Below are positions 1 to 64,000 of a stretch of DNA of 64,000 nt, piece by piece; position 1 is the stretch's first letter; every line of letters begins with the position of its first letter. Source of the DNA: Novosphingobium sp. 28-62-57 (GTDB taxonomy: Bacteria > Pseudomonadota > Alphaproteobacteria > Sphingomonadales > Sphingomonadaceae); NCBI GenBank assembly GCA_002256985.1, contig NCGO01000005.1, positions 1 through 64,000 on the forward strand. The letters are read 5' to 3'. A program made the translations under genes and the position numbers. The notes under the pieces were generated by a model. The model ran no database searches, was not told the origin of the DNA, and saw only the letters and a list, made by a program, of their open reading frames with translations.

Positions 1-49
1 CACTTTTGGCCCATCGCAGCGTCGATCGTCGGTCACTATGCGAAGGCAT
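1..49 (-). CDS. 5' end of a gene running out of the window (unknown product)
   Basis: On the minus strand a strong purine-rich ribosome binding site (GGAGAGAGGGAG, about positions 51-63) precedes an ATG at 49-47. The frame then stays open to the window edge, giving MPSHSDRRSTLRWAKS. It follows the GH3 gene by about 95 bases on the same strand, so it is probably the next gene of that operon. Sixteen residues are too few to assign a function. Confidence 0.5.
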   Translation of the reverse strand, partial: MPSHSDRRSTLRWAKS

Positions 50-75
50 GGCTCCCTCCTCTCTCCTCGCGCTGG

Positions 76-87
76 GCCAAAATTGGC
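76..87. promoter_or_regulatory. short inverted repeat between GH3 gene and downstream gene
   Basis: GCCAAAATTGGC: 5-base arms GCCAA/TTGGC around AA. The AATTGGC half-site also occurs, inverted and spaced, in the LLM oxidoreductase/TetR intergenic region (10439-10457). A shared regulator is possible but speculative. Confidence 0.25.
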
Positions 88-144
88 TCCGTCACGGTGG
101 TGCAACCTAACGTCATCTGGCTCTAAGCCAGCGCGCGAGCGGCT

Positions 145-2535
145 TTACAGCCCGGTTGCGGGCAGGGTGGTGGGGTTGATTTCAACCGCATGGCCAGCGT
201 CTTCCGCATTGCGCGCCACCCGCACGCGCAGCGGGGCGGGCAGCAATTGCCAGCCAGCCTCGCCCCAGATCATGAAGCGACGGCGGGGGAGGGGCACGGT
301 CACGCGCTGGCTTTCGCCCGGTGCAAGGTGGACCTTGGCAAAGCCGACGAGCGTGACTTCGGGCGTGTCGCGATAGACTTGCACCACATCTGCGCCTGCG
401 CGATCTGATGTGTTGGTGACGGTGATGGCCACCCCGCCGTCCGTGCTGGTGGCATCGGCCCACGTGAACTGCGCATAGCCATGGCCTGCGCCCAGCGTGT
501 GGTGCGCGGTCTTGCCCGCTGCAATCACGCCGCGATAGCCCAGCCGCGTGCCTTCGCTATAGGCCAGTTTGCCATCGGGCGCGGGTTGCAGCGCATAGCC
601 GGGGTAATCGGCCTCGGTGCGGGCGATGGTGACGGGCATGCGCCCACCCGGCTCGCGGTCTCCGGCCAGCACAGCGGCAAGGGCGGCGGCAAAGCCTTCG
701 CCCGGATACCAGGTGGCCAGATGCGCGGCGGCGGCGCTTTCCCACGCTGCGTCATAGGCGTGGCCGACATTGGTGATGACCGCGCAGCGCGGGTTGGCAG
801 CGGTGACGCGCGCGATCAGTTCAAGCTGGCTGGCGGCAAGGCGGGTGTCGGGCCGGTCCTTGCTTTCGACCGAACTGTCGGACGTTTCGCCCACGATCAG
901 CAGCACGGCATCGGCCTTGCGAGCGGCATCGACTGCGGCGGCAAGCAGTTCCTCGCCACTGCCGGGCGCGCGAATGCCGTACCACAGCCCGTGAACGCGC
1001 GCGCCGACAAAGCCGAATTCGACCACGACGTCGACGCTCTGACCCTCAGTCAGATCGACCGGCGCGCTCAGCGAATCTCCGGCCTTGAGCACACCCATGG
1101 TGTCACCCGGCGGGCACTCGGTGGTGCTGATGACCTCAACGCCATCAACCAACATGCGCGATGCGCCGGTTGCGCCCAGATGGAAGCGATAGGTGCCTGC
1201 GCGGGCAGCGACAAAGCGGCCAGAGGCGCGGATAGAGCCGCCCTGAGCGAAGGGGGCTTGATCGTGCATGCCCGAAAACCAGACGAGCGAATTGGTATCG
1301 CGCGTTTCGCGGCTGAGGGGCGTGCCGCTGCAATCGGGACTGGCGAAATAGTCGACGGTCATGCCGCTGATGCAGCCATCGCCGATAGCGTGCAGCGGCG
1401 TTGCCGTCATGAACGGCAGGCGCGGTGCGGGATCGACGCCGGGTTCGAACAAGACGGTGCAATGCGGCGCAAAGCGGGCGCGGATCGCCTCGATCGGGGA
1501 GGGCAGATCGGGGCGCACCGAAATCTTGGCAAAAGTGCCGCCCTGAAAGCACGGCGCTGCGGCATTGGGGCCGATGACCGCCAGCGTGCCGATGCTTGCC
1601 GGATCAAGCGGCAGCATGGCGTGTTCGTTCTTCAGCAGCACGAACCCGGCGGCGGCGGCTTCGACCAGCAAGTCAGAAATTTCGTCCGGCGCGAGGGGCG
1701 TTGATTTGGGCCCGGTCACGCGCTGTGCAGTGGTGGCAACGCGCCGTGCCGCATCGTGAATACGTGCCGCATCAACCTCGCCCGCAGCCACTTCGGCAGC
1801 CGCTTTTGCGCCCAGAAAGCGGGCAGGCCCCGGCATTTCCATGTCCAGCCCGGCCAGCAAGGTCGGCGCGGTGCTGTGGGTGCCGAACCAGTCAGACAGG
1901 ATCGCGCCGGTATAGCCCCAGTCCTGCTTCACCACTTCGGTCAGCACGTGGTATTGTTCGGCGCAGTAGAAATCGTTGACGCGGTTGTAGGCGGCCAGCA
2001 TCCCTGCACAGCCAGCGTCGGCGGCAAATTCGAACGGCAGCAGATAGACCTCACGCAAGGTGCGCTCGTCCACTTGCACATTCACGCTGTCGCGCGCGGT
2101 TTCGCTGTCGTTGCAGACCAGATGCTTGGCGCACGAACCCGTGCCGGTCGATTGCAGGCCGGTGATCCATGCTGCGCCCAGAACGCCTGTCAGCAGCGGG
2201 TCTTCGGAGAAATATTCGAACGCTCTCCCTGCCAGAGGACTGCGGGCAAGATTGATATTGGGGGCCAGCACCATGTCGATGCCGCGCCCCACCGCTTCTT
2301 GCCCGACGAGCGTGCCGATGCGCTGGGCAAGGGCGATATCCCAGCTTGCCCCAAGCGCCGTGGCGCAAGGGGAAAGCCGGGCGATATCGCGTTCATCAAC
2401 CTTGCCGCTGGCAATGCCCATTGGCCCGTCGCTCATCGTGAAGGCGGGGATCGCGGCTTCGGGGATCGCGGCAGACGACCACATCGCCGCCCCCGCCGTG
2501 AGCGTGGCGGCCTGATCAATGGACATTTCGGTCAT
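145..2535 (-). CDS. GH3 family beta-glucosidase with inserted PA14 domain
   Basis: Predicted to hydrolyse terminal beta-linked glucose or related sugars from glycosides. The 796-residue protein has the GH3 order: an (alpha/beta)8 domain with the KH and nucleophile motifs (Asp215 in SDW), then the alpha/beta sandwich, then a C-terminal Fn3-like domain from about 700. A PA14 domain sits at about residues 388-525, as in PA14-containing GH3 enzymes where it shapes substrate specificity. The likely acid/base is Glu557 in the ESKDRP segment. No signal peptide is evident, so it probably acts in the cytoplasm on imported glycosides. It lies 14 bases after the small deglycosidase subunit gene on the same strand, so co-transcription is very likely. 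The exact substrate is unknown; context suggests aryl or C-glycosides. Confidence 0.92.
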   Translation of the reverse strand: MTEMSIDQAATLTAGAAMWSSAAIPEAAIPAFTMSDGPMGIASGKVDERDIARLSPCATALGASWDIALAQRIGTLVGQEAVGRGIDMVLAPNINLARSPLAGRAFEYFSEDPLLTGVLGAAWITGLQSTGTGSCAKHLVCNDSETARDSVNVQVDERTLREVYLLPFEFAADAGCAGMLAAYNRVNDFYCAEQYHVLTEVVKQDWGYTGAILSDWFGTHSTAPTLLAGLDMEMPGPARFLGAKAAAEVAAGEVDAARIHDAARRVATTAQRVTGPKSTPLAPDEISDLLVEAAAAGFVLLKNEHAMLPLDPASIGTLAVIGPNAAAPCFQGGTFAKISVRPDLPSPIEAIRARFAPHCTVLFEPGVDPAPRLPFMTATPLHAIGDGCISGMTVDYFASPDCSGTPLSRETRDTNSLVWFSGMHDQAPFAQGGSIRASGRFVAARAGTYRFHLGATGASRMLVDGVEVISTTECPPGDTMGVLKAGDSLSAPVDLTEGQSVDVVVEFGFVGARVHGLWYGIRAPGSGEELLAAAVDAARKADAVLLIVGETSDSSVESKDRPDTRLAASQLELIARVTAANPRCAVITNVGHAYDAAWESAAAAHLATWYPGEGFAAALAAVLAGDREPGGRMPVTIARTEADYPGYALQPAPDGKLAYSEGTRLGYRGVIAAGKTAHHTLGAGHGYAQFTWADATSTDGGVAITVTNTSDRAGADVVQVYRDTPEVTLVGFAKVHLAPGESQRVTVPLPRRRFMIWGEAGWQLLPAPLRVRVARNAEDAGHAVEINPTTLPATGL

Positions 2536-2549
2536 GGTTTGGGCTCGTT

Positions 2550-2927
2550 TCAGGCCGCAAGTGCCAGGACTTTGGTGTCCTTGGTGGTGGGCACGAATGG
2601 CAGATAGGATACGCGCATCCGCACCGCGAATTCGATTCTGTGATCGCCTGCGGGCAAGCCGCCTGCTTTCATCGCGATGATCTTGGCCTTTTCGCCAAAG
2701 TTCCAGCGATCATCATAGACCGTTTCCATCTGGTCCAGCGTGTAGGTCTTGCCGCGCACGTGAAAGCGCACGTCCTCACGCGGGATGAGGTCTCCGTCGA
2801 CGGTGATTTGGATATCCTCGATCATCGAAAGGCCAAGGCCGCGATAGTAGGGAAGGCGGCCATAGAAGGCGAAGCCCTTGTCCGAGGTTTCGAGGCTGCC
2901 CTCGACGATCATCTTGTTGTCCATCAT
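2550..2927 (-). CDS. DUF6379 family protein, C-glycoside deglycosidase beta-type subunit
   Basis: This 125-residue all-beta protein starts MMDNKMIVEGSL and contains a FYGRLPYYRGLGLSMIED segment. It matches my recollection of the DUF6379 family, the small subunit of C-glycoside deglycosidases (DfgB, CarC and DgpB types). In that family it pairs with a TIM-barrel metal-dependent subunit to cleave the C-C bond between sugar and aglycone of 3-keto C-glycosides. The large-subunit homologue is encoded 14 bases upstream (2942-3949), and this pairing is the main support. The ribosome binding site AGGATCC lies just before the first ATG. The substrate cannot be read from sequence. Confidence 0.78.
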   Translation of the reverse strand: MMDNKMIVEGSLETSDKGFAFYGRLPYYRGLGLSMIEDIQITVDGDLIPREDVRFHVRGKTYTLDQMETVYDDRWNFGEKAKIIAMKAGGLPAGDHRIEFAVRMRVSYLPFVPTTKDTKVLALAA

Positions 2928-2941
2928 GGTGCAGGATCCTT

Positions 2942-3949
2942 TCAGGCTGCAGCGCGGAGCTGTGGGGTGGGCTCACCCAGAAGATTGGCGAGCATGACCT
3001 GCTGGCGGCGGACCTGTTCGACGCTGTCGGGCTCCATCATGTCCTCGATCCAGCGGTTGCCTTCGTATTCCGAACAGATGTAGCCGTCATAGCCACCCTG
3101 CTGCAGCACCTTGACGATCTCGTCATAGGGGATCGAAGGCTCCACGTAGTCTGCCGTCATCTCGTAGAACTTGCCGTGGATGTTGTGGATGCGCGGCATG
3201 TAATCGAGCATGCGCTTGGGCTCGAAAGCGGCATTGTGGCGCAGCGTTTCGGCCATGGCGATGGCGGGGCCGACGCCGCCCATCTGCTGAACATTGAGGA
3301 TCACGTATTCCGACAGGACCCGGTCGGCATAGGCTTTTTCGATGTAGTCGGCGATGTGCTGCGGCACGCCGACGCGCATGAACTTTTCCTTCCACACCGG
3401 CGGGAAGGCGTGGAGGAACATGCCCATGTCGGGCAGGAAACCCAGCGCATCCGAACCCGATTTCTCGAAGCATTCGGCGTGGCGGATGATCCATGGGTGA
3501 TCAAAGTGCAGCGGAGCGTGGACCTCGATCAGGATCTTGATGCCCTTTTCCTCGGCATGAGGTGCAGCCGCAACCAGCACTTCAGGCGCGATCGAGACGA
3601 GCGCGCGGATGTATTTCATGCCGAGGCGTGCGCCGAAATCGATGTCCTTCTTCACGCTGGCGACTTGCTCGTCAAAAGGCATCTCGCGGCCCTTGTAGCG
3701 CTTGTAATCGAGCATGAAATCATGGCTGACCGGCACGCAATCGTACTTGGCGATGAGCTGGTGCCAGTTTTCGATGGCGGCATCTTCCACGCCGACTTCG
3801 GGCCAGCCCCAGAAGGTCTGCTCGCCGATGATCTCGATCCCGTTTGCACCCATTTCTGCACAGGTGCGGATGCAGTCTTCCAGGCTCATCTTGTTCTGGA
3901 AGGTTTCATTCTGAAAGCTGTACAGGCTTACGCCGCGCTTGATCGCCAT
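2942..3949 (-). CDS. sugar phosphate isomerase/epimerase-like TIM barrel, C-glycoside deglycosidase alpha-type subunit
   Basis: A 335-residue xylose-isomerase-like TIM barrel. The metal-ligand set is visible as Glu142 (IEVH), Asp174 (LPDMG), His255 or His258 (RIHNIHG) and Glu294 (SEYEG). Close relatives paired with a DUF6379 subunit are the catalytic subunits of C-glycoside deglycosidases (DfgA, CarB and DgpC types), which eliminate the aglycone from a 3-keto sugar. It is the first gene of the minus-strand set that continues into the DUF6379 gene and the GH3 gene. Alternatives are another sugar isomerase/epimerase or a 3-keto-sugar lyase; the small-subunit neighbour favours the deglycosidase call. 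No FAD oxidase (CarA type) or Gfo/Idh dehydrogenase that would make the 3-keto substrate was found in this window. Confidence 0.78.
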   Translation of the reverse strand: MAIKRGVSLYSFQNETFQNKMSLEDCIRTCAEMGANGIEIIGEQTFWGWPEVGVEDAAIENWHQLIAKYDCVPVSHDFMLDYKRYKGREMPFDEQVASVKKDIDFGARLGMKYIRALVSIAPEVLVAAAPHAEEKGIKILIEVHAPLHFDHPWIIRHAECFEKSGSDALGFLPDMGMFLHAFPPVWKEKFMRVGVPQHIADYIEKAYADRVLSEYVILNVQQMGGVGPAIAMAETLRHNAAFEPKRMLDYMPRIHNIHGKFYEMTADYVEPSIPYDEIVKVLQQGGYDGYICSEYEGNRWIEDMMEPDSVEQVRRQQVMLANLLGEPTPQLRAAA

Positions 3950-4034
3950 ATGGCATCTCCCGTGAAGCGACTGCCAAAGCGCCGCCCATTTTCAACCCGG
4001 AACCGCATGGCTTGCGCGATTCCCCTAGTTCAAT

Positions 4035-4050
4035 TAGAATCATAATTCTA
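4035..4050. promoter_or_regulatory. inverted repeat in divergent promoter region (possible operator)
   Basis: TAGAAT-CATA-ATTCTA: a perfect 6-base inverted repeat in the AT-rich gap between the deglycosidase operon (start 3949, minus) and the DoxX-like gene (start 4095, plus). Its placement suits an operator for divergent control. The binding protein is unknown. Confidence 0.4.
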
Positions 4051-4094
4051 TTAGTTTGGCGCGTTCGTCAAGCGGGCCTTGGGGAGAGATTGCG

Positions 4095-4505
4095 ATGGAC
4101 ATTGTGCAAAGCCGCAGCCGCAGTGCTGTTGAGCGAAGCGCTCTGGTGCTGCTGGCGCTGCCGATTGCCGCGTTCTCGCTATTCGTGGGGTATAACAAGG
4201 CGTTCGCTCCGATTGAGGTCCTGACCGAGCATCTGGCCTGGACAATCCATCTGCCGGTCTTCCTCGGCAAAGCGATTGGCGGGCTTGAACTGGTGGCGGC
4301 CAGTGTGTTGCTCGCCTCGCTTGTGGTGAGGGCTTTGCGGCGTGCCGGTTTTTATGCCGCTGCGTGGATCGTGCTCAATCATGGCGTGGCAGCGCTTGTG
4401 CATATTGGTGCGCGCGAGTGGTCCACCCTGACGCAGAGCGCGGTGGTGATCCCGCTGTGCATGATCCTTGCATGGCTGTGCTGGCGGCGTGCAAGCGTGG
4501 CGTGA
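4095..4505 (+). CDS. DoxX-like small inner-membrane protein
   Basis: A 136-residue, very hydrophobic protein with about four predicted membrane segments, resembling the DoxX-like family. The ATG at 4095 is preferred because GGGGAGAG lies just upstream; earlier in-frame starts overlap the promoter region. It is divergent from the deglycosidase operon and convergent with the sugar symporter gene, from which it is separated by only 3 bases. A role is not evident. Some relatives act in redox or membrane-associated steps, but nothing here fixes that. Confidence 0.65.
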   Translation: MDIVQSRSRSAVERSALVLLALPIAAFSLFVGYNKAFAPIEVLTEHLAWTIHLPVFLGKAIGGLELVAASVLLASLVVRALRRAGFYAAAWIVLNHGVAALVHIGAREWSTLTQSAVVIPLCMILAWLCWRRASVA

Positions 4506-4508
4506 TCG

Positions 4509-5873
4509 TCAGGCGGATGGCCGTGGCCTTTCGCGCCAGTCACCATCCATCGGCCAGAACCACACCACCAGTGCCTGCAGGGCGAGCAGGCCGCCTGCGA
4601 CGAGGAAATAGGCGCTGCGGATATCCGCACGGGCGGCATCGGTCACGGCATCGGGCTCGTATCCGGCAAACGACAGCACGAACGCCGCCAGCGCACTGCC
4701 GATGGCCATGCCGACTTTGGTGGACGTGCTGATCCCTGAAGACAGCAGGCCTTCGTAGCGCACGCCATGCAGCCATTGCTGATAGTCGACCGATGCGGCG
4801 GCCATCGAGAAAATGCCGGTGATCGTGATCGAGGTGACGACGGAAAAGGCGAAATAGGGCAGGAGCAGCGGCGGCACGCTGAGCGAGCCGATCTGCCAAT
4901 CGGGCTGATGATCAAGCGCGGCCATCGCGCCGAACAGGGCCAATGCCACCACGATGGCGCCGATGCACCCTTTGCGAAGGCCGGTGCGCGTCAGGATCGG
5001 CGGGGCAATGAAGGCCGCAATCAGCAGTCCGCCCGAAACCATCGGCAGCATCACCGGGATCAGCCATGGCTTTTGCAGCACGTCCTTGGCGTAGAAAATC
5101 GTCAGCCCCAGCATCGCGCCGAAGCGGATGAAGTAGAGCAGGCAGAAGGCGAAGCACACCAGCCATGCGCGGTTGCCAAGCATCTGCCTGACCGCTGGCA
5201 GCACACGGAACGCAGCGGGGGCCGCATCGTCCTCGATCCGTTCATGGCAATTGCGGAACAGCATGGTCAGCGCGAACAGCGACAGGGCGCTGAACAGCAA
5301 GGCGGTGCCCAAAAAGCCTTTCGCCTCGTCACCCCCGCCCAGCGCTTCGACCAGCGGCATGGTGGCGGCCGTGCCCAGAATGACGCCAACCGATGTGCCG
5401 ATCGAACGCCATCCACCCAGCTTCAGCCTGTCCGCCGGGTTGGCGGTCATCATCGGCATCAGCGCGGTATAGGGGATCGAGCCGAGGCTCATGATGATGC
5501 CCAGCGCCTTGAAGGTCAGGAAGGCATAGACAAGCTGCGCGCTTTGGCTCCAGTCTGGCACGCTGAACGTGGCAATGAACACGCCGACATAGGGCACGGC
5601 AGTGAACAGGAAATAGGGCCGCATCCGCCCCCAGCGCGTGCGGGTCTTGTCCACGGCAATGCCCACCAGCGGATCGATCACCGCATCAAGCAGCCGCGCG
5701 ACAAGGAAGATCGTGCCGATTGCCGCCGCCGGCAGGCCCACTACGTTGGTATAGTAATAGAGCAGGAACGCGCCTGCCATGTTGTAGGCCAGACTATAGC
5801 CGAAATCGCCAAAGCCATAGCTGGCACGCTCGGCCAGCGACAGCCGCCCCCCCGTCCCGGCGGGGTTAGTCAC
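4509..5873 (-). CDS. MFS transporter of the glycoside-pentoside-hexuronide:cation symporter (GPH) family
   Basis: A 454-residue, 12-helix inner-membrane carrier with GPH hallmarks: GFGDFGYSL in helix 1, a DPLVG segment with the following DKTRTRWGRMRPY loop, and further hydrophobic segments to the C terminus. It is expected to import glycosides or sugar acids with a cation. The GTG at 5873 is chosen because it overlaps the stop of the upstream TIM-barrel gene by 8 bases, which implies coupling, and because it gives the usual family length. A longer version from 6050 would add 59 low-complexity residues. It likely supplies the glycoside hydrolysed by the GH3 and deglycosidase enzymes nearby. 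Confidence 0.88.
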   Translation of the reverse strand: MTNPAGTGGRLSLAERASYGFGDFGYSLAYNMAGAFLLYYYTNVVGLPAAAIGTIFLVARLLDAVIDPLVGIAVDKTRTRWGRMRPYFLFTAVPYVGVFIATFSVPDWSQSAQLVYAFLTFKALGIIMSLGSIPYTALMPMMTANPADRLKLGGWRSIGTSVGVILGTAATMPLVEALGGGDEAKGFLGTALLFSALSLFALTMLFRNCHERIEDDAAPAAFRVLPAVRQMLGNRAWLVCFAFCLLYFIRFGAMLGLTIFYAKDVLQKPWLIPVMLPMVSGGLLIAAFIAPPILTRTGLRKGCIGAIVVALALFGAMAALDHQPDWQIGSLSVPPLLLPYFAFSVVTSITITGIFSMAAASVDYQQWLHGVRYEGLLSSGISTSTKVGMAIGSALAAFVLSFAGYEPDAVTDAARADIRSAYFLVAGGLLALQALVVWFWPMDGDWRERPRPSA

Positions 5874-6633
5874 CCAGCACCTTCCGGCTGGCAGCGAGCG
5901 AGGCCGCGGCTTCGAGCGTAGGCCGGTATTCAAGGCCGAAGGGGCCGGAGTAGCCAAGGTCGCGCAAAGTGGCCATGGCCTGTGCCCAGTCGATGGTCCC
6001 GGTGCCCGGTTCGTTGCGTCCGGGGCTGTCGGCCACCTGCACATGTTCAACCAGATGCATCCGCCCGGCCAGAACGCTGCGCATATCCTCGCCCATCACA
6101 TGGCTGTGATAGACATCGTAGAGCAGTTTGAGCCGCGGGCTGCCGACCGCTTCGATGATATCGAGCGCGAGCGTGGTATCGACCAGATACATGCCGGGAT
6201 GCTCGACCCGGTCATTCAACGGTTCGAGCACGAGCGTGACTTGCGCAGCTTCGGCCAGATCAGCGGCACGCCGCAGAACGTGTACCGCTTGCGCCTTGTG
6301 CTCGTCCATCGAGACGCCTTCGCGGATAAATCCCGAAGCAACAATCAGCGGAGGCGAGCCGACGGTTTTGGCAATCGCAAGGGTTTCGGCAACCGCCTGC
6401 AGCATTTCTTCATGCTGCGCCGGATCGACAATCGAGCGGCGTGGATCGACGCAGAAGCCCGTCAACGTAACGCCGGTTTCATCAAGCGCGGTGGCCAGAC
6501 CGGCCATATCCTTGTCGCGCCAGAGGTGGAATTCGGCGTGGCCGAGCCCGGCGGCTTTTGCTGCGCGGACCCGGTCAGCCAGAGTATCGTGGTCTTGGGC
6601 AAACTGCCATTCGATGCAGGCGGACAAAACCAT
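5866..6633 (-). CDS. hydroxypyruvate isomerase-like TIM barrel (sugar isomerase/epimerase family)
   Basis: This 255-residue protein carries the hydroxypyruvate / 2-oxo-tetronate isomerase pattern: LEPLN (Glu137), LYDVYH (Asp173, His176), HVQVADSPGRNEPGTG (about 197-212) and GLEY (Glu235). Family members interconvert hydroxypyruvate and tartronate semialdehyde or related 2-oxo sugars with a divalent metal. The start at 6633 is set by AGGAG eight bases upstream. It lies between a TonB receptor (upstream) and the GPH symporter (overlapping by 8 bases), so it probably handles a sugar fragment released in this locus. It has no DUF6379 partner of its own, unlike the barrel at 2942. Confidence 0.75.
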   Translation of the reverse strand: MVLSACIEWQFAQDHDTLADRVRAAKAAGLGHAEFHLWRDKDMAGLATALDETGVTLTGFCVDPRRSIVDPAQHEEMLQAVAETLAIAKTVGSPPLIVASGFIREGVSMDEHKAQAVHVLRRAADLAEAAQVTLVLEPLNDRVEHPGMYLVDTTLALDIIEAVGSPRLKLLYDVYHSHVMGEDMRSVLAGRMHLVEHVQVADSPGRNEPGTGTIDWAQAMATLRDLGYSGPFGLEYRPTLEAAASLAASRKVLGD

Positions 6634-6672
6634 GCCCGGTCTCCTTTGTCTTTTGGCAGGCTGCCGGTTACC

Positions 6673-6695
6673 GGGGGCGTTCGCCAAACGCCCCC
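6673..6695. terminator. GC-rich hairpin between TonB receptor and downstream operon genes
   Basis: GGGGGCGTT-CGCCA-AACGCCCCC gives a 9-base perfect stem in the gap after the receptor stop (6711). There is no long T-tract in the direction of transcription, so it is more likely a partial terminator or mRNA-stabilising hairpin that lets the receptor be expressed more than the isomerase and symporter downstream. Confidence 0.5.
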
Positions 6696-6710
6696 GTCTT
6701 TACCATCGCG

Positions 6711-9077
6711 TCAGAAATCGAACGAAAGGCGCACGCCATAAGTGCGCGGTGCGCTGAACTGCCAATTGTAGATGTCGTCCGGCCCGGCCACGGTGAACCC
6801 GGAATAAGTGAGCGGACGGACATTTTCGAGGTTGCGGACAAAGCCCTGCAAGCTGAAGCGCTTGTTTTCAGGCGCATAGGTCAGCGACAGGTCGGTCTGG
6901 GTAAAGGCCGTCTGCTTTGAATCCCGATAATTGAAGACATCGCCGAAGTAGGCGCTCTTGAACGTCGAGAATACGCTGGCGGTCAGGCTGCCCATGTCGC
7001 CCAGCGGGATCACCTTGTCGTAGGCCAGCGTGATCGTCCATTCGGGCGTCATCGGCGGGGTGTTTCCGGCAAGATTGGGCTGGGTGATCACGCCCGGCGT
7101 CGTTTCGAGATTGCCGACGGTAAGTTCACCATTGCCACCGCTGGGGCGGCAACCGCTTCCACCGACGCAGAACACCGGAATTGCGGTGAGCAGCGAATTG
7201 TATTCGGCATTGAGGTAGTTGACCGAGGCCGAGAAGGTATCGTTGTCCGAAAGCTTGATATTCGCTTCGGCTTCGATGCCCCAGATGGTTGCCTTGCCGG
7301 CATTGAAGATCTGGGCTCCTTTGGTCGTATCGAGCAGCACGCCGACCTGCAGATCCTTGTAGTCATAGTAGAAGCCTGCAAGGTTGAAGATGTGCTGCGC
7401 ATTGGCGCCGAAGTTCTTCTTGATGCCCGCTTCATAGGCCGTGTTGGATTCAGGGGCATAGACGCCCACCGAATCGAACCCGCCTGCCTTGAACCCGGTG
7501 GAAACCTTGCCGTAAATCAGCGTGTCTGGATCGGGCTTGAAGTTCACGCCAGCCAGCCAGGTCAGCTTGTCTGCCGCCGACCCCAGCGTGAGATTGCGCA
7601 GCGGCGTGCCCAGACTTGCTGGACGGACCGAGCCTGTGTTGAACAGCGGGTTGGAAGGATTGGCGATGGCACCGCCATAGTCCTTGTACAGCGCCGAGCG
7701 CTTGTCATCGGTGTAGCGCAGGCCGCCAACCAGCGTGATCTGGTCGCTGACCTTCACATCGGCTTGACCGAAGACCGCCCAGCTGCGCGATTCCACTGAG
7801 CGCTCAAAGTAGTTCACGTAACCACCGTTTGCGCCGAGCAGAAATGGTGGCGGCGGTGCGCGATAGAGGCCACGCTCGACTTCAAGGTCTTCCTTGAAAT
7901 AGAACGCGCCCGTCTGCCAGACTAGCAGATCGCTCTCCCCGTTCAGGCGCAATTCGTGGCTTTGCGTCTGGATCGTGTCGATGAACGTGTTGAAGCGATA
8001 GGCAGGTGAAAGCGTGACCGCTGAGTTGCGATCGGTTTCACGATAGCCCCCGGTATAAGTCAGGGTCGCACCGCCAAAATCATAGGCGATGCTGCCGCGG
8101 GCCGCCGTGGAGTTCTGCTTGTTGAAGCCAAGCCCGGTGGCGGGCGATGCGTAGTTGGACCGGTCCACATTCGCCAGATTGTTGGTCAAGGCCGGGATGC
8201 ACTGCGTGCCCGGAACGGCTGGGGCAATCTCGACAAAGCCGGGGTTGGCAAGGCAGCCTGCGCCCGGCGAATTGCCCGGAGCGTTGAAATTGAAGAATGC
8301 CTGGGCCGGGACCACCAGATTTTGTTCGACCCGCTCGATCGCGGCATTGATCTTCAGGCCCGAAACCGGCTCAAGCCGCAGGCTGAGGCGGCCGCCCCAG
8401 GTGTTGTCGTCGCCGCTGCGGGCATTGACGTTGGGGTGGAAGTTGTATCCATCGCGGTCGGAATAGATGCCCGAAGCGCGAATGCCGCCGATGTCGCCAA
8501 GCGGCACACTGACGCCGCCCTCGGCCAGAACGTGGTTGAAATTGCCGTAGCTGATGCTGCCGTTGGCCTCAAACTCGCTGCCTGCCTTGCGGGTGATGAA
8601 GTTGATCGCACCACCGGTGGCATTGCGGCCATAGAGCGTGCCTTGCGGTCCGCGCAGCACTTCCACACGCTCAAGATCGAAAAGCGACGCATTCAGCACG
8701 GTCGGACGGTTGATATACTCACCATCGATGTTGACAGCGATGGCCTGATCCTGGGCTTCGTCGTTGCTGTTGCTGCCAACGCCGCGCACGGTGATGCGGG
8801 TCTGGACCGTGTCGTTCACGATCTGCACCACTGGTGCAACACGCTGCAGCGAAAGCAGATCGGTGACACCTGCTGCCTTCAAGGCTTCGCCGCCGACCAC
8901 GTTGATCGCGATAGGCACATCCTGCACGTTCTGAACGCGATTTTGCGCGGTCACGACGATTTCGGCGTTGGTGGCCGCAGTTTCCGGCGGCGCGGCTTCC
9001 TGTGCATGGACAGGGGTTGCAAGCGCAATAGATGCGCAGCTGGCAAGCAGACTTGTGCCTTGGATGAAGTTTCGCAT
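6711..9077 (-). CDS. TonB-dependent outer-membrane receptor (glycoside uptake candidate)
   Basis: A 788-residue protein with a signal peptide (MRNFIQGTSLLASCASIALATPVHA region), a TonB-box-like AEIVVTAQNR, a plug domain (DVPIAINVVGGEALKAAGV... VEVLRGPQGTLYGRNATGG) and a C-terminal barrel ending in Phe, of the sphingomonad type linked to carbohydrate or aromatic uptake. GGGAGGGA precedes the ATG. It heads the minus-strand set that continues with the isomerase and the GPH symporter, so it likely carries the same glycoside across the outer membrane. The ligand is not deducible. Confidence 0.93.
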   Translation of the reverse strand: MRNFIQGTSLLASCASIALATPVHAQEAAPPETAATNAEIVVTAQNRVQNVQDVPIAINVVGGEALKAAGVTDLLSLQRVAPVVQIVNDTVQTRITVRGVGSNSNDEAQDQAIAVNIDGEYINRPTVLNASLFDLERVEVLRGPQGTLYGRNATGGAINFITRKAGSEFEANGSISYGNFNHVLAEGGVSVPLGDIGGIRASGIYSDRDGYNFHPNVNARSGDDNTWGGRLSLRLEPVSGLKINAAIERVEQNLVVPAQAFFNFNAPGNSPGAGCLANPGFVEIAPAVPGTQCIPALTNNLANVDRSNYASPATGLGFNKQNSTAARGSIAYDFGGATLTYTGGYRETDRNSAVTLSPAYRFNTFIDTIQTQSHELRLNGESDLLVWQTGAFYFKEDLEVERGLYRAPPPPFLLGANGGYVNYFERSVESRSWAVFGQADVKVSDQITLVGGLRYTDDKRSALYKDYGGAIANPSNPLFNTGSVRPASLGTPLRNLTLGSAADKLTWLAGVNFKPDPDTLIYGKVSTGFKAGGFDSVGVYAPESNTAYEAGIKKNFGANAQHIFNLAGFYYDYKDLQVGVLLDTTKGAQIFNAGKATIWGIEAEANIKLSDNDTFSASVNYLNAEYNSLLTAIPVFCVGGSGCRPSGGNGELTVGNLETTPGVITQPNLAGNTPPMTPEWTITLAYDKVIPLGDMGSLTASVFSTFKSAYFGDVFNYRDSKQTAFTQTDLSLTYAPENKRFSLQGFVRNLENVRPLTYSGFTVAGPDDIYNWQFSAPRTYGVRLSFDF

Positions 9078-9285
9078 AATCCCTCCCGAAAGGAACCCCG
9101 ATTGAAAAGGGGTTTTGGTTGCAGTATTGAATCAGTATTGAAGAGGATCGATAATTCTCGCCGAACAGTTTCTACCTCTGTTCTGCGATGGCAGTTTGAT
9201 CAGGTTTTTGCTGGCACCTGACGAATGCAGTATTCAAATCGATTGGTGAGACGGGCCGCTGGTGCGGCCATTTCGACACTGTGTG
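9078..9285. other. intergenic region upstream of TonB receptor with repeated CAGTATT
   Basis: 208 bases without a gene. CAGTATT occurs at 9122, 9133 and 9228, the first two as near-adjacent direct copies extended to CAGTATTGAA. These could be operator half-sites for the receptor operon. No clear promoter hexamers or terminator are seen. Confidence 0.3.
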
Positions 9286-10395
9286 TCACCGGGCATTGCT
9301 TCCAAGCGCCGGCATCACGCGCTGCGCCAACAGGTCCAGCGTCTGATTGCCCAACCGCAGGCGTTCTTCGGTCAGGGGGCCGGTGGTGGTGCCGCACAGG
9401 ATGTTGCCGATGCCCAGCTCCTTGTAGGGCTGCAGATGTTCGATCACCGTTTCGGGCGAGCCATAGAGGCACCAGGTGCCGATCCAGTCCTCGGTCAGGG
9501 CATCGGGTGTGCGGTCGGTTTTCTTGTTTTCGGAATTGCTCTCGGCGCGCGCGTTGAACTCCGCCTCGCGCTCAACCGCTGCCTGATAGGCGCGCAGGAT
9601 CACTTCCAGCTCTTCACGGGCCTGATCGTCGCTCTCGGCCACATGGACGCACTGATAAGTGTGCGTCGTCCAATCTAGAGCGGAAGCCACCGTTTCGTCC
9701 GAATGGCCTGCTTCGGTCAGCATCTGGTGATAGATGTCGAAATACTTCTTCACATGCACGAACGGCTCGGTGCCGCCAATCTTGGGCGGGGTGAAGGCGG
9801 GGATGAAGGCAGGCCAGCCATGCTGCGCTGCACGGCGAGTGCTGCTTTCCTTCATCGCCACCGGCATCAATCGTGCGTGGCCGGGCGTATAGGCAGCAGG
9901 GGCAATGCGCTGAATCACGCGGCCCTGATGCGGACCGTTGGCGATGTCGATCGCCGGGCTGTCCATCGTCTTGGCCCAGAGCGCCTCGGCCAGCGCCAGG
10001 TTCTGTTCGGCGATGGCGCCTGCGTCCTTGTAGTTGACGCCGAACCCGATCATCTCCTCAGGCGTCGTGCCGCTGCCAATGCCGATCAGCAGTTTGCCGT
10101 CGGTCAACTGGTCCAGAATATTGATCCGCTCAACAAACCGCACCGGGTGGTGAAGCGGCACCGAAACGACTGAAAAGCCGAAATGCATTTCGGGCATTTT
10201 CGCGGCGAGATAGGCCGCAAAGATAAAGCTGTCGCTGGCCACCGGCATATAGCCGTTGAAATGGTGATCGGGCATGAAAATTGCCGAGAAGCCTTGATCG
10301 CGCGCGCGCAGCGCATGCGTCTCAAGGTCCTTCATCAGCTGCCGGTCATCTTCTGCACGCATCGTGCGCGCATTCAGAAATACCGAAAACCGCAT
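9286..10395 (-). CDS. LLM class flavin-dependent oxidoreductase (luciferase-like)
   Basis: A 369-residue bacterial-luciferase-fold protein: MRFSVFLNARTMRAED at the N terminus, MPDHHFNGYMPV, the FGFSVVSVPLHHPVRFVERINILDQLTDGKLLIGIGSGT core that follows the usual LLM pattern (DxLSxGRxxxGxG), and a C-terminal substrate-loop region. Members use reduced FMN or F420 to oxygenate or oxidise small molecules. The start at 10395 is preferred because the product then begins at the conserved first strand, with GGGGAG just upstream. It is divergent from a TetR gene and probably controlled by it. A role in processing the aglycone or sugar of region 1 is possible but not shown. Confidence 0.85.
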   Translation of the reverse strand: MRFSVFLNARTMRAEDDRQLMKDLETHALRARDQGFSAIFMPDHHFNGYMPVASDSFIFAAYLAAKMPEMHFGFSVVSVPLHHPVRFVERINILDQLTDGKLLIGIGSGTTPEEMIGFGVNYKDAGAIAEQNLALAEALWAKTMDSPAIDIANGPHQGRVIQRIAPAAYTPGHARLMPVAMKESSTRRAAQHGWPAFIPAFTPPKIGGTEPFVHVKKYFDIYHQMLTEAGHSDETVASALDWTTHTYQCVHVAESDDQAREELEVILRAYQAAVEREAEFNARAESNSENKKTDRTPDALTEDWIGTWCLYGSPETVIEHLQPYKELGIGNILCGTTTGPLTEERLRLGNQTLDLLAQRVMPALGSNAR

Positions 10396-10438
10396 CTGCC
10401 TCTCACTCCCCAGGATTATTGGATTCTTGCCTGTTGCG

Positions 10439-10457
10439 AATTGGCCTGCTGCCAATT
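10439..10457. promoter_or_regulatory. putative TetR operator
   Basis: AATTGGC-CTGCT-GCCAATT is a perfect 7-base inverted repeat with a 5-base spacer. It is centred in the 125-base gap between the divergent LLM oxidoreductase and TetR genes, the usual place and shape for a TetR-family operator controlling both. Confidence 0.6.
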
Positions 10458-10520
10458 GGATCGAAACAGACGAATCAAATTAGAATTGACGTTCCTGTTT
10501 TGATACTGTGTAGCGTGACC

Positions 10521-11189
10521 ATGTCAACAGATACGATTCACACCGATGCGCTTGCTTCGGGAGCGCTCAGCCGGAAGCCCCTTCAGGGGCGCAGTCTCGC
10601 CTCGTTTGAGCGGATGCTAGAGGCGACCAAGGCGCTCATGCTCGAAACGGGGGGGGATGCCTTCACGCTGCAGGACGTGAGCGAGCGTGGGCAGGTGTCG
10701 ATCGGGTCGATTTACCTGCGCTTTGAAAGCAAGGACCGGCTGCTCCACGCGGTTATCGCTGAAGAGCTGAAAAACGTGATCCGGCTGGAACAGGCCATGC
10801 TGACCGAGACCATTGCTGAATCGCCTACGCTTGGCGAATTCCTGCCGCGGTATATCGAGCGTTACAGCAGCTTTCTGAAAATCCACGCCCCCTTGCTGCG
10901 CACGATCATGCAGCGCGCGGCTGTCGATCCTGCCGTGTCCGAACCGGGCAAGGAGACTGCACGCCGCTCGGCCACCCTGTCGATCGAGGCGATCCTGACC
11001 TATCGGGATGAGATCAAGTCACCGGACGCGGCGGACCGGGCGCATGCTGTCTTTCAGATCGTATTTGCCACGATTGCGCGCCAATTCGGCCTCGGCTCAT
11101 CGCCTGAATCCGGAGACCCGGCAGTGTGGGAATTCATGAAGGACGAGCTTTCGAAGATGGCGCTCGCCTATCTGCGCCACGCCGATTGA
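10521..11189 (+). CDS. TetR/AcrR family transcriptional regulator
   Basis: A 222-residue protein with an N-terminal TetR helix-turn-helix: RMLEATKALMLETGGDAFTLQDVSERGQVSIGSIYLRFESKDRLL at about residues 30-75, followed by an all-helical ligand-binding domain. ATG 10521 is taken because the residues upstream of it run through the intergenic operator. A GTG two codons earlier is an alternative. The perfect inverted repeat at 10439-10457 is its likely binding site, which would make it the local repressor of itself and the flavin oxidoreductase. The inducer is unknown. Confidence 0.88.
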   Translation: MSTDTIHTDALASGALSRKPLQGRSLASFERMLEATKALMLETGGDAFTLQDVSERGQVSIGSIYLRFESKDRLLHAVIAEELKNVIRLEQAMLTETIAESPTLGEFLPRYIERYSSFLKIHAPLLRTIMQRAAVDPAVSEPGKETARRSATLSIEAILTYRDEIKSPDAADRAHAVFQIVFATIARQFGLGSSPESGDPAVWEFMKDELSKMALAYLRHAD

Positions 11190-11210
11190 GCCAGACGCGC
11201 GGGTGATCGG

Positions 11211-12242
11211 TCAGTCGCTGCTGATGTCTTGCGCCGGGGGCGTGAGCCCAGCCTTGATTTGCGCCTGATAGCGTAGCCGCGTTTCGATCTGTTCGAGCGC
11301 GACTTTGCCCCCGACACAGGCGTGGAGCGCGCGCGAGACTTCGACCAGGCGCGAGGCGATGAAGCCGATCAGGGCAAGGCCTGCGATCAGCGATTCGTCG
11401 CGGGCCGTCCCGGCAATGGCGAGCAGCACAAAGATGCCCAGGCCTCCGCCTGCCAGCGCCACGGCATCCATCACGCCCACCACGGTGGCGCGGCGGATGG
11501 CGATATCCGATGCCAGTTGCGCCCGCCAGGCAAGGCGGCGCTTGTCAGCCCGGCGCACGCGGCGGCGCGTGGCCAGCTCTTCATCGGATGGCACGCGCAA
11601 GCGTCGCATGACAAAGCGGGTCAACTGTCCACGCACCCGGCGCTGTTCGGTAATCCGGCCCGCCAGCAGGCGCGCCAGCCAAAGCAGCAGCGCGGTGGCG
11701 GCCAGCAATGGCAGCAGCCCTGTGGCCAGTTGCGGATGCTGGGCCAGCAGCAGCAGGCTGGTGGCCAGCGCGGCAACTGTGGCGGTGAGCAGCGCGGCAG
11801 GCCCCCGCGCCGCCCAGTTGCGCACCGCGGTAAGATCGCCGACGAAGGGCATCAACAGGCGCGATTCCTCTACCTGGCCCAGTGTGGGGATGGCGGCGGC
11901 AAACAGCTTTTCGCGCAGGCGCAGCACATAGGATTGGGCGAGGCGTTCGCCGAAATAGCGTTCGGCCAGCCCGGCTGCACCGGTCAGCAGCGCACTGCCC
12001 AGCAAGCCGCCCAGCAGCAGCGGCGACAGCGCATTGGCGGTGATGGCAGCGCCGACCAGCCCCGCCGATACGGTGGCTGTGCCTGCCTGCAACGCGCCGG
12101 TTCCCACCAGCGCAGCAAATTGCCACCGCCGCGCATCGGACAGCAGCGGCGGCAGGCGGCGGCGCCGGGGGCGGCGTTGGGCGGTGCCCTGTTCTGGTTG
12201 GGGCCTGCGTCGGCGCAGCAGGTCGATCAACTTCACCAGCAT
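11211..12242 (-). CDS. orphan ABC exporter transmembrane domain (no ATPase domain)
   Basis: This 343-residue membrane protein resembles the type-I ABC exporter membrane domain: hydrophobic segments at about 43-95, 145-190 and 250-290, and an intracellular-loop-like YFGERLAQSYVLRLREKLFAAAIPTL stretch. It ends without any nucleotide-binding domain, and none is encoded adjacent. The N terminus is very rich in Arg and Gln. AAGGAG sits almost against the ATG, so the GTG at 12236 may be the true start. An ECF-type promoter (12259-12284) lies directly upstream, back to back with the promoter of the hydroxylase gene. It may work with an ATPase encoded elsewhere, or be a membrane scaffold. Confidence 0.6.
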   Translation of the reverse strand: MLVKLIDLLRRRRPQPEQGTAQRRPRRRRLPPLLSDARRWQFAALVGTGALQAGTATVSAGLVGAAITANALSPLLLGGLLGSALLTGAAGLAERYFGERLAQSYVLRLREKLFAAAIPTLGQVEESRLLMPFVGDLTAVRNWAARGPAALLTATVAALATSLLLLAQHPQLATGLLPLLAATALLLWLARLLAGRITEQRRVRGQLTRFVMRRLRVPSDEELATRRRVRRADKRRLAWRAQLASDIAIRRATVVGVMDAVALAGGGLGIFVLLAIAGTARDESLIAGLALIGFIASRLVEVSRALHACVGGKVALEQIETRLRYQAQIKAGLTPPAQDISSD

Positions 12243-12258
12243 TCTCCTTCACCGGCCT

Positions 12259-12284
12259 AACGGGGCGGGTGGCAGGATTATTCC
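12259..12284 (-). promoter_or_regulatory. ECF-sigma-type promoter for the orphan ABC membrane gene
   Basis: Reading the minus strand: GGAATA (12284-12279), 16 bases, CGTT (12262-12259), then AGG. The layout is identical to the sites upstream of the sigma-factor, protease, hydroxylase and NTPase genes in this window. Confidence 0.6.
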
Positions 12285-12292
12285 CGGCCTGC

Positions 12293-12318
12293 GGAATAAA
12301 GCGCCCGCGCGGCCCGTT
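12293..12318 (+). promoter_or_regulatory. ECF-sigma-type promoter for the aspartyl/asparaginyl hydroxylase gene
   Basis: GGAATA (12293-12298), 16 bases, CGTT (12315-12318), 35 bases before the ATG at 12353. It is divergent from the site at 12259-12284, giving a back-to-back promoter pair. Confidence 0.6.
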
Positions 12319-12352
12319 TGCAGGGCAGTTTTGCTGATGGGAGTGATGTGCC

Positions 12353-12949
12353 ATGCGCTTTTTCAAGTTGATCCAGAGCGGAATTGATCCGCAGCCTTTC
12401 CTTTCCGAAATCGCCGGGGTGGAAGGGGCGTGGGATGCCGCAACCGGACGCCAGGCCAAGATCGCGGTGCAGCGTGAGGCGCTGTCGATCCCGCTGCGCG
12501 GCGCGCGCCGCTCCGCCATGGCCGGGCGTGAAGTGCGCGATGTGCTGGAAAGCCGGTGGACGACCGGCTCGGCCAGCTATCCGGTGGCGCGGGCGTTTCT
12601 GGAACAGGCTGCAGAAGCGCTGGAGAGCCAGTTGGGCCGGGCTAAGATCGTGTGTCTGCCCGCGGGGCACCGCGTTTATCCGCATATCGACCGGGGCCGA
12701 TATTACGAAATGCACAATCGTTATCACGTGGTGCTGGTCTCGACACAAGGGTCGTGGCTGAAGGCTGCGGACGAGGAAGTGCGGATGCAGACCGGGCAAT
12801 GGTGGTGGTTCGACAACGATCAGATTCACGAAGCCCGCAACGAAGGCACGGCCGACCGCATCCACATGATCTTCGATCTGCTGCCCAACCACCGTCTTGA
12901 AGAAGCAAGAGCCGCGATGGGGGCCGAGGTGGAAGTAACACCTGCTTAG
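12353..12949 (+). CDS. aspartyl/asparaginyl beta-hydroxylase family 2-oxoglutarate oxygenase
   Basis: A 198-residue soluble cupin-fold protein with the family signatures PHIDRGRYYEMHNRYH (about 112-127; first metal His in PHID), GQWWWFDNDQIHEARNEG (about 147-164; second metal His in IHEARN) and DRIHMIFD (2-oxoglutarate-binding Arg). Members hydroxylate Asp or Asn side chains, free or in peptides, using Fe(II), O2 and 2-oxoglutarate. It has no signal peptide, so it is cytoplasmic. GGGAG precedes the ATG. It is monocistronic: an ECF-type promoter lies 35 bases upstream and a strong terminator follows. Its substrate is unknown; the Asp-rich exported protein of the same predicted regulon (18414-20180) is a candidate. 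Confidence 0.82.
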   Translation: MRFFKLIQSGIDPQPFLSEIAGVEGAWDAATGRQAKIAVQREALSIPLRGARRSAMAGREVRDVLESRWTTGSASYPVARAFLEQAAEALESQLGRAKIVCLPAGHRVYPHIDRGRYYEMHNRYHVVLVSTQGSWLKAADEEVRMQTGQWWWFDNDQIHEARNEGTADRIHMIFDLLPNHRLEEARAAMGAEVEVTPA

Positions 12950-12972
12950 GTTTGGGCCTGCGCCTGAGGATT

Positions 12973-13015
12973 GGCCTGCAGCCTTGCCAGATTTGGCCGG
13001 GTTGCAGGCCTTTTT
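12973..13015 (+). terminator. rho-independent terminator after hydroxylase gene
   Basis: GGCCTGCA (12973-12980) pairs with TGCAGGCC (13003-13010) and is followed by TTTTT, 24 bases after the hydroxylase stop codon. Confidence 0.8.
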
Positions 13016-13044
13016 CGTTGGTGGCTTGGCTCAGAAGCAGAAAA

Positions 13045-13261
13045 GCGGGTTCGCGCAGAGGCGCAGAGGAAGCAGAGATCGCAGAGAAGGTCGAATCGCG
13101 GCAAAGCCGCCGAAAAAATCTCCAGACGCTGCATTTGTCATGGCAAAACAGGCATGAATGACCCTGCGAGAAGCGGGGCATCAAGCTTTACGAGACGGCC
13201 TCGTCGCTAGTTTAACCTCTTTGCGATCCCTGCTTCCTCTGCGCCTCTGCGCGAAACCCCT
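13045..13261 (-). repeat. dispersed hairpin repeat R1, copy 1 (reverse orientation)
   Basis: About 217 bases bounded by imperfect inverted ends: GGGTTCGCGCAGAGGCGC at the left and its complement GCGCCTCTGCGCGAAACCCC at the right. The arms continue inward as AGGAAGCAGAGATCGCAGAG. The centre carries the family core (AACGCAGCGTCTGGATTT and GACGGCTTTGCCGC) in reverse. It starts 30 bases after a terminator. No open reading frame of note. Confidence 0.85.
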
Positions 13262-13429
13262 TCTTCTTTACCGGATCGGCAGCTCAAAAACTTCGCTCAG
13301 CCGATGAGCGCTTTTTATGCGCAGATGCCAAAACGACCTTTTTCATGATGTTTCAACAACAAAGCCAGCCACAGCACGATCCTGCCATGTGATGGCGGCG
13401 AAAAAATCGCAGAGGCTGATATTTTTTGC

Positions 13430-13455
13430 GGAATAACCCGCAGGCCTGCCCCGTT
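13430..13455 (+). promoter_or_regulatory. ECF-sigma-type promoter for the NTPase/hydrolase/porin genes
   Basis: GGAATA (13430-13435), 16 bases, CGTT (13452-13455), 34 bases before the ATG at 13489. Spacing is identical to the other four sites. Confidence 0.58.
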
Positions 13456-13488
13456 CGATCAGCAATACAGTTTCACACGGAGGCAAAC

Positions 13489-14583
13489 ATGATCTGCGAA
13501 GCAATCCCCCACTCGATCAACCCGACCCGCGCTGAACGGCTTCAGCTGCGTCTGGCGCAAGCCAAGCGCGCTTTCACGACACGCCATGTCGATCTTGCCA
13601 CAGCTGAGCGGCTGGTGCGCTCTGGCCGGGTGCCGGTGGCAGGCGATGTTGTGCTGGCCCGGGTGACCGCGATTGGCCAGCATGCCCGGATCGAAAACAT
13701 CCACGGCCGCCGCGGCCAGCTCTATGTCGGTGATGAAATCATCGTGGCCTATGGCAACCGCTATGCACCCGATCAGTTCGAAGCCTTTGTGCCGACCGAT
13801 CTGGAAGAGTGCGATCTGGTGGCAGGCGGCGGCGTGGCATCGCGGATGACCCGCAAGCACGCCGGGATGAAGAACCCCACGAAGATCGAAGTGATCGGCC
13901 TTTTGGCAGGCGAGAGTGGGCAGACCATCAATCTGAAGGACTTTGCCGTTCGGGCCGATGCACAGCCGCTGCGCCCGACCCGCGTGATTGCGGTGGTTGG
14001 CAGCTCGATGAATGCGGGCAAGACCACCACGGCGGGCGGCCTGGTCCACGGCCTGACCCGCGCAGGTTTCCGCGTGGGTGCGGCCAAGATCACCGGCACC
14101 GGATCGGGCGGAGATCTGTGGACGATGCGCGATGCCGGTGCGATCGAGGCGATCGACTTTACCGATGCCGGGCACGCCTCGACGTTTTGCGTGGATAGCG
14201 AGGGCCTGGCAGACATCTGCACCGGCCTGCTCGACAAACTGGCCCGGTCAGGCGCGGATATTGCCGTGGTGGAAATCGCCGACGGCCTGTTGCAGCCAGA
14301 AACCGCAGCGCTGGTGGAAATGGCGCAAGCGCAAGGCTGGTTTGACGGTTTCGTGTTTGCTGCAGCCGATGCGATGGGCTCGGCCTTTGGTGCCAACTGG
14401 CTGGCGCAACGCGGGATCGTGCCGCTGGCGCTGTCCGGTCTGGTCTCAGCCTCGCCGCTGGCAGCAGGGGAAGCGGCCCGCACGTGCGCGCTGCCGGTGG
14501 CAACGCTTGCTGAACTGCGCGATCCGGTTGCGGTGACCAAGATCGTGTTCCGCCAGGACATGCTGGTGGAAGAAGCGGCCTGA
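13489..14583 (+). CDS. P-loop NTPase of dethiobiotin-synthetase/MobB-like type, unknown function
   Basis: A 364-residue soluble protein. Residues about 1-160 form a predicted beta-rich N-terminal domain with no motif I recognise. Then RVIAVVGSSMNAGKTTTAGG gives a P-loop at about 165-184, followed by an Asp/Glu-containing AVVEIADG strand as in SIMIBI-class NTPases that transfer phosphate to small molecules. It may be related to the DUF1611 group, but I am not certain. GGAGG precedes ATG 13489. It is followed after 46 bases by an alpha/beta hydrolase and then a porin, so the three may form one unit reading an imported small molecule. The ECF-type promoter lies 34 bases upstream. Confidence 0.7.
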   Translation: MICEAIPHSINPTRAERLQLRLAQAKRAFTTRHVDLATAERLVRSGRVPVAGDVVLARVTAIGQHARIENIHGRRGQLYVGDEIIVAYGNRYAPDQFEAFVPTDLEECDLVAGGGVASRMTRKHAGMKNPTKIEVIGLLAGESGQTINLKDFAVRADAQPLRPTRVIAVVGSSMNAGKTTTAGGLVHGLTRAGFRVGAAKITGTGSGGDLWTMRDAGAIEAIDFTDAGHASTFCVDSEGLADICTGLLDKLARSGADIAVVEIADGLLQPETAALVEMAQAQGWFDGFVFAAADAMGSAFGANWLAQRGIVPLALSGLVSASPLAAGEAARTCALPVATLAELRDPVAVTKIVFRQDMLVEEAA

Positions 14584-14629
14584 GCCCAACGGCGTTTGTT
14601 GGACACGGTTTGGGCGGGAGAATTCTGTC

Positions 14630-15406
14630 ATGGTCACCACTGTTCCGCGGGTCGAATTCATTGCCTCGACCGCGCCGGAGATGCCCGATTGCTTCGTGTC
14701 CATCGTGGGGCCAGATGCCCCCACGATGGTCGCCATCCACGGGATCAGCCGGAATGCTGCTGAAATCGCGACCCGCTTTTCACAGCATCCGGCCTTTGCC
14801 GGGGTCAACGTGATTGCCCCGCTGTTTGATGCCGCGCGGTTTGGCAAATACCAGCAATTGCGCACGCTGAAGGAAGGGCAGACCGCTTCTGACGTCGCCC
14901 TGTTCTGCCTGCTGGACCATCTGGCCGCGCAACATGGCATCAATACGGGCAAAGTGGCAGTGTTCGGCTTTTCCGGCGGGGCGCAGATGGCGCACCGGCT
15001 GGCCATCTTGCGGCCATCCCGGATCCGCGCGGTCTGTGCCGCGGCGGCGGGCTGGTATCTGCTGCCGGTGCTGGACCTGCCCTATCCTTATGGACTGGGC
15101 CAGGGCTGCCCGGCGGCATGGGACCGCGATGCAACACTGCGCATTCCGATGACCGTGATCGTGGGCAGCCGCGATACCCGGGTTGATGAATCGGTGCGGC
15201 AGGACCGGCTGATCGTGGCCCATCAGGGCACAAACCGGCTGCGCCGCGCCCGCATCTGGACGCAAGTGATGCGTAAGCATGCTGCCCAGTGCGAAGATTC
15301 CGAAAGTATATCTCTGATAACATTGGAAAATGGCTCGCACGATTTCGGGCAATGTGCCCGCGAGACGGAATTGTTAAATTTTGTTTCTGCTGCATTACAT
15401 TTTTAA
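14630..15406 (+). CDS. alpha/beta hydrolase (small esterase/PHB-depolymerase-like)
   Basis: A 258-residue alpha/beta hydrolase with the oxyanion motif MVAIHGISRN at about 33-42, nucleophile elbow GFSGGAQ (Ser at about 114), an acid in GSRDTRVDE near 185, and the catalytic His in NGSHDFGQ near 240. No signal peptide is apparent, so it is likely cytoplasmic. Fold and spacing suit a small carboxylesterase or a depolymerase-type enzyme; the substrate is unknown. It lies between the P-loop NTPase gene and the porin gene on the same strand. Confidence 0.8.
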   Translation: MVTTVPRVEFIASTAPEMPDCFVSIVGPDAPTMVAIHGISRNAAEIATRFSQHPAFAGVNVIAPLFDAARFGKYQQLRTLKEGQTASDVALFCLLDHLAAQHGINTGKVAVFGFSGGAQMAHRLAILRPSRIRAVCAAAAGWYLLPVLDLPYPYGLGQGCPAAWDRDATLRIPMTVIVGSRDTRVDESVRQDRLIVAHQGTNRLRRARIWTQVMRKHAAQCEDSESISLITLENGSHDFGQCARETELLNFVSAALHF

Positions 15407-15453
15407 ACAGTAGCGCTTACTTCACATCACGGGTCACAGGGGGGAATTAGCGC

Positions 15454-16503
15454 ATGAGGAAGTCCGATTTACTGCGCGCACTGGCTTTGGGCAGTGCGTT
15501 TGTAGCCACACCGGCTTTGGCCGATCTGCCACAATTGCGATTGCAGGCTGGCGGGGTGGATATTCAGCTGACCGCCGGGGCCTCGGTGCAAGGGGCGGTT
15601 ATCGACGATGATGATACGGCCACCCCAACAACGGACGGCCAGTATGACCTTTTCGCGCGTCTGAATGCCGAATGGACATCGCCATCGGGCATCGTGGTCG
15701 GGGCCAACATTGAAGCCAACAACCGGGACCGTGAAACGGAATCGCTGGAAACGGGCGAAATCTACGGCTTTGTCGCGTCCGATTACGGGCGGCTTGAGGT
15801 GGGGCTGCAGGATGGCGCGGCCGATATGCTCGGCATGGCGGCACCGGTGATTGCGCTTGGCCAGATCCGTGGCGACTTTTCGCGCTATGCCGGGTCGATT
15901 GCGCTGCTGCGCACGCTCGATACGCAGGATTCGTTCAAGGTCCTGTACCTGTCGCCGCCGATCAAGGGCTTTCGGGCAGGCGCATCGTGGTCCCCCAAGT
16001 TCAGGCAAAACGCCGATGCGGCAAATCCGCGATCCCGCGTGATCGTGAAAGACGCAGTGGAGCTGGGCCTGCAATTCCAGCAGCCGGTGGGCGAATGGGT
16101 GCTGGGCGCCAGCGGTGGCTATGCCTTTGGCAATGCCGACCCGATCACCCAGCGCGCCGATCTGGCCAGCTGGAGCGTGGGCGCGCAGGCACGGCGCGGG
16201 CAGCTCAGGATTGGCGGGGCCTATGTGCGCCGGGGTGAAAGCAACCGGCTTGAGCGCGATTTCAACCAGTGGGAAGTGAACGGCGGCGTGGCCTGGGTGG
16301 AAGATAAATGGGGCGTTTCGGCCAGCAGCTCCTTCACCAAATCGAGTGAACGCAGCAACCGGCTGTTTGCGGTTGGCGGCTTCTATGCGCTCACCCCGAA
16401 TATCCAGATCCGCTCCGACCTGGTGCAGTTCCGCGAACGGCGCGTGGGCCGTGCCGCCGAAAATGGTGTGGTTGGCATTCTGGAACTGCAGCTTACGATC
16501 TGA
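15454..16503 (+). CDS. outer-membrane porin (Gram-negative porin family)
   Basis: A 349-residue protein with a signal peptide (MRKSDLLRALALGSAFVATPALA) and a beta-strand-rich mature part with typical general-porin segments (YGFVASDYGRLEVGLQDG, WSVGAQARRGQLRIGGAYVRR) and terminal barrel strand VGILELQLTI. It would form a trimeric diffusion channel. It is the last gene of the NTPase-hydrolase-porin set and is followed by a strong terminator. Combined with two cytoplasmic enzymes, it suggests uptake of a specific small ester or amide, but this is inference. Confidence 0.85.
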   Translation: MRKSDLLRALALGSAFVATPALADLPQLRLQAGGVDIQLTAGASVQGAVIDDDDTATPTTDGQYDLFARLNAEWTSPSGIVVGANIEANNRDRETESLETGEIYGFVASDYGRLEVGLQDGAADMLGMAAPVIALGQIRGDFSRYAGSIALLRTLDTQDSFKVLYLSPPIKGFRAGASWSPKFRQNADAANPRSRVIVKDAVELGLQFQQPVGEWVLGASGGYAFGNADPITQRADLASWSVGAQARRGQLRIGGAYVRRGESNRLERDFNQWEVNGGVAWVEDKWGVSASSSFTKSSERSNRLFAVGGFYALTPNIQIRSDLVQFRERRVGRAAENGVVGILELQLTI

Positions 16504-16537
16504 GCTGCCGCTGGGATCAGCGGGGGCGAAAACAGTT

Positions 16538-16570
16538 GGGGAGCAGGCCGGTGGCTTGCTCCCCTTTCTT
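16538..16570 (+). terminator. rho-independent terminator after porin gene
   Basis: GGGGAGCA (16538-16545), an 11-base loop, TGCTCCCC (16557-16564), then TTTCTT. Confidence 0.85.
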
Positions 16571-16628
16571 GTGCGGTTGGTTTTGACGGGATCGTGGAAG
16601 GGTGGGGGAGTGAAGTTCGAAAGAAGAA

Positions 16629-16817
16629 AAGGGTTTTCGCGCAGAGGCGCTGAGGAAGCAGAGACCGCATAGAGGTTGGGGCTACGGCGAAGCCGTTTCA
16701 CAAATCCCAACGCTGCGTTGTTCGCAAGGCAATCGGGATAGAGGGCCGTTCGGCCCTGCGCCTCATCTCAGCGGTCTCTGCTTCCTTTGCGCCTCTGCGC
16801 GAAACCCTTTCTCTTTT
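16629..16817 (-). repeat. dispersed hairpin repeat R1, copy 2 (reverse orientation)
   Basis: Ends AAAGGGTTTTCGCGCAGAGG and CCTTTGCGCCTCTGCGCGAA are inverted repeats that continue inward (GAAGCAGAGACCGC / GCGGTCTCTGCTTC). The core is in reverse. It lies in the convergent gap after the porin terminator, 59 bases downstream of it. Confidence 0.85.
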
Positions 16818-16856
16818 GAGCTTAAAGCGGGATGACGTTAAACTGACTCAGATCTC

Positions 16857-16920
16857 CGTTCGTGTCGAGCCCCTCGACATGCTCGGGGTAAACTTCGGGC
16901 AACGCCCGAAGTCGAGACAC
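16857..16920. repeat. palindromic repeat R2, copy 1
   Basis: Begins CCGTTCGTGTCGAGCCCCTC and ends CCCGAAGTCGAGACAC, with internal hairpins (CCCCTCGACATGCTCGGGG and CTTCGGGCAACGCCCGAAG). It is the near reverse complement of the second half of the R2 copy inside the hydratase gene at 60107-60209. It follows R1 copy 2 by 40 bases, so two mobile repeats share this gap. Confidence 0.8.
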
Positions 16921-16950
16921 TTTGCCGTTTGCGCAAGATCCAGAATCAAT

Positions 16951-17763
16951 TCACTGGCCCTTCAGCGCGGCCTTTTCGGCAGCGTCGGTCAGGGGATCGC
17001 CGGCGATCAGCTGATCGACCGCGGCAACCACCGCCGGGGCAGCATCACCGCCGGCGGTACGCATTTCGCCTGTGGGCTGCGAGCGCTGGCCAAAGGCTTC
17101 CAGCTGCCAATGCGCGCCTGCGCGGCAGGCCACGGCGTCGCTGGTCTGGCCTGCAGATTCGAGCGAGAACTGGCGGCATACGCGATCATCAGCGGTGCGG
17201 AAGGTCAGCGCGACGCTGGCCTTGCCAAGGCCATCCAATGCCTGCGCATCGCCGCTGCCCTTGGCCGACAGGAAGGTTTCGACCACGGGTGTCATCTGCA
17301 AACCATCGGCTGAGGCAAGCACCAGGGCGGGCGAAGTGCCGCCTTGCGGCCCATCTTGCAGAGCATTGCCCATGAACAGGCCCAGCGCCAGCGAAGCGGC
17401 CATTGCGCCATATTGGGCAAAGCCCCAGGCCATCGGCCGCTTTTTGCGGCTGGCTGCTGCAAAATCGATCACCTCTGCGGTGGCGACAGGGGCAGTGGCG
17501 ACTGGAGCAGCAATGGCAGGGTCGGCGATAGCCGTGAGGGGCACATCGGCCAGATGCTGCGGCACGGGTGCGGCAAGGATCGGTGCGAAGGCATCAATGA
17601 TGGCCTGATCGTGCGGGCTGACTTCAAGCTCGGCGAGCTGTTCGATGCGCGCGCAGACCGCAGGGTCGGCGTTGATCGCCGCCTCGATCAGGGCCATGTC
17701 GGCATCGGGCAAATCGGCGCGCAAGAAGGCGCGCAGCTGTTCGTCGGGGATCATCGCGGTCAT
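16951..17763 (-). CDS. membrane-anchored anti-sigma factor
   Basis: A 270-residue protein. Residues 1-70 are a helical cytoplasmic domain (IPDEQLRAFLRADLPDADMALIEAAI), followed by an Ala/Pro-rich linker, basic RKKRP, one membrane helix at about 111-131, and a periplasmic domain of about 135 residues with two Cys. It starts within the sigma gene's stop (4-base ATGA overlap), the standard arrangement for a cognate anti-sigma factor that holds an ECF sigma at the membrane until a periplasmic signal releases it. It lacks the HxxxCxxC zinc motif of ZAS-type anti-sigma factors. The periplasmic Cys pair could sense redox state (inference). Confidence 0.82.
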   Translation of the reverse strand: MTAMIPDEQLRAFLRADLPDADMALIEAAINADPAVCARIEQLAELEVSPHDQAIIDAFAPILAAPVPQHLADVPLTAIADPAIAAPVATAPVATAEVIDFAAASRKKRPMAWGFAQYGAMAASLALGLFMGNALQDGPQGGTSPALVLASADGLQMTPVVETFLSAKGSGDAQALDGLGKASVALTFRTADDRVCRQFSLESAGQTSDAVACRAGAHWQLEAFGQRSQPTGEMRTAGGDAAPAVVAAVDQLIAGDPLTDAAEKAALKGQ

Positions 17764-18266
17764 GCTGCAGCTCCCTGCGGACCGAGCAGTGCTGCCAAGG
17801 CAGCCTTGGCCCGGGAAAGACGGCTCATCACCGTGCCGATGGGAATATCAAGCATCTCAGACGCTTCGCGGTAGGAATAGCCTTCGAGGAGCACGATGCC
17901 AACGACGAGCCGCTGCTCTTCAGGCAATTGATCGACTGCGGCGCGGACCGCGCGCTGGGTTGAGCGGCGCTCAACCTCGGCTTGCCCATCGTCACCGGCA
18001 ATATCGAGCATCTCGGTAATGTCGTCATGCTGGGTGCGATTGCGCGCCAGCCTGCGATCATCGATCCAGGCGTTGCGGGCGATGGCGAAAACCCAGCTGT
18101 CGAGCCGGGTGCCATTCTGCCATTGGTCTACGTTGCGCATGGCCTTCTCCAGAGTTGCCTGCACCACATCATCGGCGTCAGACATGTTACCCGTAAGCAC
18201 TCTGGCGAACCGCCTCAGGCGGGGGATCAGCTCGATAAGCTGATGCCGCAAGGTTTCGTCGGTCAT
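17760..18266 (-). CDS. ECF family RNA polymerase sigma factor
   Basis: This 168-residue protein contains region 2 (DADDVVQATLEKAMRNVDQW followed by RLDSWVFAIARNAWIDDRR) and region 4 (LPEEQRLVVGIVLLEGYSYR followed by EASEMLDIPIGTVMSRLSRA), the two domains that define ECF sigma factors. It is coupled to the membrane anti-sigma gene. A promoter of the form GGAATA-N16-CGTT lies 25 bases before its start, and the same motif precedes four other genes in 12.2-18.4 kb, so I predict autoregulation and a local regulon. The promoter and partner differ from the general-stress EcfG system, which has a NepR anti-sigma and GGAAC promoters. Confidence 0.92.
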   Translation of the reverse strand: MTDETLRHQLIELIPRLRRFARVLTGNMSDADDVVQATLEKAMRNVDQWQNGTRLDSWVFAIARNAWIDDRRLARNRTQHDDITEMLDIAGDDGQAEVERRSTQRAVRAAVDQLPEEQRLVVGIVLLEGYSYREASEMLDIPIGTVMSRLSRAKAALAALLGPQGAAA

Positions 18267-18287
18267 CGGCGATGCTTACCTGCGGAG

Positions 18288-18313
18288 AACGGTTCATCAA
18301 TCTGAAATATTCC
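18288..18313 (-). promoter_or_regulatory. ECF-sigma-type promoter for the sigma/anti-sigma operon
   Basis: Minus strand GGGGAATA (GGAATA at 18313-18308), 16 bases, CGTT (18291-18288). It is divergent from the equivalent site for the protease gene at 18352-18377. Confidence 0.65.
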
Positions 18314-18351
18314 CCTCAGCATGAAAAAGTATCCTTCAATTTCGGAATTGG

Positions 18352-18377
18352 GGAATAACCTGCGTGTACGATCCGTC
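18352..18377 (+). promoter_or_regulatory. ECF-sigma-type promoter for the Asp-rich protease gene
   Basis: GGGGAATA (GGAATA at 18352-18357), 16 bases, CGTC (18374-18377), 37 bases before ATG 18414. Its position argues for the 18414 start rather than in-frame starts at or before 18321. Confidence 0.65.
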
Positions 18378-18413
18378 TTACGTTCGATTCCCGTAGCACG
18401 AAAAGCAACCAAA

Positions 18414-20180
18414 ATGCGTCTGATCCGATCTTTAGCTCCGGCGTTACTTGCCTGCACAGGCGTTGTCATAGCGCCTTTTGCAGGCCTGATCGCCTATGCA
18501 CAACCCGTGGTTGATGATGACGATGCCGATGATGCCGTCGATGATGACGACGATGTGCCCGATCCGGACGATGTATCGGGCCCTGCGCCCGACGTCGATG
18601 ATGGCGCCGACGACACTTTGGACAGTCCCGACGACGATGCCGGTGGTACGGATGATACCGCCCCAGGTTCAGATGATGCTGGCGCTGATGATGCCGGAGT
18701 TGGCGATGACGGAGCTGGCGATGATGCTGGTGGGTCGGACGATGCTGCGGCGGGGGCCGGCGATGATGCCGAAGATTCCGACGATGCGGATGATGCAGCA
18801 GGCGGCACGGCAGGCGCGAATAACGACGATGACGACGATGATGATGCCGCAGGCACTGCCGACGATGACGATGATGACGACGCAGCAGGCGGCACGGCGG
18901 GTTCGACCAACGACGACGACGATGATGATGATGACGACGCAAACGGTGACGATGACGACGACGATGGCCCGATGCGGCCTGCGGCCGGTGCGGATGACGA
19001 TGATGACGACGACGACGCCACTGATGAGCGCTTGAGCTATGATCTGGATGACGACGACGATGATGACGATGAGGGGCAAGTCCAGTTCATCGGGGCGGGC
19101 GAAGAGCCCGAGCGGCAGCGTGCGGCGCTGGATCGGGAGCAGGGCATTGGCACGGACCGGGAAGGTTTCCGCTATCGGCGGCACGAGTTTGTGGCGGCGG
19201 ACCTTGATGCCAAGGAACAGGCGGCACTGCGCACCAAAGGCTTTACCATCCTGCAATCCGAGCGGCTTGTGGGCACCGGTGGCACCATTCATCTGATCAA
19301 GGGGCCTGCGCGGCTATCGGACGCCGATGCCTTGAGCGCGATCGACGATCTGACCGATCCATCAAGCCTGAGCTTCAATCACCTGTTCGATTCCTCGTCT
19401 GGCGAGGTGCAAAAGGTAAAAGGCAAGGCTGTGCCCGCTCGCCCGGCCTGCGGGTGCCAGATCGGCATGATCGATACTGGCGTTGCCGCCAAGCTGCCGC
19501 TGTTCCGCCATGTGACGGTGGAGCAGCGCGCCTTCAACGGCACAGTGCCAGCGCCGGGCAACCATGGCACAGCGGTGGCCCACCGCTTTGCCGGAACCAC
19601 GCCGCTAAAGGGCCGACCCACACGCATCGTGGCGGCGGACATCTTTTCGGGCCCGCGTGCCAGCGCCGGATCGACCTTTGCGCTGGTCAAGGCGCTGGAC
19701 TGGATGGCCTCTCGCAATGTGGCGGTGATCAATGTCAGTCTGGCCGGGCCGCGCAATGCGGTGGTGGCATCCACGGTGGAACGGTTGGTCAAGAAGGGCC
19801 ACGCGATTGTGGCGGCAGCTGGCAATGATGGCCCGGCAGCGCCCCCGGTCTTTCCGGGCGCTTATACCGGTGTGATTGCCGTGACCGCCGTGGATACGAC
19901 GCAGAAGGTCTATCGCTATGCCAACCGGGGCAAATACGTGGACTTTTCAGCCGTGGGCGTGCGCGTGGAAACGATCAGCCCAAAAGGCGAAGTTACCGCG
20001 GCGACCGGCACATCCTTTGCAGCGCCGGTTGTGGCCACCCGCCTTGCGCGCGAATTGACTCGCCCTGATCCGGCAGCCGTCGCCCGCACGGTCACGCGGC
20101 TGGAAAAGGAAGCGCGCGATCTGGGCGAACCGGGCCGGGACACGGTGTTTGGCCATGGTCTGGTTGAGGAGCCACGCTGA
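18414..20180 (+). CDS. exported subtilisin-like serine protease (S8) with long Asp-rich N-terminal region
   Basis: A 588-residue protein. Residues 1-30 look like a signal peptide (MRLIRSLAPALLACTGVVIA). Residues about 34-232 are nearly half Asp, in runs of 5-9 broken by Gly, Ala, Thr and Ser. Residues about 235-345 form a linker or propeptide-like domain. The S8 catalytic domain then has Asp354 (MIDTG), His384 (NHGTAVA) and Ser534 (GTSFAAP), all intact. GAT and GAC alternate irregularly in the Asp tract, so it is not a simple slipped triplet repeat. It is exported to periplasm or surface. The next gene starts inside its stop (TGATG), so a Lys-rich secreted partner is co-translated. An ECF-type promoter precedes it. 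Confidence 0.85.
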   Translation: MRLIRSLAPALLACTGVVIAPFAGLIAYAQPVVDDDDADDAVDDDDDVPDPDDVSGPAPDVDDGADDTLDSPDDDAGGTDDTAPGSDDAGADDAGVGDDGAGDDAGGSDDAAAGAGDDAEDSDDADDAAGGTAGANNDDDDDDDAAGTADDDDDDDAAGGTAGSTNDDDDDDDDDANGDDDDDDGPMRPAAGADDDDDDDDATDERLSYDLDDDDDDDDEGQVQFIGAGEEPERQRAALDREQGIGTDREGFRYRRHEFVAADLDAKEQAALRTKGFTILQSERLVGTGGTIHLIKGPARLSDADALSAIDDLTDPSSLSFNHLFDSSSGEVQKVKGKAVPARPACGCQIGMIDTGVAAKLPLFRHVTVEQRAFNGTVPAPGNHGTAVAHRFAGTTPLKGRPTRIVAADIFSGPRASAGSTFALVKALDWMASRNVAVINVSLAGPRNAVVASTVERLVKKGHAIVAAAGNDGPAAPPVFPGAYTGVIAVTAVDTTQKVYRYANRGKYVDFSAVGVRVETISPKGEVTAATGTSFAAPVVATRLARELTRPDPAAVARTVTRLEKEARDLGEPGRDTVFGHGLVEEPR

Positions 20181-21178
20181 TGGCAACGATCCTGCTGGTC
20201 CTGGCGGCGTTGAGCATGACAGCCGCGACGTCGGCCACCTCCACGGTCAAGACGAAGGCGAAGACTGTGGCTGCGCCCAAAACTGTGACCACAGCAAAGC
20301 CTGCGGCTACAGCAAAGCCTGCGGCTACGCCTAAGCCTGCGGCCACAGCGAAGTCTGTAACTCCGGTAAAGTCTGCGGTTCCGGCAAAGTCTGAGGTAAC
20401 GCTCAAAGCTGCGCCCGTGCCCAAAACGGCCACCGCATCCAAGCCTGCGACCACGGCAAAACCTGTCGTCATTCCGAAGCCTACTGTCACGCCCAAGCCT
20501 GCAGTCGCAGCCAAGACCATGGTTGCGACCAAGACGATGCCCGCGCCCAAGACTTTGGCCACGACCGCGTCTATCCCGCTGCCGCGTTACCGGGTGAACG
20601 ATGCGTTTGTGTTTTCTGATGGGCGGGTGGAGCGCGTTGTCAAAGTTTCGCGCGATGAGATCACCTGGGCAGGGCTGACCGGATCGCCCTATGTCCGCAG
20701 CCGCAACTTCGTTTTGCCGGTGTCGAACTGGTCGGTCGGGCGGGGATTGGGGCGGCGGCAGTTCTTTGGATCGGCGCAAGACCTCTGGCCCGTGGCAAAG
20801 CCGCGTTCTGTGCGGTTCCGGGTGGTGGCTGAAACCAAGGCAAAGGCGACATCGCCATGGCAGCGCGAAGTATCGATGTGGACCTGCCAGTCGCTGAAGC
20901 CACGGGTGGTGCGCATCGCCTTGGGCACCTACAACACCATTCCGTTCACCTGCGACCGCTATTCTGCCACCAACATGCGCCCGATCGAGCGGCTGGAGTG
21001 GGACTATGCGCCCGAGCTTGGCCATTACGTGCGGCGATCTGCGATCCAGTACCTGCGCGGCACGCGTCGCACGGTTGATCTGGTGGCAACGCTATCTGGC
21101 CCAGCGGCCAGCAAGCGGCGGCTTCAGGCCCTGTCGCGCAGTGCCCGGCGGGGTGAGCTGCCAATGCGATGGGAGTGA
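20180..21178 (+). CDS. secreted Lys/Pro/Ala-rich repeat protein with globular C-terminal domain, unknown function
   Basis: This 332-residue protein has a signal peptide (MATILLVLAALSMTAATSA). It continues with a low-complexity basic region at about 22-133 built of [AT]KPAA[TP]-like units, with about 19 Lys and a single acidic residue. A domain of about 195 residues follows (starting PRYRVNDAFVFSDGRVERVV) with a Cys pair (TWTCQS-like and FTCDRY). No family is recognised. It overlaps the stop of the Asp-rich protease gene by one base, so the two are translationally coupled. The strongly basic arm beside a strongly acidic partner suggests an electrostatic complex outside the cytoplasm; this is inference. 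The C-terminal domain may be a cell-wall or protein-binding module. Confidence 0.7.
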   Translation: MATILLVLAALSMTAATSATSTVKTKAKTVAAPKTVTTAKPAATAKPAATPKPAATAKSVTPVKSAVPAKSEVTLKAAPVPKTATASKPATTAKPVVIPKPTVTPKPAVAAKTMVATKTMPAPKTLATTASIPLPRYRVNDAFVFSDGRVERVVKVSRDEITWAGLTGSPYVRSRNFVLPVSNWSVGRGLGRRQFFGSAQDLWPVAKPRSVRFRVVAETKAKATSPWQREVSMWTCQSLKPRVVRIALGTYNTIPFTCDRYSATNMRPIERLEWDYAPELGHYVRRSAIQYLRGTRRTVDLVATLSGPAASKRRLQALSRSARRGELPMRWE

Positions 21179-21180
21179 TA

Positions 21181-21206
21181 GCAGGCGCACATCAGGTAGA
21201 GCCTGC
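21181..21206. terminator. weak hairpin at convergent gene ends
   Basis: GCAGGC (21181-21186) pairs with GCCTGC (21201-21206) just after the Lys-rich gene stop and over the LysR gene's last codons. No T-tract, so only a possible bidirectional attenuator. Confidence 0.3.
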
Positions 21207-22091
21207 GATGTCCCGGATGCGTTGACGCAGCCATAACAGGCCTTCGTCGTTCGAACGCGCACTGTGCCACTGCATCATTTCGCGCATCATGGGCAGCGGG
21301 AATGGGGGCTCTGCGATCACCAGATCAAGCGTGGGCGCCATGATCTGGGCCAGACGTTCGTGCATGACGGTGAGCCGGTTGGTGCCGCGCACCATCCACG
21401 GGGCCTGAATGAAGGATGGGGCGACTATCTCGATCCGGCGTTCTGGGAGCATTTTCAGCAGGATTGCTTCGATAAAGATTTCCCGGTTGGAAATCTGCAC
21501 CACCACATGGCCGCATTCGAGAAAGGATTCGCGGGTGATGGGGGCCTGCATCACCGGGTTTCCGGCCCAGCCCGCCACGACATGGCGTTCTTCGAACAGC
21601 ATTTCACTGGGATGCTCATTGGTCACAAAATCTTCGGGCGTCAGCAACAGGTCGATATCGTCCGCTTCAAGCCGTGTCGGGCTTTGTGCATTGGGGAAGG
21701 TGAAATCCAGCCGGATGCTGGGGGCTTCTACCTGCAATTGCTCGAGCAATCTGCCCATCAGCACCTTGATCAGATAGTCCGACGTACAAATCCGGAAACG
21801 CCGCTTTGAATGGGCAGGATCGAAGCGGGTGCTGCCCGTGATCAGGCTTTTCAGACGCACCAGCGATGCGCTGACCTCCGGTGCCAGATTCAGCGCGTGC
21901 TGGGTGGGGATCATCTTCTTGCCGTGCAGCACCAGAATATCGTCCTGGAAACTCTCGCGCAGGCGTTTGAGCGATGCGCTCATCGCCGATTGGGTGACGT
22001 TGAGCCGCTGGGCTGCCCGCGTCACGCTGCGCTCTTCGAGCAAAATCTCGAAGGCTACCAACAGATTAAGGTCGAAGTTTTCCATCCGCAT
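21192..22091 (-). CDS. LysR family transcriptional regulator
   Basis: A 299-residue LysR protein with a winged helix-turn-helix at residues about 5-62 (NLLVAFEILLEERSVTRAAQ and RLNVTQSAMSASLKRLRESF) and an effector-binding domain starting near 95 (FRICTSDYLIKVLMG). It resembles the NodD/SyrM side of the family. It is divergent from a TonB receptor gene with 117 bases between starts, and probably activates that receptor and the metallo-hydrolase after it. The effector is unknown. Confidence 0.9.
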   Translation of the reverse strand: MRMENFDLNLLVAFEILLEERSVTRAAQRLNVTQSAMSASLKRLRESFQDDILVLHGKKMIPTQHALNLAPEVSASLVRLKSLITGSTRFDPAHSKRRFRICTSDYLIKVLMGRLLEQLQVEAPSIRLDFTFPNAQSPTRLEADDIDLLLTPEDFVTNEHPSEMLFEERHVVAGWAGNPVMQAPITRESFLECGHVVVQISNREIFIEAILLKMLPERRIEIVAPSFIQAPWMVRGTNRLTVMHERLAQIMAPTLDLVIAEPPFPLPMMREMMQWHSARSNDEGLLWLRQRIRDIAGST

Positions 22092-22208
22092 TTATCATCA
22101 TTAGCATTTGTGGTCTTTGACAAAAACTAAAAATTGGACTGATTGAAATTTCATTGCGAGACACCCCCACCACAGGCCGGAGGACACGGCCGACGAGGAG
22201 GATCAGCA

Positions 22209-24557
22209 ATGACGAAATTTCTGTTTGCCAGTTCCGCGCTCGCATTGATCGCAAGTGCCCATTCCGTTGCAGCGCAGGAAGCTCCGCAGCAGGCAGGATC
22301 GGTGCAAGAAGCCAATGAGGCGGGCGCCTCTGAAACCGGCGATGCCGATGCCATCGTGGTCACCGCGCGTTTGCGCAACGAACGCCTGACCGATGTGCCG
22401 CTGGCTGTTTCGGTGACGACCGCCGAACAACTGGGCCGCGACCAGATCTACACGCTGACCGATCTTCAGCGCATTACGCCTGCCCTGCAGGTCAGCCCCA
22501 GCTTTGGCGGGGACATCAACGGCGGTGCGGGCCTTCGCGGCATTCGCACACAGGCCTTCAACCCCAGCGTTGCGCCGTCAGTAGCCGTGGTGATCGATCA
22601 GGCAGCGGCGGGCAATGTCAACTTCCCGATCCTGCACGATCTCGCACAAGTCGAAGTGCTGCGCGGCCCGCAAGGCACGCTGTTCGGCCAGGGCGCTTCG
22701 GCAGGGGTGCTGAATGTTTCCACCGTCGCTCCGAAGCTGGGTCAGTTTTCCGCGAATTTCAACCTCGACTATGCCGATGACGGCGCGGCCGGATCGGAAT
22801 CGACCGAAATCGTCGCCCGCGGCGGGATCAGCGTCCCGTTGGGCGAAACCGCAGCGATGCGTGTGGCCGGTTTCTACAAGAAGGAAGTGGGGCTGCGTAC
22901 CAACACCTTCCTGAACCTTGATGATGAGAGCCAGGAATTTGCGATCCGTGGGCGGTTGCTGTTTGAGCCTACCGACACGATCCGGGTTCACCTGATCGGC
23001 GATTATGCCGAGACGAAAGAAGACGGGGTCAACTTCTTTTCGCCCACATTTGCACCGCAAAGCACTGCGCCTTTCGCCATGCCGCCATTCGGACGTCCGG
23101 GTGGAACGCTGGGTCAAGCATCGCAACGCAACCTCGACGCCTGCGGTGTGACGGCTGATCGCATTACGACGCGCGCCCGGTTCTATTGCGAAGACGTGCA
23201 ATCGCGTGAATCGCGTTCGATCCTGAGCACGACCGCGATCATCGAGGCGGACCTGTCGGACAGCCTGTCACTGACGGCGGTAACCTCGTATCGCGATCTG
23301 GCGGTCAAATCGCCCATTCGCAACTTCTCGTCCCGCGCGCTCGGCAGGGCCGCGCGCGATGAAAACCTGCGCGATGATTACCAGCAGTTCAGCCAGGAAG
23401 TGCGGCTGGGCTATAAGGGCACCGGCTTTGATATCGTGGCCGGCGGCTACTTTGCCGATTTCAGCTATGCCCAGTCGCCGCTTGATCCAAGCCTCGGGTT
23501 CCAGAACACGGCCCCCGGCCGCCGGACGGGCTTCAGCGTCTGTACGCCAGACGGCAACAATTGCGGCGTCCCGGTGACGTTCGTGCGGGAAACGGCTGAG
23601 AATCAGACTTTCGCGTTGTTTGCCGATGTTACGGTGGACCTTGCGGAAAACCTCGAACTGTTCGGCGGCTTGCGCTTCACCGACTACAAGAACGACAGCT
23701 CGTTCGGGGTGAACACGCTGACGGCCACCGATTTTGGCGAACTGCGCGAAAACAACCTGTCTGGCCGCATCGGCCTTAGCTACAAGCCCAGCCCCGATAC
23801 CACGATCTACGGCTCCTATTCGCGCGGTTACAAGCCTTCGGCGCTGGCGTTTCCGGGCGATCCGGGCGAGCCGTTCATTCTGCTGGATTCCGAACAGAAC
23901 TCGGCTTTCGAAATCGGGGCAAAGACGATCATCAGCGGCGTCCAGCTGGATGTGAACGCCTTTTACATGAACGTCGCCAATTTCCAGGGGCAGGAAAGCA
24001 TTCAGGTGAATGGCGAGCTGGTTTCACAGGCGCGCAATCTGGGCGATGTGGAATCCTATGGCATTGAAGTGATGGCCTCGGGCCAAGTGACCGACAACCT
24101 CTCGCTCAACGTCGGCTATACCTTCAACCCGGCGACTTATCCCGATGGCACGCGTGGTGACGACACGTTTGAAACCAATCTGGGTGGCCAGCAGGTGTTG
24201 AGCGCGCCAAAGCACAAGTTCGTGCTGGCCGGTGAATATGTGCAGCCGGTCTCAAGCAGTCTTGAGGCGTTCCTGAGCACCAACGTTGTGGTCAAGAGCG
24301 CGATCCGTCTGGCCAACCGTGACCGCTCGCGCTTTGTTTTCCCGGCAGGGGAAACGGTCAACTTGCGCTTTGGCATTCGTGATCAGGATGGCGGGTGGAC
24401 GGCATCGGTGTTTGTCCGCAACCTGACGCAGAACCGCGAGCCTTCGGCCTATTTGCCGATGAACTTTGCCGGGGCTGACGATATCAGCGCGCGTGGGCGG
24501 CCAATTGCAGGCTTGACCACGCGGGTTGTCGGTGCATCTGTCGGCTTTAACTTCTGA
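22209..24557 (+). CDS. TonB-dependent outer-membrane receptor
   Basis: A 782-residue receptor with signal peptide (MTKFLFASSALALIASAHSVAA), TonB-box-like DAIVVTARLRNERL, plug (DVPLAVSVTTAEQLGRDQIYTL... VEVLRGPQGTLFGQGASAG) and barrel ending GASVGFNF. ATG 22209 is chosen because GAGGAGG precedes it; an earlier start at 22143 lacks a signal peptide at its N terminus. It is divergent from the LysR gene and followed after 11 bases by a secreted metallo-hydrolase, so the ligand may be a substrate of that enzyme or of its product. Confidence 0.92.
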   Translation: MTKFLFASSALALIASAHSVAAQEAPQQAGSVQEANEAGASETGDADAIVVTARLRNERLTDVPLAVSVTTAEQLGRDQIYTLTDLQRITPALQVSPSFGGDINGGAGLRGIRTQAFNPSVAPSVAVVIDQAAAGNVNFPILHDLAQVEVLRGPQGTLFGQGASAGVLNVSTVAPKLGQFSANFNLDYADDGAAGSESTEIVARGGISVPLGETAAMRVAGFYKKEVGLRTNTFLNLDDESQEFAIRGRLLFEPTDTIRVHLIGDYAETKEDGVNFFSPTFAPQSTAPFAMPPFGRPGGTLGQASQRNLDACGVTADRITTRARFYCEDVQSRESRSILSTTAIIEADLSDSLSLTAVTSYRDLAVKSPIRNFSSRALGRAARDENLRDDYQQFSQEVRLGYKGTGFDIVAGGYFADFSYAQSPLDPSLGFQNTAPGRRTGFSVCTPDGNNCGVPVTFVRETAENQTFALFADVTVDLAENLELFGGLRFTDYKNDSSFGVNTLTATDFGELRENNLSGRIGLSYKPSPDTTIYGSYSRGYKPSALAFPGDPGEPFILLDSEQNSAFEIGAKTIISGVQLDVNAFYMNVANFQGQESIQVNGELVSQARNLGDVESYGIEVMASGQVTDNLSLNVGYTFNPATYPDGTRGDDTFETNLGGQQVLSAPKHKFVLAGEYVQPVSSSLEAFLSTNVVVKSAIRLANRDRSRFVFPAGETVNLRFGIRDQDGGWTASVFVRNLTQNREPSAYLPMNFAGADDISARGRPIAGLTTRVVGASVGFNF

Positions 24558-24568
24558 TCGGAAAAGAC

Positions 24569-25573
24569 ATGCGCTCCTTGCTGCTTCCCTTGGCCAGCGT
24601 TCTCCTGCTGGCCACCACTCCTGCGATGGCGCAGCAATCTGCAGCGCCTGTGGCCGCGCCACCGGCAGAGCAGGCCGATAGCAAGGGGCGCTGGGTTACG
24701 CTGGGCACGCGGGCCGGCCCCTTGGCTTCTGCGGTCCGGTCGCAGCCTGCCAATCTCCTGACATTTGCCGGGGCGCAAATTCTGGTGGATGTGGGCGATG
24801 GCACCGCCGGGCGGCTGGCCGCAGTCGGAGTTCCGGTAGCCAGACTGGATGCGGTGTTCATCAGCCATCTGCACTGGGACCACACTGGCGGCCTTGCCGC
24901 TTTGCTGGGCCTGCGCGCGCAGACGAACACTTTTGCGCCGCTGCGTATTTATGGCCCACCCGGCACGGCAGAAATGGTGGCGGGCCTTTTGGCATCGATG
25001 AATCCGGGGGCCACCGCAGGTTATGGCGTGGCCGGGGCCAAAGGCCCTGATCTGAAGACTCTGACTGAGGTGATCGAAGTGCGCGACAAGGCACGGATCG
25101 ATTATCGCGGGATTGCCATAACGGCGCGCAACAACACGCACTACAGCTTTGCCCCCGGCAGTGGTCTTGCCGAACGGTTCGAATCGCTGGCGTTCCGGTT
25201 TGATCTGCCGGGCCGATCGATCGTCTATACCGGCGATACCGGACCGAGTGCGGCGGTGGAAGAACTGGCGCAAGGGGCCGATCTGCTGATTGCCGAGATG
25301 ATGGATGTGACCGATACCGTGGCCAATGTCCGCCGCGCCAATCCGAACATGCCAGAACCGGCACGGCTGGCCATGGAAGCGCACTTGCGCGAACATCACC
25401 TCTTGCCCGCCGATGTGGGGCAGATGGCAACACGGGCCAAAGTGCGCGGCGTGGTCGTCACGCACTTCATCGGCCGTGAACGCGGCGACCCTGCGCACTT
25501 TGAGTATCTGCGCCAGATTGTCGCGCACTATACCGGGCCGGTGGTGATCGCCAACGATCTGGATGCGTTCTGA
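24569..25573 (+). CDS. exported metallo-beta-lactamase-fold hydrolase
   Basis: A 334-residue protein with a signal peptide (MRSLLLPLASVLLLATTPAMA) and the dinuclear zinc motif HLHWDH at residues 100-105. A later metal His lies in the NNTHYSF segment, a bridging Asp in YTGDTG (about 222-227), and a final His in VVTHFIGRE. It would act in the periplasm as a lactonase, phosphodiesterase or arylsulfatase-like hydrolase; the family is too broad to choose. It is co-directional with and 11 bases behind the TonB receptor, so the pair probably imports and hydrolyses one ligand. Confidence 0.82.
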   Translation: MRSLLLPLASVLLLATTPAMAQQSAAPVAAPPAEQADSKGRWVTLGTRAGPLASAVRSQPANLLTFAGAQILVDVGDGTAGRLAAVGVPVARLDAVFISHLHWDHTGGLAALLGLRAQTNTFAPLRIYGPPGTAEMVAGLLASMNPGATAGYGVAGAKGPDLKTLTEVIEVRDKARIDYRGIAITARNNTHYSFAPGSGLAERFESLAFRFDLPGRSIVYTGDTGPSAAVEELAQGADLLIAEMMDVTDTVANVRRANPNMPEPARLAMEAHLREHHLLPADVGQMATRAKVRGVVVTHFIGRERGDPAHFEYLRQIVAHYTGPVVIANDLDAF

Positions 25574-25633
25574 CGTTTTGGTAGTGCGCTAGGTCGTTGG
25601 TACATCCCGGTCGCACATTGCAACTCCACGCAC

Positions 25634-25722
25634 GTCACCCCGGCGAATGCCGGGGTCCATTTCTCGCTCACAAAACGCCGTTTGATCGGCAAAATGGATG
25701 CTGAAACAAGTTCAGCATGACG
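25634..25722. repeat. composite palindromic repeat (two hairpins)
   Basis: Hairpin 1 is GTCACCCCGGCGAATGCCGG extended to GGGTCCA (25634-25659). Hairpin 2 is TGGATGCTGAAACAAGTTCA extended to GCATGACG (25695-25722). Outer CGTCA/TGACG and inner TCCA/TGGA sequences pair the two halves into one larger palindrome. It resembles REP-like intergenic repeats reported in sphingomonads. The rest of the 25574-25915 gap has only the operator-like palindrome at 25814-25832. Confidence 0.7.
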
Positions 25723-25813
25723 AATGTGAGAGCTACGCGTGGGAAGGGGACATTCGGCCAATCCTTTCACATAACGCAGCGCTAAACTGAGACTCGCACT
25801 TTAATTACACACC

Positions 25814-25832
25814 GTTCAATAAAGTATTAGAC
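25814..25832. promoter_or_regulatory. palindrome and direct repeats upstream of sterol desaturase gene
   Basis: GTTCAATAAAGTATTAGAC has arms GTxxAATA/TATTxxAC. It overlaps two 12-base direct repeats, ACACCGTTCAAT (25809-25820) and ACAGCGTTCAAT (25831-25842), spaced 22 bases (two helical turns). This is a plausible operator for the TetR protein encoded at 27068. Confidence 0.45.
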
Positions 25833-25915
25833 AGCGTTCAATTAATCTGGCATACACGTCTTCAGCATAGGCTATCCCACATCGGGGGCCATCCTTGGAC
25901 GGGAGTGTGCAGATC

Positions 25916-27064
25916 ATGGGTGTGAAGCGGGGTTTCTGGGGCAATCTGACGCGCGATCTGGAAGCGCCGGTTGCTGCGCGCGGGTTTGGGACCGGTTGGT
26001 TTTCGGGCTTTTTTGCGATTCTTCTGGCCTTGGTGGGGCTGTGCTTTGTGGCGGCGCTGCGCTGGCCCGCCATGGCATCGATGCCCGAACTGGAAGTGGT
26101 GCGCGGCTGGAGCGGGTTTCGCCCGCTGGTCCATGCCACGCTGCTGTCGGCCTATGGGCTGGCGCTGATCAGCCTGATGCTGCGCCCGCGCAAGGTGCTG
26201 GGCATGACCGCGCTGATGCTGGCGCTGATCGCCACGATCCTCGGCGGGGCAGCGGTGCAGCCGCATGAAACGCACGATTGGGGCATCTTTTTCGGGATCG
26301 ATTTCTTTGCGGTCAACATGATCGCCACCGGCCTGATGCTGGCACCGCTGGAGCGACTGGTGCCGCTCCGGCCCGACCAGCGCCTGTTCCGCACGGAATG
26401 GCGCGAGGATCTGTTCTATTTCTTGGTCAGCTCGATGATGGTGCAGGTCATCACGTTCCTCGCGCTGGCCCCTTCCAGCTATATCAATGCCAAGTTCGGC
26501 TGGATGGACGGGGTGCAGTCCACCGTGGGCGGCCTGCCGTGGATCGTGCAGTTTGCGCTGGCCATGCTGCTGACCGACCTTGCGCAATACTGGTTCCACC
26601 GCCTGTTCCACACCGTGCCGTTCCTGTGGGGCTTCCACGCGGTGCACCATAGCGCCAAGACGATGGACTGGCTCGCAGGCGCGCGGATGCACTTTGTGGA
26701 GATCATCGCGCTGCGCGGGATCACGTCGCTGCCGCTGCTGACGCTGGGTTTTGCGCCTTCGGTCATGCAGGCCTATGTCGGCATGGTCTATGTCTATGCC
26801 TCGCTGGTCCATGCCAATGTGCGCGGGAACTTTGATGGGTTGGGCAAGTTTCTGGTCATCCCGCGCTTTCACCATTGGCATCACGCGATCGAGGACGAGG
26901 CCATCGACAAGAACTTTGCGATCCATTTCCCATGGCTGGACAAGCTGTTCGGCACCTATCATCTGCCGAAAGGCCGCTGGCCCAGTGGCTATGGCGTGCC
27001 GGAAAAGGTGCCCGATGGATACCTTGCGCAGTTCAAGTATCCCTTCGTCAGAAAGCAGGCCTGA
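25916..27064 (+). CDS. sterol desaturase / fatty acid hydroxylase family membrane protein
   Basis: A 382-residue integral-membrane di-iron protein with several hydrophobic helices and the His-box pattern: HRLFH near 230, FHAVHH just after, HFVEI, and RFHHWHH near 320. Members hydroxylate or desaturate lipids, for example carotenoids, sterols or sphingoid bases. ATG 25916 is taken with GGGAG upstream; a TTG at 25895 would add seven residues. A TetR gene follows after 3 bases and may repress this operon through the palindrome at 25814-25832. The lipid substrate is not known. Confidence 0.85.
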   Translation: MGVKRGFWGNLTRDLEAPVAARGFGTGWFSGFFAILLALVGLCFVAALRWPAMASMPELEVVRGWSGFRPLVHATLLSAYGLALISLMLRPRKVLGMTALMLALIATILGGAAVQPHETHDWGIFFGIDFFAVNMIATGLMLAPLERLVPLRPDQRLFRTEWREDLFYFLVSSMMVQVITFLALAPSSYINAKFGWMDGVQSTVGGLPWIVQFALAMLLTDLAQYWFHRLFHTVPFLWGFHAVHHSAKTMDWLAGARMHFVEIIALRGITSLPLLTLGFAPSVMQAYVGMVYVYASLVHANVRGNFDGLGKFLVIPRFHHWHHAIEDEAIDKNFAIHFPWLDKLFGTYHLPKGRWPSGYGVPEKVPDGYLAQFKYPFVRKQA

Positions 27065-27067
27065 ACG

Positions 27068-27679
27068 ATGGCGCGCCGATCAGACCATAGCCGGGCCGAA
27101 CTGCGCGAGATCATCATCGCGACCGGGCACCGGCACATGGAGGAGGTGGGCTTCACGCACTTTTCGGCGCGCGAGGTGGCCAAGCGGATCGGCTATTCCA
27201 TTGGCACGATCTACAACGTGTTCGGCAGTTACGATGGACTGATTCTGGCCATCAATGGCCGCACGCTGGCGCTGTGGCGCGATCATCTGGCGCGGCGGCT
27301 GGCGCAGAATGGCGATGATGCCAGGTCCGATGAAGGCCATACGGACCGCCTGCGCCGCGCGATCATCGCCTACTTTGAATTTGCCCAGCGCCACCGCCAT
27401 GCCTGGGCGGCAATCTATGATTTTCACCTGCCCGAAGATACGCCCGCGCCCGAAGAGTATCAGGCGCAGGTCCGCGCGATTTTCGACATCGTGATTGCCG
27501 AAGTGCGCCTTGCCCTGCCGCCCGCACGGCAGGAGGAAGCAGGAGCGCTCACGCGTTCACTGCTGGCGCTGGTGCATGGGCATTGCACCTTTGCCATGAA
27601 CGGCACCTTTGCAATGCTGGGTGAAAAGGCCCCGGTCGAAGCCGCACTGCAACGCGTGCGTGAGGCCGTAGCGGGTTAG
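27068..27679 (+). CDS. TetR family transcriptional regulator
   Basis: A 203-residue TetR protein with a DNA-binding domain at about 10-57 (GHRHMEEVGFTHFSAREVAK, then RIGYSIGTIYNVFGSYDGLI) and a C-terminal domain of the kind found in TetR_C_33-like proteins. It lies 3 bases after the sterol desaturase gene. It likely senses a lipid or membrane signal, but no ligand evidence is visible. Confidence 0.85.
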   Translation: MARRSDHSRAELREIIIATGHRHMEEVGFTHFSAREVAKRIGYSIGTIYNVFGSYDGLILAINGRTLALWRDHLARRLAQNGDDARSDEGHTDRLRRAIIAYFEFAQRHRHAWAAIYDFHLPEDTPAPEEYQAQVRAIFDIVIAEVRLALPPARQEEAGALTRSLLALVHGHCTFAMNGTFAMLGEKAPVEAALQRVREAVAG

Positions 27680-27694
27680 GCGACCGCTACCTCG

Positions 27695-28183
27695 TTGCAT
27701 GTGCCGCGCGATTGCCCGATAGCCCGGTTCATGAGGGATTTGTGGCAATTGATGCGCGAGGCGCGGCCCTATCGGCGGGCGGTGATCGTGCTGGCACTGC
27801 TGGCGCTGGTGCAATCGGCCAGTGCGTTGGCGCTGCCTTGGCTCGGCGCGCGTGTGCTGGATACGCCGGTGGAGCGGGGCTATGCGACAGGGGTGGCGCT
27901 GGCACCGGTGCCCGGGCCGGACAGCGGCGGCGAAGTGCGGTTTGAGGGCGTATCTTTCGCCTATCCCGAACAAGGCGGGCAGGGGCAGCGCATTGCGCTC
28001 GCCCGCGCGCTGCTGAAAGATGCGCGGATCTATGTGCTGGATGAAGCGACATCGATGTACGATGCCACCGGCGAGCTGCGCTTTGTTGAACATTGTGCCC
28101 AGGCGCTTGCCGGGAAGACGCTGATCATTATCGCGCACCGGCCCGTCAGCCTGGGGCTGGTCAGCCGCACCATCGCGTTGTGA
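27695..28183 (+). pseudogene. internally deleted ABC transporter remnant (in-frame fossil)
   Basis: The 162-residue reading frame stitches together three separate parts of a permease-ATPase fusion: the first membrane helix (RPYRRAVIVLALLALVQSAS, about 23-55), the start of the ATPase domain (GGEVRFEGVSFAYPE), then directly the ABC signature and Walker B region (QGQRIALARALLKDARIYVL followed by DEATSMYD) and the H-loop (IIAHRP). The Walker A motif, five membrane helices and the Q-loop are gone, yet the frame stays open. It cannot work as a transporter. ATG 27731 or TTG 27695 could start it. Multiple in-frame deletions of one ancestral gene are the simplest reading. Confidence 0.7.
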
Positions 28184-28189
28184 GAATTG

Positions 28190-29539
28190 CTATCCCCGCC
28201 AAGGGATCGCCAGCGTCATCGCGGGGCTGTAGAGATTGACGAACAGCGTGCTGCCATCGGGCGAAAAGCAGGCACCGGCCAGTTCGGTCTGGCGTCGGCA
28301 GCGGGCCAGCGCATAGGCGGTGCCCGCAGGTGTGATGCCGCGCAGATGATTGTCGGTAATCGCGGTATACTGATCCTCGCAGACGATCAGGTGGCCGTTG
28401 GGCGCTATCGTCAGATTGTCGCCAAAGTTGAAGACATTGGGATCGGTTGATTCATAGAACAGGTCGAGCGTGTCGTCCTGCGGGCGATAGCGGAACACCT
28501 GCCCCAGTTTGGCCGCACCGCCCGACGTGCAGACGAAGTAGAATTCGCCCATGCCGCTGGCATCAAGGCCGAAGTGAATGCCTTCACCCCGCGCGAACAG
28601 GGCCGCGCCTGCAGCATGGCCGCGCTCACGCAGATCATCGTTTGCGGAATCGGTGCCTTGCAGATCGATCCAGCGGGCCTTGAGCAGCGTGGCGCGGGAT
28701 AGGTTGACGCCGTTCTTGTTGCGCGTGTCGGCCAGCCCCGCGGCAAGGCCGAGCGCCTGCAATCTGCCGCCCAGGCGCAAATCGCCGCAGCGCAAGGGCA
28801 CGAAGCGGTAGAACAGCCCGTCCTCGCGGTCTTCGGTCAGGTAGACGATGCCGGTGCGCGGATCGACGGCGGCGGCTTCATGGTTGAAGCGGCCAAGGCC
28901 CTTGAGCGGTACCGGATCGACCAGACCGCGCGCGGTGGCGGGCACTTCGAACACCCAGCCATGATCCTGCGACAGATCTCTGCCTGCGCGTGAGACGTTT
29001 TCCTCGCAGCTGAGCCAGGTGCCCCATGGAGTGATGCCGCCGGCACAATTGCGGATCGTGCCGGCCAGCGAGGCATATTGCGCTTCAACTTGTCCGGTCT
29101 GCAGATTGTAGACCAGCGTCGAGGTGCCGCCGGGCAATGCGCGGCCGCCCTGCCAGCGATCAAACGTGCGGTCCACCGGACGGTTGGCGAAAGAGCCGCG
29201 CGCCGCTTCGGTTGCGCCCAGTTCGTGATTGCGCACCAGCGCCACTTTGCCCGGCGCTATGGCAAAGCAGCCCATGCCATCGGCCTTGTCGGCCACCACA
29301 TGGCCATCATCCATCGCATCGCCCATGCGCGAGATCACCGTGTAGCGCCAGCCTTCGGGCAGATCGAGAATGCCCGCAGGATCAGGCACGAGCGGGCCGA
29401 CCGGGCGGGTGGGGGCAAGGGTCTGCGCCGCATGGGGCTGGCTTCCGCCAAGCAGGGCAGCCAGACCGCCAAAGGCCGTGGCGGCAAGACTGCGGTTGAA
29501 CGTGCGGCGGTTGACCGGGGCGGGCGTGAGGGAGGACAT
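28190..29539 (-). CDS. PhoX-family (DUF839) exported phosphatase-like protein
   Basis: A 449-residue protein with a twin-arginine signal (VNRRTFNRSLAATAFGGLAAL) and a beta-propeller typical of PhoX/DUF839: LEGWRYTVISR-like start, FAIAPGKVALVRNHELG, GGITPWGTWLSCEENVS, HEAAAVDPRTGIVYLTEDRE and NLTIAPNGHLIVCEDQ, whose acidic residues and Cys match Fe/Ca ligands of PhoX. It would be exported folded to the periplasm and act on phosphoesters or a related substrate. ATG 29539 puts the RR motif near residue 11; a GTG at 29563 is possible. It is divergent from the ethylene-receptor-like kinase gene. Confidence 0.82.
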   Translation of the reverse strand: MSSLTPAPVNRRTFNRSLAATAFGGLAALLGGSQPHAAQTLAPTRPVGPLVPDPAGILDLPEGWRYTVISRMGDAMDDGHVVADKADGMGCFAIAPGKVALVRNHELGATEAARGSFANRPVDRTFDRWQGGRALPGGTSTLVYNLQTGQVEAQYASLAGTIRNCAGGITPWGTWLSCEENVSRAGRDLSQDHGWVFEVPATARGLVDPVPLKGLGRFNHEAAAVDPRTGIVYLTEDREDGLFYRFVPLRCGDLRLGGRLQALGLAAGLADTRNKNGVNLSRATLLKARWIDLQGTDSANDDLRERGHAAGAALFARGEGIHFGLDASGMGEFYFVCTSGGAAKLGQVFRYRPQDDTLDLFYESTDPNVFNFGDNLTIAPNGHLIVCEDQYTAITDNHLRGITPAGTAYALARCRRQTELAGACFSPDGSTLFVNLYSPAMTLAIPWRG

Positions 29540-29771
29540 GGGAGGAGAAGTGCCTTCTGCCACTGTGTGAAATCAAGGATGAGACAAAGTTACATGATCG
29601 TCTCATAACGCCCTGCGTGTTGCAACACCATGACGCAAGCCGCAGTCTATGCGGCTGGCCAAGGGCGGGGCAAAGGCCAAAAAGCACGAGATAGGCCATG
29701 CATTGCTGCGCCGTTTCCCGTAGTCCTTTGGCCCTGCAGGACGTGCAGCCCCCGGCGACCAAGGTGATGCG

Positions 29772-30914
29772 ATGAACGAATTGAGACGCTGGCTGATTGA
29801 AACCGGCATGCCGCCGCACGGCTATTGCCTGTTATGGCAGCCCGATCTGCTCGCCCTGCACGTGATTTCCGATCTGGTCATTGGTCTTGCCTATTTCTCG
29901 ATTCCGGTCGCGCTGGCGGTCTATCTGATCCGCCGGAAGGACATGCAGTTCACTTGGATGATCTGGCTGTTTGCGGCCTTCATCCTGGCCTGTGGGACAA
30001 CGCACTTCCTGTCCATTCTGGTGCTGTGGGTTCCGGCCTATGGCTTGGAAGGGGTGGTCAAGGCGTTTACCGCCATCGTCTCAATCGGCACCGCCATCCT
30101 GATCTGGCCGCTGCTGCCAAAGCTGCTGGCGCTGCCATCGCCCGCGCAATTGCAGCGCCTGAACGACCAGCTGCTGAAAGAGGCCGAAGAGCGGGCCGCG
30201 GTGGAAAGCCAGCTGCGGCAGGCGCAAAAGATGGAAGCGCTGGGCCAGTTGACGGGAGGCATTGCACACGATTTCAACAACCTGCTGATGATCGTATCGG
30301 GCAATGTGGAACGCGCGCTGCGCATCGCCCCGCAAGCGGCCCCCGAACGGCGCAATCTGGAAAACGCGCTCACTGCCACCACGCGCGCCGGGGAGCTGAC
30401 CGGGCAGTTGCTGGCCTTTGCGCGCAAAGGCACGCTGATGCTGATCGCGCAAAACGTCGAGAGCATCGTGACCGGCATTCACGATTTGCTGGTGCGCGCA
30501 GCCGGGGAACGGATTGTGGTGGAGGTGGCGATTGCCCCTGATCTGCCGCCGGTGGTGGTGGATCGCAACCAGCTGGAAAACGCTGTGCTCAATCTGGTGA
30601 TCAATGCGCGCGATGCCACGCCCGATGGCGGCGTGATCCGTATCGCGGCGCAGGATGCCGGGGCCGAGATCCGGCTCAGCGTATCCGACACTGGCGCCGG
30701 CATGGATGCGCAGACCCTGCACCGTGCGACCGAGCCGTTCTTTACCACCAAACCGGTGGGATCTGGCAGTGGCTTGGGGCTCAGTCAGGTTTACGGGTTT
30801 GTCGAACAGATCGGCGGGCGCATGGAAATTGTTTCGGAACCGGGAACCGGTACGGTCGTTACGCTTTACCTGCCCAAGGAAGCGGTGCGTGATGTTGCGG
30901 ATATTGCTGGTTGA
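29772..30914 (+). CDS. histidine kinase with ethylene-receptor-type transmembrane sensor
   Basis: A 380-residue protein. Residues about 25-118 hold three membrane helices with the ethylene-binding set of plant ETR1 at identical spacing: Asp34, Tyr41, Ile71, Cys74 and His78 (ETR1 D25, Y32, I62, C65, H69), in ISD, AYFSIP and FILACGTTH. A short coiled coil (about 124-155) leads to HisKA with His166 (GGIAHDFNN) and HATPase with N box (NAVLNLVINARDA), DTGAGM and GSGSGLGLS. There is no GAF or receiver domain, unlike ETR1. The receiver protein gene overlaps its 3' end by 23 bases. The Cys and His suggest Cu(I)-dependent ethylene binding, as in cyanobacterial SynEtr1. Confidence 0.88.
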   Translation: MNELRRWLIETGMPPHGYCLLWQPDLLALHVISDLVIGLAYFSIPVALAVYLIRRKDMQFTWMIWLFAAFILACGTTHFLSILVLWVPAYGLEGVVKAFTAIVSIGTAILIWPLLPKLLALPSPAQLQRLNDQLLKEAEERAAVESQLRQAQKMEALGQLTGGIAHDFNNLLMIVSGNVERALRIAPQAAPERRNLENALTATTRAGELTGQLLAFARKGTLMLIAQNVESIVTGIHDLLVRAAGERIVVEVAIAPDLPPVVVDRNQLENAVLNLVINARDATPDGGVIRIAAQDAGAEIRLSVSDTGAGMDAQTLHRATEPFFTTKPVGSGSGLGLSQVYGFVEQIGGRMEIVSEPGTGTVVTLYLPKEAVRDVADIAG

Positions 30915-31260
30915 GGATGAATTTCTGGTAAGGCAGGTCGCGTTCGATGAACTCGGCGATGCCGGGCATTGCGTGGTCGAAGCGGCCAATGGCGATGCCG
31001 CTGCCGCGATTCTTCAGGATGACAGCGCTTTCGATCTGATTTGCACCGATATCCGCATGCCCGGCATGCTTGATGGCTGGCAACTGGGTGCTGCCGCGCG
31101 CAGCCTGATTCCGGGGATCAAGGTGCTCTACTTCTCCGGCTATTGCGAAACGCAGCGCACGCTGGAGCCGGGTGAAGCGTTTCTGCCCAAGCCCTATCGC
31201 TTGGCTGATATGCTGGCCTTGGTGGAAAGCCTGACCAGCGTTCCTTCCGACGCGCGATAG
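30892..31260 (+). CDS. stand-alone response-regulator receiver protein
   Basis: A 122-residue CheY-like receiver: acidic pocket VEDE at about 7-10, phospho-acceptor Asp in LICTDIRMPG (about 53), a switch Ser in YFSGY, and Lys in LPKPYR (about 105). There is no output domain. ATG 30892 lies inside the kinase gene and overlaps it by 23 bases, so the two are coupled and likely a cognate pair. The output step must be another protein. Its last 67 bases overlap the convergent cyanophycinase-like gene. Confidence 0.88.
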   Translation: MLRILLVEDEFLVRQVAFDELGDAGHCVVEAANGDAAAAILQDDSAFDLICTDIRMPGMLDGWQLGAAARSLIPGIKVLYFSGYCETQRTLEPGEAFLPKPYRLADMLALVESLTSVPSDAR

Positions 31261-32219
31261 ACCTGCTCTTCGCGGGGACGTTCGACCCGGCCCGATGGCA
31301 GGTGAATGCGCGAATTGGCATCGGCCACAGTCACTTTGACCATGCCCGATGTCAGCGGCGCCATCGGCGGCGCGACATCGCGCAGGGCTGTGCCATCGAC
31401 GATCCACACAAGCCCGTCTGCCGTTTGCGCATGGATGCGCGCGCTGCCATCGGGCTCCACCACCAAGGCCGTGTCCTCATCGATGCCAAGGCCGATCATC
31501 GCAGGTGCCTTGTCAGAGCGGTCTGCCTGCGCCTTGGCGAGGAAGGCGAAGAGGCGGCCAAGCCGGTCGCGCTCCTTGAAATGGCTGTCGGTGATCACGC
31601 CTTGCAGCAGCGGCAGGTGCAGGAAATCACCCTCAATGGTGTTGGCCGGGCCAAACGGCAGGGCGAGCGCTTCCTTGCTGGTGATGCTGCCATCATCCAT
31701 GGCACCGTAGAGCTTTTCGCCCAGCATCGCGAGGCCCGCACTGGTGCCGCCCAAAGGTTTGCCCGCCGCCACATGGGCATCCAATAAGCGGGCGACTTCG
31801 GTGCCGCGCCAGAAATTGACATAGCGCGATTGGTCCCCGCCCGAGATGAAGATGCCATCGGCGCGTGCGATGCTGGCCAATACCGCCGGGTCTGTGGCTT
31901 GCGCGCGAGCATGGAAAATCAGCACTTCGACCGACAGGGGGCCTTGCGGGTGGCGCATGAATTCCTCGGCGGTGTCCTTGCCGAACGAGGCGCTGAGAAT
32001 GACGATATGGCCGCGCCCGGCCTTTTCAAAGAACCAGCGCAAGGCCTGCGGATTGCGTGCGCCGCCGCCGTTGAGCAGCAAACCGCCCGAGACCGCGCCT
32101 TCGCGTGGCACATCGGGATTGCCATAGACATAGCGTTCCAGCGGCGCTTCGGCTTCCGCAGCCAAAACAGGGGCGATGGTCAGGATCAGCGACAGGACGA
32201 AGGCGAAAAAGCGCGGCAC
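31194..32219 (-). CDS. exported cyanophycinase-like serine peptidase (S51 family)
   Basis: This 341-residue protein (GTG 32219, AGGGAG upstream) has a signal peptide (residues 1-20, ending PVLA) and the S51 pattern: GGLLLNGGGARN, ADGIFISGGDQSRYV (about 120-134), nucleophile Ser160 in LGGTSAGLAM, and GPANTIEGDFLHLPLLQGVITDSHFKERDRLGR with a catalytic His. Cyanophycinase cleaves multi-L-arginyl-poly-L-aspartate, and exported versions let bacteria feed on cyanophycin from outside. The 3' end overlaps the response-regulator gene by 67 bases. It could alternatively be another Asp-peptide hydrolase, which is interesting given the Asp-rich exported protein at 18.4 kb. Confidence 0.8.
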   Translation of the reverse strand: MPRFFAFVLSLILTIAPVLAAEAEAPLERYVYGNPDVPREGAVSGGLLLNGGGARNPQALRWFFEKAGRGHIVILSASFGKDTAEEFMRHPQGPLSVEVLIFHARAQATDPAVLASIARADGIFISGGDQSRYVNFWRGTEVARLLDAHVAAGKPLGGTSAGLAMLGEKLYGAMDDGSITSKEALALPFGPANTIEGDFLHLPLLQGVITDSHFKERDRLGRLFAFLAKAQADRSDKAPAMIGLGIDEDTALVVEPDGSARIHAQTADGLVWIVDGTALRDVAPPMAPLTSGMVKVTVADANSRIHLPSGRVERPREEQVYRASEGTLVRLSTKASISAKR

Positions 32220-32325
32220 CGGATGCTCCCTAAGGTCAGGGCGGCAGGGTAGGGTGCAGGGCGCTTTGCTGGCAATGGGTAGGCAAGAAAAGGGTGGGGG
32301 GCGCAAAGCGGTGTCGCAATTATCT

Positions 32326-32409
32326 GCGCCCCCGCGCAGGCGGGGGCCTCAGGCGTTTGACACCGTGCTTGGTTGAACAACCCTGAGGCCCCCGCCTGCG
32401 CGGGGGCGC
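32326..32409. repeat. palindromic repeat in divergent intergenic region
   Basis: GCGCCCCCGCGCAGGCGGGG continuing to GCCTCAGG at the left and CCTGAGGCCCCCGCCTGCGC continuing to GGGGGCGC at the right: near-perfect 28-base inverted arms around about 28 bases. Non-coding, between the cyanophycinase-like gene and tspO. It resembles a REP pair. Confidence 0.75.
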
Positions 32410-32484
32410 CAGCTCCGATCCGCACAGCGACTTTCTGTCACTTCGCCCCCTTTGCGCATTGCCCCGCGCGCTGTCAGTCCCCAT

Positions 32485-32979
32485 ATGGCCGCTATGCCCG
32501 AACCCCATGTCATTGCCGCCATCCTCTGGGCCGTTATCCTTGGAGGCGCGGGCGGTCTGTTGACGGACATTGGCCCGTGGTACCGCAATCTGAAAAAGCC
32601 TTCGTGGCAGCCGCCCGACTGGCTGTTCGGCCCGGCCTGGACGCTAATTCTTGGGCTGGCCGGATGGGCCGCCGTGTTGGCATGGGATGGCGCGGTGGAT
32701 GAAGGCGGGCGGATGCGGGTGATCACGCTGTTTGCGGTGAACTTCGTGTTCCACTTCCTGTGGTCACCGCTGTTCTTTGCGCGGCAAAGACCCGATTGGG
32801 CGCTGGGCGAAGTGCCGTTTCTGTGGGGATCGGTGCTGGCGCTGGCCATTGGCTTGCGCGAGTTTTCGGTGCTGGCGAGCTGGCTGGTTGTGCCCTACCT
32901 CGTCTGGGTAAGCTTTGCTGCGATCCTGAACATCACCATCGTGCGGCTGAACAAGCCGTTCGGGCCGAAGGCGACCTGA
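32485..32979 (+). CDS. tspO: TspO/MBR family outer-membrane or inner-membrane tryptophan-rich sensory protein
   Basis: A 164-residue, five-helix membrane protein with TspO features: GGLLTDIGPWYRNLKKPSWQ in loop 1, PPDWLFGPAWTLIL, NFVFHFLWSPLFFARQRPDWAL and a final NITIVRLN. TspO binds porphyrins and, in phototrophic relatives, tunes pigment gene expression under oxygen and light. ATG 32485 is taken; 32494 is possible. It stands alone between a repeat-containing gap and the convergent CHAT gene. With a photolyase-like gene nearby it may belong to a light or oxidative-stress theme, but that is inference. Confidence 0.88.
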   Translation: MAAMPEPHVIAAILWAVILGGAGGLLTDIGPWYRNLKKPSWQPPDWLFGPAWTLILGLAGWAAVLAWDGAVDEGGRMRVITLFAVNFVFHFLWSPLFFARQRPDWALGEVPFLWGSVLALAIGLREFSVLASWLVVPYLVWVSFAAILNITIVRLNKPFGPKAT

Positions 32980-33010
32980 GCTTTCCGGCCGAGATTGGCC
33001 CGAAAACGCC

Positions 33011-35881
33011 TTACCGCCCGACCATCACGAACGGTGCCCAGAGCGCGGGATCGCGCAGCGCGTTGTCGCGCCCGTTTGCCATGCCCACCATCGCCCGTTG
33101 CAATGCGGCGGTCGGATCGGTGCCGCGCGCGAAGTGAGAGAGCGTTTCGACCGAGAGCCGCGCCGCAACATCATCGCGCACCGCCCAGTGCGATACCAGC
33201 AGGTTGGCCGCGCCAGCATGGAGAAACGCGCGCGCCAATCCGCCAAGGCCGCTGCCATCCACGCCCGATCCAGCAGCCGTGTTGCAGGCCGAAAGCACCA
33301 CCCATGCGCCCGACAGGCGCAAGTCCATGATTTCCTCGGCGGTCAGCAGGCCGTCACTTTCGCCCGCAGGCGTCAGCACCAGCGCCGGTTCGTGCAGCCC
33401 GTCCAGTTCGCCCGCCACAAGGCCGTGGGTGGAGAGCGCCAGCACATCGACCCCGGCCAGATCGGCAGAGCGCAGTGCAGCCTCGGTGGCAGCATCGCCG
33501 GTCAGCACGGTGCTGTTGCGTGCGCCCAATGCCTGCCCCAGCGCGGCAAGTTCTCCGGCGCTGGCGGGCAGCGGGGGGAGATCGGCCAGATGTTGCGCGT
33601 TGGCCGCTGAACGGAACGGGGTGGCGCTGGCCAACTGCACTTCCGCGCCTGTTTGGGGGCCAAGCTGCGGCGCGCCCAGTGCCAGATAGCCGCGCGGTTT
33701 TGCCCGCGTTTTCGTGCGCTTGGCCGTCAGTGTGGCCAGCGCGGGCAGGGTAACCAGCGCGTGATCCTCGATCAGCCAGCGCGGGCGCTGCGCCGTACCA
33801 CTGGCCAGCACCGCGAAGGGAAGCGACGAGAACGCGCCGCCGCTGGAAATCAGCAGCCGCTTGCGCTTGCCGATCACGCGGGTAATCGCCTCCGGCAGAA
33901 CCAGCTTGCGCAGTTCAGCGCTGGCAGCGTGATCGAAAGTGCCCGCGCTCTCCAGCCCCTTGCGCAATTGCCTGACCAATTCGGTCGCGCGGCGGGTGGG
34001 GCCACTGCGCACCACAGCAGTTTCCCGCCCATTGGCCGCCAGCACCACCAGCCCTTGTGGCCCGGGCGCAACGATCAGCAGCGCTTCGTCCTTGTCCAGC
34101 AAGGCCTGCGCGGCGGCCAGGGTCAGGCGCTCGCTGGCCTCACTGCGCACAAGGTCCGGGGCGCGTTCGGCCAGTTGGCGGGTGATCGCATCAAGCCGTG
34201 CGGTGGCGGCGGTGCGCTCGGCCTCGATCGCAGCAACGCGATCGGCAGGCGTGCCCAGCGCAGCCAGGCGCAGCTGTTTGTCGAGCAGGGTTTGCACGGC
34301 CACAGCCGCATCCTGCCGTTCGCGCAGCAGCGCGGCTTTGGCAGGATCGAGCGCGGCCATGCGGCGCGCCGCAGCACGCGCGGCGATTCCGGCGGAGCCT
34401 TCGACCACCGGCTGCGCCAGTGTGAAGGCGGCTGCTACATCACCTGCCACGGCGGCGGCTTCGAGCGCCCAGCCAAAGCCGGTGCGCAACGAGCGGTCAA
34501 GGCCGGAGCGGCGGGCGCCGGTGGCTTCCAGTTCGCGCAGGCGCGCGTCCATCCCATCGGCAGCTGTGCGGGCGCGGACAAGGCCTGCCGAGGCATCACC
34601 GCCAAGCGCCTCGAACGCGGCGAGGCGCGCTTCGCCGATCAATGCTGCCGTATCGGCCATCTGCCCGCCCGCTTGGCGCAGGTCCTGCGCGCCCTGCTGC
34701 ACGGCGCGGGCCCGCGCTGCATCGCCTGCCTCAAAGGCGGCCACGGCCAGGCGGTCTTCGCCTTCGATCCGTTCGCGATGGTACGCTGGATAGCGGCGGG
34801 TGCGCACATCAGACACTGCGGCATATTCAGCCAGAGCGCGCGCCGCATCGCCTTCGGCCGCCAGCGTCAGCGCAAAAGTTTCGCGCGCCAACAGCGCGCG
34901 ATCCGCCTCTGGGCCAAGGTCCTGCGCCATCTTGTCCGCCGCCGCGCGGGCCAGATTCTGCGCTTCGGCGGTCTTGCCATTTGCGGCCAGCACATTGGCC
35001 AGCGTGGCCAGATAGCTAAGCGTCTGCTGGCTTTCGCCAAAGCGGGCATAGGCCAGATCCATGCCCTTGCGCGCAGCGGCCTCGGCCTCGTCCAACCGGC
35101 CAAGGTCCATCAGCACGCGCGCCATCGTGTTCAGATTGACCGCAAGGAACGGGTGGCCTTGGGGCAGGAAGCTTTCCAGCAGGCTTTGCGTCTTGCGACC
35201 CTCTTCTGCTGCTTCCTCAAGCCGCCCGGACGAATAGAGGAACGTCACCAGATTGGCGAAATGGGGCGCGGCATTGGCGGGGATGGGCGAGAGGCGGCGG
35301 TTGATGGCAATGGCTTCGCGAACGCTGGCAATGGCCTTGTCCGTCTCGCCATTGCGGATTTGCGCGTTGGCAAGGTTTGACCATGCCGCCGCCAGATTGG
35401 AGCTGGGCTGACCGGCAGACGTGGCGATGCGCCAGTCCAGCACTTGCTGGCCCAAGGCGGTTGCCTTGTCGAATTCGCTCAGCGTCAGGTGCATCACCAC
35501 TTGCGCATTGGCGATCAGCATCCGCCGCTCGCGCCATTCGGGCCCGGCGGCATCAAGCACGGCAGCGATGCGTTCAAGCCGTGCGGCCCCGCCTTTGATA
35601 TCGCCCTGCAGATAATCGGCGGTGGCGAGTTCGGCCTCAAGCCACGCAAGCTGCGGGTGGCCTTCGGGATAGAGCGTGCGGCCAAAGGCCAGCACATCTT
35701 CAAACGCCTTACGATAGGCGGCGGGATTGGCGGCCTCGTCCAGCGCATCGGCAGCGATGAACATCGCGTCGAGCCCTGCGCGTTGCTGCGCGGTGGGTTC
35801 GGCAAGGGCGGGTGCGCTGGCCCAAGCCAGAGCCATGGCGCCCATCAGCGCGTGCAATGCTGAGCCCTTGATCCTTCCCAT
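33011..35881 (-). CDS. exported TPR-CHAT protease-like protein
   Basis: A 956-residue protein with a signal peptide (MGRIKGSALHALMGAMALAW, cleavage near PALA) and TPR repeats from about 40 to 380 (units such as NLAAAWSNLANAQIRNGETD and AVNLNTMARVLMDLGRLDEA). A helical region follows, then a C-terminal CHAT domain (caspase-like) at about 650-956 with the catalytic His in VDVLALSTHGLVAGE and Cys in GAWVVLSACNTAAGSG. Family members are caspase-fold peptidases or scaffolds. The active site is intact here. An extracytoplasmic location is unusual compared with cytoplasmic CHAT effectors such as separase-like or CRISPR-linked ones. The target is unknown. Confidence 0.85.
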   Translation of the reverse strand: MGRIKGSALHALMGAMALAWASAPALAEPTAQQRAGLDAMFIAADALDEAANPAAYRKAFEDVLAFGRTLYPEGHPQLAWLEAELATADYLQGDIKGGAARLERIAAVLDAAGPEWRERRMLIANAQVVMHLTLSEFDKATALGQQVLDWRIATSAGQPSSNLAAAWSNLANAQIRNGETDKAIASVREAIAINRRLSPIPANAAPHFANLVTFLYSSGRLEEAAEEGRKTQSLLESFLPQGHPFLAVNLNTMARVLMDLGRLDEAEAAARKGMDLAYARFGESQQTLSYLATLANVLAANGKTAEAQNLARAAADKMAQDLGPEADRALLARETFALTLAAEGDAARALAEYAAVSDVRTRRYPAYHRERIEGEDRLAVAAFEAGDAARARAVQQGAQDLRQAGGQMADTAALIGEARLAAFEALGGDASAGLVRARTAADGMDARLRELEATGARRSGLDRSLRTGFGWALEAAAVAGDVAAAFTLAQPVVEGSAGIAARAAARRMAALDPAKAALLRERQDAAVAVQTLLDKQLRLAALGTPADRVAAIEAERTAATARLDAITRQLAERAPDLVRSEASERLTLAAAQALLDKDEALLIVAPGPQGLVVLAANGRETAVVRSGPTRRATELVRQLRKGLESAGTFDHAASAELRKLVLPEAITRVIGKRKRLLISSGGAFSSLPFAVLASGTAQRPRWLIEDHALVTLPALATLTAKRTKTRAKPRGYLALGAPQLGPQTGAEVQLASATPFRSAANAQHLADLPPLPASAGELAALGQALGARNSTVLTGDAATEAALRSADLAGVDVLALSTHGLVAGELDGLHEPALVLTPAGESDGLLTAEEIMDLRLSGAWVVLSACNTAAGSGVDGSGLGGLARAFLHAGAANLLVSHWAVRDDVAARLSVETLSHFARGTDPTAALQRAMVGMANGRDNALRDPALWAPFVMVGR

Positions 35882-35930
35882 CGGGCGAACATTGCGCAAG
35901 GCTCAAGCCTTTACAAGCGCCCCGGCGGGT

Positions 35931-37082
35931 TCAGGCGTATTGTGGCAGCAAATCGGGAATGCGCGCGCGCAGCTGGAAAAAGCCCTTGCGGCAATGGGGC
36001 CAGCCCGCGCGGTCCCATTCGCGCAAGTTTTCGGCCAAGGTCAGGCCTTGCGCGCTCAACGTCTTGCGCCATTCCGCCAGCGTTGTGGCGACCGGGCCGA
36101 CCGGGGCAAAGCCGGTGACGATCTGTGCACAGCCGTGCTGTGCGGCCAGTGCCGCCAGCGCTGCGGCGTCATCGGCAGCGCTGGCCTCGCATCCCCAGTG
36201 CGCGGCGGCACGTGCGGCGGCGTCCGCGAACGCGGCGCGGTCTGCTGCGTTGGCAGGCAGGGCAAAGGCCACGGCGCGCACGTCTGCCATATCAAGCACC
36301 TGTTCAAGGCTGCAATCTTCGGGCGTGATCAGCACGATTGACGGCGCGGCGCGGTCCGGGCGGAGGGCTTCACGCGGGGGTGCGGGCGCGGGGTGAGCGG
36401 AGACATCGGCCACGTCGGCGATAGTGGCAAGGCCGTGCGCGGTCAGCTTGCCGCCGGTCATCGCGGCGATGCGGTCGGCGCTGGCAAGGTAGGTCTTGCC
36501 CGGCGTGTGCAGGCCCGCCACCCAGCGCCAGCTCAAAGTGTTGGAGGCAGGATCGGCATCGATCAGCCGGTCGAACGTCCATTTCGCGCCTAATTGCCAC
36601 GGCAGGCCGAGCGTGAAAGTCCAGATCGAAGCGACCTGCATCCGCGCCCAATTGTGCAGATATCCGGTATCTTCCAATTCCTGCGCCCAGTGATCGAAGG
36701 CGGGAATGCCAGTGCGCCCGGCCATGGCCTTTTCCGCCGCGGCGATGAGGCCTGGCTGGGCCGACAGGCGCTCCACATCGGCAAGGTATTGCGTCCACAC
36801 CGCCGGGCGCTGTTCCAGCCAGCCCTTCCAGTAGGTGCGCCAGAATACTTCGGCCAGGAACTTTTCTGCCGCCTCTGCGCGGTGGTGGGCCAGCACGGTT
36901 TGCACCACTTCGTCTTCCGAAATCAGGCGGCGGCGCAGCGCGGCGGACAGCCGCGAGACGTGATCGTGCTGCCCGCTGGCGCTAACCAGATTGCGCCGCG
37001 TGCCATAGGCGCTGCCTGCGCGTGGAGCGAACGCGGCGAGCCGCGCTTGTGCATCGGCGCGGGTGAGGGGGAAATATGCCAT
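35931..37082 (-). CDS. photolyase/cryptochrome-like FAD-binding protein with apparently permuted domains
   Basis: This 383-residue protein begins with the helical FAD domain of the photolyase family (HVSRLSAALRRRLISEDEVV, FLAEVFWRTYWKGWLEQRP, GIPAFDHWAQELEDTGYLHN, WARMQVASIWTF, residues about 40-170, ending SWRWVAGLHTPGKTYLAS). An alpha/beta-type segment sits at the C terminus (about 250-383: SIVLITPEDCSLEQ, PVGPVATTLAEW, LREWDRAGWPHCRKGFFQ). In ordinary photolyases the alpha/beta domain is N-terminal. It may therefore be a permuted relative, or a family with a different second domain. DNA repair or light sensing is possible. It is divergent from a small membrane protein. Confidence 0.7.
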   Translation of the reverse strand: MAYFPLTRADAQARLAAFAPRAGSAYGTRRNLVSASGQHDHVSRLSAALRRRLISEDEVVQTVLAHHRAEAAEKFLAEVFWRTYWKGWLEQRPAVWTQYLADVERLSAQPGLIAAAEKAMAGRTGIPAFDHWAQELEDTGYLHNWARMQVASIWTFTLGLPWQLGAKWTFDRLIDADPASNTLSWRWVAGLHTPGKTYLASADRIAAMTGGKLTAHGLATIADVADVSAHPAPAPPREALRPDRAAPSIVLITPEDCSLEQVLDMADVRAVAFALPANAADRAAFADAAARAAAHWGCEASAADDAAALAALAAQHGCAQIVTGFAPVGPVATTLAEWRKTLSAQGLTLAENLREWDRAGWPHCRKGFFQLRARIPDLLPQYA

Positions 37083-37194
37083 CGTCAGACCCTACGCCTC
37101 GCACCGGGCGCTCACGATGTGGCAAGAGGGCCGTGTTGCCCGCACTTTCGGGAAGGCGCATCGCGGGCGCACTTGGAGAAGGACGATACTGCGC

Positions 37195-37644
37195 ATGTTC
37201 CGTTTCAATCTGCCCTTTCCGGTGGTGCTGCTGGGCCTTGCCGGGTGGCTGCCTCAGGCCATCTGCGTCTGGCTGGTGATCGGCGGCGGACCACTGGGAT
37301 GGAGTGCCCTTGCCGCAGGGTGCTTCTACGCCGCGCTGATCCTGTCTTTTCTGGGCGGGCTGTGGTGGATGGCCGGGCTCCTGGGCGGGGTGCGCAGCGG
37401 CGGGCTCTATGTCATCGCGGTGCTGCCCAGCCTTGTGGCATGGGCAACATTGCTGCCGTGGATTGCAGGCTGGCATTGGCCGGGGCCATCGCTGGTGGTG
37501 CTGGGGCTGATCCTGCTGGCCAGCCCGGCGGTGGATGTGAAGCTGGCGCGCGCCGTGACGCTGCCACCCGATTGGCTGCGCCTGCGGATGTGGATGGCGA
37601 CCGGGCTCGGGCTTTTGACGCTGGCGCTGGCGGCGGTGGGCTGA
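37195..37644 (+). CDS. DUF3429-like small inner-membrane protein
   Basis: A 149-residue protein with about five hydrophobic helices, consistent with the DUF3429 family (PFPVVLLGLAGWLPQAICVW, then a second half ending LRLRMWMATGLGLLTLALAA). GGAGAAGG precedes ATG 37195; longer versions lack a good site. It is divergent from the photolyase-like gene, and such proteins are often found next to photolyase or fatty-acid genes. Function unknown. Confidence 0.65.
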   Translation: MFRFNLPFPVVLLGLAGWLPQAICVWLVIGGGPLGWSALAAGCFYAALILSFLGGLWWMAGLLGGVRSGGLYVIAVLPSLVAWATLLPWIAGWHWPGPSLVVLGLILLASPAVDVKLARAVTLPPDWLRLRMWMATGLGLLTLALAAVG

Positions 37645-37647
37645 GGG

Positions 37648-39180
37648 TCAGGTAACGAACAAGCCGCTGTATGTCTCACGCAACTGCGCTTTTTGCACTT
37701 TGCCCATCGCATTGCGCGGCAATTCATCGACGAACACCACCGCGCGCGGTTGTTTGAAGCGGGCGAGGCGGTCGGTCAGGGCTGAGAGCACGGTGGGCTG
37801 GTCCAATGCCGGGTCGGTGGCCTTGACCACGGCGACCACGGCCTCGCCCAGATCGGCATGGGGCACGCCGATGACCGCGCTTTCGGCAATGCCGGGGATT
37901 TCATCGAGCGCGGCTTCGACTTCGGCGGGGTAGATGTTGAGCCCGCCGGCGATGATAAGATCCTTGGCGCGGCCGACGATATGGACATAGCCCTCCGCGT
38001 CGATAAATCCCAGATCGCCGGTGATGAAGAAACCATCGCTTCGGAATTCCTCGCGCGTCTTGTCCGGCATCTGCCAGTAACCGCCGAACACGTTGGGGCC
38101 TTTGACTTCGATCACGCCGATCTCGCCCTGTGGAAGCACGGCGGCAGTCTCGGGATCGGCGATGCGCAAGTCTACACCGGGCAAGGGGAAGCCGACGCTG
38201 CCGGGTTTGCGCAGGCCCTCATAGGGGTTGGACGTGTTCATGTTGGTTTCGGTCATGCCATAGCGTTCAAGGATGGCATGGCCGGTCAAGGCGCTGAATT
38301 CGCGGTGGGTTTCGGCAGAGAGCGGGGCCGATCCCGAAACGAACAGACGCATTTCCGCCGCCAGATCGCGGGTGAAGCCGGGATGGGCCAACAGGCGACT
38401 ATAGAACGTGGGCACGCCCATCAGCACACTGGCCTGCGGCATCAGCCGCACCAGCGCATCGGCATCGAACCGAGGCAGGAAGATCATCGCTGCGCCGCTG
38501 GCGATGATCGTGTTGGTGGCCACGAACAGCCCGTGCGTGTGGTAGATCGGCAGCGCGTGGAGCAGGCGGTCCTGCGCAGTAAAGCGCCAGTATTCGCGCA
38601 AGGTCAGCGCGTTGGAGGCAAGGTTGGCGTGGCTGAGCATCGCGCCCTTGCTGCGCCCGGTGGTGCCTGAGGTATAGAGGATGGCGGCCAGACCATCGGG
38701 GGCGGCAGGCGTGGAGGCGAACGTCGTCGGCTGACCCGCAGCAGCATTTACCAGCGAACCGGCGGTGCCATCGGCATCAAGCGTAAGCAGCGCGGGCACG
38801 CTCAGGTCAGCGCAGAGCGCGGTCAGTGCCGCTTCATCTTCCGGGCGGCACAGGACCAGCGCCGGGGCCGCATCGCCAAGGAAATAGCGCAACTCGCCGG
38901 TGGTATAGCCGGTGTTGAGCGGCAGATAGACTGCGCCCGCCTGCAACGCGGCCAGCCAAGTGAGCAGCGCGGTTTGCGATTTTTCCACCTGAACCGCCAC
39001 ACGGTCCCCAGCTTTCACGCCTGCCGCCCGGAACGCGTGGGCAAGTTGCGCTGCGCGGGCATGGGCGGCGGCATAGGTCAGCACCGCGCCATCAGCGGCA
39101 ATCAGGAACGGGGCGTCCGGCGTGGCATTGCAGGTGGCGGTGAACAGCGAGAGCATGTCCTGGTGGGCGGAAGGTGCCAC
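37648..39180 (-). CDS. matB: malonyl-CoA synthetase (acyl-CoA/AMP-ligase family)
   Basis: A 510-residue ANL-superfamily ligase. Motifs are ILYTSGTTGRSKGAMLSH (P-loop, about 165-182), ALPIYHTHGLFVATN, ERYGMTETNMNTSNPYEG and GDLGFIDAEGYVHIVGRAKD, with the catalytic Lys near the C terminus (PRNAMGKVQKAQ). The HTHGLF and MTETNMNTSNPYEG.R signatures are those of MatB, which makes malonyl-CoA (or methylmalonyl-CoA) from the free acid, ATP and CoA. It stands alone, 3 bases from the convergent DUF3429 gene. A MatA-type malonyl-CoA decarboxylase is not in the window. Confidence 0.82.
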   Translation of the reverse strand: MAPSAHQDMLSLFTATCNATPDAPFLIAADGAVLTYAAAHARAAQLAHAFRAAGVKAGDRVAVQVEKSQTALLTWLAALQAGAVYLPLNTGYTTGELRYFLGDAAPALVLCRPEDEAALTALCADLSVPALLTLDADGTAGSLVNAAAGQPTTFASTPAAPDGLAAILYTSGTTGRSKGAMLSHANLASNALTLREYWRFTAQDRLLHALPIYHTHGLFVATNTIIASGAAMIFLPRFDADALVRLMPQASVLMGVPTFYSRLLAHPGFTRDLAAEMRLFVSGSAPLSAETHREFSALTGHAILERYGMTETNMNTSNPYEGLRKPGSVGFPLPGVDLRIADPETAAVLPQGEIGVIEVKGPNVFGGYWQMPDKTREEFRSDGFFITGDLGFIDAEGYVHIVGRAKDLIIAGGLNIYPAEVEAALDEIPGIAESAVIGVPHADLGEAVVAVVKATDPALDQPTVLSALTDRLARFKQPRAVVFVDELPRNAMGKVQKAQLRETYSGLFVT

Positions 39181-39267
39181 GGTGCGTCCTTGATGCTGGC
39201 GTTAAGGCCTGCACCGCATGCAATAGCCGTCACATCAGCGCAAGGGCATCGCCTCGGCTTCGCGCCC

Positions 39268-40689
39268 TCAGGCGGTGGACGCGTGCAATTTCGGCGCGTC
39301 CTCCTCCGTGTCGGGCTGCGCGGGCGGTTCGGCACGTTCCAGACAATCTCTGAAGGTTTCGAGCCACCACATCACGTCCCGTTCGCGCACGTTGCGGATC
39401 ATGGCATCCCAGCGGGTCTTGCGTTCAACCAGCGGCATGACCAGCGCGCGTTGCAGTGCGTCCGAAAGTTCCTCGGCGCTATAGGGGTTGACCAGCAGCG
39501 CATCCTGCATCTGTTCAGCCGCGCCTGCAAAGCGCGACAGGATCAGCACCCCGGGGTCTTCGGGGTCTTGTGCGGCGATGTATTCCTTGGCCACAAGGTT
39601 CATTCCATCGCGCAACGGGGTGACAAGGCCGATGCGCGCAGCGCGATAGACGCCTGCCAGCACATCGCGTGGATAGCCCTGGTTGACATAGCGGATCGGC
39701 ACCCAGTCCAGTTCCGCATGCGCGCCGTTGATCCGGCCCGCCAGCCCTTCAAGTGTCGAGCGGATGCGCTGATAACTCTCCACGGCTCCCCGCGAAGGCG
39801 GCGCGATCTGCAGCAGCACGAGACTGTTGCGCTCCTCCGGGTGCTCTTCAAGAAAGCGCTCATAGCCTAGGAAGCGCTCTTCCAGCCCTTTGGAATAATC
39901 GAGCCGGTCCACGCCCACGATCAAAGCGCGGCCCACCAGACTGGCGCGCACCTTTTCGTATGTGCGGCGCGCGGTGTTGCTGCGGGCCATGTCCTCAAAG
40001 TCCTGGGTGTCTATGCCAATCGGACAGGCAACCAGACGGACCGAGCGGCCATTGCAGTGGACAATGCCATTGGCATCCACCGTCGCGCCCATCTCTGCCT
40101 TCACGAAATCCACGAAGGAATCGAGCCATTCCTGCGTGTGGAACCCGATCACGTCATAGGCGAACAGCGTTTCCACCAGCGCGGCGGCTTCGGGCAGGGT
40201 GGCCAGCAGGCGGCGCGGGGGCCAGGGGATGTGCAGGAAAAAGCCGATGCGGTTCTTGATGCCCCGGTTGCGCAGTTCGCGGCCCAGCGGGATCATGTGA
40301 TAATCCTGCACCCACACCACATCGTCCGGCTCGATCAGCGGCAGCACCGTTTCGGCAAAGCGGGCATTGGCGCGCTCGTATCCTCCGGCAAAGCTGCGTT
40401 CGTATTCCGCAAGATCAATGCGATAGTGGAACAGCGGCCACAGCGTGCGGTTGGCATAGCCGTTGTAGTATTCCTCTACGTCTTGCTCTTCGAGATCGAC
40501 CGTGGCGGTGGCCACGCCATCGGTGCGCTGAAAATTGATGTGGCCGGTGAAATGGTCGGTCACTTCGCCCGACCAGCCGAACCAGATGCCGCCATTGGCG
40601 CGCAACGCGGCAGACAGCGCCACCGCCAGCCCGCCTTGTGCCCCGCCGCCCGCGCTGACGCGGTTCGATATGACGATCAGGCGGCTCAT
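39268..40689 (-). CDS. otsA: alpha,alpha-trehalose-phosphate synthase (GT20)
   Basis: A 473-residue GT20 enzyme: [20 protein letters not shown] at the N terminus, [55 protein letters not shown], then [20 protein letters not shown] and [13 protein letters not shown]. It forms trehalose-6-phosphate from UDP-glucose and glucose-6-phosphate. The start at 40689 overlaps the GH15 stop by ATGA, so the operon order is otsB, GH15, otsA. Trehalose serves as an osmo- and stress protectant; the promoter upstream of otsB has the EcfG general-stress form. Confidence 0.94.
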
Positions 40690-42485
40690 CTTATCGACGT
40701 CCACGGTTTGCTGAGCAGGCCAACGCAGTTGATGATGCCGACCAGCGAATAGGTCTGCGGGAAATTGCCCCACAATTCCCCGGTGACCGGATCGATATCT
40801 TCGGACAGGAGGCCCGACCGTGTGCGTCGCATCAACATTTCCTCAAACAAGGCGCGCGCTTCATCCGACCGTCCGGTCAGGTGCAGCGCTTCGATCAGCC
40901 AGAAAGTGCAGACATTGAAGGCCGTCTGCGGCAGGCCAAAATCGTCCTGCGTGGCATAGCGCAGCATGTGCGAGCCACGCCGCAAACCTTCCTCGATGGC
41001 GGAAAGGGTGGACAGGAAGCGCGGATCATCCGGCGCCAGAAAGCGCAAGTCGAGCAGCTGCAGCACGCTGGCGTCCAGATCATCGCCCGCAAACGTGGCG
41101 GAAAGTCGCTGCGTTTCCTCGCGCCATGCCGATGTCTCGATCTTCTCGCGAACGCGCTCGGCGCGCATGTTCCACAGCGATGCACGCTCGGTCAGGCCCA
41201 GTGTGGCGGCGATATTGCCCAGCCGGTCACACGCGGCCCAGCACATGGCGGACGAATAGGTGTGAACCGATTGCCGTGTGCGCAGTTCCCACAGGCCTGC
41301 ATCGGCCTGATCGTGGCTGTCCCAGGCGCGCTCGCCAACGCGCTCCAGCGCTTCGAAATCTTCGTGCCCTGCCGGGCGGAACAGGCGTTGGTCGAAGAAG
41401 GCCTGCGCGCTCGACAGCACGATCTGGCCGTAGGCGTCGTGCTGGACCTGTTCATAGGCCTGATTGCCCACGCGCACCGGGCCCATGCCGCGATAGCCGG
41501 GGAGATCGGGCGCAAAGCCTTCCTCCAGCCGCGCCTCGCCCAGCACGCCATAAAGCGGCTGGATATGTCCGCCCTTGGCATCATCGACGATGTTGCGCAG
41601 ATAACCGAGGTAGCTTTCGAGTACATCGAGCGCGCCCAACCGGTTCAGCGCCTGCACCGTGTAATAGGCATCGCGGATCCAGCAATAACGGTAGTCCCAG
41701 TTGCGTTCCGATCCGGCATGTTCGGGCACCGAAGTCGTCAGCGCCGCCACAATCGCGCCGGTTTCGGCATGCTGGCAGAGCCGCAGCGTGATGGCCGCGC
41801 GGATCACCGCGTCTTGCCATTCCAGCGGAATGGCCAGCCCGCGCACCCAGCCGCGCCATTCGGTGCAGGTGCGCTCCAGCATATCGTCAACCGTGCGGGC
41901 GATGTTGCCGGTAAAGCTCTCGTCCGGGCCAAGGTAGAAGTGCAGCGGCCGCTCCAGCCGGAACGTGCGCTCCTGCGCCACCATGCCAACCGGCGCGGTG
42001 GTGGTGAGGCGCATCGTCATCGCGGGGCCGGGATAACGGATGTGGCTGGTACCGCCGACCGCGCCGGGCGAGGGCTGGCCCCAATCGCGCGTGGCGCGCA
42101 ACCGCACCGTAATGCGCGGCGATCCGCTTACCGGCCGCACGATGCGGGCAAAGGCCACCGGGCGAAAAGTGCGGCCCGAATGGCTATAGAACGGGCAGAA
42201 GTCGGTCACTTCGATTGCGTTGCCGTGATCGTCCTCGTGCCGGGTGACAACGATCGGCGTGTTGCGCAAATAGCGCTGCTGCGTGCGCACCACACCGTCA
42301 AGCGCGATGTCCCAAAAGCCGTTTTCCGGTGTTTCCCCGCCCAGCAGCGCGCTGAACAGCGGATCGCCATCAACGCGCGGCACGCAGGCCCAGACAAAGC
42401 GGCCCGCTTCATCAATCAGGGCAGAGACATGGCAATTGCCGATGGGCCACAGTTCAAGATTGGTTGGACTTTCAGGGCTGCTCAT
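40686..42485 (-). CDS. GH15 family glucoamylase/trehalase-like glycoside hydrolase
   Basis: A 599-residue GH15 protein: an N-terminal beta-sandwich domain, then an (alpha/alpha)6 barrel with ERNWDYRYCWIRDAYYTVQAL and a C-terminal GLLSEDIDPVTGELWGNFPQ segment (family Glu near DIDPVTGELWGN). Bacterial GH15 enzymes include glucoamylases, glucodextranases and trehalases. Here it lies between otsB and otsA, overlapping each by ATGA, so a trehalose-related role (hydrolysis or control of trehalose) is more likely than starch breakdown. No signal peptide, so it is cytoplasmic. Confidence 0.88.
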   Translation of the reverse strand: MSSPESPTNLELWPIGNCHVSALIDEAGRFVWACVPRVDGDPLFSALLGGETPENGFWDIALDGVVRTQQRYLRNTPIVVTRHEDDHGNAIEVTDFCPFYSHSGRTFRPVAFARIVRPVSGSPRITVRLRATRDWGQPSPGAVGGTSHIRYPGPAMTMRLTTTAPVGMVAQERTFRLERPLHFYLGPDESFTGNIARTVDDMLERTCTEWRGWVRGLAIPLEWQDAVIRAAITLRLCQHAETGAIVAALTTSVPEHAGSERNWDYRYCWIRDAYYTVQALNRLGALDVLESYLGYLRNIVDDAKGGHIQPLYGVLGEARLEEGFAPDLPGYRGMGPVRVGNQAYEQVQHDAYGQIVLSSAQAFFDQRLFRPAGHEDFEALERVGERAWDSHDQADAGLWELRTRQSVHTYSSAMCWAACDRLGNIAATLGLTERASLWNMRAERVREKIETSAWREETQRLSATFAGDDLDASVLQLLDLRFLAPDDPRFLSTLSAIEEGLRRGSHMLRYATQDDFGLPQTAFNVCTFWLIEALHLTGRSDEARALFEEMLMRRTRSGLLSEDIDPVTGELWGNFPQTYSLVGIINCVGLLSKPWTSIR

Positions 42486-43261
42486 GCTTCCAGCACGCCT
42501 TCCAGCCATGCCAGCACATGCTGCACGCCCTCCAGCCGGTATCGCGCCGCGCTGGGCCGTTCAGCCCCTACCAGCACGCCCCAGCCGCCGTGGGCGGTGG
42601 CAGCAGCAAAGCCGGGCTCGTCGGTCAGATCATCGCCCAGCATCACTGGCACAGTGCCCGCAAACGGCGGCGTTTCCAGAAACCGCGCTACAGCGCTGCC
42701 CTTGTCACCGCCTGGCGCGCGCAGTTCGACCATCATTTTGCCCGGCTGCAGATAGAGGCTGTGCGAATCGGCCAATTCCTCGGCCAATGTGCGGCTCCAC
42801 CCTTCGAGATGAGGGGCCATGCGATAGTGCAGGGCCACGCCCAGCGGCTTGCGCTCCACCAGAATGCCGGGGTGGGCCGCGGCCAGCCGGGCTATACTGG
42901 CTGCTGCATCGGCAAGGGTCGCAGGCGTTGCCGGAATGCTGCTGGTGCCATCGGGGAAATGGATTTCCTGCCCATGGCTTCCGGCGATCCCCACGCCCTT
43001 GAGGCCCAACTGCGCCCGCACGAAGGCCGCCTCGCGCCCGGTCACAATCGCCAGCCTGCCATCAAGCCGGGTGCAGAGCGCCGCAATCAGAGCGCGCACC
43101 CGGTCTGTCACTTGCACCGCATCGGGCCGGTCGATCAGATCGACCAGCGTTCCATCAAAATCGAGGAACAGGCTGGCACGCGTGGGCAAGCGGGTTGGCG
43201 GCAGATGACGTGCGCGTGCAAAATCGACAACAACGGGGTCATGGGGGCCTTGCGGGTCCAA
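42482..43261 (-). CDS. otsB: trehalose-6-phosphate phosphatase (HAD family)
   Basis: This 259-residue HAD phosphatase has motif 1 LFLDFDGTLVDLIDRPD (about 31-47), GRLAIVTGREAAFV, GSHGQEIHF, a Lys in GKMMVELRAPG, and motif 4 VMLGDDLTDEPGF. It removes phosphate from trehalose-6-phosphate. It is the first gene of the operon, with stop and next start overlapping (ATGA). An EcfG-type promoter (43298-43322) lies 37 bases upstream. Confidence 0.93.
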   Translation of the reverse strand: MDPQGPHDPVVVDFARARHLPPTRLPTRASLFLDFDGTLVDLIDRPDAVQVTDRVRALIAALCTRLDGRLAIVTGREAAFVRAQLGLKGVGIAGSHGQEIHFPDGTSSIPATPATLADAAASIARLAAAHPGILVERKPLGVALHYRMAPHLEGWSRTLAEELADSHSLYLQPGKMMVELRAPGGDKGSAVARFLETPPFAGTVPVMLGDDLTDEPGFAAATAHGGWGVLVGAERPSAARYRLEGVQHVLAWLEGVLEA

Positions 43262-43297
43262 TGCGGGTTCCAGAAATAGCGGGCTGATACGTTTCCC

Positions 43298-43322
43298 AAC
43301 GTCAAGCAGCCCTGCTGGTTCC
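43298..43322 (-). promoter_or_regulatory. EcfG-type (general stress) promoter of the trehalose operon
   Basis: Minus strand GGAAC (43322-43318), 16 bases, CGTT (43301-43298), 37 bases before otsB. It matches the alphaproteobacterial general-stress sigma consensus GGAAC-N16/17-CGTT. Contrast the GGAATA sites at 12-18 kb. Confidence 0.75.
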
Positions 43323-43378
43323 CCCTTTTTTGCCGCAGCGCATTATCACGCGCTGAAAAATCACCCCCTCACCTCGTC

Positions 43379-43443
43379 CCGTTCGTGTCGAGCGAAGTCG
43401 AGACACCGTACGCCATGTCTCGACTTCGCTCGACACGAACGGG
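43379..43443. repeat. palindromic repeat R2, copy 2
   Basis: CCCGTTCGTGTCGAGCGAAG extended to TCGAGACACC pairs with its complement ending CTCGACACGAACGGG. A near-perfect palindrome of about 65 bases, sitting just after the siderophore-receptor gene stop, where it could also act as a transcription terminator. Confidence 0.85.
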
Positions 43444-43449
43444 AGAACT

Positions 43450-45615
43450 TCAAAAGTCTATCGAAGCACTCGCGCGGAAGGTGCGCGGCTGGCCCTGCAG
43501 CAGCGCGGCCGAGAACACATCGAAGGCAGAGGCCCAATAGCGCTTGTTCGCCACGTTATCGACGCCCGCACGCAGTGTCAGCGGCTTGCCGCCGGTGATC
43601 AGCACATAGCGCGCGCCCAGATCGATGCGCGTCCAGTCCGCGATTTCCAGCGTATTGGCCACGTTCACCGCCTGCTTGCCGGTATGGACCACGCGGCCGG
43701 TCAATGTGAAGCCGGTGGAGGGGATGTCCCATTCCACCCCCGCATTGCCGGTCCATTCGGGCACGCCCACCGCGCGGTTGCCCTGATTGACCCCGCCAGA
43801 CGTGCGGCGCAGCTTGGCATCGATCACCGATGCGCCGCCGATAAAGCGCAGGCCGTCCACCGGCTCGCCATTCAGCGTGAATTCAACGCCTTCATTGCGC
43901 TGCAATCCGTTGAGGCCAAAGCGCACACGCCCATCGCCCGTCCCGGCATCGACCGAATAGGCCACCGGCAGATCGCTGCGGAACAGCGAAAGCCCGGCTT
44001 CAAACCGGCCCAGCCGCAGCTTGCCGCCCACCTCATATTGCTTGGACCGGATCGGGCCGAACACTTCGCCCGCATTCACCACCAGCGGATCGATTGGCGC
44101 GGTCGGCCCTTGTTGCAACGCTTCCACGCGGTTGGCGAAAAGCGACAGGCCGGGCAGGGGCTTTACGACAAGGCCGACCACCGGCGTGACGGCGGATTCG
44201 CGGTAGATGCCGGTCTGTGCGCCGCCGAAATAGCTGTAGCTTTGCACCTGAATGTCCTGCAACCGCAGCCCGCCCGTCAGCAGCACGCGATCCCCGAACA
44301 GGCCCAGGGTATCAGACGCGAAGGCCGAAAGCAGGCGGGTGCGGCTGATCGGGAAGGGGTTGTTCAAGTCCCCACCTACCAGCGCCGACGCCGGAACGGG
44401 TACGGCGGGCGCGTCGTAGATGTTCGTGGCGAACCCGGCAAAGCCCGGCCCATACAGGAAGTCATAGCCATTGCGGTTGACCTGCCACACCGCGCTTCCG
44501 CCGAAGTTGATTTCCTGTGTGATCGCCTTGCCCAGCTTGACAGTAAAGCCTGCTTCCACTGCCTCGTTGTTATCGGTGCGCGGCACGAACAGGCCATTGC
44601 CGTTGGCAGCGCCCGTGGCGGCGTTCAGCACGGTGATCCCGCCATAGATGCCCTCTTCGCTGCCATCGCGCGCGCCTGCGCTGATGTGGAACATGGCATT
44701 GCCGGCCAAGTCCTGTTCAAAGCGCAGCACGCCAAATACATCGCGCAAGTCGGTGTAGGTCCAAGGCTGCGCATAGTTGGCCGAAGCGCCCGGCACGGCG
44801 GGGATGGTTGTGGTGCCGATGGTCACCTTCGGACGCAAGCCGTCTACTTCAACGCGCTGATATCCCAGATCGAGGAACAGGCGCGTGTTGTCATCCCGCC
44901 AGTCAAACGCTGCGCCGACCACGGCGGTCCGGCGGAATTCGCCATCAATCGCCACATCGCCGCTGCGGAACGCCGCATTCAACCGCACGCCCACCGCGCC
45001 ATCATCGCCAAAGCGGCGCGATACATCGAAGCTGCCGCCGAAATTGCCCTGCGAGATATAGCCCACGGTCACGCGGTTGAGCGGATCTTCGCCCGCACGC
45101 TTCAACTGCAGGTTCACCGCGCCACCGATGGATGATCCCCCCGGCGCGGCGCCATTGAGAAAGGCGGACGCCCCGTTCAGCACTTCGACCGACTGGAACA
45201 GCTCGGGCGCGATCAGCTGACGCGGGGCGATGCCGTAAAGCCCGTTCAGCCCCACATCATCGCCAAACAGCGCAAAGCCACGGATCACGAACTGTTCCGC
45301 CGCATTGCCAAAGCCATAGCTGGTGCGCACGGTCGGATCGTTTTCCAGCACCTGCCCCAGCGTGACCGGCTGCTGGTTGAGGATCAGCGCTTCGTTATAG
45401 GCGCGGATGGTGAAGGGCACGTCCTCGGCCCGCTTGCGGCCCAGCGCGCCGAGATCACCTTCGCCCATTACTTGCGTGGCGTTCAGCGCTTTGGCGACGA
45501 CTACGATGTCGTTCATGTCCTTTGGCATATCCTCGGGCGATGCTTCCTGCGCAAAGGCGGGGGTGCAGAGCATCGGAAGGGCAGCAGCGGCGGCGAGCAG
45601 GGTATTGCAATTCAT
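43450..45615 (-). CDS. TonB-dependent siderophore receptor
   Basis: A 721-residue receptor with signal peptide (MNCNTLLAAAAALPMLCTPA), DIVVVAK TonB box, plug (DVPFTIRAYNEALILNQQPV, ENDPTVRTSYGFGNAAEQFVIRG, VEVLNGASAFLNGAAPGGSS) and barrel ending FRASASIDF. The VRGF and LNGASAFLNG features match siderophore receptors of the FhuE/FpvA type. It follows a PepSY membrane gene and a small membrane gene (spacing 14 bases), a common iron-uptake arrangement. A Fur-like box lies upstream of the PepSY gene, so iron repression is expected. The ferri-siderophore is unknown. Confidence 0.92.
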   Translation of the reverse strand: MNCNTLLAAAAALPMLCTPAFAQEASPEDMPKDMNDIVVVAKALNATQVMGEGDLGALGRKRAEDVPFTIRAYNEALILNQQPVTLGQVLENDPTVRTSYGFGNAAEQFVIRGFALFGDDVGLNGLYGIAPRQLIAPELFQSVEVLNGASAFLNGAAPGGSSIGGAVNLQLKRAGEDPLNRVTVGYISQGNFGGSFDVSRRFGDDGAVGVRLNAAFRSGDVAIDGEFRRTAVVGAAFDWRDDNTRLFLDLGYQRVEVDGLRPKVTIGTTTIPAVPGASANYAQPWTYTDLRDVFGVLRFEQDLAGNAMFHISAGARDGSEEGIYGGITVLNAATGAANGNGLFVPRTDNNEAVEAGFTVKLGKAITQEINFGGSAVWQVNRNGYDFLYGPGFAGFATNIYDAPAVPVPASALVGGDLNNPFPISRTRLLSAFASDTLGLFGDRVLLTGGLRLQDIQVQSYSYFGGAQTGIYRESAVTPVVGLVVKPLPGLSLFANRVEALQQGPTAPIDPLVVNAGEVFGPIRSKQYEVGGKLRLGRFEAGLSLFRSDLPVAYSVDAGTGDGRVRFGLNGLQRNEGVEFTLNGEPVDGLRFIGGASVIDAKLRRTSGGVNQGNRAVGVPEWTGNAGVEWDIPSTGFTLTGRVVHTGKQAVNVANTLEIADWTRIDLGARYVLITGGKPLTLRAGVDNVANKRYWASAFDVFSAALLQGQPRTFRASASIDF

Positions 45616-45629
45616 CTTCAGGCTTTCAG

Positions 45630-45824
45630 TCAGGAAACGCGCCGCGTGCGGCGGCGCCAGTGGATCAGGAAAAGCAGGCAGGGCAGCGCCAGCAGCGCCA
45701 CGGAAAGGACATCACGCCAGCCATCGCCGGTCAGGCCAAGGACCAGCCCGGCCAGCGCCAGCGCGGCCAGCAGCAGGGGCAGGGCAAGGATCGTGCCGGT
45801 GGGTTGCGGGCGCGGGCGGCTCAT
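45630..45824 (-). CDS. small membrane protein of iron-uptake operon
   Basis: A 64-residue protein with two hydrophobic helices (LLLAALALAGLVLGL and VLSVALLALPCLLFLI) and a basic tail RRRTRRVS. ATG 45824 overlaps the PepSY gene stop by ATGA. It lies between the PepSY gene and the siderophore receptor gene and is probably part of the same iron-reduction or uptake unit. No family recognised. Confidence 0.7.
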   Translation of the reverse strand: MSRPRPQPTGTILALPLLLAALALAGLVLGLTGDGWRDVLSVALLALPCLLFLIHWRRRTRRVS

Positions 45825-46924
45825 CGGCGTTTCCCGACCCACAGGACAAGGCCCGTCCACAGCACCCACAGCGTGGCGAGCGTCAGCGCGGCCCACACCA
45901 GTTTCAGCGCCAGCCCGCCGTAATCGCCAAAGTGCAGCGGCTTTGACAGCATCAGCGCCTGCATCGTAGCGGGCATCGGGCGCACGTCGGCAAGTGTGCC
46001 GGTGCTGGCATCGACTAGGGCAGGGGTCAGCAAGTGGCTGGTGAGCGGCGTATCGCCCTGAAAGAAAATCGCATAGTGCCGCGTCGATGAAAATGCGCCA
46101 CCCGGAAAGCCGATGAATTGCGGCATCTGCCCCGGCAGCGCGGCCTGTGCGCTGGTCATCGCTGTGTCGATCGAGCCGTAGTCAGCAGGCGCAAGCGCGG
46201 CTTGGCCGCTCTGGCCCGCCACCATGCTCTGCAATTCGCCGTTGCGCCACATGGCGGTCAGCGGATCGGCAAAGGCATTGATCGCGCCGGTCAGCCCGAT
46301 CACCAGCATCCAGCCCAGCGCGAGTGCGCCGAGCAGGTTGTGCTGATCCAGATTGCGCACCCGCGCCGACCGGTCATGTCGCAGAGTGCCAAAGGCGAGG
46401 CGGCGCATGAACGGCACATAAAGCACCACGCCGCTGATAAGTGCGGCCACAAACATCACTGCCATCACGCCGAGAAACAGCATCCCCGGCAGGCCCAGCA
46501 GCAGATCGGTGTGGAGCTGCAGCAGGAAGTCCATCACGCCGCCCCGCTCCACCTCGCCCACCGCCGCACCTGTCGCCCGGTCATAGGAGAACAGCCGCAT
46601 GTCCGCCTCTGCCGTATCGGCGCGTGGACCGATGGTGACAGTGATCAGCGGATTGTCGGCGGAAAAGCCGATGAACAGCGGCACACCGGGCTGGCCTGCG
46701 GCTGTGGCGTAATCCTGCATGGCCGAAGCCACGATGCGGTCCAGAGGCTCGCCATCGCGGGCAGAGGCCGGGCCTTGCAGGGGGCTGCTCTGCGAAAAAC
46801 CTTCAATTTCATCGTGGAAAATCAGCGGCAGTCCGGTCAGGCACAGCATGAACAGTGCCAGCGTGCAAACAAGGCTGCTCCACTTGTGGAACCATACCAC
46901 TGCTGTGATTGCCCGGTTGCGCAT
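45821..46924 (-). CDS. PepSY-associated transmembrane protein (siderophore-iron reductase type)
   Basis: A 367-residue protein with four membrane helices: near the N terminus (WSSLVCTLALFMLCLTGLPL), about 150-175, about 195-215, and at the C terminus (LVWAALTLATLWVLWTGLVL). PepSY-like periplasmic segments lie between, with His residues FHKW, QLHTDLLL and HNLLG that could bind haem. Proteins of this family sit with TonB siderophore receptors and reduce or process ferri-siderophores in the periplasm. It heads the iron operon; a Fur-like box lies about 35 bases upstream. Confidence 0.82.
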   Translation of the reverse strand: MRNRAITAVVWFHKWSSLVCTLALFMLCLTGLPLIFHDEIEGFSQSSPLQGPASARDGEPLDRIVASAMQDYATAAGQPGVPLFIGFSADNPLITVTIGPRADTAEADMRLFSYDRATGAAVGEVERGGVMDFLLQLHTDLLLGLPGMLFLGVMAVMFVAALISGVVLYVPFMRRLAFGTLRHDRSARVRNLDQHNLLGALALGWMLVIGLTGAINAFADPLTAMWRNGELQSMVAGQSGQAALAPADYGSIDTAMTSAQAALPGQMPQFIGFPGGAFSSTRHYAIFFQGDTPLTSHLLTPALVDASTGTLADVRPMPATMQALMLSKPLHFGDYGGLALKLVWAALTLATLWVLWTGLVLWVGKRR

Positions 46925-46957
46925 GCCGGTCGCTTATGCAGATCGCTCCGAATCGTC

Positions 46958-46976
46958 AATGAGAATTGTTTGCATT
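46958..46976 (-). promoter_or_regulatory. Fur-box-like sequence upstream of iron operon
   Basis: TGAGAATTGTTTGCA (46960-46974) resembles the 7-1-7 Fur box TGATAAT-N-ATTATCA: the left half is a good match, the right half moderate. It lies about 35 bases before the PepSY gene and fits iron control of the siderophore operon. Confidence 0.55.
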
Positions 46977-46997
46977 AGCGATAAATCAGGCAAAACT

Positions 46998-47084
46998 ATG
47001 GCCCGCAGGCCACGACGCAAGCGTGCGATTTTACGCAGCAATAGTGTGAAACAACGCACATTCACAATCGCCCGATCTGGATAG
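46998..47084 (+). CDS. possible 28-residue basic peptide gene (doubtful)
   Basis: ATG 46998 opens a frame for MARRPRRKRAI... ending RSG (28 residues, 11 Arg or Lys), divergent from the iron operon and upstream of an otherwise ownerless terminator at 47136-47168. There is no convincing ribosome binding site. The transcript could equally be a small RNA, or this could be chance. Confidence 0.25.
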   Translation: MARRPRRKRAILRSNSVKQRTFTIARSG

Positions 47085-47135
47085 AACGCGCTTGCGACCC
47101 GAAGGGCTCTGCCATGCAGAGTTCTTTTCACCTGA

Positions 47136-47168
47136 CGGGACGGCGCGCATGCGCTGTCCCGTTTTTTT
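47136..47168 (+). terminator. strong rho-independent terminator with no obvious upstream gene
   Basis: CGGGAC (47136-47141), a 14-base loop with its own GCGC pairing, GTCCCG (47156-47161), then seven T (47162-47168). It points plus-strand, yet no normal-sized gene precedes it in that direction. A second hairpin (CTCTGC-CAT-GCAGAG, about 47107-47121) lies just before it. Confidence 0.75.
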
Positions 47169-47213
47169 ATGGTGGTCGGCTCAGCTGGATTTTTCAGCGT
47201 TACTTGCATCAAG

Positions 47214-47380
47214 GAAAAGGGGTTTCGCGCAGAGGCGCAGAGGCGCGGAGGTAATGCGCTCTGCCGCAATGCCTTTTAACCCCGATTCCATATCGGTAAA
47301 CGCAGCGTCTGAATTTCTTGAAGCGGCTTGGCTGCCATTAAGCCCTCTCCGAACCTCTGCGCCTCTGCGCGAAACCGTTT
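47214..47380 (+). repeat. dispersed hairpin repeat R1, copy 3 (forward)
   Basis: Left end AAAAGGGGTTTCGCGCAGAG followed by GCGCAGAGG; right end CCTCTGCGCCTCTGCGCGAA. Core AACGCAGCGTCTGAATTTCT then GCGGCTTGGCTGCC. About 167 bases, 46 bases after the terminator ending at 47168. Confidence 0.85.
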
Positions 47381-47446
47381 ATCTCAGCGAGCCAGTCTCG
47401 GTGCAACGATCATTGCGCCAGACCACAGTTGCTATAAGGCACGCCC

Positions 47447-47791
47447 ATGGCCCGCAAACACCCAAAGCACGGTCGTTTTGACGACTCCCTGCCCGAAGCC
47501 GACGATGATGTCCCCGCGCCGGCCGTGCCGTGCTGGCTGTGCGGGCGGCCTACGGGATCAACCATCGTATGGCACCACCCCGTGCCGAAAAGCCGGGGCG
47601 GGCGCGATGTGGTGCCGATGCACAGCATCTGCCAGCAGACGCTGACCGTGAACTTCACCAATTCCGAATTGCAGCGCTATGGCATGGACGTCGAAGGTTT
47701 GCTGGCCAATCCTGCGGTGCGCAAATTCGTGGATTGGGTGGCGAACAAGGACCCTGATTTCACCGCTACAATTGCCAAGAAGCAGCGCTAA
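47447..47791 (+). CDS. HNH endonuclease-like small protein
   Basis: A 114-residue protein. A zinc-binding CWLCGRP lies at about 29-35, HHPVPKSRGGRDVVPMHSICQQ supplies the HH pair, and a final Cys lies in HSIC, the pattern of HNH nucleases (HH-N-H with flanking Cys). The N-terminal residues are basic and acidic mixed, and a helical tail follows. Family members are nucleases or HNH-fold nucleic-acid-binding proteins. It is isolated between two R1 repeat copies (47214-47380 and 47821-47993). Confidence 0.78.
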   Translation: MARKHPKHGRFDDSLPEADDDVPAPAVPCWLCGRPTGSTIVWHHPVPKSRGGRDVVPMHSICQQTLTVNFTNSELQRYGMDVEGLLANPAVRKFVDWVANKDPDFTATIAKKQR

Positions 47792-47793
47792 GG

Positions 47794-47828
47794 CGTTTTT
47801 TGCTTTTCGCTGCAAAGCAGAAAAAACG
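47794..47828. terminator. T-rich imperfect hairpin after HNH gene
   Basis: CGTTTTTTGCTTTT pairs imperfectly with AAAGCAGAAAAAACG across the gap after the HNH stop codon, so either strand may be terminated. R1 copy 4 starts inside its 3' half. Confidence 0.45.
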
Positions 47829-47993
47829 TGTTCGCGCAGAGGCGCAGAGGCGCAGAGGAGATACGCAGGGCCGCAGGGCCATTTATCTCGGTTGCCTTGC
47901 GAAAAACGCAGCCTTTGGATTTCTGAGACGGCTTTGCCGCGAAACCAACCCTACTCCGCGCCTCTGCGCCTCTGCGCGAGACCCCTTTTCCGC
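47821..47993 (+). repeat. dispersed hairpin repeat R1, copy 4 (forward)
   Basis: Left GTGTTCGCGCAGAGGCGCAG and right CCTCTGCGCCTCTGCGCGAG (convergent gap). Core AACGCAGCCTTTGGATTTCT followed by GAGACGGCTTTGCCGC, closely matching the reversed core of copy 1. It separates the HNH gene from the TolC-like gene, which ends at 48000. Confidence 0.85.
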
Positions 47994-47999
47994 TACCCG

Positions 48000-49460
48000 C
48001 TAAAGCCCCAGCTGATCCCGGTCTGCCAAGGCTGCAACAAGCTCTGCTTGCGCGGCCGCATGGCGATAGTTGGCGTCGATTTCGCGGATCGTGGCATCGG
48101 CCAGTGATTCTTCGCGCAAGTTGACCAGCAGGAAATCGCTTGCCCCCAACGTGAACCGCCGCCGCTCCGCCTCGGCCATGCGCCGCGCGAGGGCAGCCTC
48201 CGCCGTGGCCAGCCCCGCCAGCTTTTCGGCGCCCTGCACCTGCATACGCAAATTGGCGATCTCGACGCCGATCTGCTCTTCCAGAAACTGCAGCCGCACT
48301 TTCAGCGCGTCCTGCTCGGCTTCAACTTCGGCAATGCGGCCTTTGGCGGCGCGCCGTTCAAGCGGGACGGAAAAGCGCAGGCCGACCATGCCCACAGTGG
48401 GGCCGCGCGTGGGCGATCCGCTGCCGAAGTCCTTCGATGCTTCGGCATTAAGATCAAGCCGGGGCTTCAATTCGTTTTCGGCAAGGCGCGCGCGAATATC
48501 GGTTTGTTCAAGGCGCGTAAGCAGGGTCTGAAAATCAGGCCTTGCGGAAATCGCCGTGCTTTGATCGACCAGGCGCGGGACCACGCCGTCAACCAGCTGA
48601 CGCGGCAGGCGGTTTGCCGAAGGAACGATGGGTTGGCCCAGATCATCGCGCAGGAACAGCGAAAGCGCATTGGCAAAAAGCTGCACTTCCTGCTCGGACC
48701 GAACCATCAGGCCTTGGCGGCGGACGATATTCTGGCGGTTTTCAATGCCCAAAATCTCGGGCCGGGCACCCAGCTGAATTTGCCGTTCAATGGATTCCTG
48801 CCGCGTTTCGGCCAGCTCCAGCAGTTCACGATAAATGCGCACGCGCAGGCCCGCTGCCACCCACAATTGATAGGCCTCAATCGCGCGGCGCTGCACGCCA
48901 ATCGCCACCAGATCACGGTCCAAGGCGGCCAGTTCGATATCGGCCCCGGCCAGTTCGCGCCGGCCGCGCCGCTCATCGATCACGCGATCGCGCAGCAATG
49001 AGAATACGCCGCCAACCTTGATCTCGCCCAGCTGGTTGGTGACGGTCTTGCCTTCGTAGTCGGCGAATTTCCCGCTGGTAATGCGGTATCCGCCATAAAG
49101 CTGCCCGCCGTTGTTCTGCAGCGGACGATAGGCGGAAACTTCCGCCACCGAACCATCATAAAACCCCAACGGGCGGGCATTGGCTTCGGCATTGAAGACA
49201 AGGTCGAACTGCCCTTCGACCGTCAGCGCACGGGCATCGGCCGAACGTTGACGCGCCATCGCCTCAAGGATTTGCGGCGCATGGCGGGCCGAGGAATCGA
49301 GCACGTCACGCAGTGTCAATTCGCGCGCTTCAGGCTTTGCCGCCGTGGGACTGTTCGAACCGGGCTTTGCCATACCCGGTGCTTCCTGGGCAGAAAGAGG
49401 GCCTGCGAGCGCTGACAGTACCAGCACAGTCATCAGGCCGACGACGGGACGGCGGATCAT
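48000..49460 (-). CDS. TolC-family outer-membrane efflux protein
   Basis: A 486-residue exporter with a signal peptide (MIRRPVVGLMTVLVLSALAG) and long TolC-like alpha-helical hairpins: LTLRDVLDSSARHAPQILEA, RAIEAYQLWVAAGLRVRIYR, QEQDALKVRLQFLEEQIGVE-type stretches and NLRMQVQGAEKLAGLATAEA. It would form the outer-membrane channel of a tripartite export system. It is downstream of, and ATGA-coupled to, the HlyD-like gene. The ABC subunit of the same trio lacks ATPase motifs, so the channel may serve an atypical system. Confidence 0.88.
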   Translation of the reverse strand: MIRRPVVGLMTVLVLSALAGPLSAQEAPGMAKPGSNSPTAAKPEARELTLRDVLDSSARHAPQILEAMARQRSADARALTVEGQFDLVFNAEANARPLGFYDGSVAEVSAYRPLQNNGGQLYGGYRITSGKFADYEGKTVTNQLGEIKVGGVFSLLRDRVIDERRGRRELAGADIELAALDRDLVAIGVQRRAIEAYQLWVAAGLRVRIYRELLELAETRQESIERQIQLGARPEILGIENRQNIVRRQGLMVRSEQEVQLFANALSLFLRDDLGQPIVPSANRLPRQLVDGVVPRLVDQSTAISARPDFQTLLTRLEQTDIRARLAENELKPRLDLNAEASKDFGSGSPTRGPTVGMVGLRFSVPLERRAAKGRIAEVEAEQDALKVRLQFLEEQIGVEIANLRMQVQGAEKLAGLATAEAALARRMAEAERRRFTLGASDFLLVNLREESLADATIREIDANYRHAAAQAELVAALADRDQLGL

Positions 49461-50608
49461 TTCTCGTCCCCGCTCCCGCCGTACTCGCTGTCATAACCGT
49501 TCGATTTGACAGCCTTGCCCGAGCTCTTGTCATACAGGGCCTTGTTGGCCGTGCCCTTGCGCGGGCCGGGATCGACCGGGGTCGGGAATTCCAGCGGGAA
49601 GTCATTGAGCTGACGCCACAGTTCATACCCGATGGTCACGGTTTCCATTTGAATCCAGCCGCGCACCTTGGAGCTGAGGCGGATATAGTTCTCGTCCGGC
49701 CAGGCGGGCTTGCCGGGCATCGGTTCCACCAGCACGCGGAACAGGCCATTGGTCTGGGCCGAGGGATCAATCGCCAGCACGCGGCCATCGAACATGCCCT
49801 GCGCCACCGATGGCCAGCCACTGAACTGGATCGCGGGCCAGCCTTCGAAGTGCAGCCGCACCGGCTGCCCCTTGCGCACCAGCGCCACATCGCGGCCATC
49901 AACCATCAGCTCCACCACGCGCCGCGCATTATCGGGCGCGAGCGTGGCCAGCATATCGCCCGCGCTGACCAGCGTGCCTCCGGCAGCGGTGTTGAGCGAC
50001 TGAATGCGCCCATCGCGCGGCGCGGTGACCAGCTGCGCCGACTGGCGGCTCAGCGCGATGTCCACCTTGTTCAGCTTGGCGCGGGTTTCGGCCAGCTTGG
50101 CATTGAGTTCGGCTACCTTGATCTGGGCGGATTCAAAATCGCGCCGTGCGGCAAGGCCTTCGGCATAGAGCTGCGAGAAGCGGTTTACGTCCAGCCGCGC
50201 GGTCGTCATCGCCTGTTCGGCGGCGCTGATCTGCGCGTTCACCTGATCGCGCTCTGCCGCAAGGCTGCGCAACAGATTGGGATCATTGTCGATGATGCGA
50301 GCAATCGGATCGCCCTTTTTGACCTGCTGACCATCGGACACGTACCAGCGCTCCACCCGGCCCGGCACCAGCGCGGTGACCAGTTGGACGCGATCTTCGG
50401 GATTGAGCGCGATAACCTCGCCCCGGCCCGGTGCGGTCTGCACCCATTTGACCAGGAACAGCACCACCAGCAGCAACGGGATGGTCACCGCGATCATCCG
50501 CCCCAGCGTGCGCGTGGTACGCGGCACTTTGAGCGTGGACAGCGTGCGAAACGCAGTCAGATCATGATGGCCAGAGCGGATGGCGAGCGGATTTTCTGCA
50601 GGTGCCAT
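49457..50608 (-). CDS. HlyD-family membrane fusion (adaptor) protein
   Basis: A 383-residue protein with one membrane helix near residues 37-58 (MIAVTIPLLLVVLFLVKWVQ), a lipoyl-like half (GRVERWYVSDGQQVKKGDPI), a coiled-coil hairpin (about 115-190: LRSLAAERDQVNAQISAAEQ, ARRDFESAQIKVAELNAKLA) and a beta-barrel. It bridges the ABC subunit and the TolC-like channel. It overlaps the TolC gene start by ATGA and follows the ABC gene after 3 bases, so all three are one operon. Confidence 0.9.
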   Translation of the reverse strand: MAPAENPLAIRSGHHDLTAFRTLSTLKVPRTTRTLGRMIAVTIPLLLVVLFLVKWVQTAPGRGEVIALNPEDRVQLVTALVPGRVERWYVSDGQQVKKGDPIARIIDNDPNLLRSLAAERDQVNAQISAAEQAMTTARLDVNRFSQLYAEGLAARRDFESAQIKVAELNAKLAETRAKLNKVDIALSRQSAQLVTAPRDGRIQSLNTAAGGTLVSAGDMLATLAPDNARRVVELMVDGRDVALVRKGQPVRLHFEGWPAIQFSGWPSVAQGMFDGRVLAIDPSAQTNGLFRVLVEPMPGKPAWPDENYIRLSSKVRGWIQMETVTIGYELWRQLNDFPLEFPTPVDPGPRKGTANKALYDKSSGKAVKSNGYDSEYGGSGDEK

Positions 50609-50611
50609 GGC

Positions 50612-52333
50612 TCAACGTCCTCCGTTGGCGAGTGGCAGGATTTCGGTCATCTCGGTCGATGCAATCTGCGTGTCCTTGCCGATCCACAGCCACAGATCAC
50701 GTTTCATGCCTTCGGGCCGTTCGGTGAATTGCAGCACCGTGGTGCCATATTCGCGCAGCGCGGCCAGCACGCGTTCAAGCCGGGCAGGCGGGATCATGTC
50801 ATAGAGCGGGGACAGCATCAGCACGCGCGGGCGGGCCAGCACTGCGCCTGCCAGCTTCAGCGCCATCGTCTCACCCACCGAAAGCGGCCAGCCCGAGCCC
50901 GAAAGCATCGCATCAAGCCCACCTTCGAGCGAGCCGACGCGCCGCTCAAGCCCGACCAGGCTCAGTGCCTCGATCATCGCTTCGGGCCGCCCCGGCGCGC
51001 TCAGGCCCAGATATTCGCGCACGGTCATTTCGACGATGGTGGGACGATCCAGCACGATCACGTCAGAGCGCAGGCGATACATGTCAAACGTGCCAAGATC
51101 CGCCCCGCCGACCGAGACGAAGCCGCTTTTGGGCACATCAAGGCGCTTGAGCAATGCGGCCAGCACACGCTCCACGCCCGGTGCGGCCATCACGCCAACC
51201 TGATCCCCAGCGTTGACGAAGAAATTGAAATGGTGCCCGGCGTGGCGCACATCGCGCAGGCGGATCGCGCCATCGGGGGGTGATGGTGTTTCGGATTCAA
51301 CCGGCGCTTCTTGCGGCACTTCCCAGAACAAGTGCAGTTCCTCAAGGCTACCAGCCATTTCGTAGAAGATCTCAAGATATGTGCCGAGCTGAGCGATGCC
51401 ATAGAACACGCCCGACAGGATCAGTTCGGCGGCCACCAGCTGGCCGATCGAAAGTTCTCCCTGCAGGATCAGCCAGCCACCCATCGCCAGCAATCCGGCG
51501 CTGGCAACGGCATAGAGCAGCAACAAGGCAACGGTCTGGCTGAAAGTATAGCGGAAATGGCGGCGATGCGCCGCAACGTAATTGGCGGTGACTTCATCCG
51601 ACCGTTCGATCGCATAGGTCATGTGGCGGCTGGATTTGTAGACGCCGTTGGAATTGCCGACCGTGCCCAGCCAATGCGCCGTTGCATGCTTGGCATGGCT
51701 TTTGGCCACGGCGCTGGCGATGGATGAATTGGTCCATACCCGCCAGATGACCAGCACGAGCATGACCAGCACCAGATTGAACGCGAGGAAGAACGGGTGA
51801 TAGAAGCTGGTCACCACCAGGCCGACAATGCTCTGCAGCACGATGGTGAAACCGGCGATCAGCAGGCTGGTCAGCGATTTCTGCACCACGCCCATATCGA
51901 AAAACCGGTTGAACAGGTCACCCCGGCGCGAATCGACGAAAAACGGGTTCTGCGCGTGGACCGCCCGCAGCGTGATTTCGCCTACCAGCCGCGCAAAAAA
52001 GCGCCGTTCGAACCGGGCCAGCAGATGCACGCGAAACGCGCTCAACATGCCTGACAACAGCAGCAGGACAAACAGCAACGCTGCCAGCGTTAGCAAAGGC
52101 GCGGGCAGGGCCGTATTCGCCACCGAATTGACCAGCAACTGCACAGAGATTGGCGTTGCCAGCGATAACAGCGAGATAGCCGCCCCATAAAGCAGGGCTA
52201 GCCGCACGAATACCGCATCAGGACCAAGCACCTGCCGGGCCCAGCGCACGAAATCGCGAAAGCGCGGCGCGTGATGGCCCGCGTCGCCACCATGGGCGGC
52301 ATCACTGTGAGAAGCGGCGTTCGAAGAAGCCAT
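50612..52333 (-). CDS. ABC-type exporter subunit with degenerate (probably inactive) ATPase domain
   Basis: A 573-residue permease-ATPase fusion with type-I exporter organisation: six membrane helices over residues about 40-315 (ALLYGAAISLLSLATPISVQ ... SAGLLAMGGWLILQGELSIG), then an ATPase-like domain. The core motifs are lost. The Walker A position near 381 reads GVMAAPGVERV with no GKS/T, Walker B near 504 reads VLMLSPLYD without the Asp-Glu pair, and the H-loop His is replaced in LQFTERPE. Only a signature-like LSVGETMALKLAGAVLARP remains. It is the first gene of the HlyD-TolC trio. It may be a non-ATPase membrane partner or a pseudo-enzyme. Confidence 0.85.
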   Translation of the reverse strand: MASSNAASHSDAAHGGDAGHHAPRFRDFVRWARQVLGPDAVFVRLALLYGAAISLLSLATPISVQLLVNSVANTALPAPLLTLAALLFVLLLLSGMLSAFRVHLLARFERRFFARLVGEITLRAVHAQNPFFVDSRRGDLFNRFFDMGVVQKSLTSLLIAGFTIVLQSIVGLVVTSFYHPFFLAFNLVLVMLVLVIWRVWTNSSIASAVAKSHAKHATAHWLGTVGNSNGVYKSSRHMTYAIERSDEVTANYVAAHRRHFRYTFSQTVALLLLYAVASAGLLAMGGWLILQGELSIGQLVAAELILSGVFYGIAQLGTYLEIFYEMAGSLEELHLFWEVPQEAPVESETPSPPDGAIRLRDVRHAGHHFNFFVNAGDQVGVMAAPGVERVLAALLKRLDVPKSGFVSVGGADLGTFDMYRLRSDVIVLDRPTIVEMTVREYLGLSAPGRPEAMIEALSLVGLERRVGSLEGGLDAMLSGSGWPLSVGETMALKLAGAVLARPRVLMLSPLYDMIPPARLERVLAALREYGTTVLQFTERPEGMKRDLWLWIGKDTQIASTEMTEILPLANGGR

Positions 52334-52567
52334 CGATCAAGATATTTCCATATTTCGCAGATGCAGCATAAGTGGAGTGCATTTGGTGTCTTTGTAGGAA
52401 CCTTGTGTGAACTTTTTTTGCTGGCGCGCATAGAATGCCACAGGGACCAGTTGCAGGATATACGTGCATTATGGCCAAATCACGGGAGCAAACCCGTGTA
52501 AGGTGTGTTGCAGTTTTGACGCTTTTGGGGATTACCAGCCTAGGGTCCCAGTTGGAAACAATTGAAC
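52334..52567. other. divergent intergenic region, exporter trio and phosphohexomutase
   Basis: 234 bases with no gene. It has AT-rich stretches (for example GAACTTTTTTTGCTGGC and a TAGAAT hexamer) consistent with promoter elements, but no clear consensus pair, operator or riboswitch was recognised. Confidence 0.3.
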
Positions 52568-54100
52568 ATGAACGATAATCTGCAAAACTCAGGCGCAACC
52601 GTGGCCGAATTGATGGCCATCAGCGGCGTTCCATTTGGCACCAGTGGCGTGCGCGGGCTGGCAACTGCGATGACGGACAAGCTCTGCCATGCCTATGCCA
52701 CTGCATTTCTTCAGTATCTGCGCCAGATCGGTGAATTCTCTGCAGGCGACCGCGTGGCGCTGGCGGGCGATCTGCGTGCCAGCACCCCGCGCATCCTTGC
52801 AGCCTGTGCCACCGCTGTGCGCGATTGCGGGGGTGAAGTGGTGTTCTGTGGCCATGTGCCCACACCCGCACTTGCATTCCATGCCATGGGATCGAATGGG
52901 GGCGCGTGCATGCCCTCGATCATGGTCACGGGCAGCCACATTCCGGCAGATCGCAATGGCATCAAGTTCTATCGCCCGCATGGCGAAGTGCTGAAGAGCG
53001 ACGAGGCTGGGATCGTTTCGCAACGCGTGGTGTCTGATCCGGCGCGGTTCGGCAATGATGACAGCCTGCTGGCGCCGGTTGTCTTGCCCACGATGGTCGA
53101 CGTCGTGCCAGCCTATATCGAGCGCTATGTTAAGCACTTCGGCGCCGATGCGCTGGCGGGGCTGACGGTGGGGGTCTATCAGCACACCGCCGTGGGCCGC
53201 GATGTGCTGGTCCGTGCGGTTGAGGCGCTGGGCGGTACGGCGGTGCCATTCGGGCGCGAAACGGTGTTTGTGCCGGTCGATACCGAAGCGATCCGGCCTG
53301 AGGATATCGCGCTGGCCGCGCAATGGGCGGCGGACAACGCGGTTGATGCGATCATCTCCACCGATGGTGATTCGGATCGGCCGTTGGTCTCCGATGCCAG
53401 GGGCGTGTGGTTGCGCGGCGATGTGGTGGGCCTGCTCTGCGCACAAGCCGTGGGTGCGGACGTGGCAGTAACGCCGGTCAGCTCAAACACGGTGGTGGAA
53501 TTGAGCGGCGCGGTGCCAAAGGTGGTGCGCACGCGCATCGGATCACCCTATGTGATCGCCGCGATGATGGAGGCGGCGCAAGCTGACCCGGCGGCCTGTG
53601 TCTGCGGGTATGAGGCCAATGGCGGGTTCCTGCTTGGCACGGCCGTGGGCGAATTGGCCGCATTGCCCACGCGCGATGCGCTGTTGCCGATCATCGCCGT
53701 GGTCCAGGCAGCCAAGGCGCGGCCGATTGCCGAAGTGGTGGCCAGCCTGCCGCCGCGTTTCACCTTCAGCGACCGAGTGGCAGACTTTCCCCAAGCGCAC
53801 AGCGCGGCGCTGATCGCGCTGCTTTCCACCGGCGGGCAGGGTGAGCAACTGGCGCGGGTGGCGCGGCTGTTTGGCGAAATTGCCGGCCTGCCCACCGCGT
53901 TGGACACGACCGATGGCTATCGCATGAGCTTTGCCAATGGCGCAGTCGTGCACTTGCGCCCATCGGGCAATGCGCCCGAACTGCGCTGCTATACCGAAGC
54001 GCAGAGCGAGGCCGATGCCAAGGACCTGAACGCGCGCGCGCTGGCGCATGTGCTGGGCGCGGTGGTGCCCGAGGCGCTTGAGGCGCAAAACTCTGGTTGA
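52568..54100 (+). CDS. phosphomannomutase/phosphoglucomutase family protein
   Basis: A 510-residue alpha-D-phosphohexomutase. It shows GTSGVRG near the start, an active-site loop MVTGSHIPADRNGIK (catalytic Ser in TGSH, compared with TASHNP in many homologues), a metal loop STDGDSDRP, the sugar-binding GYEANGGFLLG and the phosphate loop HLRPSGNAPELRCY. It interconverts 1- and 6-phosphates of hexoses, feeding polysaccharide or glycan precursor synthesis. ATG 52568 is used; a TTG at 52562 adds two residues. It is divergent from the exporter trio and upstream of folD, with which it shares an operator-like palindrome. Confidence 0.9.
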   Translation: MNDNLQNSGATVAELMAISGVPFGTSGVRGLATAMTDKLCHAYATAFLQYLRQIGEFSAGDRVALAGDLRASTPRILAACATAVRDCGGEVVFCGHVPTPALAFHAMGSNGGACMPSIMVTGSHIPADRNGIKFYRPHGEVLKSDEAGIVSQRVVSDPARFGNDDSLLAPVVLPTMVDVVPAYIERYVKHFGADALAGLTVGVYQHTAVGRDVLVRAVEALGGTAVPFGRETVFVPVDTEAIRPEDIALAAQWAADNAVDAIISTDGDSDRPLVSDARGVWLRGDVVGLLCAQAVGADVAVTPVSSNTVVELSGAVPKVVRTRIGSPYVIAAMMEAAQADPAACVCGYEANGGFLLGTAVGELAALPTRDALLPIIAVVQAAKARPIAEVVASLPPRFTFSDRVADFPQAHSAALIALLSTGGQGEQLARVARLFGEIAGLPTALDTTDGYRMSFANGAVVHLRPSGNAPELRCYTEAQSEADAKDLNARALAHVLGAVVPEALEAQNSG

Positions 54101-54105
54101 TAAAT

Positions 54106-54124
54106 TTGTATGCAACACATACAA
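54106..54124. promoter_or_regulatory. inverted repeat between phosphohexomutase gene and folD
   Basis: TTGTATG-CAACA-CATACAA: a perfect 7-base inverted repeat with a 5-base spacer, directly after the mutase stop. The shape resembles GntR-family operators. It could also act as a hairpin in the mRNA. Confidence 0.5.
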
Positions 54125-54155
54125 TCACTCTCAAACAAGAGGGTGAGACAAGGCG

Positions 54156-55019
54156 ATGGCCCAGATTATCGATGGCAAGGCGCTGGCCGCGCAAGTGCTG
54201 GCGCGCACGGCGGCTGATGTTGCGGAAATGGTGGCAGGCGGCGCGCCTGCGCCGGGGTTGGCGGTAATTCTGGTCGGCAATGATCCGGCCAGCGAGGTCT
54301 ATGTCGGGCGCAAGATCGCGCAGTGCCGGAAGGCGGGGATCACCTCGATCGAACACCGTCTCGCCGCCGACACCCCGCAGGGCGACGTGCTGACGCTGAT
54401 CGATACGTTGAACGCCGATCCGGGCGTTCATGGCATTCTGGTGCAATTGCCGCTGCCCAAACATATCGACGCCGCGCTGGTGCTGGACCGCATCGATCCG
54501 GGCAAGGATGTGGACGGGTTTCACCCGGTCAATGTCGGGCGCCTGTCCACCGGCACGGGCGGTCTGGTGCCGTGCACGCCACTGGGCGTGATGCTGCTGC
54601 TCGATAGCGTGATTGATGACTATCGCGGCCTCAATGTGGTGGTGATCGGCAAATCGAACATTGTGGGCAAACCTGTTTCCATGCTGCTGCTGGAACGGGA
54701 GGCGACCGTAACCGTCACCCACATCGAAACGCGCGATCTGCCCGATGTGGCGCGCAAAGCCGATGTGATCGTGGCCGCCGCGGGCGCGCCGCATCTGGTG
54801 CGCGGCTATTGGGTAAAGCCCGGCGCGGTGGTGATCGACGTGGGCATCACCCGCGTGACCGACTTTGATGGCAAGACGCGGATCGTCGGCGATTGCGCCA
54901 CGCACGAACTGGACCATGCCAAGGCGGTAACGCCGGTGCCGGGCGGAGTGGGGCCAATGACCATTGCCTGCCTGCTCAGCAACACGGTACTGGCGGCCAA
55001 ACGCTCAAGACTTGCATGA
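54156..55019 (+). CDS. folD: bifunctional methylenetetrahydrofolate dehydrogenase/cyclohydrolase
   Basis: A 287-residue FolD with ILVGNDPASEVYVGRKIAQC (Lys of the active site near residue 53), GILVQLPLPKHI, DPGKDVDGFHPVNVG, VVIGKSNIVGKPVSMLLL and PVPGGVGPMTIACLL. It converts 5,10-methylene-THF to 10-formyl-THF in one-carbon metabolism, using NADP. Length is typical. A strong terminator follows at 55116-55147. Confidence 0.97.
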   Translation: MAQIIDGKALAAQVLARTAADVAEMVAGGAPAPGLAVILVGNDPASEVYVGRKIAQCRKAGITSIEHRLAADTPQGDVLTLIDTLNADPGVHGILVQLPLPKHIDAALVLDRIDPGKDVDGFHPVNVGRLSTGTGGLVPCTPLGVMLLLDSVIDDYRGLNVVVIGKSNIVGKPVSMLLLEREATVTVTHIETRDLPDVARKADVIVAAAGAPHLVRGYWVKPGAVVIDVGITRVTDFDGKTRIVGDCATHELDHAKAVTPVPGGVGPMTIACLLSNTVLAAKRSRLA

Positions 55020-55115
55020 AACGCAATTGTAAACGCGCCGATCGCACTTGCGGTTAACGTTAACAATGCTGATAACGAACCTGCCTTTCAGGCATCCTCT
55101 CCCAAAACTTTCCAA

Positions 55116-55147
55116 GGGGGCCCGCGCAAGCTGGCCCCCTTTTTTTT
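55116..55147 (+). terminator. rho-independent terminator after folD
   Basis: GGGGGCC (55116-55122), a 10-base loop, GGCCCCC (55133-55139), then eight T (55140-55147). Confidence 0.92.
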
Positions 55148-55210
55148 GGCTTTGAGGGGTATGTAAACGCAGACCCGTTATTGGCCTGTTCGCATCCAAT
55201 CCATCATAGG

Positions 55211-55371
55211 GAAAAAGGGTTTCGCGCAGAGGCGCGGAGGCGCAGAGATGTTGCGCCGGATTATTCCGATTGCGTTGCAAAATGCGCAGCGTCCGAATTT
55301 CTAAGACGGCTATGCCGCTGCCCCACCCCTCTCCGCGCCTCTGCGCCTCTGCGCGAAACATTTCTTCTTTC
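55211..55371 (+). repeat. dispersed hairpin repeat R1, copy 5 (forward)
   Basis: Left GAAAAAGGGTTTCGCGCAGA followed by GGCGCGGAGG; right CTCCGCGCCTCTGCGCCTCT followed by GCGCGAAACATTTC. Core GCGCAGCGTCCGAATTTCTA then AGACGGCTATGCCGC. It starts 64 bases after the folD terminator and lies in a convergent gap. Confidence 0.85.
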
Positions 55372-55404
55372 TTGTTAAGCTGCCAGTGCCTCGCACCCCC
55401 GGTA

Positions 55405-56937
55405 TCAGCTCGCCTTCTTGCCCGTCTTCACAAAGAACAGCAGCGGGATGGCGATCAGGCAGGCCAGCGCCATGGCATAGAAGTCGTTGATATAGGCGAT
55501 CATCGCCGCCTGCTGGTTGACCATGCCATCGATGATCCGCAGGCCCGTCTCGCCCGCGCCGCCATAGGCGGTGAGCCTGTCCACGTTGAACGGCACCAGT
55601 GTGCGGGTCACATGCGCGCCGATTTCGGCGTGATTGATCTGGATATTGCGCGCCAGTTCCACCGATGCCGCCGAAATGCCGATGGACGATCCCAGATTGC
55701 GCATCAGGTTACCAAGGCTGGAGGCATCGGTGCGATATTGCGGGGGCAGGGTGGCAAAGGATATCAGGTTCATCGGCATGAACGTGAAGCTCAGGCCCAG
55801 CCCTTGCAGCAGCCCTGCCGCGATGATCGGGCCGCGCGGCATCTCGATGGACCACCCGGTCATCATGCCCATCGATGCGGCCATCATCAGCAGCCCGAAA
55901 GTCAGCAGTACGCGAGGGTCCACTTTGGCCATGATCGGCCCGAACAGCGTGATCGATGCCAGCATGCCGATCCCGCGCGGGGCCAATAGCATGCCCGCCT
56001 GCAGCGGCGTATAGCCATAGATCTGCTGAAGCAGCCCCGGCAGCAGCGCCATGACCGACATCATGACAAGGCCAATCAGGAACATGAAGGCCAGCCCCAC
56101 CGTGAAATTGCGATCCCGGAACAGCGCCAGCGGAAACAGCGGCTGCGCCGCGCCCGAAAGGTGGAACAGCGCCACCCAGCCCGCCGACAGTGCGAGCACG
56201 GCATAGAGCACGATTTCGGCCGAGGCGAACCAGTCCAGCGTCAGGCCTCTATCGAGGATCAGCTGCACCGCCGACACAGTGATCGCCACCAGCACCCAGC
56301 CGGTCAGATCCACCTTGCGCTTGCGCGTGGGGGTATGCGGCAAGAACAGGAACAGCAGCACAAGGCACAGGATGCCCACTGGCAGGTTGACATAAAACAC
56401 CCAGCGCCAGCTGAAATTGTCGGTCAGATAGCCGCCGATGATCGGGCCGGTGATCGGCCCCAGCATCACGCCCTGCGTATAGATGCCCATCATCCGGGGC
56501 CGCTCTGCCGCCGTGCTGGAATCGAGCGTGATGGTTTGTGCAAGGGGCGAAAGGAATGCCCCTGCCAGCCCCTGCAACACGCGAAACAGCACCATCTGTT
56601 CAAGGCTTTGCGCAACCCCGCACAGCATCGAGGCAATGGTGAACAGCAGGACCGAGGCCAGCATCATCGTGCGGATGCCCAACCGGTCCACCAGCCAGCC
56701 CGCCAGCGGCAATGCCACGGCAGAGGCCAGCACATAGCTGGTCAGGACCCAGGTGATCGTATCCTGCGTGGCGCCCAATGATGCGGTCATATGTGGCAAG
56801 GCAACATTGGCGATGGTGGTATCGAGCGTATACATGACCATCGCGGCCATCGTCCCGATCAGCATCAGCGTGCGGTTGCGCGATACCAGTGGCGGGGTGT
56901 CGTCTGCTCCCGCCACCACTGCGCTATTGGCCGACAT
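55405..56937 (-). CDS. emrB: DHA2-family multidrug efflux MFS transporter (EmrB type)
   Basis: A 510-residue, 14-helix transporter with motif A (GWLVDRLGIRTMML), motif C-like GPIIGGYLTDNFSWRWVFYV followed by NLPVG, and the DTTIANVALPHM start typical of DHA2/EmrB. It exports hydrophobic compounds using proton motive force. Its start overlaps the EmrA gene stop by 14 bases, and a MarR gene lies upstream, so the order marR, emrA, emrB is probably one operon. Confidence 0.92.
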   Translation of the reverse strand: MSANSAVVAGADDTPPLVSRNRTLMLIGTMAAMVMYTLDTTIANVALPHMTASLGATQDTITWVLTSYVLASAVALPLAGWLVDRLGIRTMMLASVLLFTIASMLCGVAQSLEQMVLFRVLQGLAGAFLSPLAQTITLDSSTAAERPRMMGIYTQGVMLGPITGPIIGGYLTDNFSWRWVFYVNLPVGILCLVLLFLFLPHTPTRKRKVDLTGWVLVAITVSAVQLILDRGLTLDWFASAEIVLYAVLALSAGWVALFHLSGAAQPLFPLALFRDRNFTVGLAFMFLIGLVMMSVMALLPGLLQQIYGYTPLQAGMLLAPRGIGMLASITLFGPIMAKVDPRVLLTFGLLMMAASMGMMTGWSIEMPRGPIIAAGLLQGLGLSFTFMPMNLISFATLPPQYRTDASSLGNLMRNLGSSIGISAASVELARNIQINHAEIGAHVTRTLVPFNVDRLTAYGGAGETGLRIIDGMVNQQAAMIAYINDFYAMALACLIAIPLLFFVKTGKKAS

Positions 56938-57988
56938 GGACCGTGACTTCGGAACTCAGCCCGGAAATCAGCGGACGGTCGGCCCGGCTATCAATCGCAA
57001 TGCGCACCGGCACGCGCTGGATCACTTTCACCCAGTTGCCGGTGGCGTTCTGGGCAGGCAGCATGGAAAACTCCGATCCGGTGCCCGCGCCAATCGATTC
57101 CACATGGCCTGTCAGCTTCATGCCTGGGTAGGCGTCGATCTCGATTTCGGCCCGCTGGCCGGGGCGCATGTGGTTCAGGTCGGTTTCCTTGAAATTCGCC
57201 TCAACCCGCGCGCTGCCATCGCGCACGATCGAAACCAGAGGTGCGCCGGGGAACACCATCTGCCCCACCTGCAGCCGCGTCAGCTGTGTCACCACGCCAT
57301 CGGCGGGCGCGCGCACCACGGTGCGTTCCACATCGAGCAAGGCCTTGGCCCGGTTGGCCTGCGCTGCTGCAATCGCGGGATTGACGCCGGGCACTTGTGC
57401 GCCACTGGCCAGCTCTGCCCGCGCCTGCGCCACGCTGGCCTTGATCGCCACGATCCGGTCGCGCGCCACGGCCACCGCATGGCCTGCGGCATCCATCCGT
57501 GCGCGCGTGTTGAAGCCCTTGTCCATCAGCGCTTTTTCGCGGGCATAGTTGGCCTGTGCCAGCGCCAGATCGTCCTGCGCCGCGGCCACATCGGCCGCCT
57601 TGGCCGCAACATCGGCGGCCAGCGCGGTCACGCGCGCCTGTGCCGTCGCGATTTCGGCATCGGCCTGCCGGATTGAAGCATTGAATGTGGAGGGATCGAT
57701 GGTGAACAGCACGTCACCCGCCTTCACATGCTGGCTATCGCGCACGTTGACCGTCGTGATCAGCCCGGTCACTTCCCCGGCAATCGAGACAATGTCCTGC
57801 TTGATATAGGCATTGTCGGTTGCCACTACGCCGGGCTGGCCGAACCAGTACCACAGCCCAGCCGCGACCGCGGCTACCGGGCCCAAAATCATCAACGCTG
57901 TGCGTGATCGGCGCTTGCCAGAGGGCGCGGGCGCGGACGCGTTGCTTGTGCGCGCTTCAGCAGGCGGGAACGGGTCGGCCTCAGCCAT
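56924..57988 (-). CDS. emrA: EmrA-type membrane fusion protein
   Basis: A 354-residue HlyD/EmrA adaptor. It has one N-terminal membrane helix (TALMILGPVAAVAAGLWYWF), a barrel-sandwich half (VVATDNAYIKQDIVSIAGEV), a coiled-coil hairpin (ADAEIATAQARVTALAADVA and AAQDDLALAQANYAREKALM), a second half (RTVVRAPADGVVTQLTRLQV) and an ANFKETDL segment typical of EmrA. ATG 57988 overlaps the MarR gene stop by 8 bases with GGAAG upstream; a start at 58012 would add eight residues. Works with EmrB. Confidence 0.9.
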   Translation of the reverse strand: MAEADPFPPAEARTSNASAPAPSGKRRSRTALMILGPVAAVAAGLWYWFGQPGVVATDNAYIKQDIVSIAGEVTGLITTVNVRDSQHVKAGDVLFTIDPSTFNASIRQADAEIATAQARVTALAADVAAKAADVAAAQDDLALAQANYAREKALMDKGFNTRARMDAAGHAVAVARDRIVAIKASVAQARAELASGAQVPGVNPAIAAAQANRAKALLDVERTVVRAPADGVVTQLTRLQVGQMVFPGAPLVSIVRDGSARVEANFKETDLNHMRPGQRAEIEIDAYPGMKLTGHVESIGAGTGSEFSMLPAQNATGNWVKVIQRVPVRIAIDSRADRPLISGLSSEVTVHVGQ

Positions 57989-58424
57989 GTGACGCTTCCA
58001 GCAGGGGTTCATCCGACAAGTTCACGCGCATCCGCTCCAGCAGGCTGACAAGCTGGTCCTGCTCGGCATCGGAAAAGCCCGAAACGGCATCGGCGATGAC
58101 CGCCTGTGCGCAGCCGGTCATGCGTTGCATCAGGTCGGTGGCCTTGGCGGTCAGGTGCAGGCGCCATTGCCGCCGGTCTGCCGGATCGTGGCGGCGCTCC
58201 ACCAGATCAAGCTTTTCCAGCCGGTCCACCATGCGCCCTGCCGTGATCGGCTCAACTTCGAGCCACCCGGCCACCGCGCCCTGATTGATCCCCGGCTCGC
58301 GCATGATCAGCGCCAGCATCCGCCATTGCGCACCGGTCACGCCAAAGGGACGCGCGGCTGCTGCAAAACGCTTGCGGAACAGGCGTCCGACGTCAGATGA
58401 CAGGAAGGCCACGTTGACTCGCAT
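57981..58424 (-). CDS. MarR family transcriptional regulator
   Basis: A 147-residue MarR winged-helix protein. The DNA-binding wing is in GITGAQWRML-like GVTGAQWRMLALIMREPGIN, QGAVAGWLEVEPITAGRMVD and RLEKLDLVERRHDPADRRQW, at about 30-95. ATG 58424 (MRVNVAFLSS) is used; the longer frame back to 58988 lies inside the divergent gene. It heads the emrAB operon and is divergent from mcd with 66 bases between starts, where an operator-like palindrome (58434-58452) lies. Confidence 0.9.
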   Translation of the reverse strand: MRVNVAFLSSDVGRLFRKRFAAAARPFGVTGAQWRMLALIMREPGINQGAVAGWLEVEPITAGRMVDRLEKLDLVERRHDPADRRQWRLHLTAKATDLMQRMTGCAQAVIADAVSGFSDAEQDQLVSLLERMRVNLSDEPLLEASHG

Positions 58425-58433
58425 GCAGTGGCG

Positions 58434-58452
58434 ATAATAGCAGTGCTTATAT
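58434..58452. promoter_or_regulatory. putative MarR operator between emrAB operon and mcd
   Basis: ATAATAGCAGTGCTTATAT: symmetric at 7 of 9 positions about the central G, with the perfect core AGCA-G-TGCT. It lies between the divergent starts at 58424 and 58491, so it may control both units. Confidence 0.5.
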
Positions 58453-58490
58453 TCGGCAAGCCGGAATCGGCACCGATCCACGGAGAAGCG

Positions 58491-60071
58491 ATGTTCGATC
58501 AGCAGCTTGAGGCAGCGCGTACGTATTGTTCGGCAGCGCAAACAGCGCTGAAGGCGCGGCTGGAGGGCCAGCGGATCGACGCGCACCAGCGTGCAGGCCA
58601 CGGCTTTGCCTGGGTCGCCACCAGCGTTGCCGCGCTTGAGGCGGTGGCGCAATGGCAGGCGCGTTCCGGCAGCGCGCTCGATGCCCAAATCGCACGCCTC
58701 GCTTTCGCCGAAACGCTGGCGCAGCTGGTGGGCGGCTTGCCCATGGGTCAAAACGAGATTTTCCGCCCCGCTGACTTGGGCCTTGCCGCGGCGGCGCGCG
58801 TGCTGGCTGTGGCCTGCGCGGATGTGCTCGATGCCGACCATGCGGAAACACGCGCCGCTGTGGCCGAGGCTTTGGCGGCAGGGCAATGGCCGTCCGATGG
58901 CCTTGGCGATTCCGATCTTGATACGATCCGCGATCAGTTCCGCCGCTTTACCGATGCGCAAATCCTGCCGCATGCGCACAAGTGGCATCTGGCCAACGAC
59001 CTGATCCCCGATGCCACAGTGCGGGCCATGGCAGGCCTTGGCACCTTCGGCGTATGCATCCCCGAAGAATTTGGCGGCCTTGGCCTTGGCAAGCTGGTGA
59101 TGTGCGTGGTCACCGAAGAGCTTTCGCGCGGGTGGATCGGCGCAGGGTCACTGGGCACGCGGTCCGAAATTGCGGGCGAGCTGATCGTGCTGGGCGGCAC
59201 CGAGGCGCAAAAGGCGCAATGGCTACCGCGCATCGCCAGCGGCGAAGTGCTGCCGACCGCCGTCTTTACTGAGCCCGACACCGGGTCGGACCTTGGCTCG
59301 CTCCAAACGCGCGCCCGGCACGATGCGAATGGCTGGGTGATCGATGGGGCCAAGACTTGGATTACCCACGCGGCCCGCTCCGACATGATGACGCTGCTGG
59401 CGCGCACACTGCCTGATGCGAAAGGCTATGCCGGCCTTTCCATGTTGCTGGTGCCAAAGCCGCGCGGGACCAAGGCGGACCCTTTCCCCGCGCCGGGCAT
59501 GACCGGCAGCGAAATCGAAGTCTTAGGCTATCGCGGGATGCGCGAATATGCGTTGCAATTCGATGGCCTGCGCGCGCCCGCCGATGCGTTGCTGGGCGGC
59601 GAAGAGGGGCAGGGCTTCAAGCATCTGATGCGTACTTTCGAAGGCGCGCGCATCCAGACCGCCGCGCGCGCCGTGGGTGTGGCCCGCCGCGCGCTCGAAC
59701 TCGGGCTGGACTATGCGCTGGCCCGCAAGCAATTCGGCCAGGCCATCATCCGCTTCCCCCGCGTGGCTGATAAGCTGGCCATGAGCGCGGTGGACATGGT
59801 GCTCTCGCGCGAACTGACATATGCCGCCGCCCGCGCCAAGGATTCGGGCAAACGCTGCGATATCGAAGCGGGCATGGCCAAGCTGCTGGCCGCCCGCGCC
59901 GCATGGACCAACGCCGATGCCGCGCTGCAGATCCACGGCGGCAATGGCTATGCGCTGGAATACGAAATCAGCCGCGTCCTGTGCGATGCCCGCATCCTCA
60001 ACATCTTCGAAGGCGCAGGCGAAATTCAGGCACAAGTGATCGCGCGCGGATTGCTGGAAGGGCGCAATTGA
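58491..60071 (+). CDS. mcd: (2S)-methylsuccinyl-CoA dehydrogenase-like acyl-CoA dehydrogenase
   Basis: A 526-residue flavoprotein with an N-terminal helical extension of about 140 residues, as in Mcd of the ethylmalonyl-CoA pathway. It then has the dehydrogenase domain: IRDQFRRFTDAQILPHAHKW, IPEEFGGLGLGKLVMCVVTE, FTEPDTGSDLGSLQTRAR, DGAKTWITHAARSDMMTLLA, EVLGYRGMREYALQFDGLRA, GEEGQGFKHLMRTFEGARIQ, and IHGGNGYALEYEISRVLCDA near the catalytic Glu region. Mcd oxidises methylsuccinyl-CoA to mesaconyl-C1-CoA. ATG 58491 has GGAGAAG upstream. The next gene, a hydratase, overlaps its stop (TGATG), which fits the following step. Confidence 0.78.
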   Translation: MFDQQLEAARTYCSAAQTALKARLEGQRIDAHQRAGHGFAWVATSVAALEAVAQWQARSGSALDAQIARLAFAETLAQLVGGLPMGQNEIFRPADLGLAAAARVLAVACADVLDADHAETRAAVAEALAAGQWPSDGLGDSDLDTIRDQFRRFTDAQILPHAHKWHLANDLIPDATVRAMAGLGTFGVCIPEEFGGLGLGKLVMCVVTEELSRGWIGAGSLGTRSEIAGELIVLGGTEAQKAQWLPRIASGEVLPTAVFTEPDTGSDLGSLQTRARHDANGWVIDGAKTWITHAARSDMMTLLARTLPDAKGYAGLSMLLVPKPRGTKADPFPAPGMTGSEIEVLGYRGMREYALQFDGLRAPADALLGGEEGQGFKHLMRTFEGARIQTAARAVGVARRALELGLDYALARKQFGQAIIRFPRVADKLAMSAVDMVLSRELTYAAARAKDSGKRCDIEAGMAKLLAARAAWTNADAALQIHGGNGYALEYEISRVLCDARILNIFEGAGEIQAQVIARGLLEGRN

Positions 60072-61057
60072 TGGGCGATGACTTTACACCGGATCAAACC
60101 AAACCCCCGTTCGTGTCGAGCGAAGTCGAGACACCGCTCACCGTGTCTCGACTTCGTGCCAAAGGCACGAAGTTTATCCCGAGCATTTCGAGGGGCTCGA
60201 CACGAACGGATGGGTGGGGGCCGTGGATCGGGCGCACGGAACGGCGCACTGACCGGGTCGATGCCGGACTGGTCACGCGCTGGCTCGCTACGCTTGATCG
60301 CGAACCACTGACCGGACAAGCCGTCCCGCAAGGCCTGCACTGGTGCCTGTGCCTGCCCGACGCCCCCACTGCGCAGCTTGGGGCCGATGGCCACCCGCAG
60401 CGTGATCAAAGCGCCAACAGCTTCCTTCCCCCGGTGCCTTTGCCGCGCCGGATGTGGGCCTCAAGTAAACTTGAGTTTTTGCAGCCGCTGCACCTTGGCG
60501 CTGAAATTGAACGAAATTCCACCCTTTCGGGCGTCACCGAAAAGCGCGGTGAGACAGGGCCGCTGGTGTTCGTGACCATCACGCATGAAACGCTGGCCGA
60601 TGGCGTTCTGGCCGTGTGCGAGGAGCAAACGGTGGTCTATCGCGACGCTGCTCCAGCCGGTGCGCCGCTAAATCCGCCCCCGTTGGGCGAAACAAAGTTT
60701 GATCCCGCACCTTGGCCCATCCACCGCGTGACCGTGCCCGATGAAGCGCTGCTGTTCCGCTATTCGGCGCTCACCTTCAACAGCCACCGCATCCATTATG
60801 ACCGGCCCTATGCCACGCAGGAAGAGGGCTATCGCGGCCTCGTCGTCCACGGTCCGCTCACTGCCACGCTGCTGCTCGATCTGGCGCAGCGTGAACTGGG
60901 CGACAATGCGTTGAAAACCTTCGCGTTTCGCGGGCTTTCCCCGGCGATCTGCGGCGATGCGCTGCATCTGGTCATGCGCACCGGAGCCGAAGCCATCGAC
61001 CTTGCCGCCTATGCCGCAGACGGGCGTCAGGTCATGGTGGCCAAAGCGACGGCCTGA
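60071..61057 (+). CDS. FAS1-like/MaoC dehydratase, mesaconyl-CoA-type hydratase, interrupted in frame by repeat R2
   Basis: A 328-residue double-hotdog protein. The MaoC-like signature is in RYSALTFNSHRIHYDRPYAT, and GYRGLVVHGPLTATLLLDLA follows. N-terminal DWIGRTERRTDRVDAG-like residues begin after residue 48. Relatives are mesaconyl-C4-CoA and itaconyl-CoA hydratases, matching the mcd product. Residues about 13-46 are encoded by an R2 palindromic repeat (60107-60209) read in frame, and no in-frame ATG or GTG lies between the repeat and the conserved core. ATG 60071 overlaps the mcd stop by one base. The protein therefore carries about 34 foreign residues near its N terminus. Confidence 0.78.
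   Translation: MGDDFTPDQTKPPFVSSEVETPLTVSRLRAKGTKFIPSISRGSTRTDGWGPWIGRTERRTDRVDAGLVTRWLATLDREPLTGQAVPQGLHWCLCLPDAPTAQLGADGHPQRDQSANSFLPPVPLPRRMWASSKLEFLQPLHLGAEIERNSTLSGVTEKRGETGPLVFVTITHETLADGVLAVCEEQTVVYRDAAPAGAPLNPPPLGETKFDPAPWPIHRVTVPDEALLFRYSALTFNSHRIHYDRPYATQEEGYRGLVVHGPLTATLLLDLAQRELGDNALKTFAFRGLSPAICGDALHLVMRTGAEAIDLAAYAADGRQVMVAKATA
60107..60209. repeat. palindromic repeat R2, copy 3, translated inside the hydratase gene
   Basis: Starts CCGTTCGTGTCGAGCGAAGT and ends CTCGACACGAACGG. It contains a short palindrome like copy 2 plus a second arm (TTCGTGCCAAAGGCACGAAG and GAGCATTTCGAGGGGCTC) like copy 1 reversed. 103 bases, within the open frame 60071-61057. Confidence 0.85.
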
Positions 61058-61082
61058 CCCGCGCCGTCTCTGGCCTCTCCCT

Positions 61083-61167
61083 CGTCATTGCGAGGAGGTG
61101 AAACCGACGAAGCAATCCAGAATCGCCGTAAACCGCACTGGATTGCTTCGCTCCGCTCGCAATGACG
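61083..61167. repeat. nested palindromic repeat downstream of hydratase gene
   Basis: Outer arms CGTCATTGCGAG (61083-61094) and CTCGCAATGACG (61156-61167); inner arms GAAGCAATCCAG and CTGGATTGCTTC. A widespread type of bacterial intergenic palindrome, here in a convergent gap where it may also terminate transcription. Confidence 0.8.
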
Positions 61168-61192
61168 AAGTGTGGGGTGTTGACTTGATGCC

Positions 61193-62457
<1,265 letters not shown>

Positions 62458-62467
<10 letters not shown>

Positions 62468-62500
62468 GCCCACAGCCATCACACATCATGATGGCACAGG
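62458..62500 (-). promoter_or_regulatory. inverted repeat overlapping the ribBX start codon
   Basis: CCTGTGCCAT (62458-62467) and ATGGCACAGG (62491-62500) are perfect 10-base inverted arms, 23 bases apart. On the transcript the 3' arm contains the start codon and first codons, so it could hide them in a hairpin. As DNA it could be an operator for the protein's own HTH. Confidence 0.6.
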
Positions 62501-62515
62501 TCAACCAGAATCACA

Positions 62516-63859
62516 TCACGATGTCGTTTCCAGCACCGGAAGCGACTCTCCGATGGCATCGGCGACCATTTCGCGCAAGGGCAGCTTGGCCTTCATGCGG
62601 ATCGCCAGCAGCGCCGTACCGCTGACCTTGCGCTGCACGAACAGCGTATCCATCGGCGGAATGTGCCATGATGCGCGGTCCGCGGCGATCACTTCGGCCT
62701 CGGCGCGCACCCGTTCCACAAACGAGCGGTCGGCAAAATCGAACAGGCCGGGCTTGCCGATGTGCCCGATCAGCACATCAATCGCCCGGTCCATCGCATC
62801 GCCATGGCGCTCCAGCTGGCCTGCGGAAACGAAGCCTACCTCCAGCAGTGCCGCGCGCAAAGCCCCGCGATCTTCGGCAAGGCCCGCACTCAACAGGCGG
62901 CGATAGGCCTCCGTCGTGCCCTCTGGAACCGGACGCGCCGCGCCGAAATCCAGCAGCACCAGCCGCTGCGTATCGGGCTGCCAGCGGAAATTGGCAAAGT
63001 TTGGGTCGGTCTGCATGAAGCCGAATTCGAACAGTTCGCGCAAGGCAAGGCCCAGCAGCGCCCCCATCGCGCGTTCACGCACGTCTTGCGGTGCGCTGGC
63101 CAGCAGGTCGATGGGGCGCGCATCGATGAAATCCATCGCCAGCACACTCGGCCCGCTCAACGCATCGTGCGGCAGCGGCACTGCAAAGGTGGGATTATCC
63201 GCGAGCAGCCCATGATAGCGCCGCATCATCTCAGCCTCGCGCACATAGTCGGCTTCTTCATGCAACTGGCGCTTGGCCTCGGCCAGCAGCGGCGTGATGT
63301 CGAGCGTTGTGGGGAAAAGCCCGGTCAGCTTCAGCAGGCTGGCCACATTGTCAACATCGGCATCGATGCTTTTGGCAATGCCGGGATACTGCACCTTGAT
63401 CGCCAACACGCGCCCATCGTGCAGAACCGCGCGGTGGACTTGCCCGATGGAAGCCGCCGCAATCGGCGTGGCTTGAAACGATTTGAACTGCTTGCGCCAG
63501 CCCAGGCCCCATTGCGCGGCCAGCACGCGCTCCAGCTGCGCAGGCGGCATGAAATGGGCATTGTCGCGCAGGCGTGAGAGTATCTCGGTCAATTCGCGCG
63601 GCAGCACATCTCCGGCATCGAGCGAGATCATCTGCCCCAGCTTCATCGCCGCCCCGCGCAGCCGTGAAAGCTGATCGGCCACGCGCGTCGCGTTTTTCGG
63701 CGTCAGCAGCAGGTCCGAAAGCTTGGGCGCTTCACCGCGCGCCAGCCGCCGCGCGCCCTCGCTCAGCACATTTCCGGCCACACCGCCCGCCAGCTGGCCA
63801 AACGCAGCAAAGCGCGAGAGCCGCGCCGTGGGCACTTTGCGATAACGCGAGTCGCTCAT
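62516..63859 (-). CDS. ABC1/UbiB-family atypical kinase
   Basis: A 447-residue protein with the UbiB-specific KxGQ motif (RGAAMKLGQMISLDAGDVLP at about 70-90), the Ala-rich nucleotide loop (AAASIGQVHRAVL), catalytic Lys (VLAIKVQYPGI), Glu (EADYVREAEMM), and ANFRW and LLDFGAARPV catalytic-loop and metal motifs. Members support ubiquinone synthesis or lipid homeostasis and have atypical ATPase or kinase activity. The ATG at 63859 overlaps the upstream DCC-family gene stop by ATGA. A longer start (63985) would run inside that gene. Confidence 0.9.
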   Translation of the reverse strand: MSDSRYRKVPTARLSRFAAFGQLAGGVAGNVLSEGARRLARGEAPKLSDLLLTPKNATRVADQLSRLRGAAMKLGQMISLDAGDVLPRELTEILSRLRDNAHFMPPAQLERVLAAQWGLGWRKQFKSFQATPIAAASIGQVHRAVLHDGRVLAIKVQYPGIAKSIDADVDNVASLLKLTGLFPTTLDITPLLAEAKRQLHEEADYVREAEMMRRYHGLLADNPTFAVPLPHDALSGPSVLAMDFIDARPIDLLASAPQDVRERAMGALLGLALRELFEFGFMQTDPNFANFRWQPDTQRLVLLDFGAARPVPEGTTEAYRRLLSAGLAEDRGALRAALLEVGFVSAGQLERHGDAMDRAIDVLIGHIGKPGLFDFADRSFVERVRAEAEVIAADRASWHIPPMDTLFVQRKVSGTALLAIRMKAKLPLREMVADAIGESLPVLETTS

Positions 63860-64000
63860 TTGAAGAGCCTTTGCAATTGAGGGCGGAAGATCAGGAACAG
63901 GCGGTACAGGCCTTCGAGCATGACACTCAAGGGCCAGATGCGCGCCAGCTGCCCCAGCCAGCGCAGGCGCGGGATAGCGCGCCACATCGCGGCAAAGGCG
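63856..64000 (-). CDS. 3' end of DCC-family (DUF393) protein gene
   Basis: Minus strand, open to the window edge. The last 47 residues (AFAAMWRAIPRLRWLGQLARI... ending LYRLFLIFRPQLQRLFK) resemble the C terminus of DCC/DUF393 thiol-redox-like proteins, whose catalytic DxxCxxC lies near the N terminus outside this window. The stop overlaps the UbiB-like start by ATGA. Confidence 0.6.
   Translation of the reverse strand, partial: AFAAMWRAIPRLRWLGQLARIWPLSVMLEGLYRLFLIFRPQLQRLFK

What the first reader, a model, noticed from the sequence alone, without database searches (positions are those of the whole stretch)
12259..18377. Five matching ECF-sigma promoters define a predicted local regulon
GGAATA, exactly 16 bases, then CGTT (or CGTC once) occurs at 12284-12259 (minus), 12293-12318 (plus), 13430-13455 (plus), 18313-18288 (minus) and 18352-18377 (plus). 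Each is 20-40 bases before a start codon. They include two back-to-back pairs and the sigma gene's own promoter. No site with this layout was found elsewhere in the window by eye. The predicted regulon is the orphan ABC membrane domain, Asp/Asn hydroxylase, P-loop NTPase/hydrolase/porin set, sigma/anti-sigma, and Asp-rich protease with its Lys-rich partner. That combination does not match a pathway I know.
Basis: partly seen in the sequence, partly recalled or inferred. Interest (0 to 1): 0.9.

Follow-up and report, generated by a model that had tools for sequence, protein, structure and literature searches.

The report
Conserved ECF26-type sigma regulon and promoters
Five matching DNA switches around a stress-type sigma gene in a bacterium of the Novosphingobium kind are real and recur in relatives; they mark a gene set, probably for remodelling the cell surface, run by a sigma factor of a known but poorly understood group.

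Summary
All five GGAATA-N16-CGTY sites are at the stated coordinates and nowhere else in the window (0.10 expected). The genome has ten hits: these five, four inside reading frames, and one before a glycosyltransferase/PgaA-like exporter operon. In 11 related loci the motif peaks only at spacer 16 (36 hits, at most 2 at any other); in eight Novosphingobium-type loci only at 15 (33 hits). The general-stress motif GGAAC shows no peak. Sites recur before NTPase, sigma, hydroxylase and protease genes. A site before the NTPase gene goes with a similar sigma gene: 22 of 22 genomes, against 13 of 54 without such a site. A related sigma clade carries another motif. The kind is known: group ECF26, consensus GGAATA, divergent serine protease, as in S. 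meliloti RpoE6 (PMC6180224). New here: the conserved target set, the sixth target, an ABC domain without its ATPase, and an invariant cysteine pair in the anti-sigma factor. Dependence on the sigma is unmeasured; the function, envelope remodelling, is inferred.

The parts
12259..12284 (-). ECF26-type promoter 1, before the ABC membrane-domain gene
   Evidence: 16 nt to ATG
12293..12318 (+). ECF26-type promoter 2, before the Asp/Asn hydroxylase gene; exact site in 5 of 5 clade-A loci where this gene was found, the window included
13430..13455 (+). ECF26-type promoter 3, before the NTPase-hydrolase-porin operon; exact site in 9 of 10 clade-A loci, the window included
18288..18313 (-). ECF26-type promoter 4, autoregulatory, before sigma/anti-sigma; exact site in 9 of 10 clade-A loci with the sigma gene
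18352..18377 (+). ECF26-type promoter 5 (CGTC), before the S8 protease; exact in 2 and one mismatch in 4 of 10 clade-A loci listed
11211..12242 (-). ABC exporter membrane domain without an ATPase domain, 343 aa
   Evidence: PF00664 below cut-off; a distant relative is a full TMD+NBD exporter,
12353..12949 (+). aspartyl/asparaginyl beta-hydroxylase-family protein, 198 aa
   Evidence: PF05118, E 1.5e-15
13489..14583 (+). P-loop NTPase, MobB/DUF1611/dethiobiotin-synthetase-like, with an N-terminal beta domain
   Evidence: Pfam matches below cut-off
14630..15406 (+). alpha/beta hydrolase
   Evidence: best family hits below cut-offs; conserved operon position
15454..16503 (+). outer-membrane porin
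   Evidence: PF13609, E 2.3e-24
16951..17763 (-). anti-sigma factor: helical N-terminal domain, transmembrane segment, periplasmic domain with invariant Cys196 and Cys213
   Evidence: no Pfam match
17760..18266 (-). ECF sigma factor, RpoE6/ECF26-like, 168 aa
18414..20180 (+). secreted S8 (subtilisin-type) protease with Asp-rich N-terminal region
   Evidence: PF00082, E 8e-25; sequence
20180..21178 (+). partner protein: Lys/Ala/Pro-rich N-terminus and a conserved C-terminal domain of about 190 aa with no Pfam or NCBIfam match

Best explanation
The locus is an autoregulated ECF26-type sigma regulon. Supported by sequence: the sigma gene, its anti-sigma gene and the divergent S8 protease form a conserved module, and GGAATA-N16-CGTY is the promoter shared by sigma, protease, hydroxylase, the NTPase-hydrolase-porin operon and the relocated ABC domain, plus a distant GT2 glycosyltransferase/PgaA-like exporter operon. 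[quoted passage not shown] an envelope or redox signal reaching its periplasmic domain, which has an invariant cysteine pair, releases it; sigma-RNA polymerase then fires all sites together, amplifies itself, and remodels the envelope through a secreted protease with an acidic tail, a porin, and in this genome polysaccharide synthesis and export.
For: Exact sites, chance 0.10. Genome-wide background level apart from this locus and the GT2 site. Spacer control: 36 at 16 against at most 2 at any other k in clade A, 33 at 15 against at most 2 in clade B, no peak for GGAAC. Exact sites in clade A: NTPase 9 of 10, sigma 9 of 10, hydroxylase 5 of 5; in clade B: NTPase 7 of 8, sigma 7 of 7, protease 7 of 7, hydroxylase 1 of 1. 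The ABC gene, inside the NTPase operon in L131-L139, stands apart in the window and there has its own site. Site before NTPase and sigma gene co-occur: 22 of 22 genomes against 13 of 54 (Fisher p 2e-10, rows not independent). Autoregulatory motif splits by sigma clade: 28 GGAATA and 20 GATGAAAC rows on opposite sides of one branch. S. meliloti RpoE6 has the same three-gene module, and promoters mapped for its targets read GGAATA-N15-CGTT (PMC6180224). GT2 was found in 2 of 397 family genomes, both with this sigma and a site before GT2.
Against: No expression data. The protease site is less conserved in clade A: exact in 2 and one mismatch in 4 of the 10 loci listed, none within one mismatch in the other 4 (1000 nt were scanned there, so a one-mismatch hit is weak). 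The separating branch in the sigma tree has support 91/89, under the 95/80 mark; 32 of 80 rows had neither motif, so the tool counts 8 and 10 label changes, not 1. 13 of 54 genomes have a similar sigma but no exact site before the NTPase, and 23 of 54 at the looser E 1e-20. One of the 22 (L137) has lost the sigma at this locus and keeps another elsewhere. The closest NTPase relative, L130, has the operon with no site and no sigma at E 1e-20, so the operon can exist without it. The envelope role rests on annotation only.
Confidence: 0.87

Rival explanations
1. The sites belong to the general stress response sigma EcfG (ECF15), whose promoter GGAAC-N16-CGTT looks similar, and the local sigma reads something else.
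For: PMC7083833 (passages) gives GGAAC-N16-CGTT for Sphingopyxis EcfG. PMC6180224 (section 7) reports that 27 of 40 RpoE6 targets overlap the RpoE2 (ECF15) regulon in S. meliloti. The genome has a second sigma of 36% identity on the same contig as a PhyR-like partial hit (the names EcfG and PhyR are my reading).
Against: All five sites have T, not C, at the fifth position; the AAC triplet deviated in only 3 of 79 EcfG -35 boxes (PMC7083833 passage). GGAAC-Nk-CGTY shows no spacer peak in any of the three locus sets. The motif follows the local sigma's clade.
Confidence: 0.06
2. The S8 protease is the site-1 protease of the anti-sigma factor, so that the main product of the regulon is its own signal-transduction protease (positive feedback), not an envelope effector. 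This competes with the inferred function, not with the regulon.
For: The protease is a very constant neighbour: found by homology at 20 of the 26 other sigma loci, some of them cut short, and at RpoE6 of S. meliloti.
Against: No cleavage data. Its acidic tail, its partner protein and its co-regulation with porin and hydrolase genes fit an effector equally well.
Confidence: 0.35
3. The regulon answers sulfite, as for the ECF26 sigmas RpoE1 and RpoE4 of S. meliloti.
For: Same ECF group; RpoE1/RpoE4 respond to sulfite-generating compounds (PMC3511301, abstract and passages); the anti-sigma cysteine pair could react with sulfite (inference).
Against: [quoted passage not shown] The family matches of the local targets include no sulfite oxidase.
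Confidence: 0.05
4. The five matches are chance or were spread by a repeat element.
For: A repeat family with 86-nt and 52-nt copies lies between some of these genes.
Against: Chance 0.10; the repeat copies do not cover the sites; the sites recur in other genera.
Confidence: 0.005

Closest known systems
RpoE6-EcfR6-SMa0142 of Sinorhizobium meliloti pSymA (group ECF26)
   Same: Sigma 48% identical over 155 residues, anti-sigma and divergent S8 protease homologous; the protease has a run of six Asp after its signal-like start; promoters with GGAATA-N15-CGTT mapped for the protease, ecfR6 and SMa0148 (PMC6180224, Table 1 passage; spacers counted from the printed sequences).
   Different: Spacer 15, not 16; rpoE6's own mapped promoter is not of this motif; none of the NTPase, ABC, hydrolase, porin, hydroxylase, GT2 or Lys-rich queries matched at E 0.01 in the 20-kb region searched; one site there precedes an (SSSN)n-repeat protein.
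RpoE1/RpoE4 of S. meliloti and the related Starkeya sigma (ECF26, sulfite response)
   Same: ECF26 sigma with an anti-sigma partner (PMC3511301, PMC6527743, passages).
   Different: Targets are sulfite-oxidising enzymes; in the passages I saw no divergent S8 protease is named for them.
RloABC of Pseudomonas aeruginosa
   Same: Relatives of this regulon (L080/G320, L131, L133, L134) carry a site-preceded operon whose G320 copies match 7TM_transglut (PF14402) and ATPgrasp_ST (PF14397), resembling RloB and RloC (PMC12239564 abstract and passages).
   Different: The G320 protein has the 7TM part, 255 aa, without the inactive transglutaminase part; no RloA homologue was looked for; the window's genome has no ATP-grasp match at 1e-20.
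EcfG (ECF15) general stress response
   Same: Similar two-block promoter.
   Different: GGAAC rather than GGAATA; the sigma that I take for EcfG in this genome is 36% identical.

Membership tests
ECF26 sigma group | Assignment by the ECF classification models (ECFfinder/ECF Hub) | not testable with these tools
   No such models here; the one assigned member compared is RpoE6, 47.7% identity, E 3e-43.
ECF26 sigma group | Promoter with -35 GGAATA and -10 containing GT | tested here: met
   consensus quoted from PMC6180224 section 7.
ECF26 sigma group | Anti-sigma gene downstream, product with N-terminal domain, transmembrane domain and periplasmic C-terminal domain | tested here: met
   Gene order; model (helix 117-136 of low confidence; N- and C-terminal domains well predicted). 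COG5662 membership not tested.
ECF26 sigma group | Divergent serine protease (RpoE6-type arrangement; not shared by all ECF26 members) | tested here: met
   S8 protease 18414-20180, PF00082; also in relatives.
ECF26 sigma group | Groups with ECF26 references in a tree | tested here: inconclusive
   RpoE6 falls on the GGAATA side, but it was the only named reference sigma, and inner supports are low to moderate.
EcfG/ECF15 regulon | -35 GGAAC | tested here: not met
   All five sites GGAATA; no GGAAC spacer peak.
Aspartyl/asparaginyl beta-hydroxylase family | Match to PF05118 above gathering score | tested here: met
   57.8 bits against 22.6; substrate unknown.
ABC exporter | Transmembrane and ATPase domains | tested here: not met
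   No ATPase domain in the window protein; membrane domain only below cut-off.

The most novel reading that the evidence does not exclude
The ECF26 regulon of alphaproteobacteria drives a surface system built on secreted low-complexity acidic polypeptides. Asp-rich tails of the protease in the window's clade, 'RGADDGPGD' repeat proteins in Novosphingobium-type relatives and Ser/Asp/Gly-rich inserts in barrels would be its substrates or products, modified by the co-regulated hydroxylase (beta-hydroxy-aspartate, metal binding) or by ATP-grasp enzymes, and released in answer to a thiol-redox signal read by the anti-sigma cysteine pair.
Probability: 0.1. Interest if true: 0.8.

Novelty: new variant of a known kind. 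Interest (0 to 1): 0.52.

Why it matters
ECF26 is called poorly characterized in print (PMC3511301), and microarray data failed to define a role for RpoE6, the closest studied relative (PMC6180224). A target set found from Sphingomonadales to Caulobacterales and Rhizobiales loci, with uniform promoters, gives a short list of genes to test. The two sigma clades with different autoregulatory motifs on the same protease/anti-sigma module offer a natural case of promoter-specificity change. The invariant cysteine pair gives a testable idea of the signal.

Tried and rejected
EcfG control was tested through the GGAAC spacer scan and rejected. A looser genome pattern in the wrong register (GGAAT-N17-CCGTY) gave 12 hits against 8 for its control and missed the sites because I had miscounted; it was discarded. 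The ten-hit list was checked: four of the five hits outside the locus lie inside reading frames of over 100 aa (L001, L002, L004, L010). Plasmid searches with the NTPase and the protease gave 8 and 179 records; only S. meliloti pSymA was followed. Sequence searches of solved structures gave no confident match for the Lys-rich partner's domain, the anti-sigma factor or the hydroxylase, and only weak P-loop hits for the NTPase. Fold search of the NTPase model gave dethiobiotin synthetases and SRP GTPases; of the anti-sigma model nothing at E 0.001. The idea that an acidic protease tail marks every GGAATA locus fails: L095 lacks it and L094 has only a weak one. The idea that the GT2 operon is common to the clade was not borne out: 0 of 10 genomes (L130-L139) at 1e-60, a call without a positive control, and 2 of 397 in the family at 1e-100. 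The idea that the ABC gene is a full exporter in every relative outside the window's clade is not borne out: in L144, L152 and L167 the reading frame is long enough (547-576 aa) but my Walker A pattern did not match.
Full report
Observation. Site ends lie 16, 34, 33, 21 and 36 nt before the start codons of the ABC membrane domain, the Asp/Asn hydroxylase, the NTPase, the sigma factor and the S8 protease. In the 4.1-Mb genome there are 10 hits, with 4 for the reversed control pattern. Of the five outside the locus, only the one on contig C3 (34122-34147, minus) shares the C before CGTT that all five local sites have; the other four lie inside reading frames.

Sixth target. Downstream of the C3 site is a GT2 glycosyltransferase gene, followed by a TPR/beta-barrel gene with a PgaA-barrel match (28.2 bits, cut-off 27). 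The site ends 195 nt before the likely ATG, farther than at the local genes. In genome G320, whose sigma is the closest found in the family search (70%), an orthologous GT2 (79%) with its own site sits beside the sigma locus. Another site in G320 precedes a gene that reads like a mannose-1-phosphate guanylyltransferase (my reading of the sequence; no family search). GT2 was found in only 2 of 397 family genomes at 1e-100, these two.

Conservation. An alignment of the NTPase was used to fetch the best 80 of 252 loci from named genomes. In the loci nearest the window's type (the window, L131-L139 and L080, 11 in all; L130, which has neither a site nor a sigma, was left out), GGAATA-Nk-CGTY occurs 36 times at k=16 and at most twice at any other k from 8 to 25. 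In eight Novosphingobium/Sphingobium-type loci it occurs 33 times at k=15 and at most twice elsewhere. In 13 further loci, two of which have none, the peaks are 22 at 15 and 10 at 16, at most 3 elsewhere. GGAAC-Nk-CGTY shows no peak in any set. Exact sites in the first set precede NTPase in 9 of 10, sigma in 9 of 10 (L080 has one mismatch; L137 has no sigma gene at the locus), hydroxylase in 5 of 5, and protease in 2 of the 10 listed, with one mismatch (CGTA) in 4 more. In the second set they precede NTPase in 7 of 8, sigma in 7 of 7, protease in 7 of 7 and hydroxylase in 1 of 1. In L138 the site stands before a further gene just upstream of the NTPase. In L131, L133, L134 and L080 a site also stands at the 5' end of a barrel-7TM-ATP-grasp operon; in L134 and L080 it overlaps the frame as called, so the true start must lie downstream. 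The ABC domain sits in the NTPase operon in L131-L139 with no exact site of its own; in the window it stands apart and has one.

Link to the sigma factor. Among the 80 NTPase loci, 4 had too little upstream sequence; 22 had an exact site within 320 nt and 54 had none. A sigma gene with E at most 2e-28 (threshold chosen after seeing the list) was present in 22 of 22 genomes with a site and 13 of 54 without; at the looser E 1e-20 it is 22 of 22 and 23 of 54. Fisher p is 2e-10 for the first table; the genomes are related, so p overstates. Two of the 13 (L138, L143) have their sites elsewhere in the same gene group. In a tree of 80 sigma proteins, labelled by the motif in the 220 nt upstream, 28 GGAATA rows and 20 GATGAAAC rows fall on opposite sides of one branch; 32 rows had neither motif and lie on both sides; branch support 91/89, and the tool warns of long branches. 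The second motif, GATGAAAC-N13-CGTY, shows its own spacer peak (22 hits, next 5 at 9).

What kind it is. PMC6180224 (section 7 read; Table 1 seen as passages) assigns S. [quoted passage not shown] On pSymA the sigma is 48% identical to ours, next to homologous anti-sigma and S8 genes, and the promoters mapped for protease, ecfR6 and SMa0148 read GGAATA-N15-CGTT. No functional role was found there. [quoted passage not shown] Formal ECF classification could not be run here.

The parts. The anti-sigma factor has two invariant cysteines (196 and 213) and an invariant tryptophan (219) in the 17 sequences that I chose to align, S. meliloti included. The model places the cysteines on neighbouring strands 195-203 and 206-215, so a disulfide is plausible (inference; mean pLDDT 78, transmembrane part poor). 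The ABC membrane domain is 343 aa with no ATPase domain. In the Nitrosomonas locus L171 the homologue is a full exporter (PF00664 and PF00005), and my Walker A pattern matches in L143, L156, L161, L163, L171 and L178, but not in the long frames of L144, L152 and L167. So the 'orphan' domain looks like an exporter that lost its engine in this clade, perhaps after a gradual decay. The NTPase is a SIMIBI-type P-loop protein by fold (model pLDDT 94; dethiobiotin synthetases and SRP GTPases; the class name is recalled). NTPase followed by ABC and hydrolase occurs in gamma- and betaproteobacterial loci, and NTPase-ABC in cyanobacteria, so the operon is probably older than its ECF26 control. Between the first 25 residues and the catalytic core, the protease is 31-46% Asp in 10 of 11 distinct clade-A relatives (L080, L086, L131-L136, L138, L139; in L137 the script misread the start); other GGAATA loci have Glu/Arg-rich or short Asp-Gly tails, and L095 has none.

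Mechanism. Supported by sequence: shared promoters, their recurrence, co-occurrence with the sigma. Inferred: release of sigma from the membrane anti-sigma factor by a periplasmic signal, self-amplification, and envelope remodelling by protease, porin, hydrolase and, in this genome, polysaccharide synthesis. The signal is unknown; a thiol-redox or osmotic/envelope signal is my best guess, the latter because relatives put RloB/RloC-like genes, tied to hypo-osmotic tolerance and biofilm in P. aeruginosa (PMC12239564, abstract and passages), under the same sites.

Origin. The window's genome is of the genus Novosphingobium: its same-genus genome G033 has the sigma at C31:130227-130700, the same place as in the genome of L144, a record of Novosphingobium sp. 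B 225 with a contig of 188,066 bases. Yet its sigma groups with Erythrobacteraceae rows (91/90), not with the Novosphingobium rows, and it has spacer 16, not 15. Horizontal transfer of the module is a likely reading, not tested further.

Novelty search. Nine paper searches were run. I found no description of this target set in their listings or in the papers opened; the library lacks most subscription journals.

Noticed in passing
L027, L029-L032, L035-L038, L040, L041, L047-L049, L162: A sister sigma clade, on an anti-sigma/S8 module like this one, has a nearly palindromic GATGAAAC...CGTY motif before sigma in 13 of these 15 loci; spacer peak at 13.
   Followed up: partly
L099 9002(-), L141 8695(-), L143 4961(-), L144 8499(-): GGAATA sites precede small secreted-looking proteins with repeats such as RRGRGADDGPGD; no family search was made.
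   Followed up: partly
L140-L146 at about 8.5-8.8 kb (L142 4.8 kb; L143 5.0 kb): Sites precede frames that read as outer-membrane barrels with long Ser/Gly/Asp-rich inserts.
   Followed up: no
L210 10387-10770: On S. meliloti pSymA a GGAATA-N15-CGTT site precedes a secreted-looking protein of (SSSN)n repeats; possibly SMa0146.
   Followed up: no
L137 14034-14900: In Erythrobacter colymbi the anti-sigma fragment abuts the acidic part of the protease gene: the sigma gene and the promoters between appear deleted, while the two sites beside the NTPase gene remain (could be an assembly error).
   Followed up: partly
L131 6166-6191(-): A site resembling the G320 GT2 promoter stands after the ATP-grasp gene although no GT2 was found in that genome (no positive control); perhaps a leftover promoter.
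   Followed up: partly
L158 9820(+): A Desulfobacula genome has a GGAATA-N15-CGTT site before its NTPase gene and a related sigma elsewhere (E 4.6e-34).
   Followed up: no
window 13035-13269 and 16621-16817: A repeat element with inverted arms (CGCAGAGGCGCAGAGGAAG) flanks the NTPase-porin operon; a fifth, weaker match lies at 47843.
   Followed up: partly
window 20180-21178; L163 13627-14286: Of the partner proteins read only the window's has the long Lys-rich N-terminus; its C-terminal domain of about 190 aa aligns in 11 relatives (one, L163, a weak gammaproteobacterial match) and has no Pfam match.
   Followed up: partly
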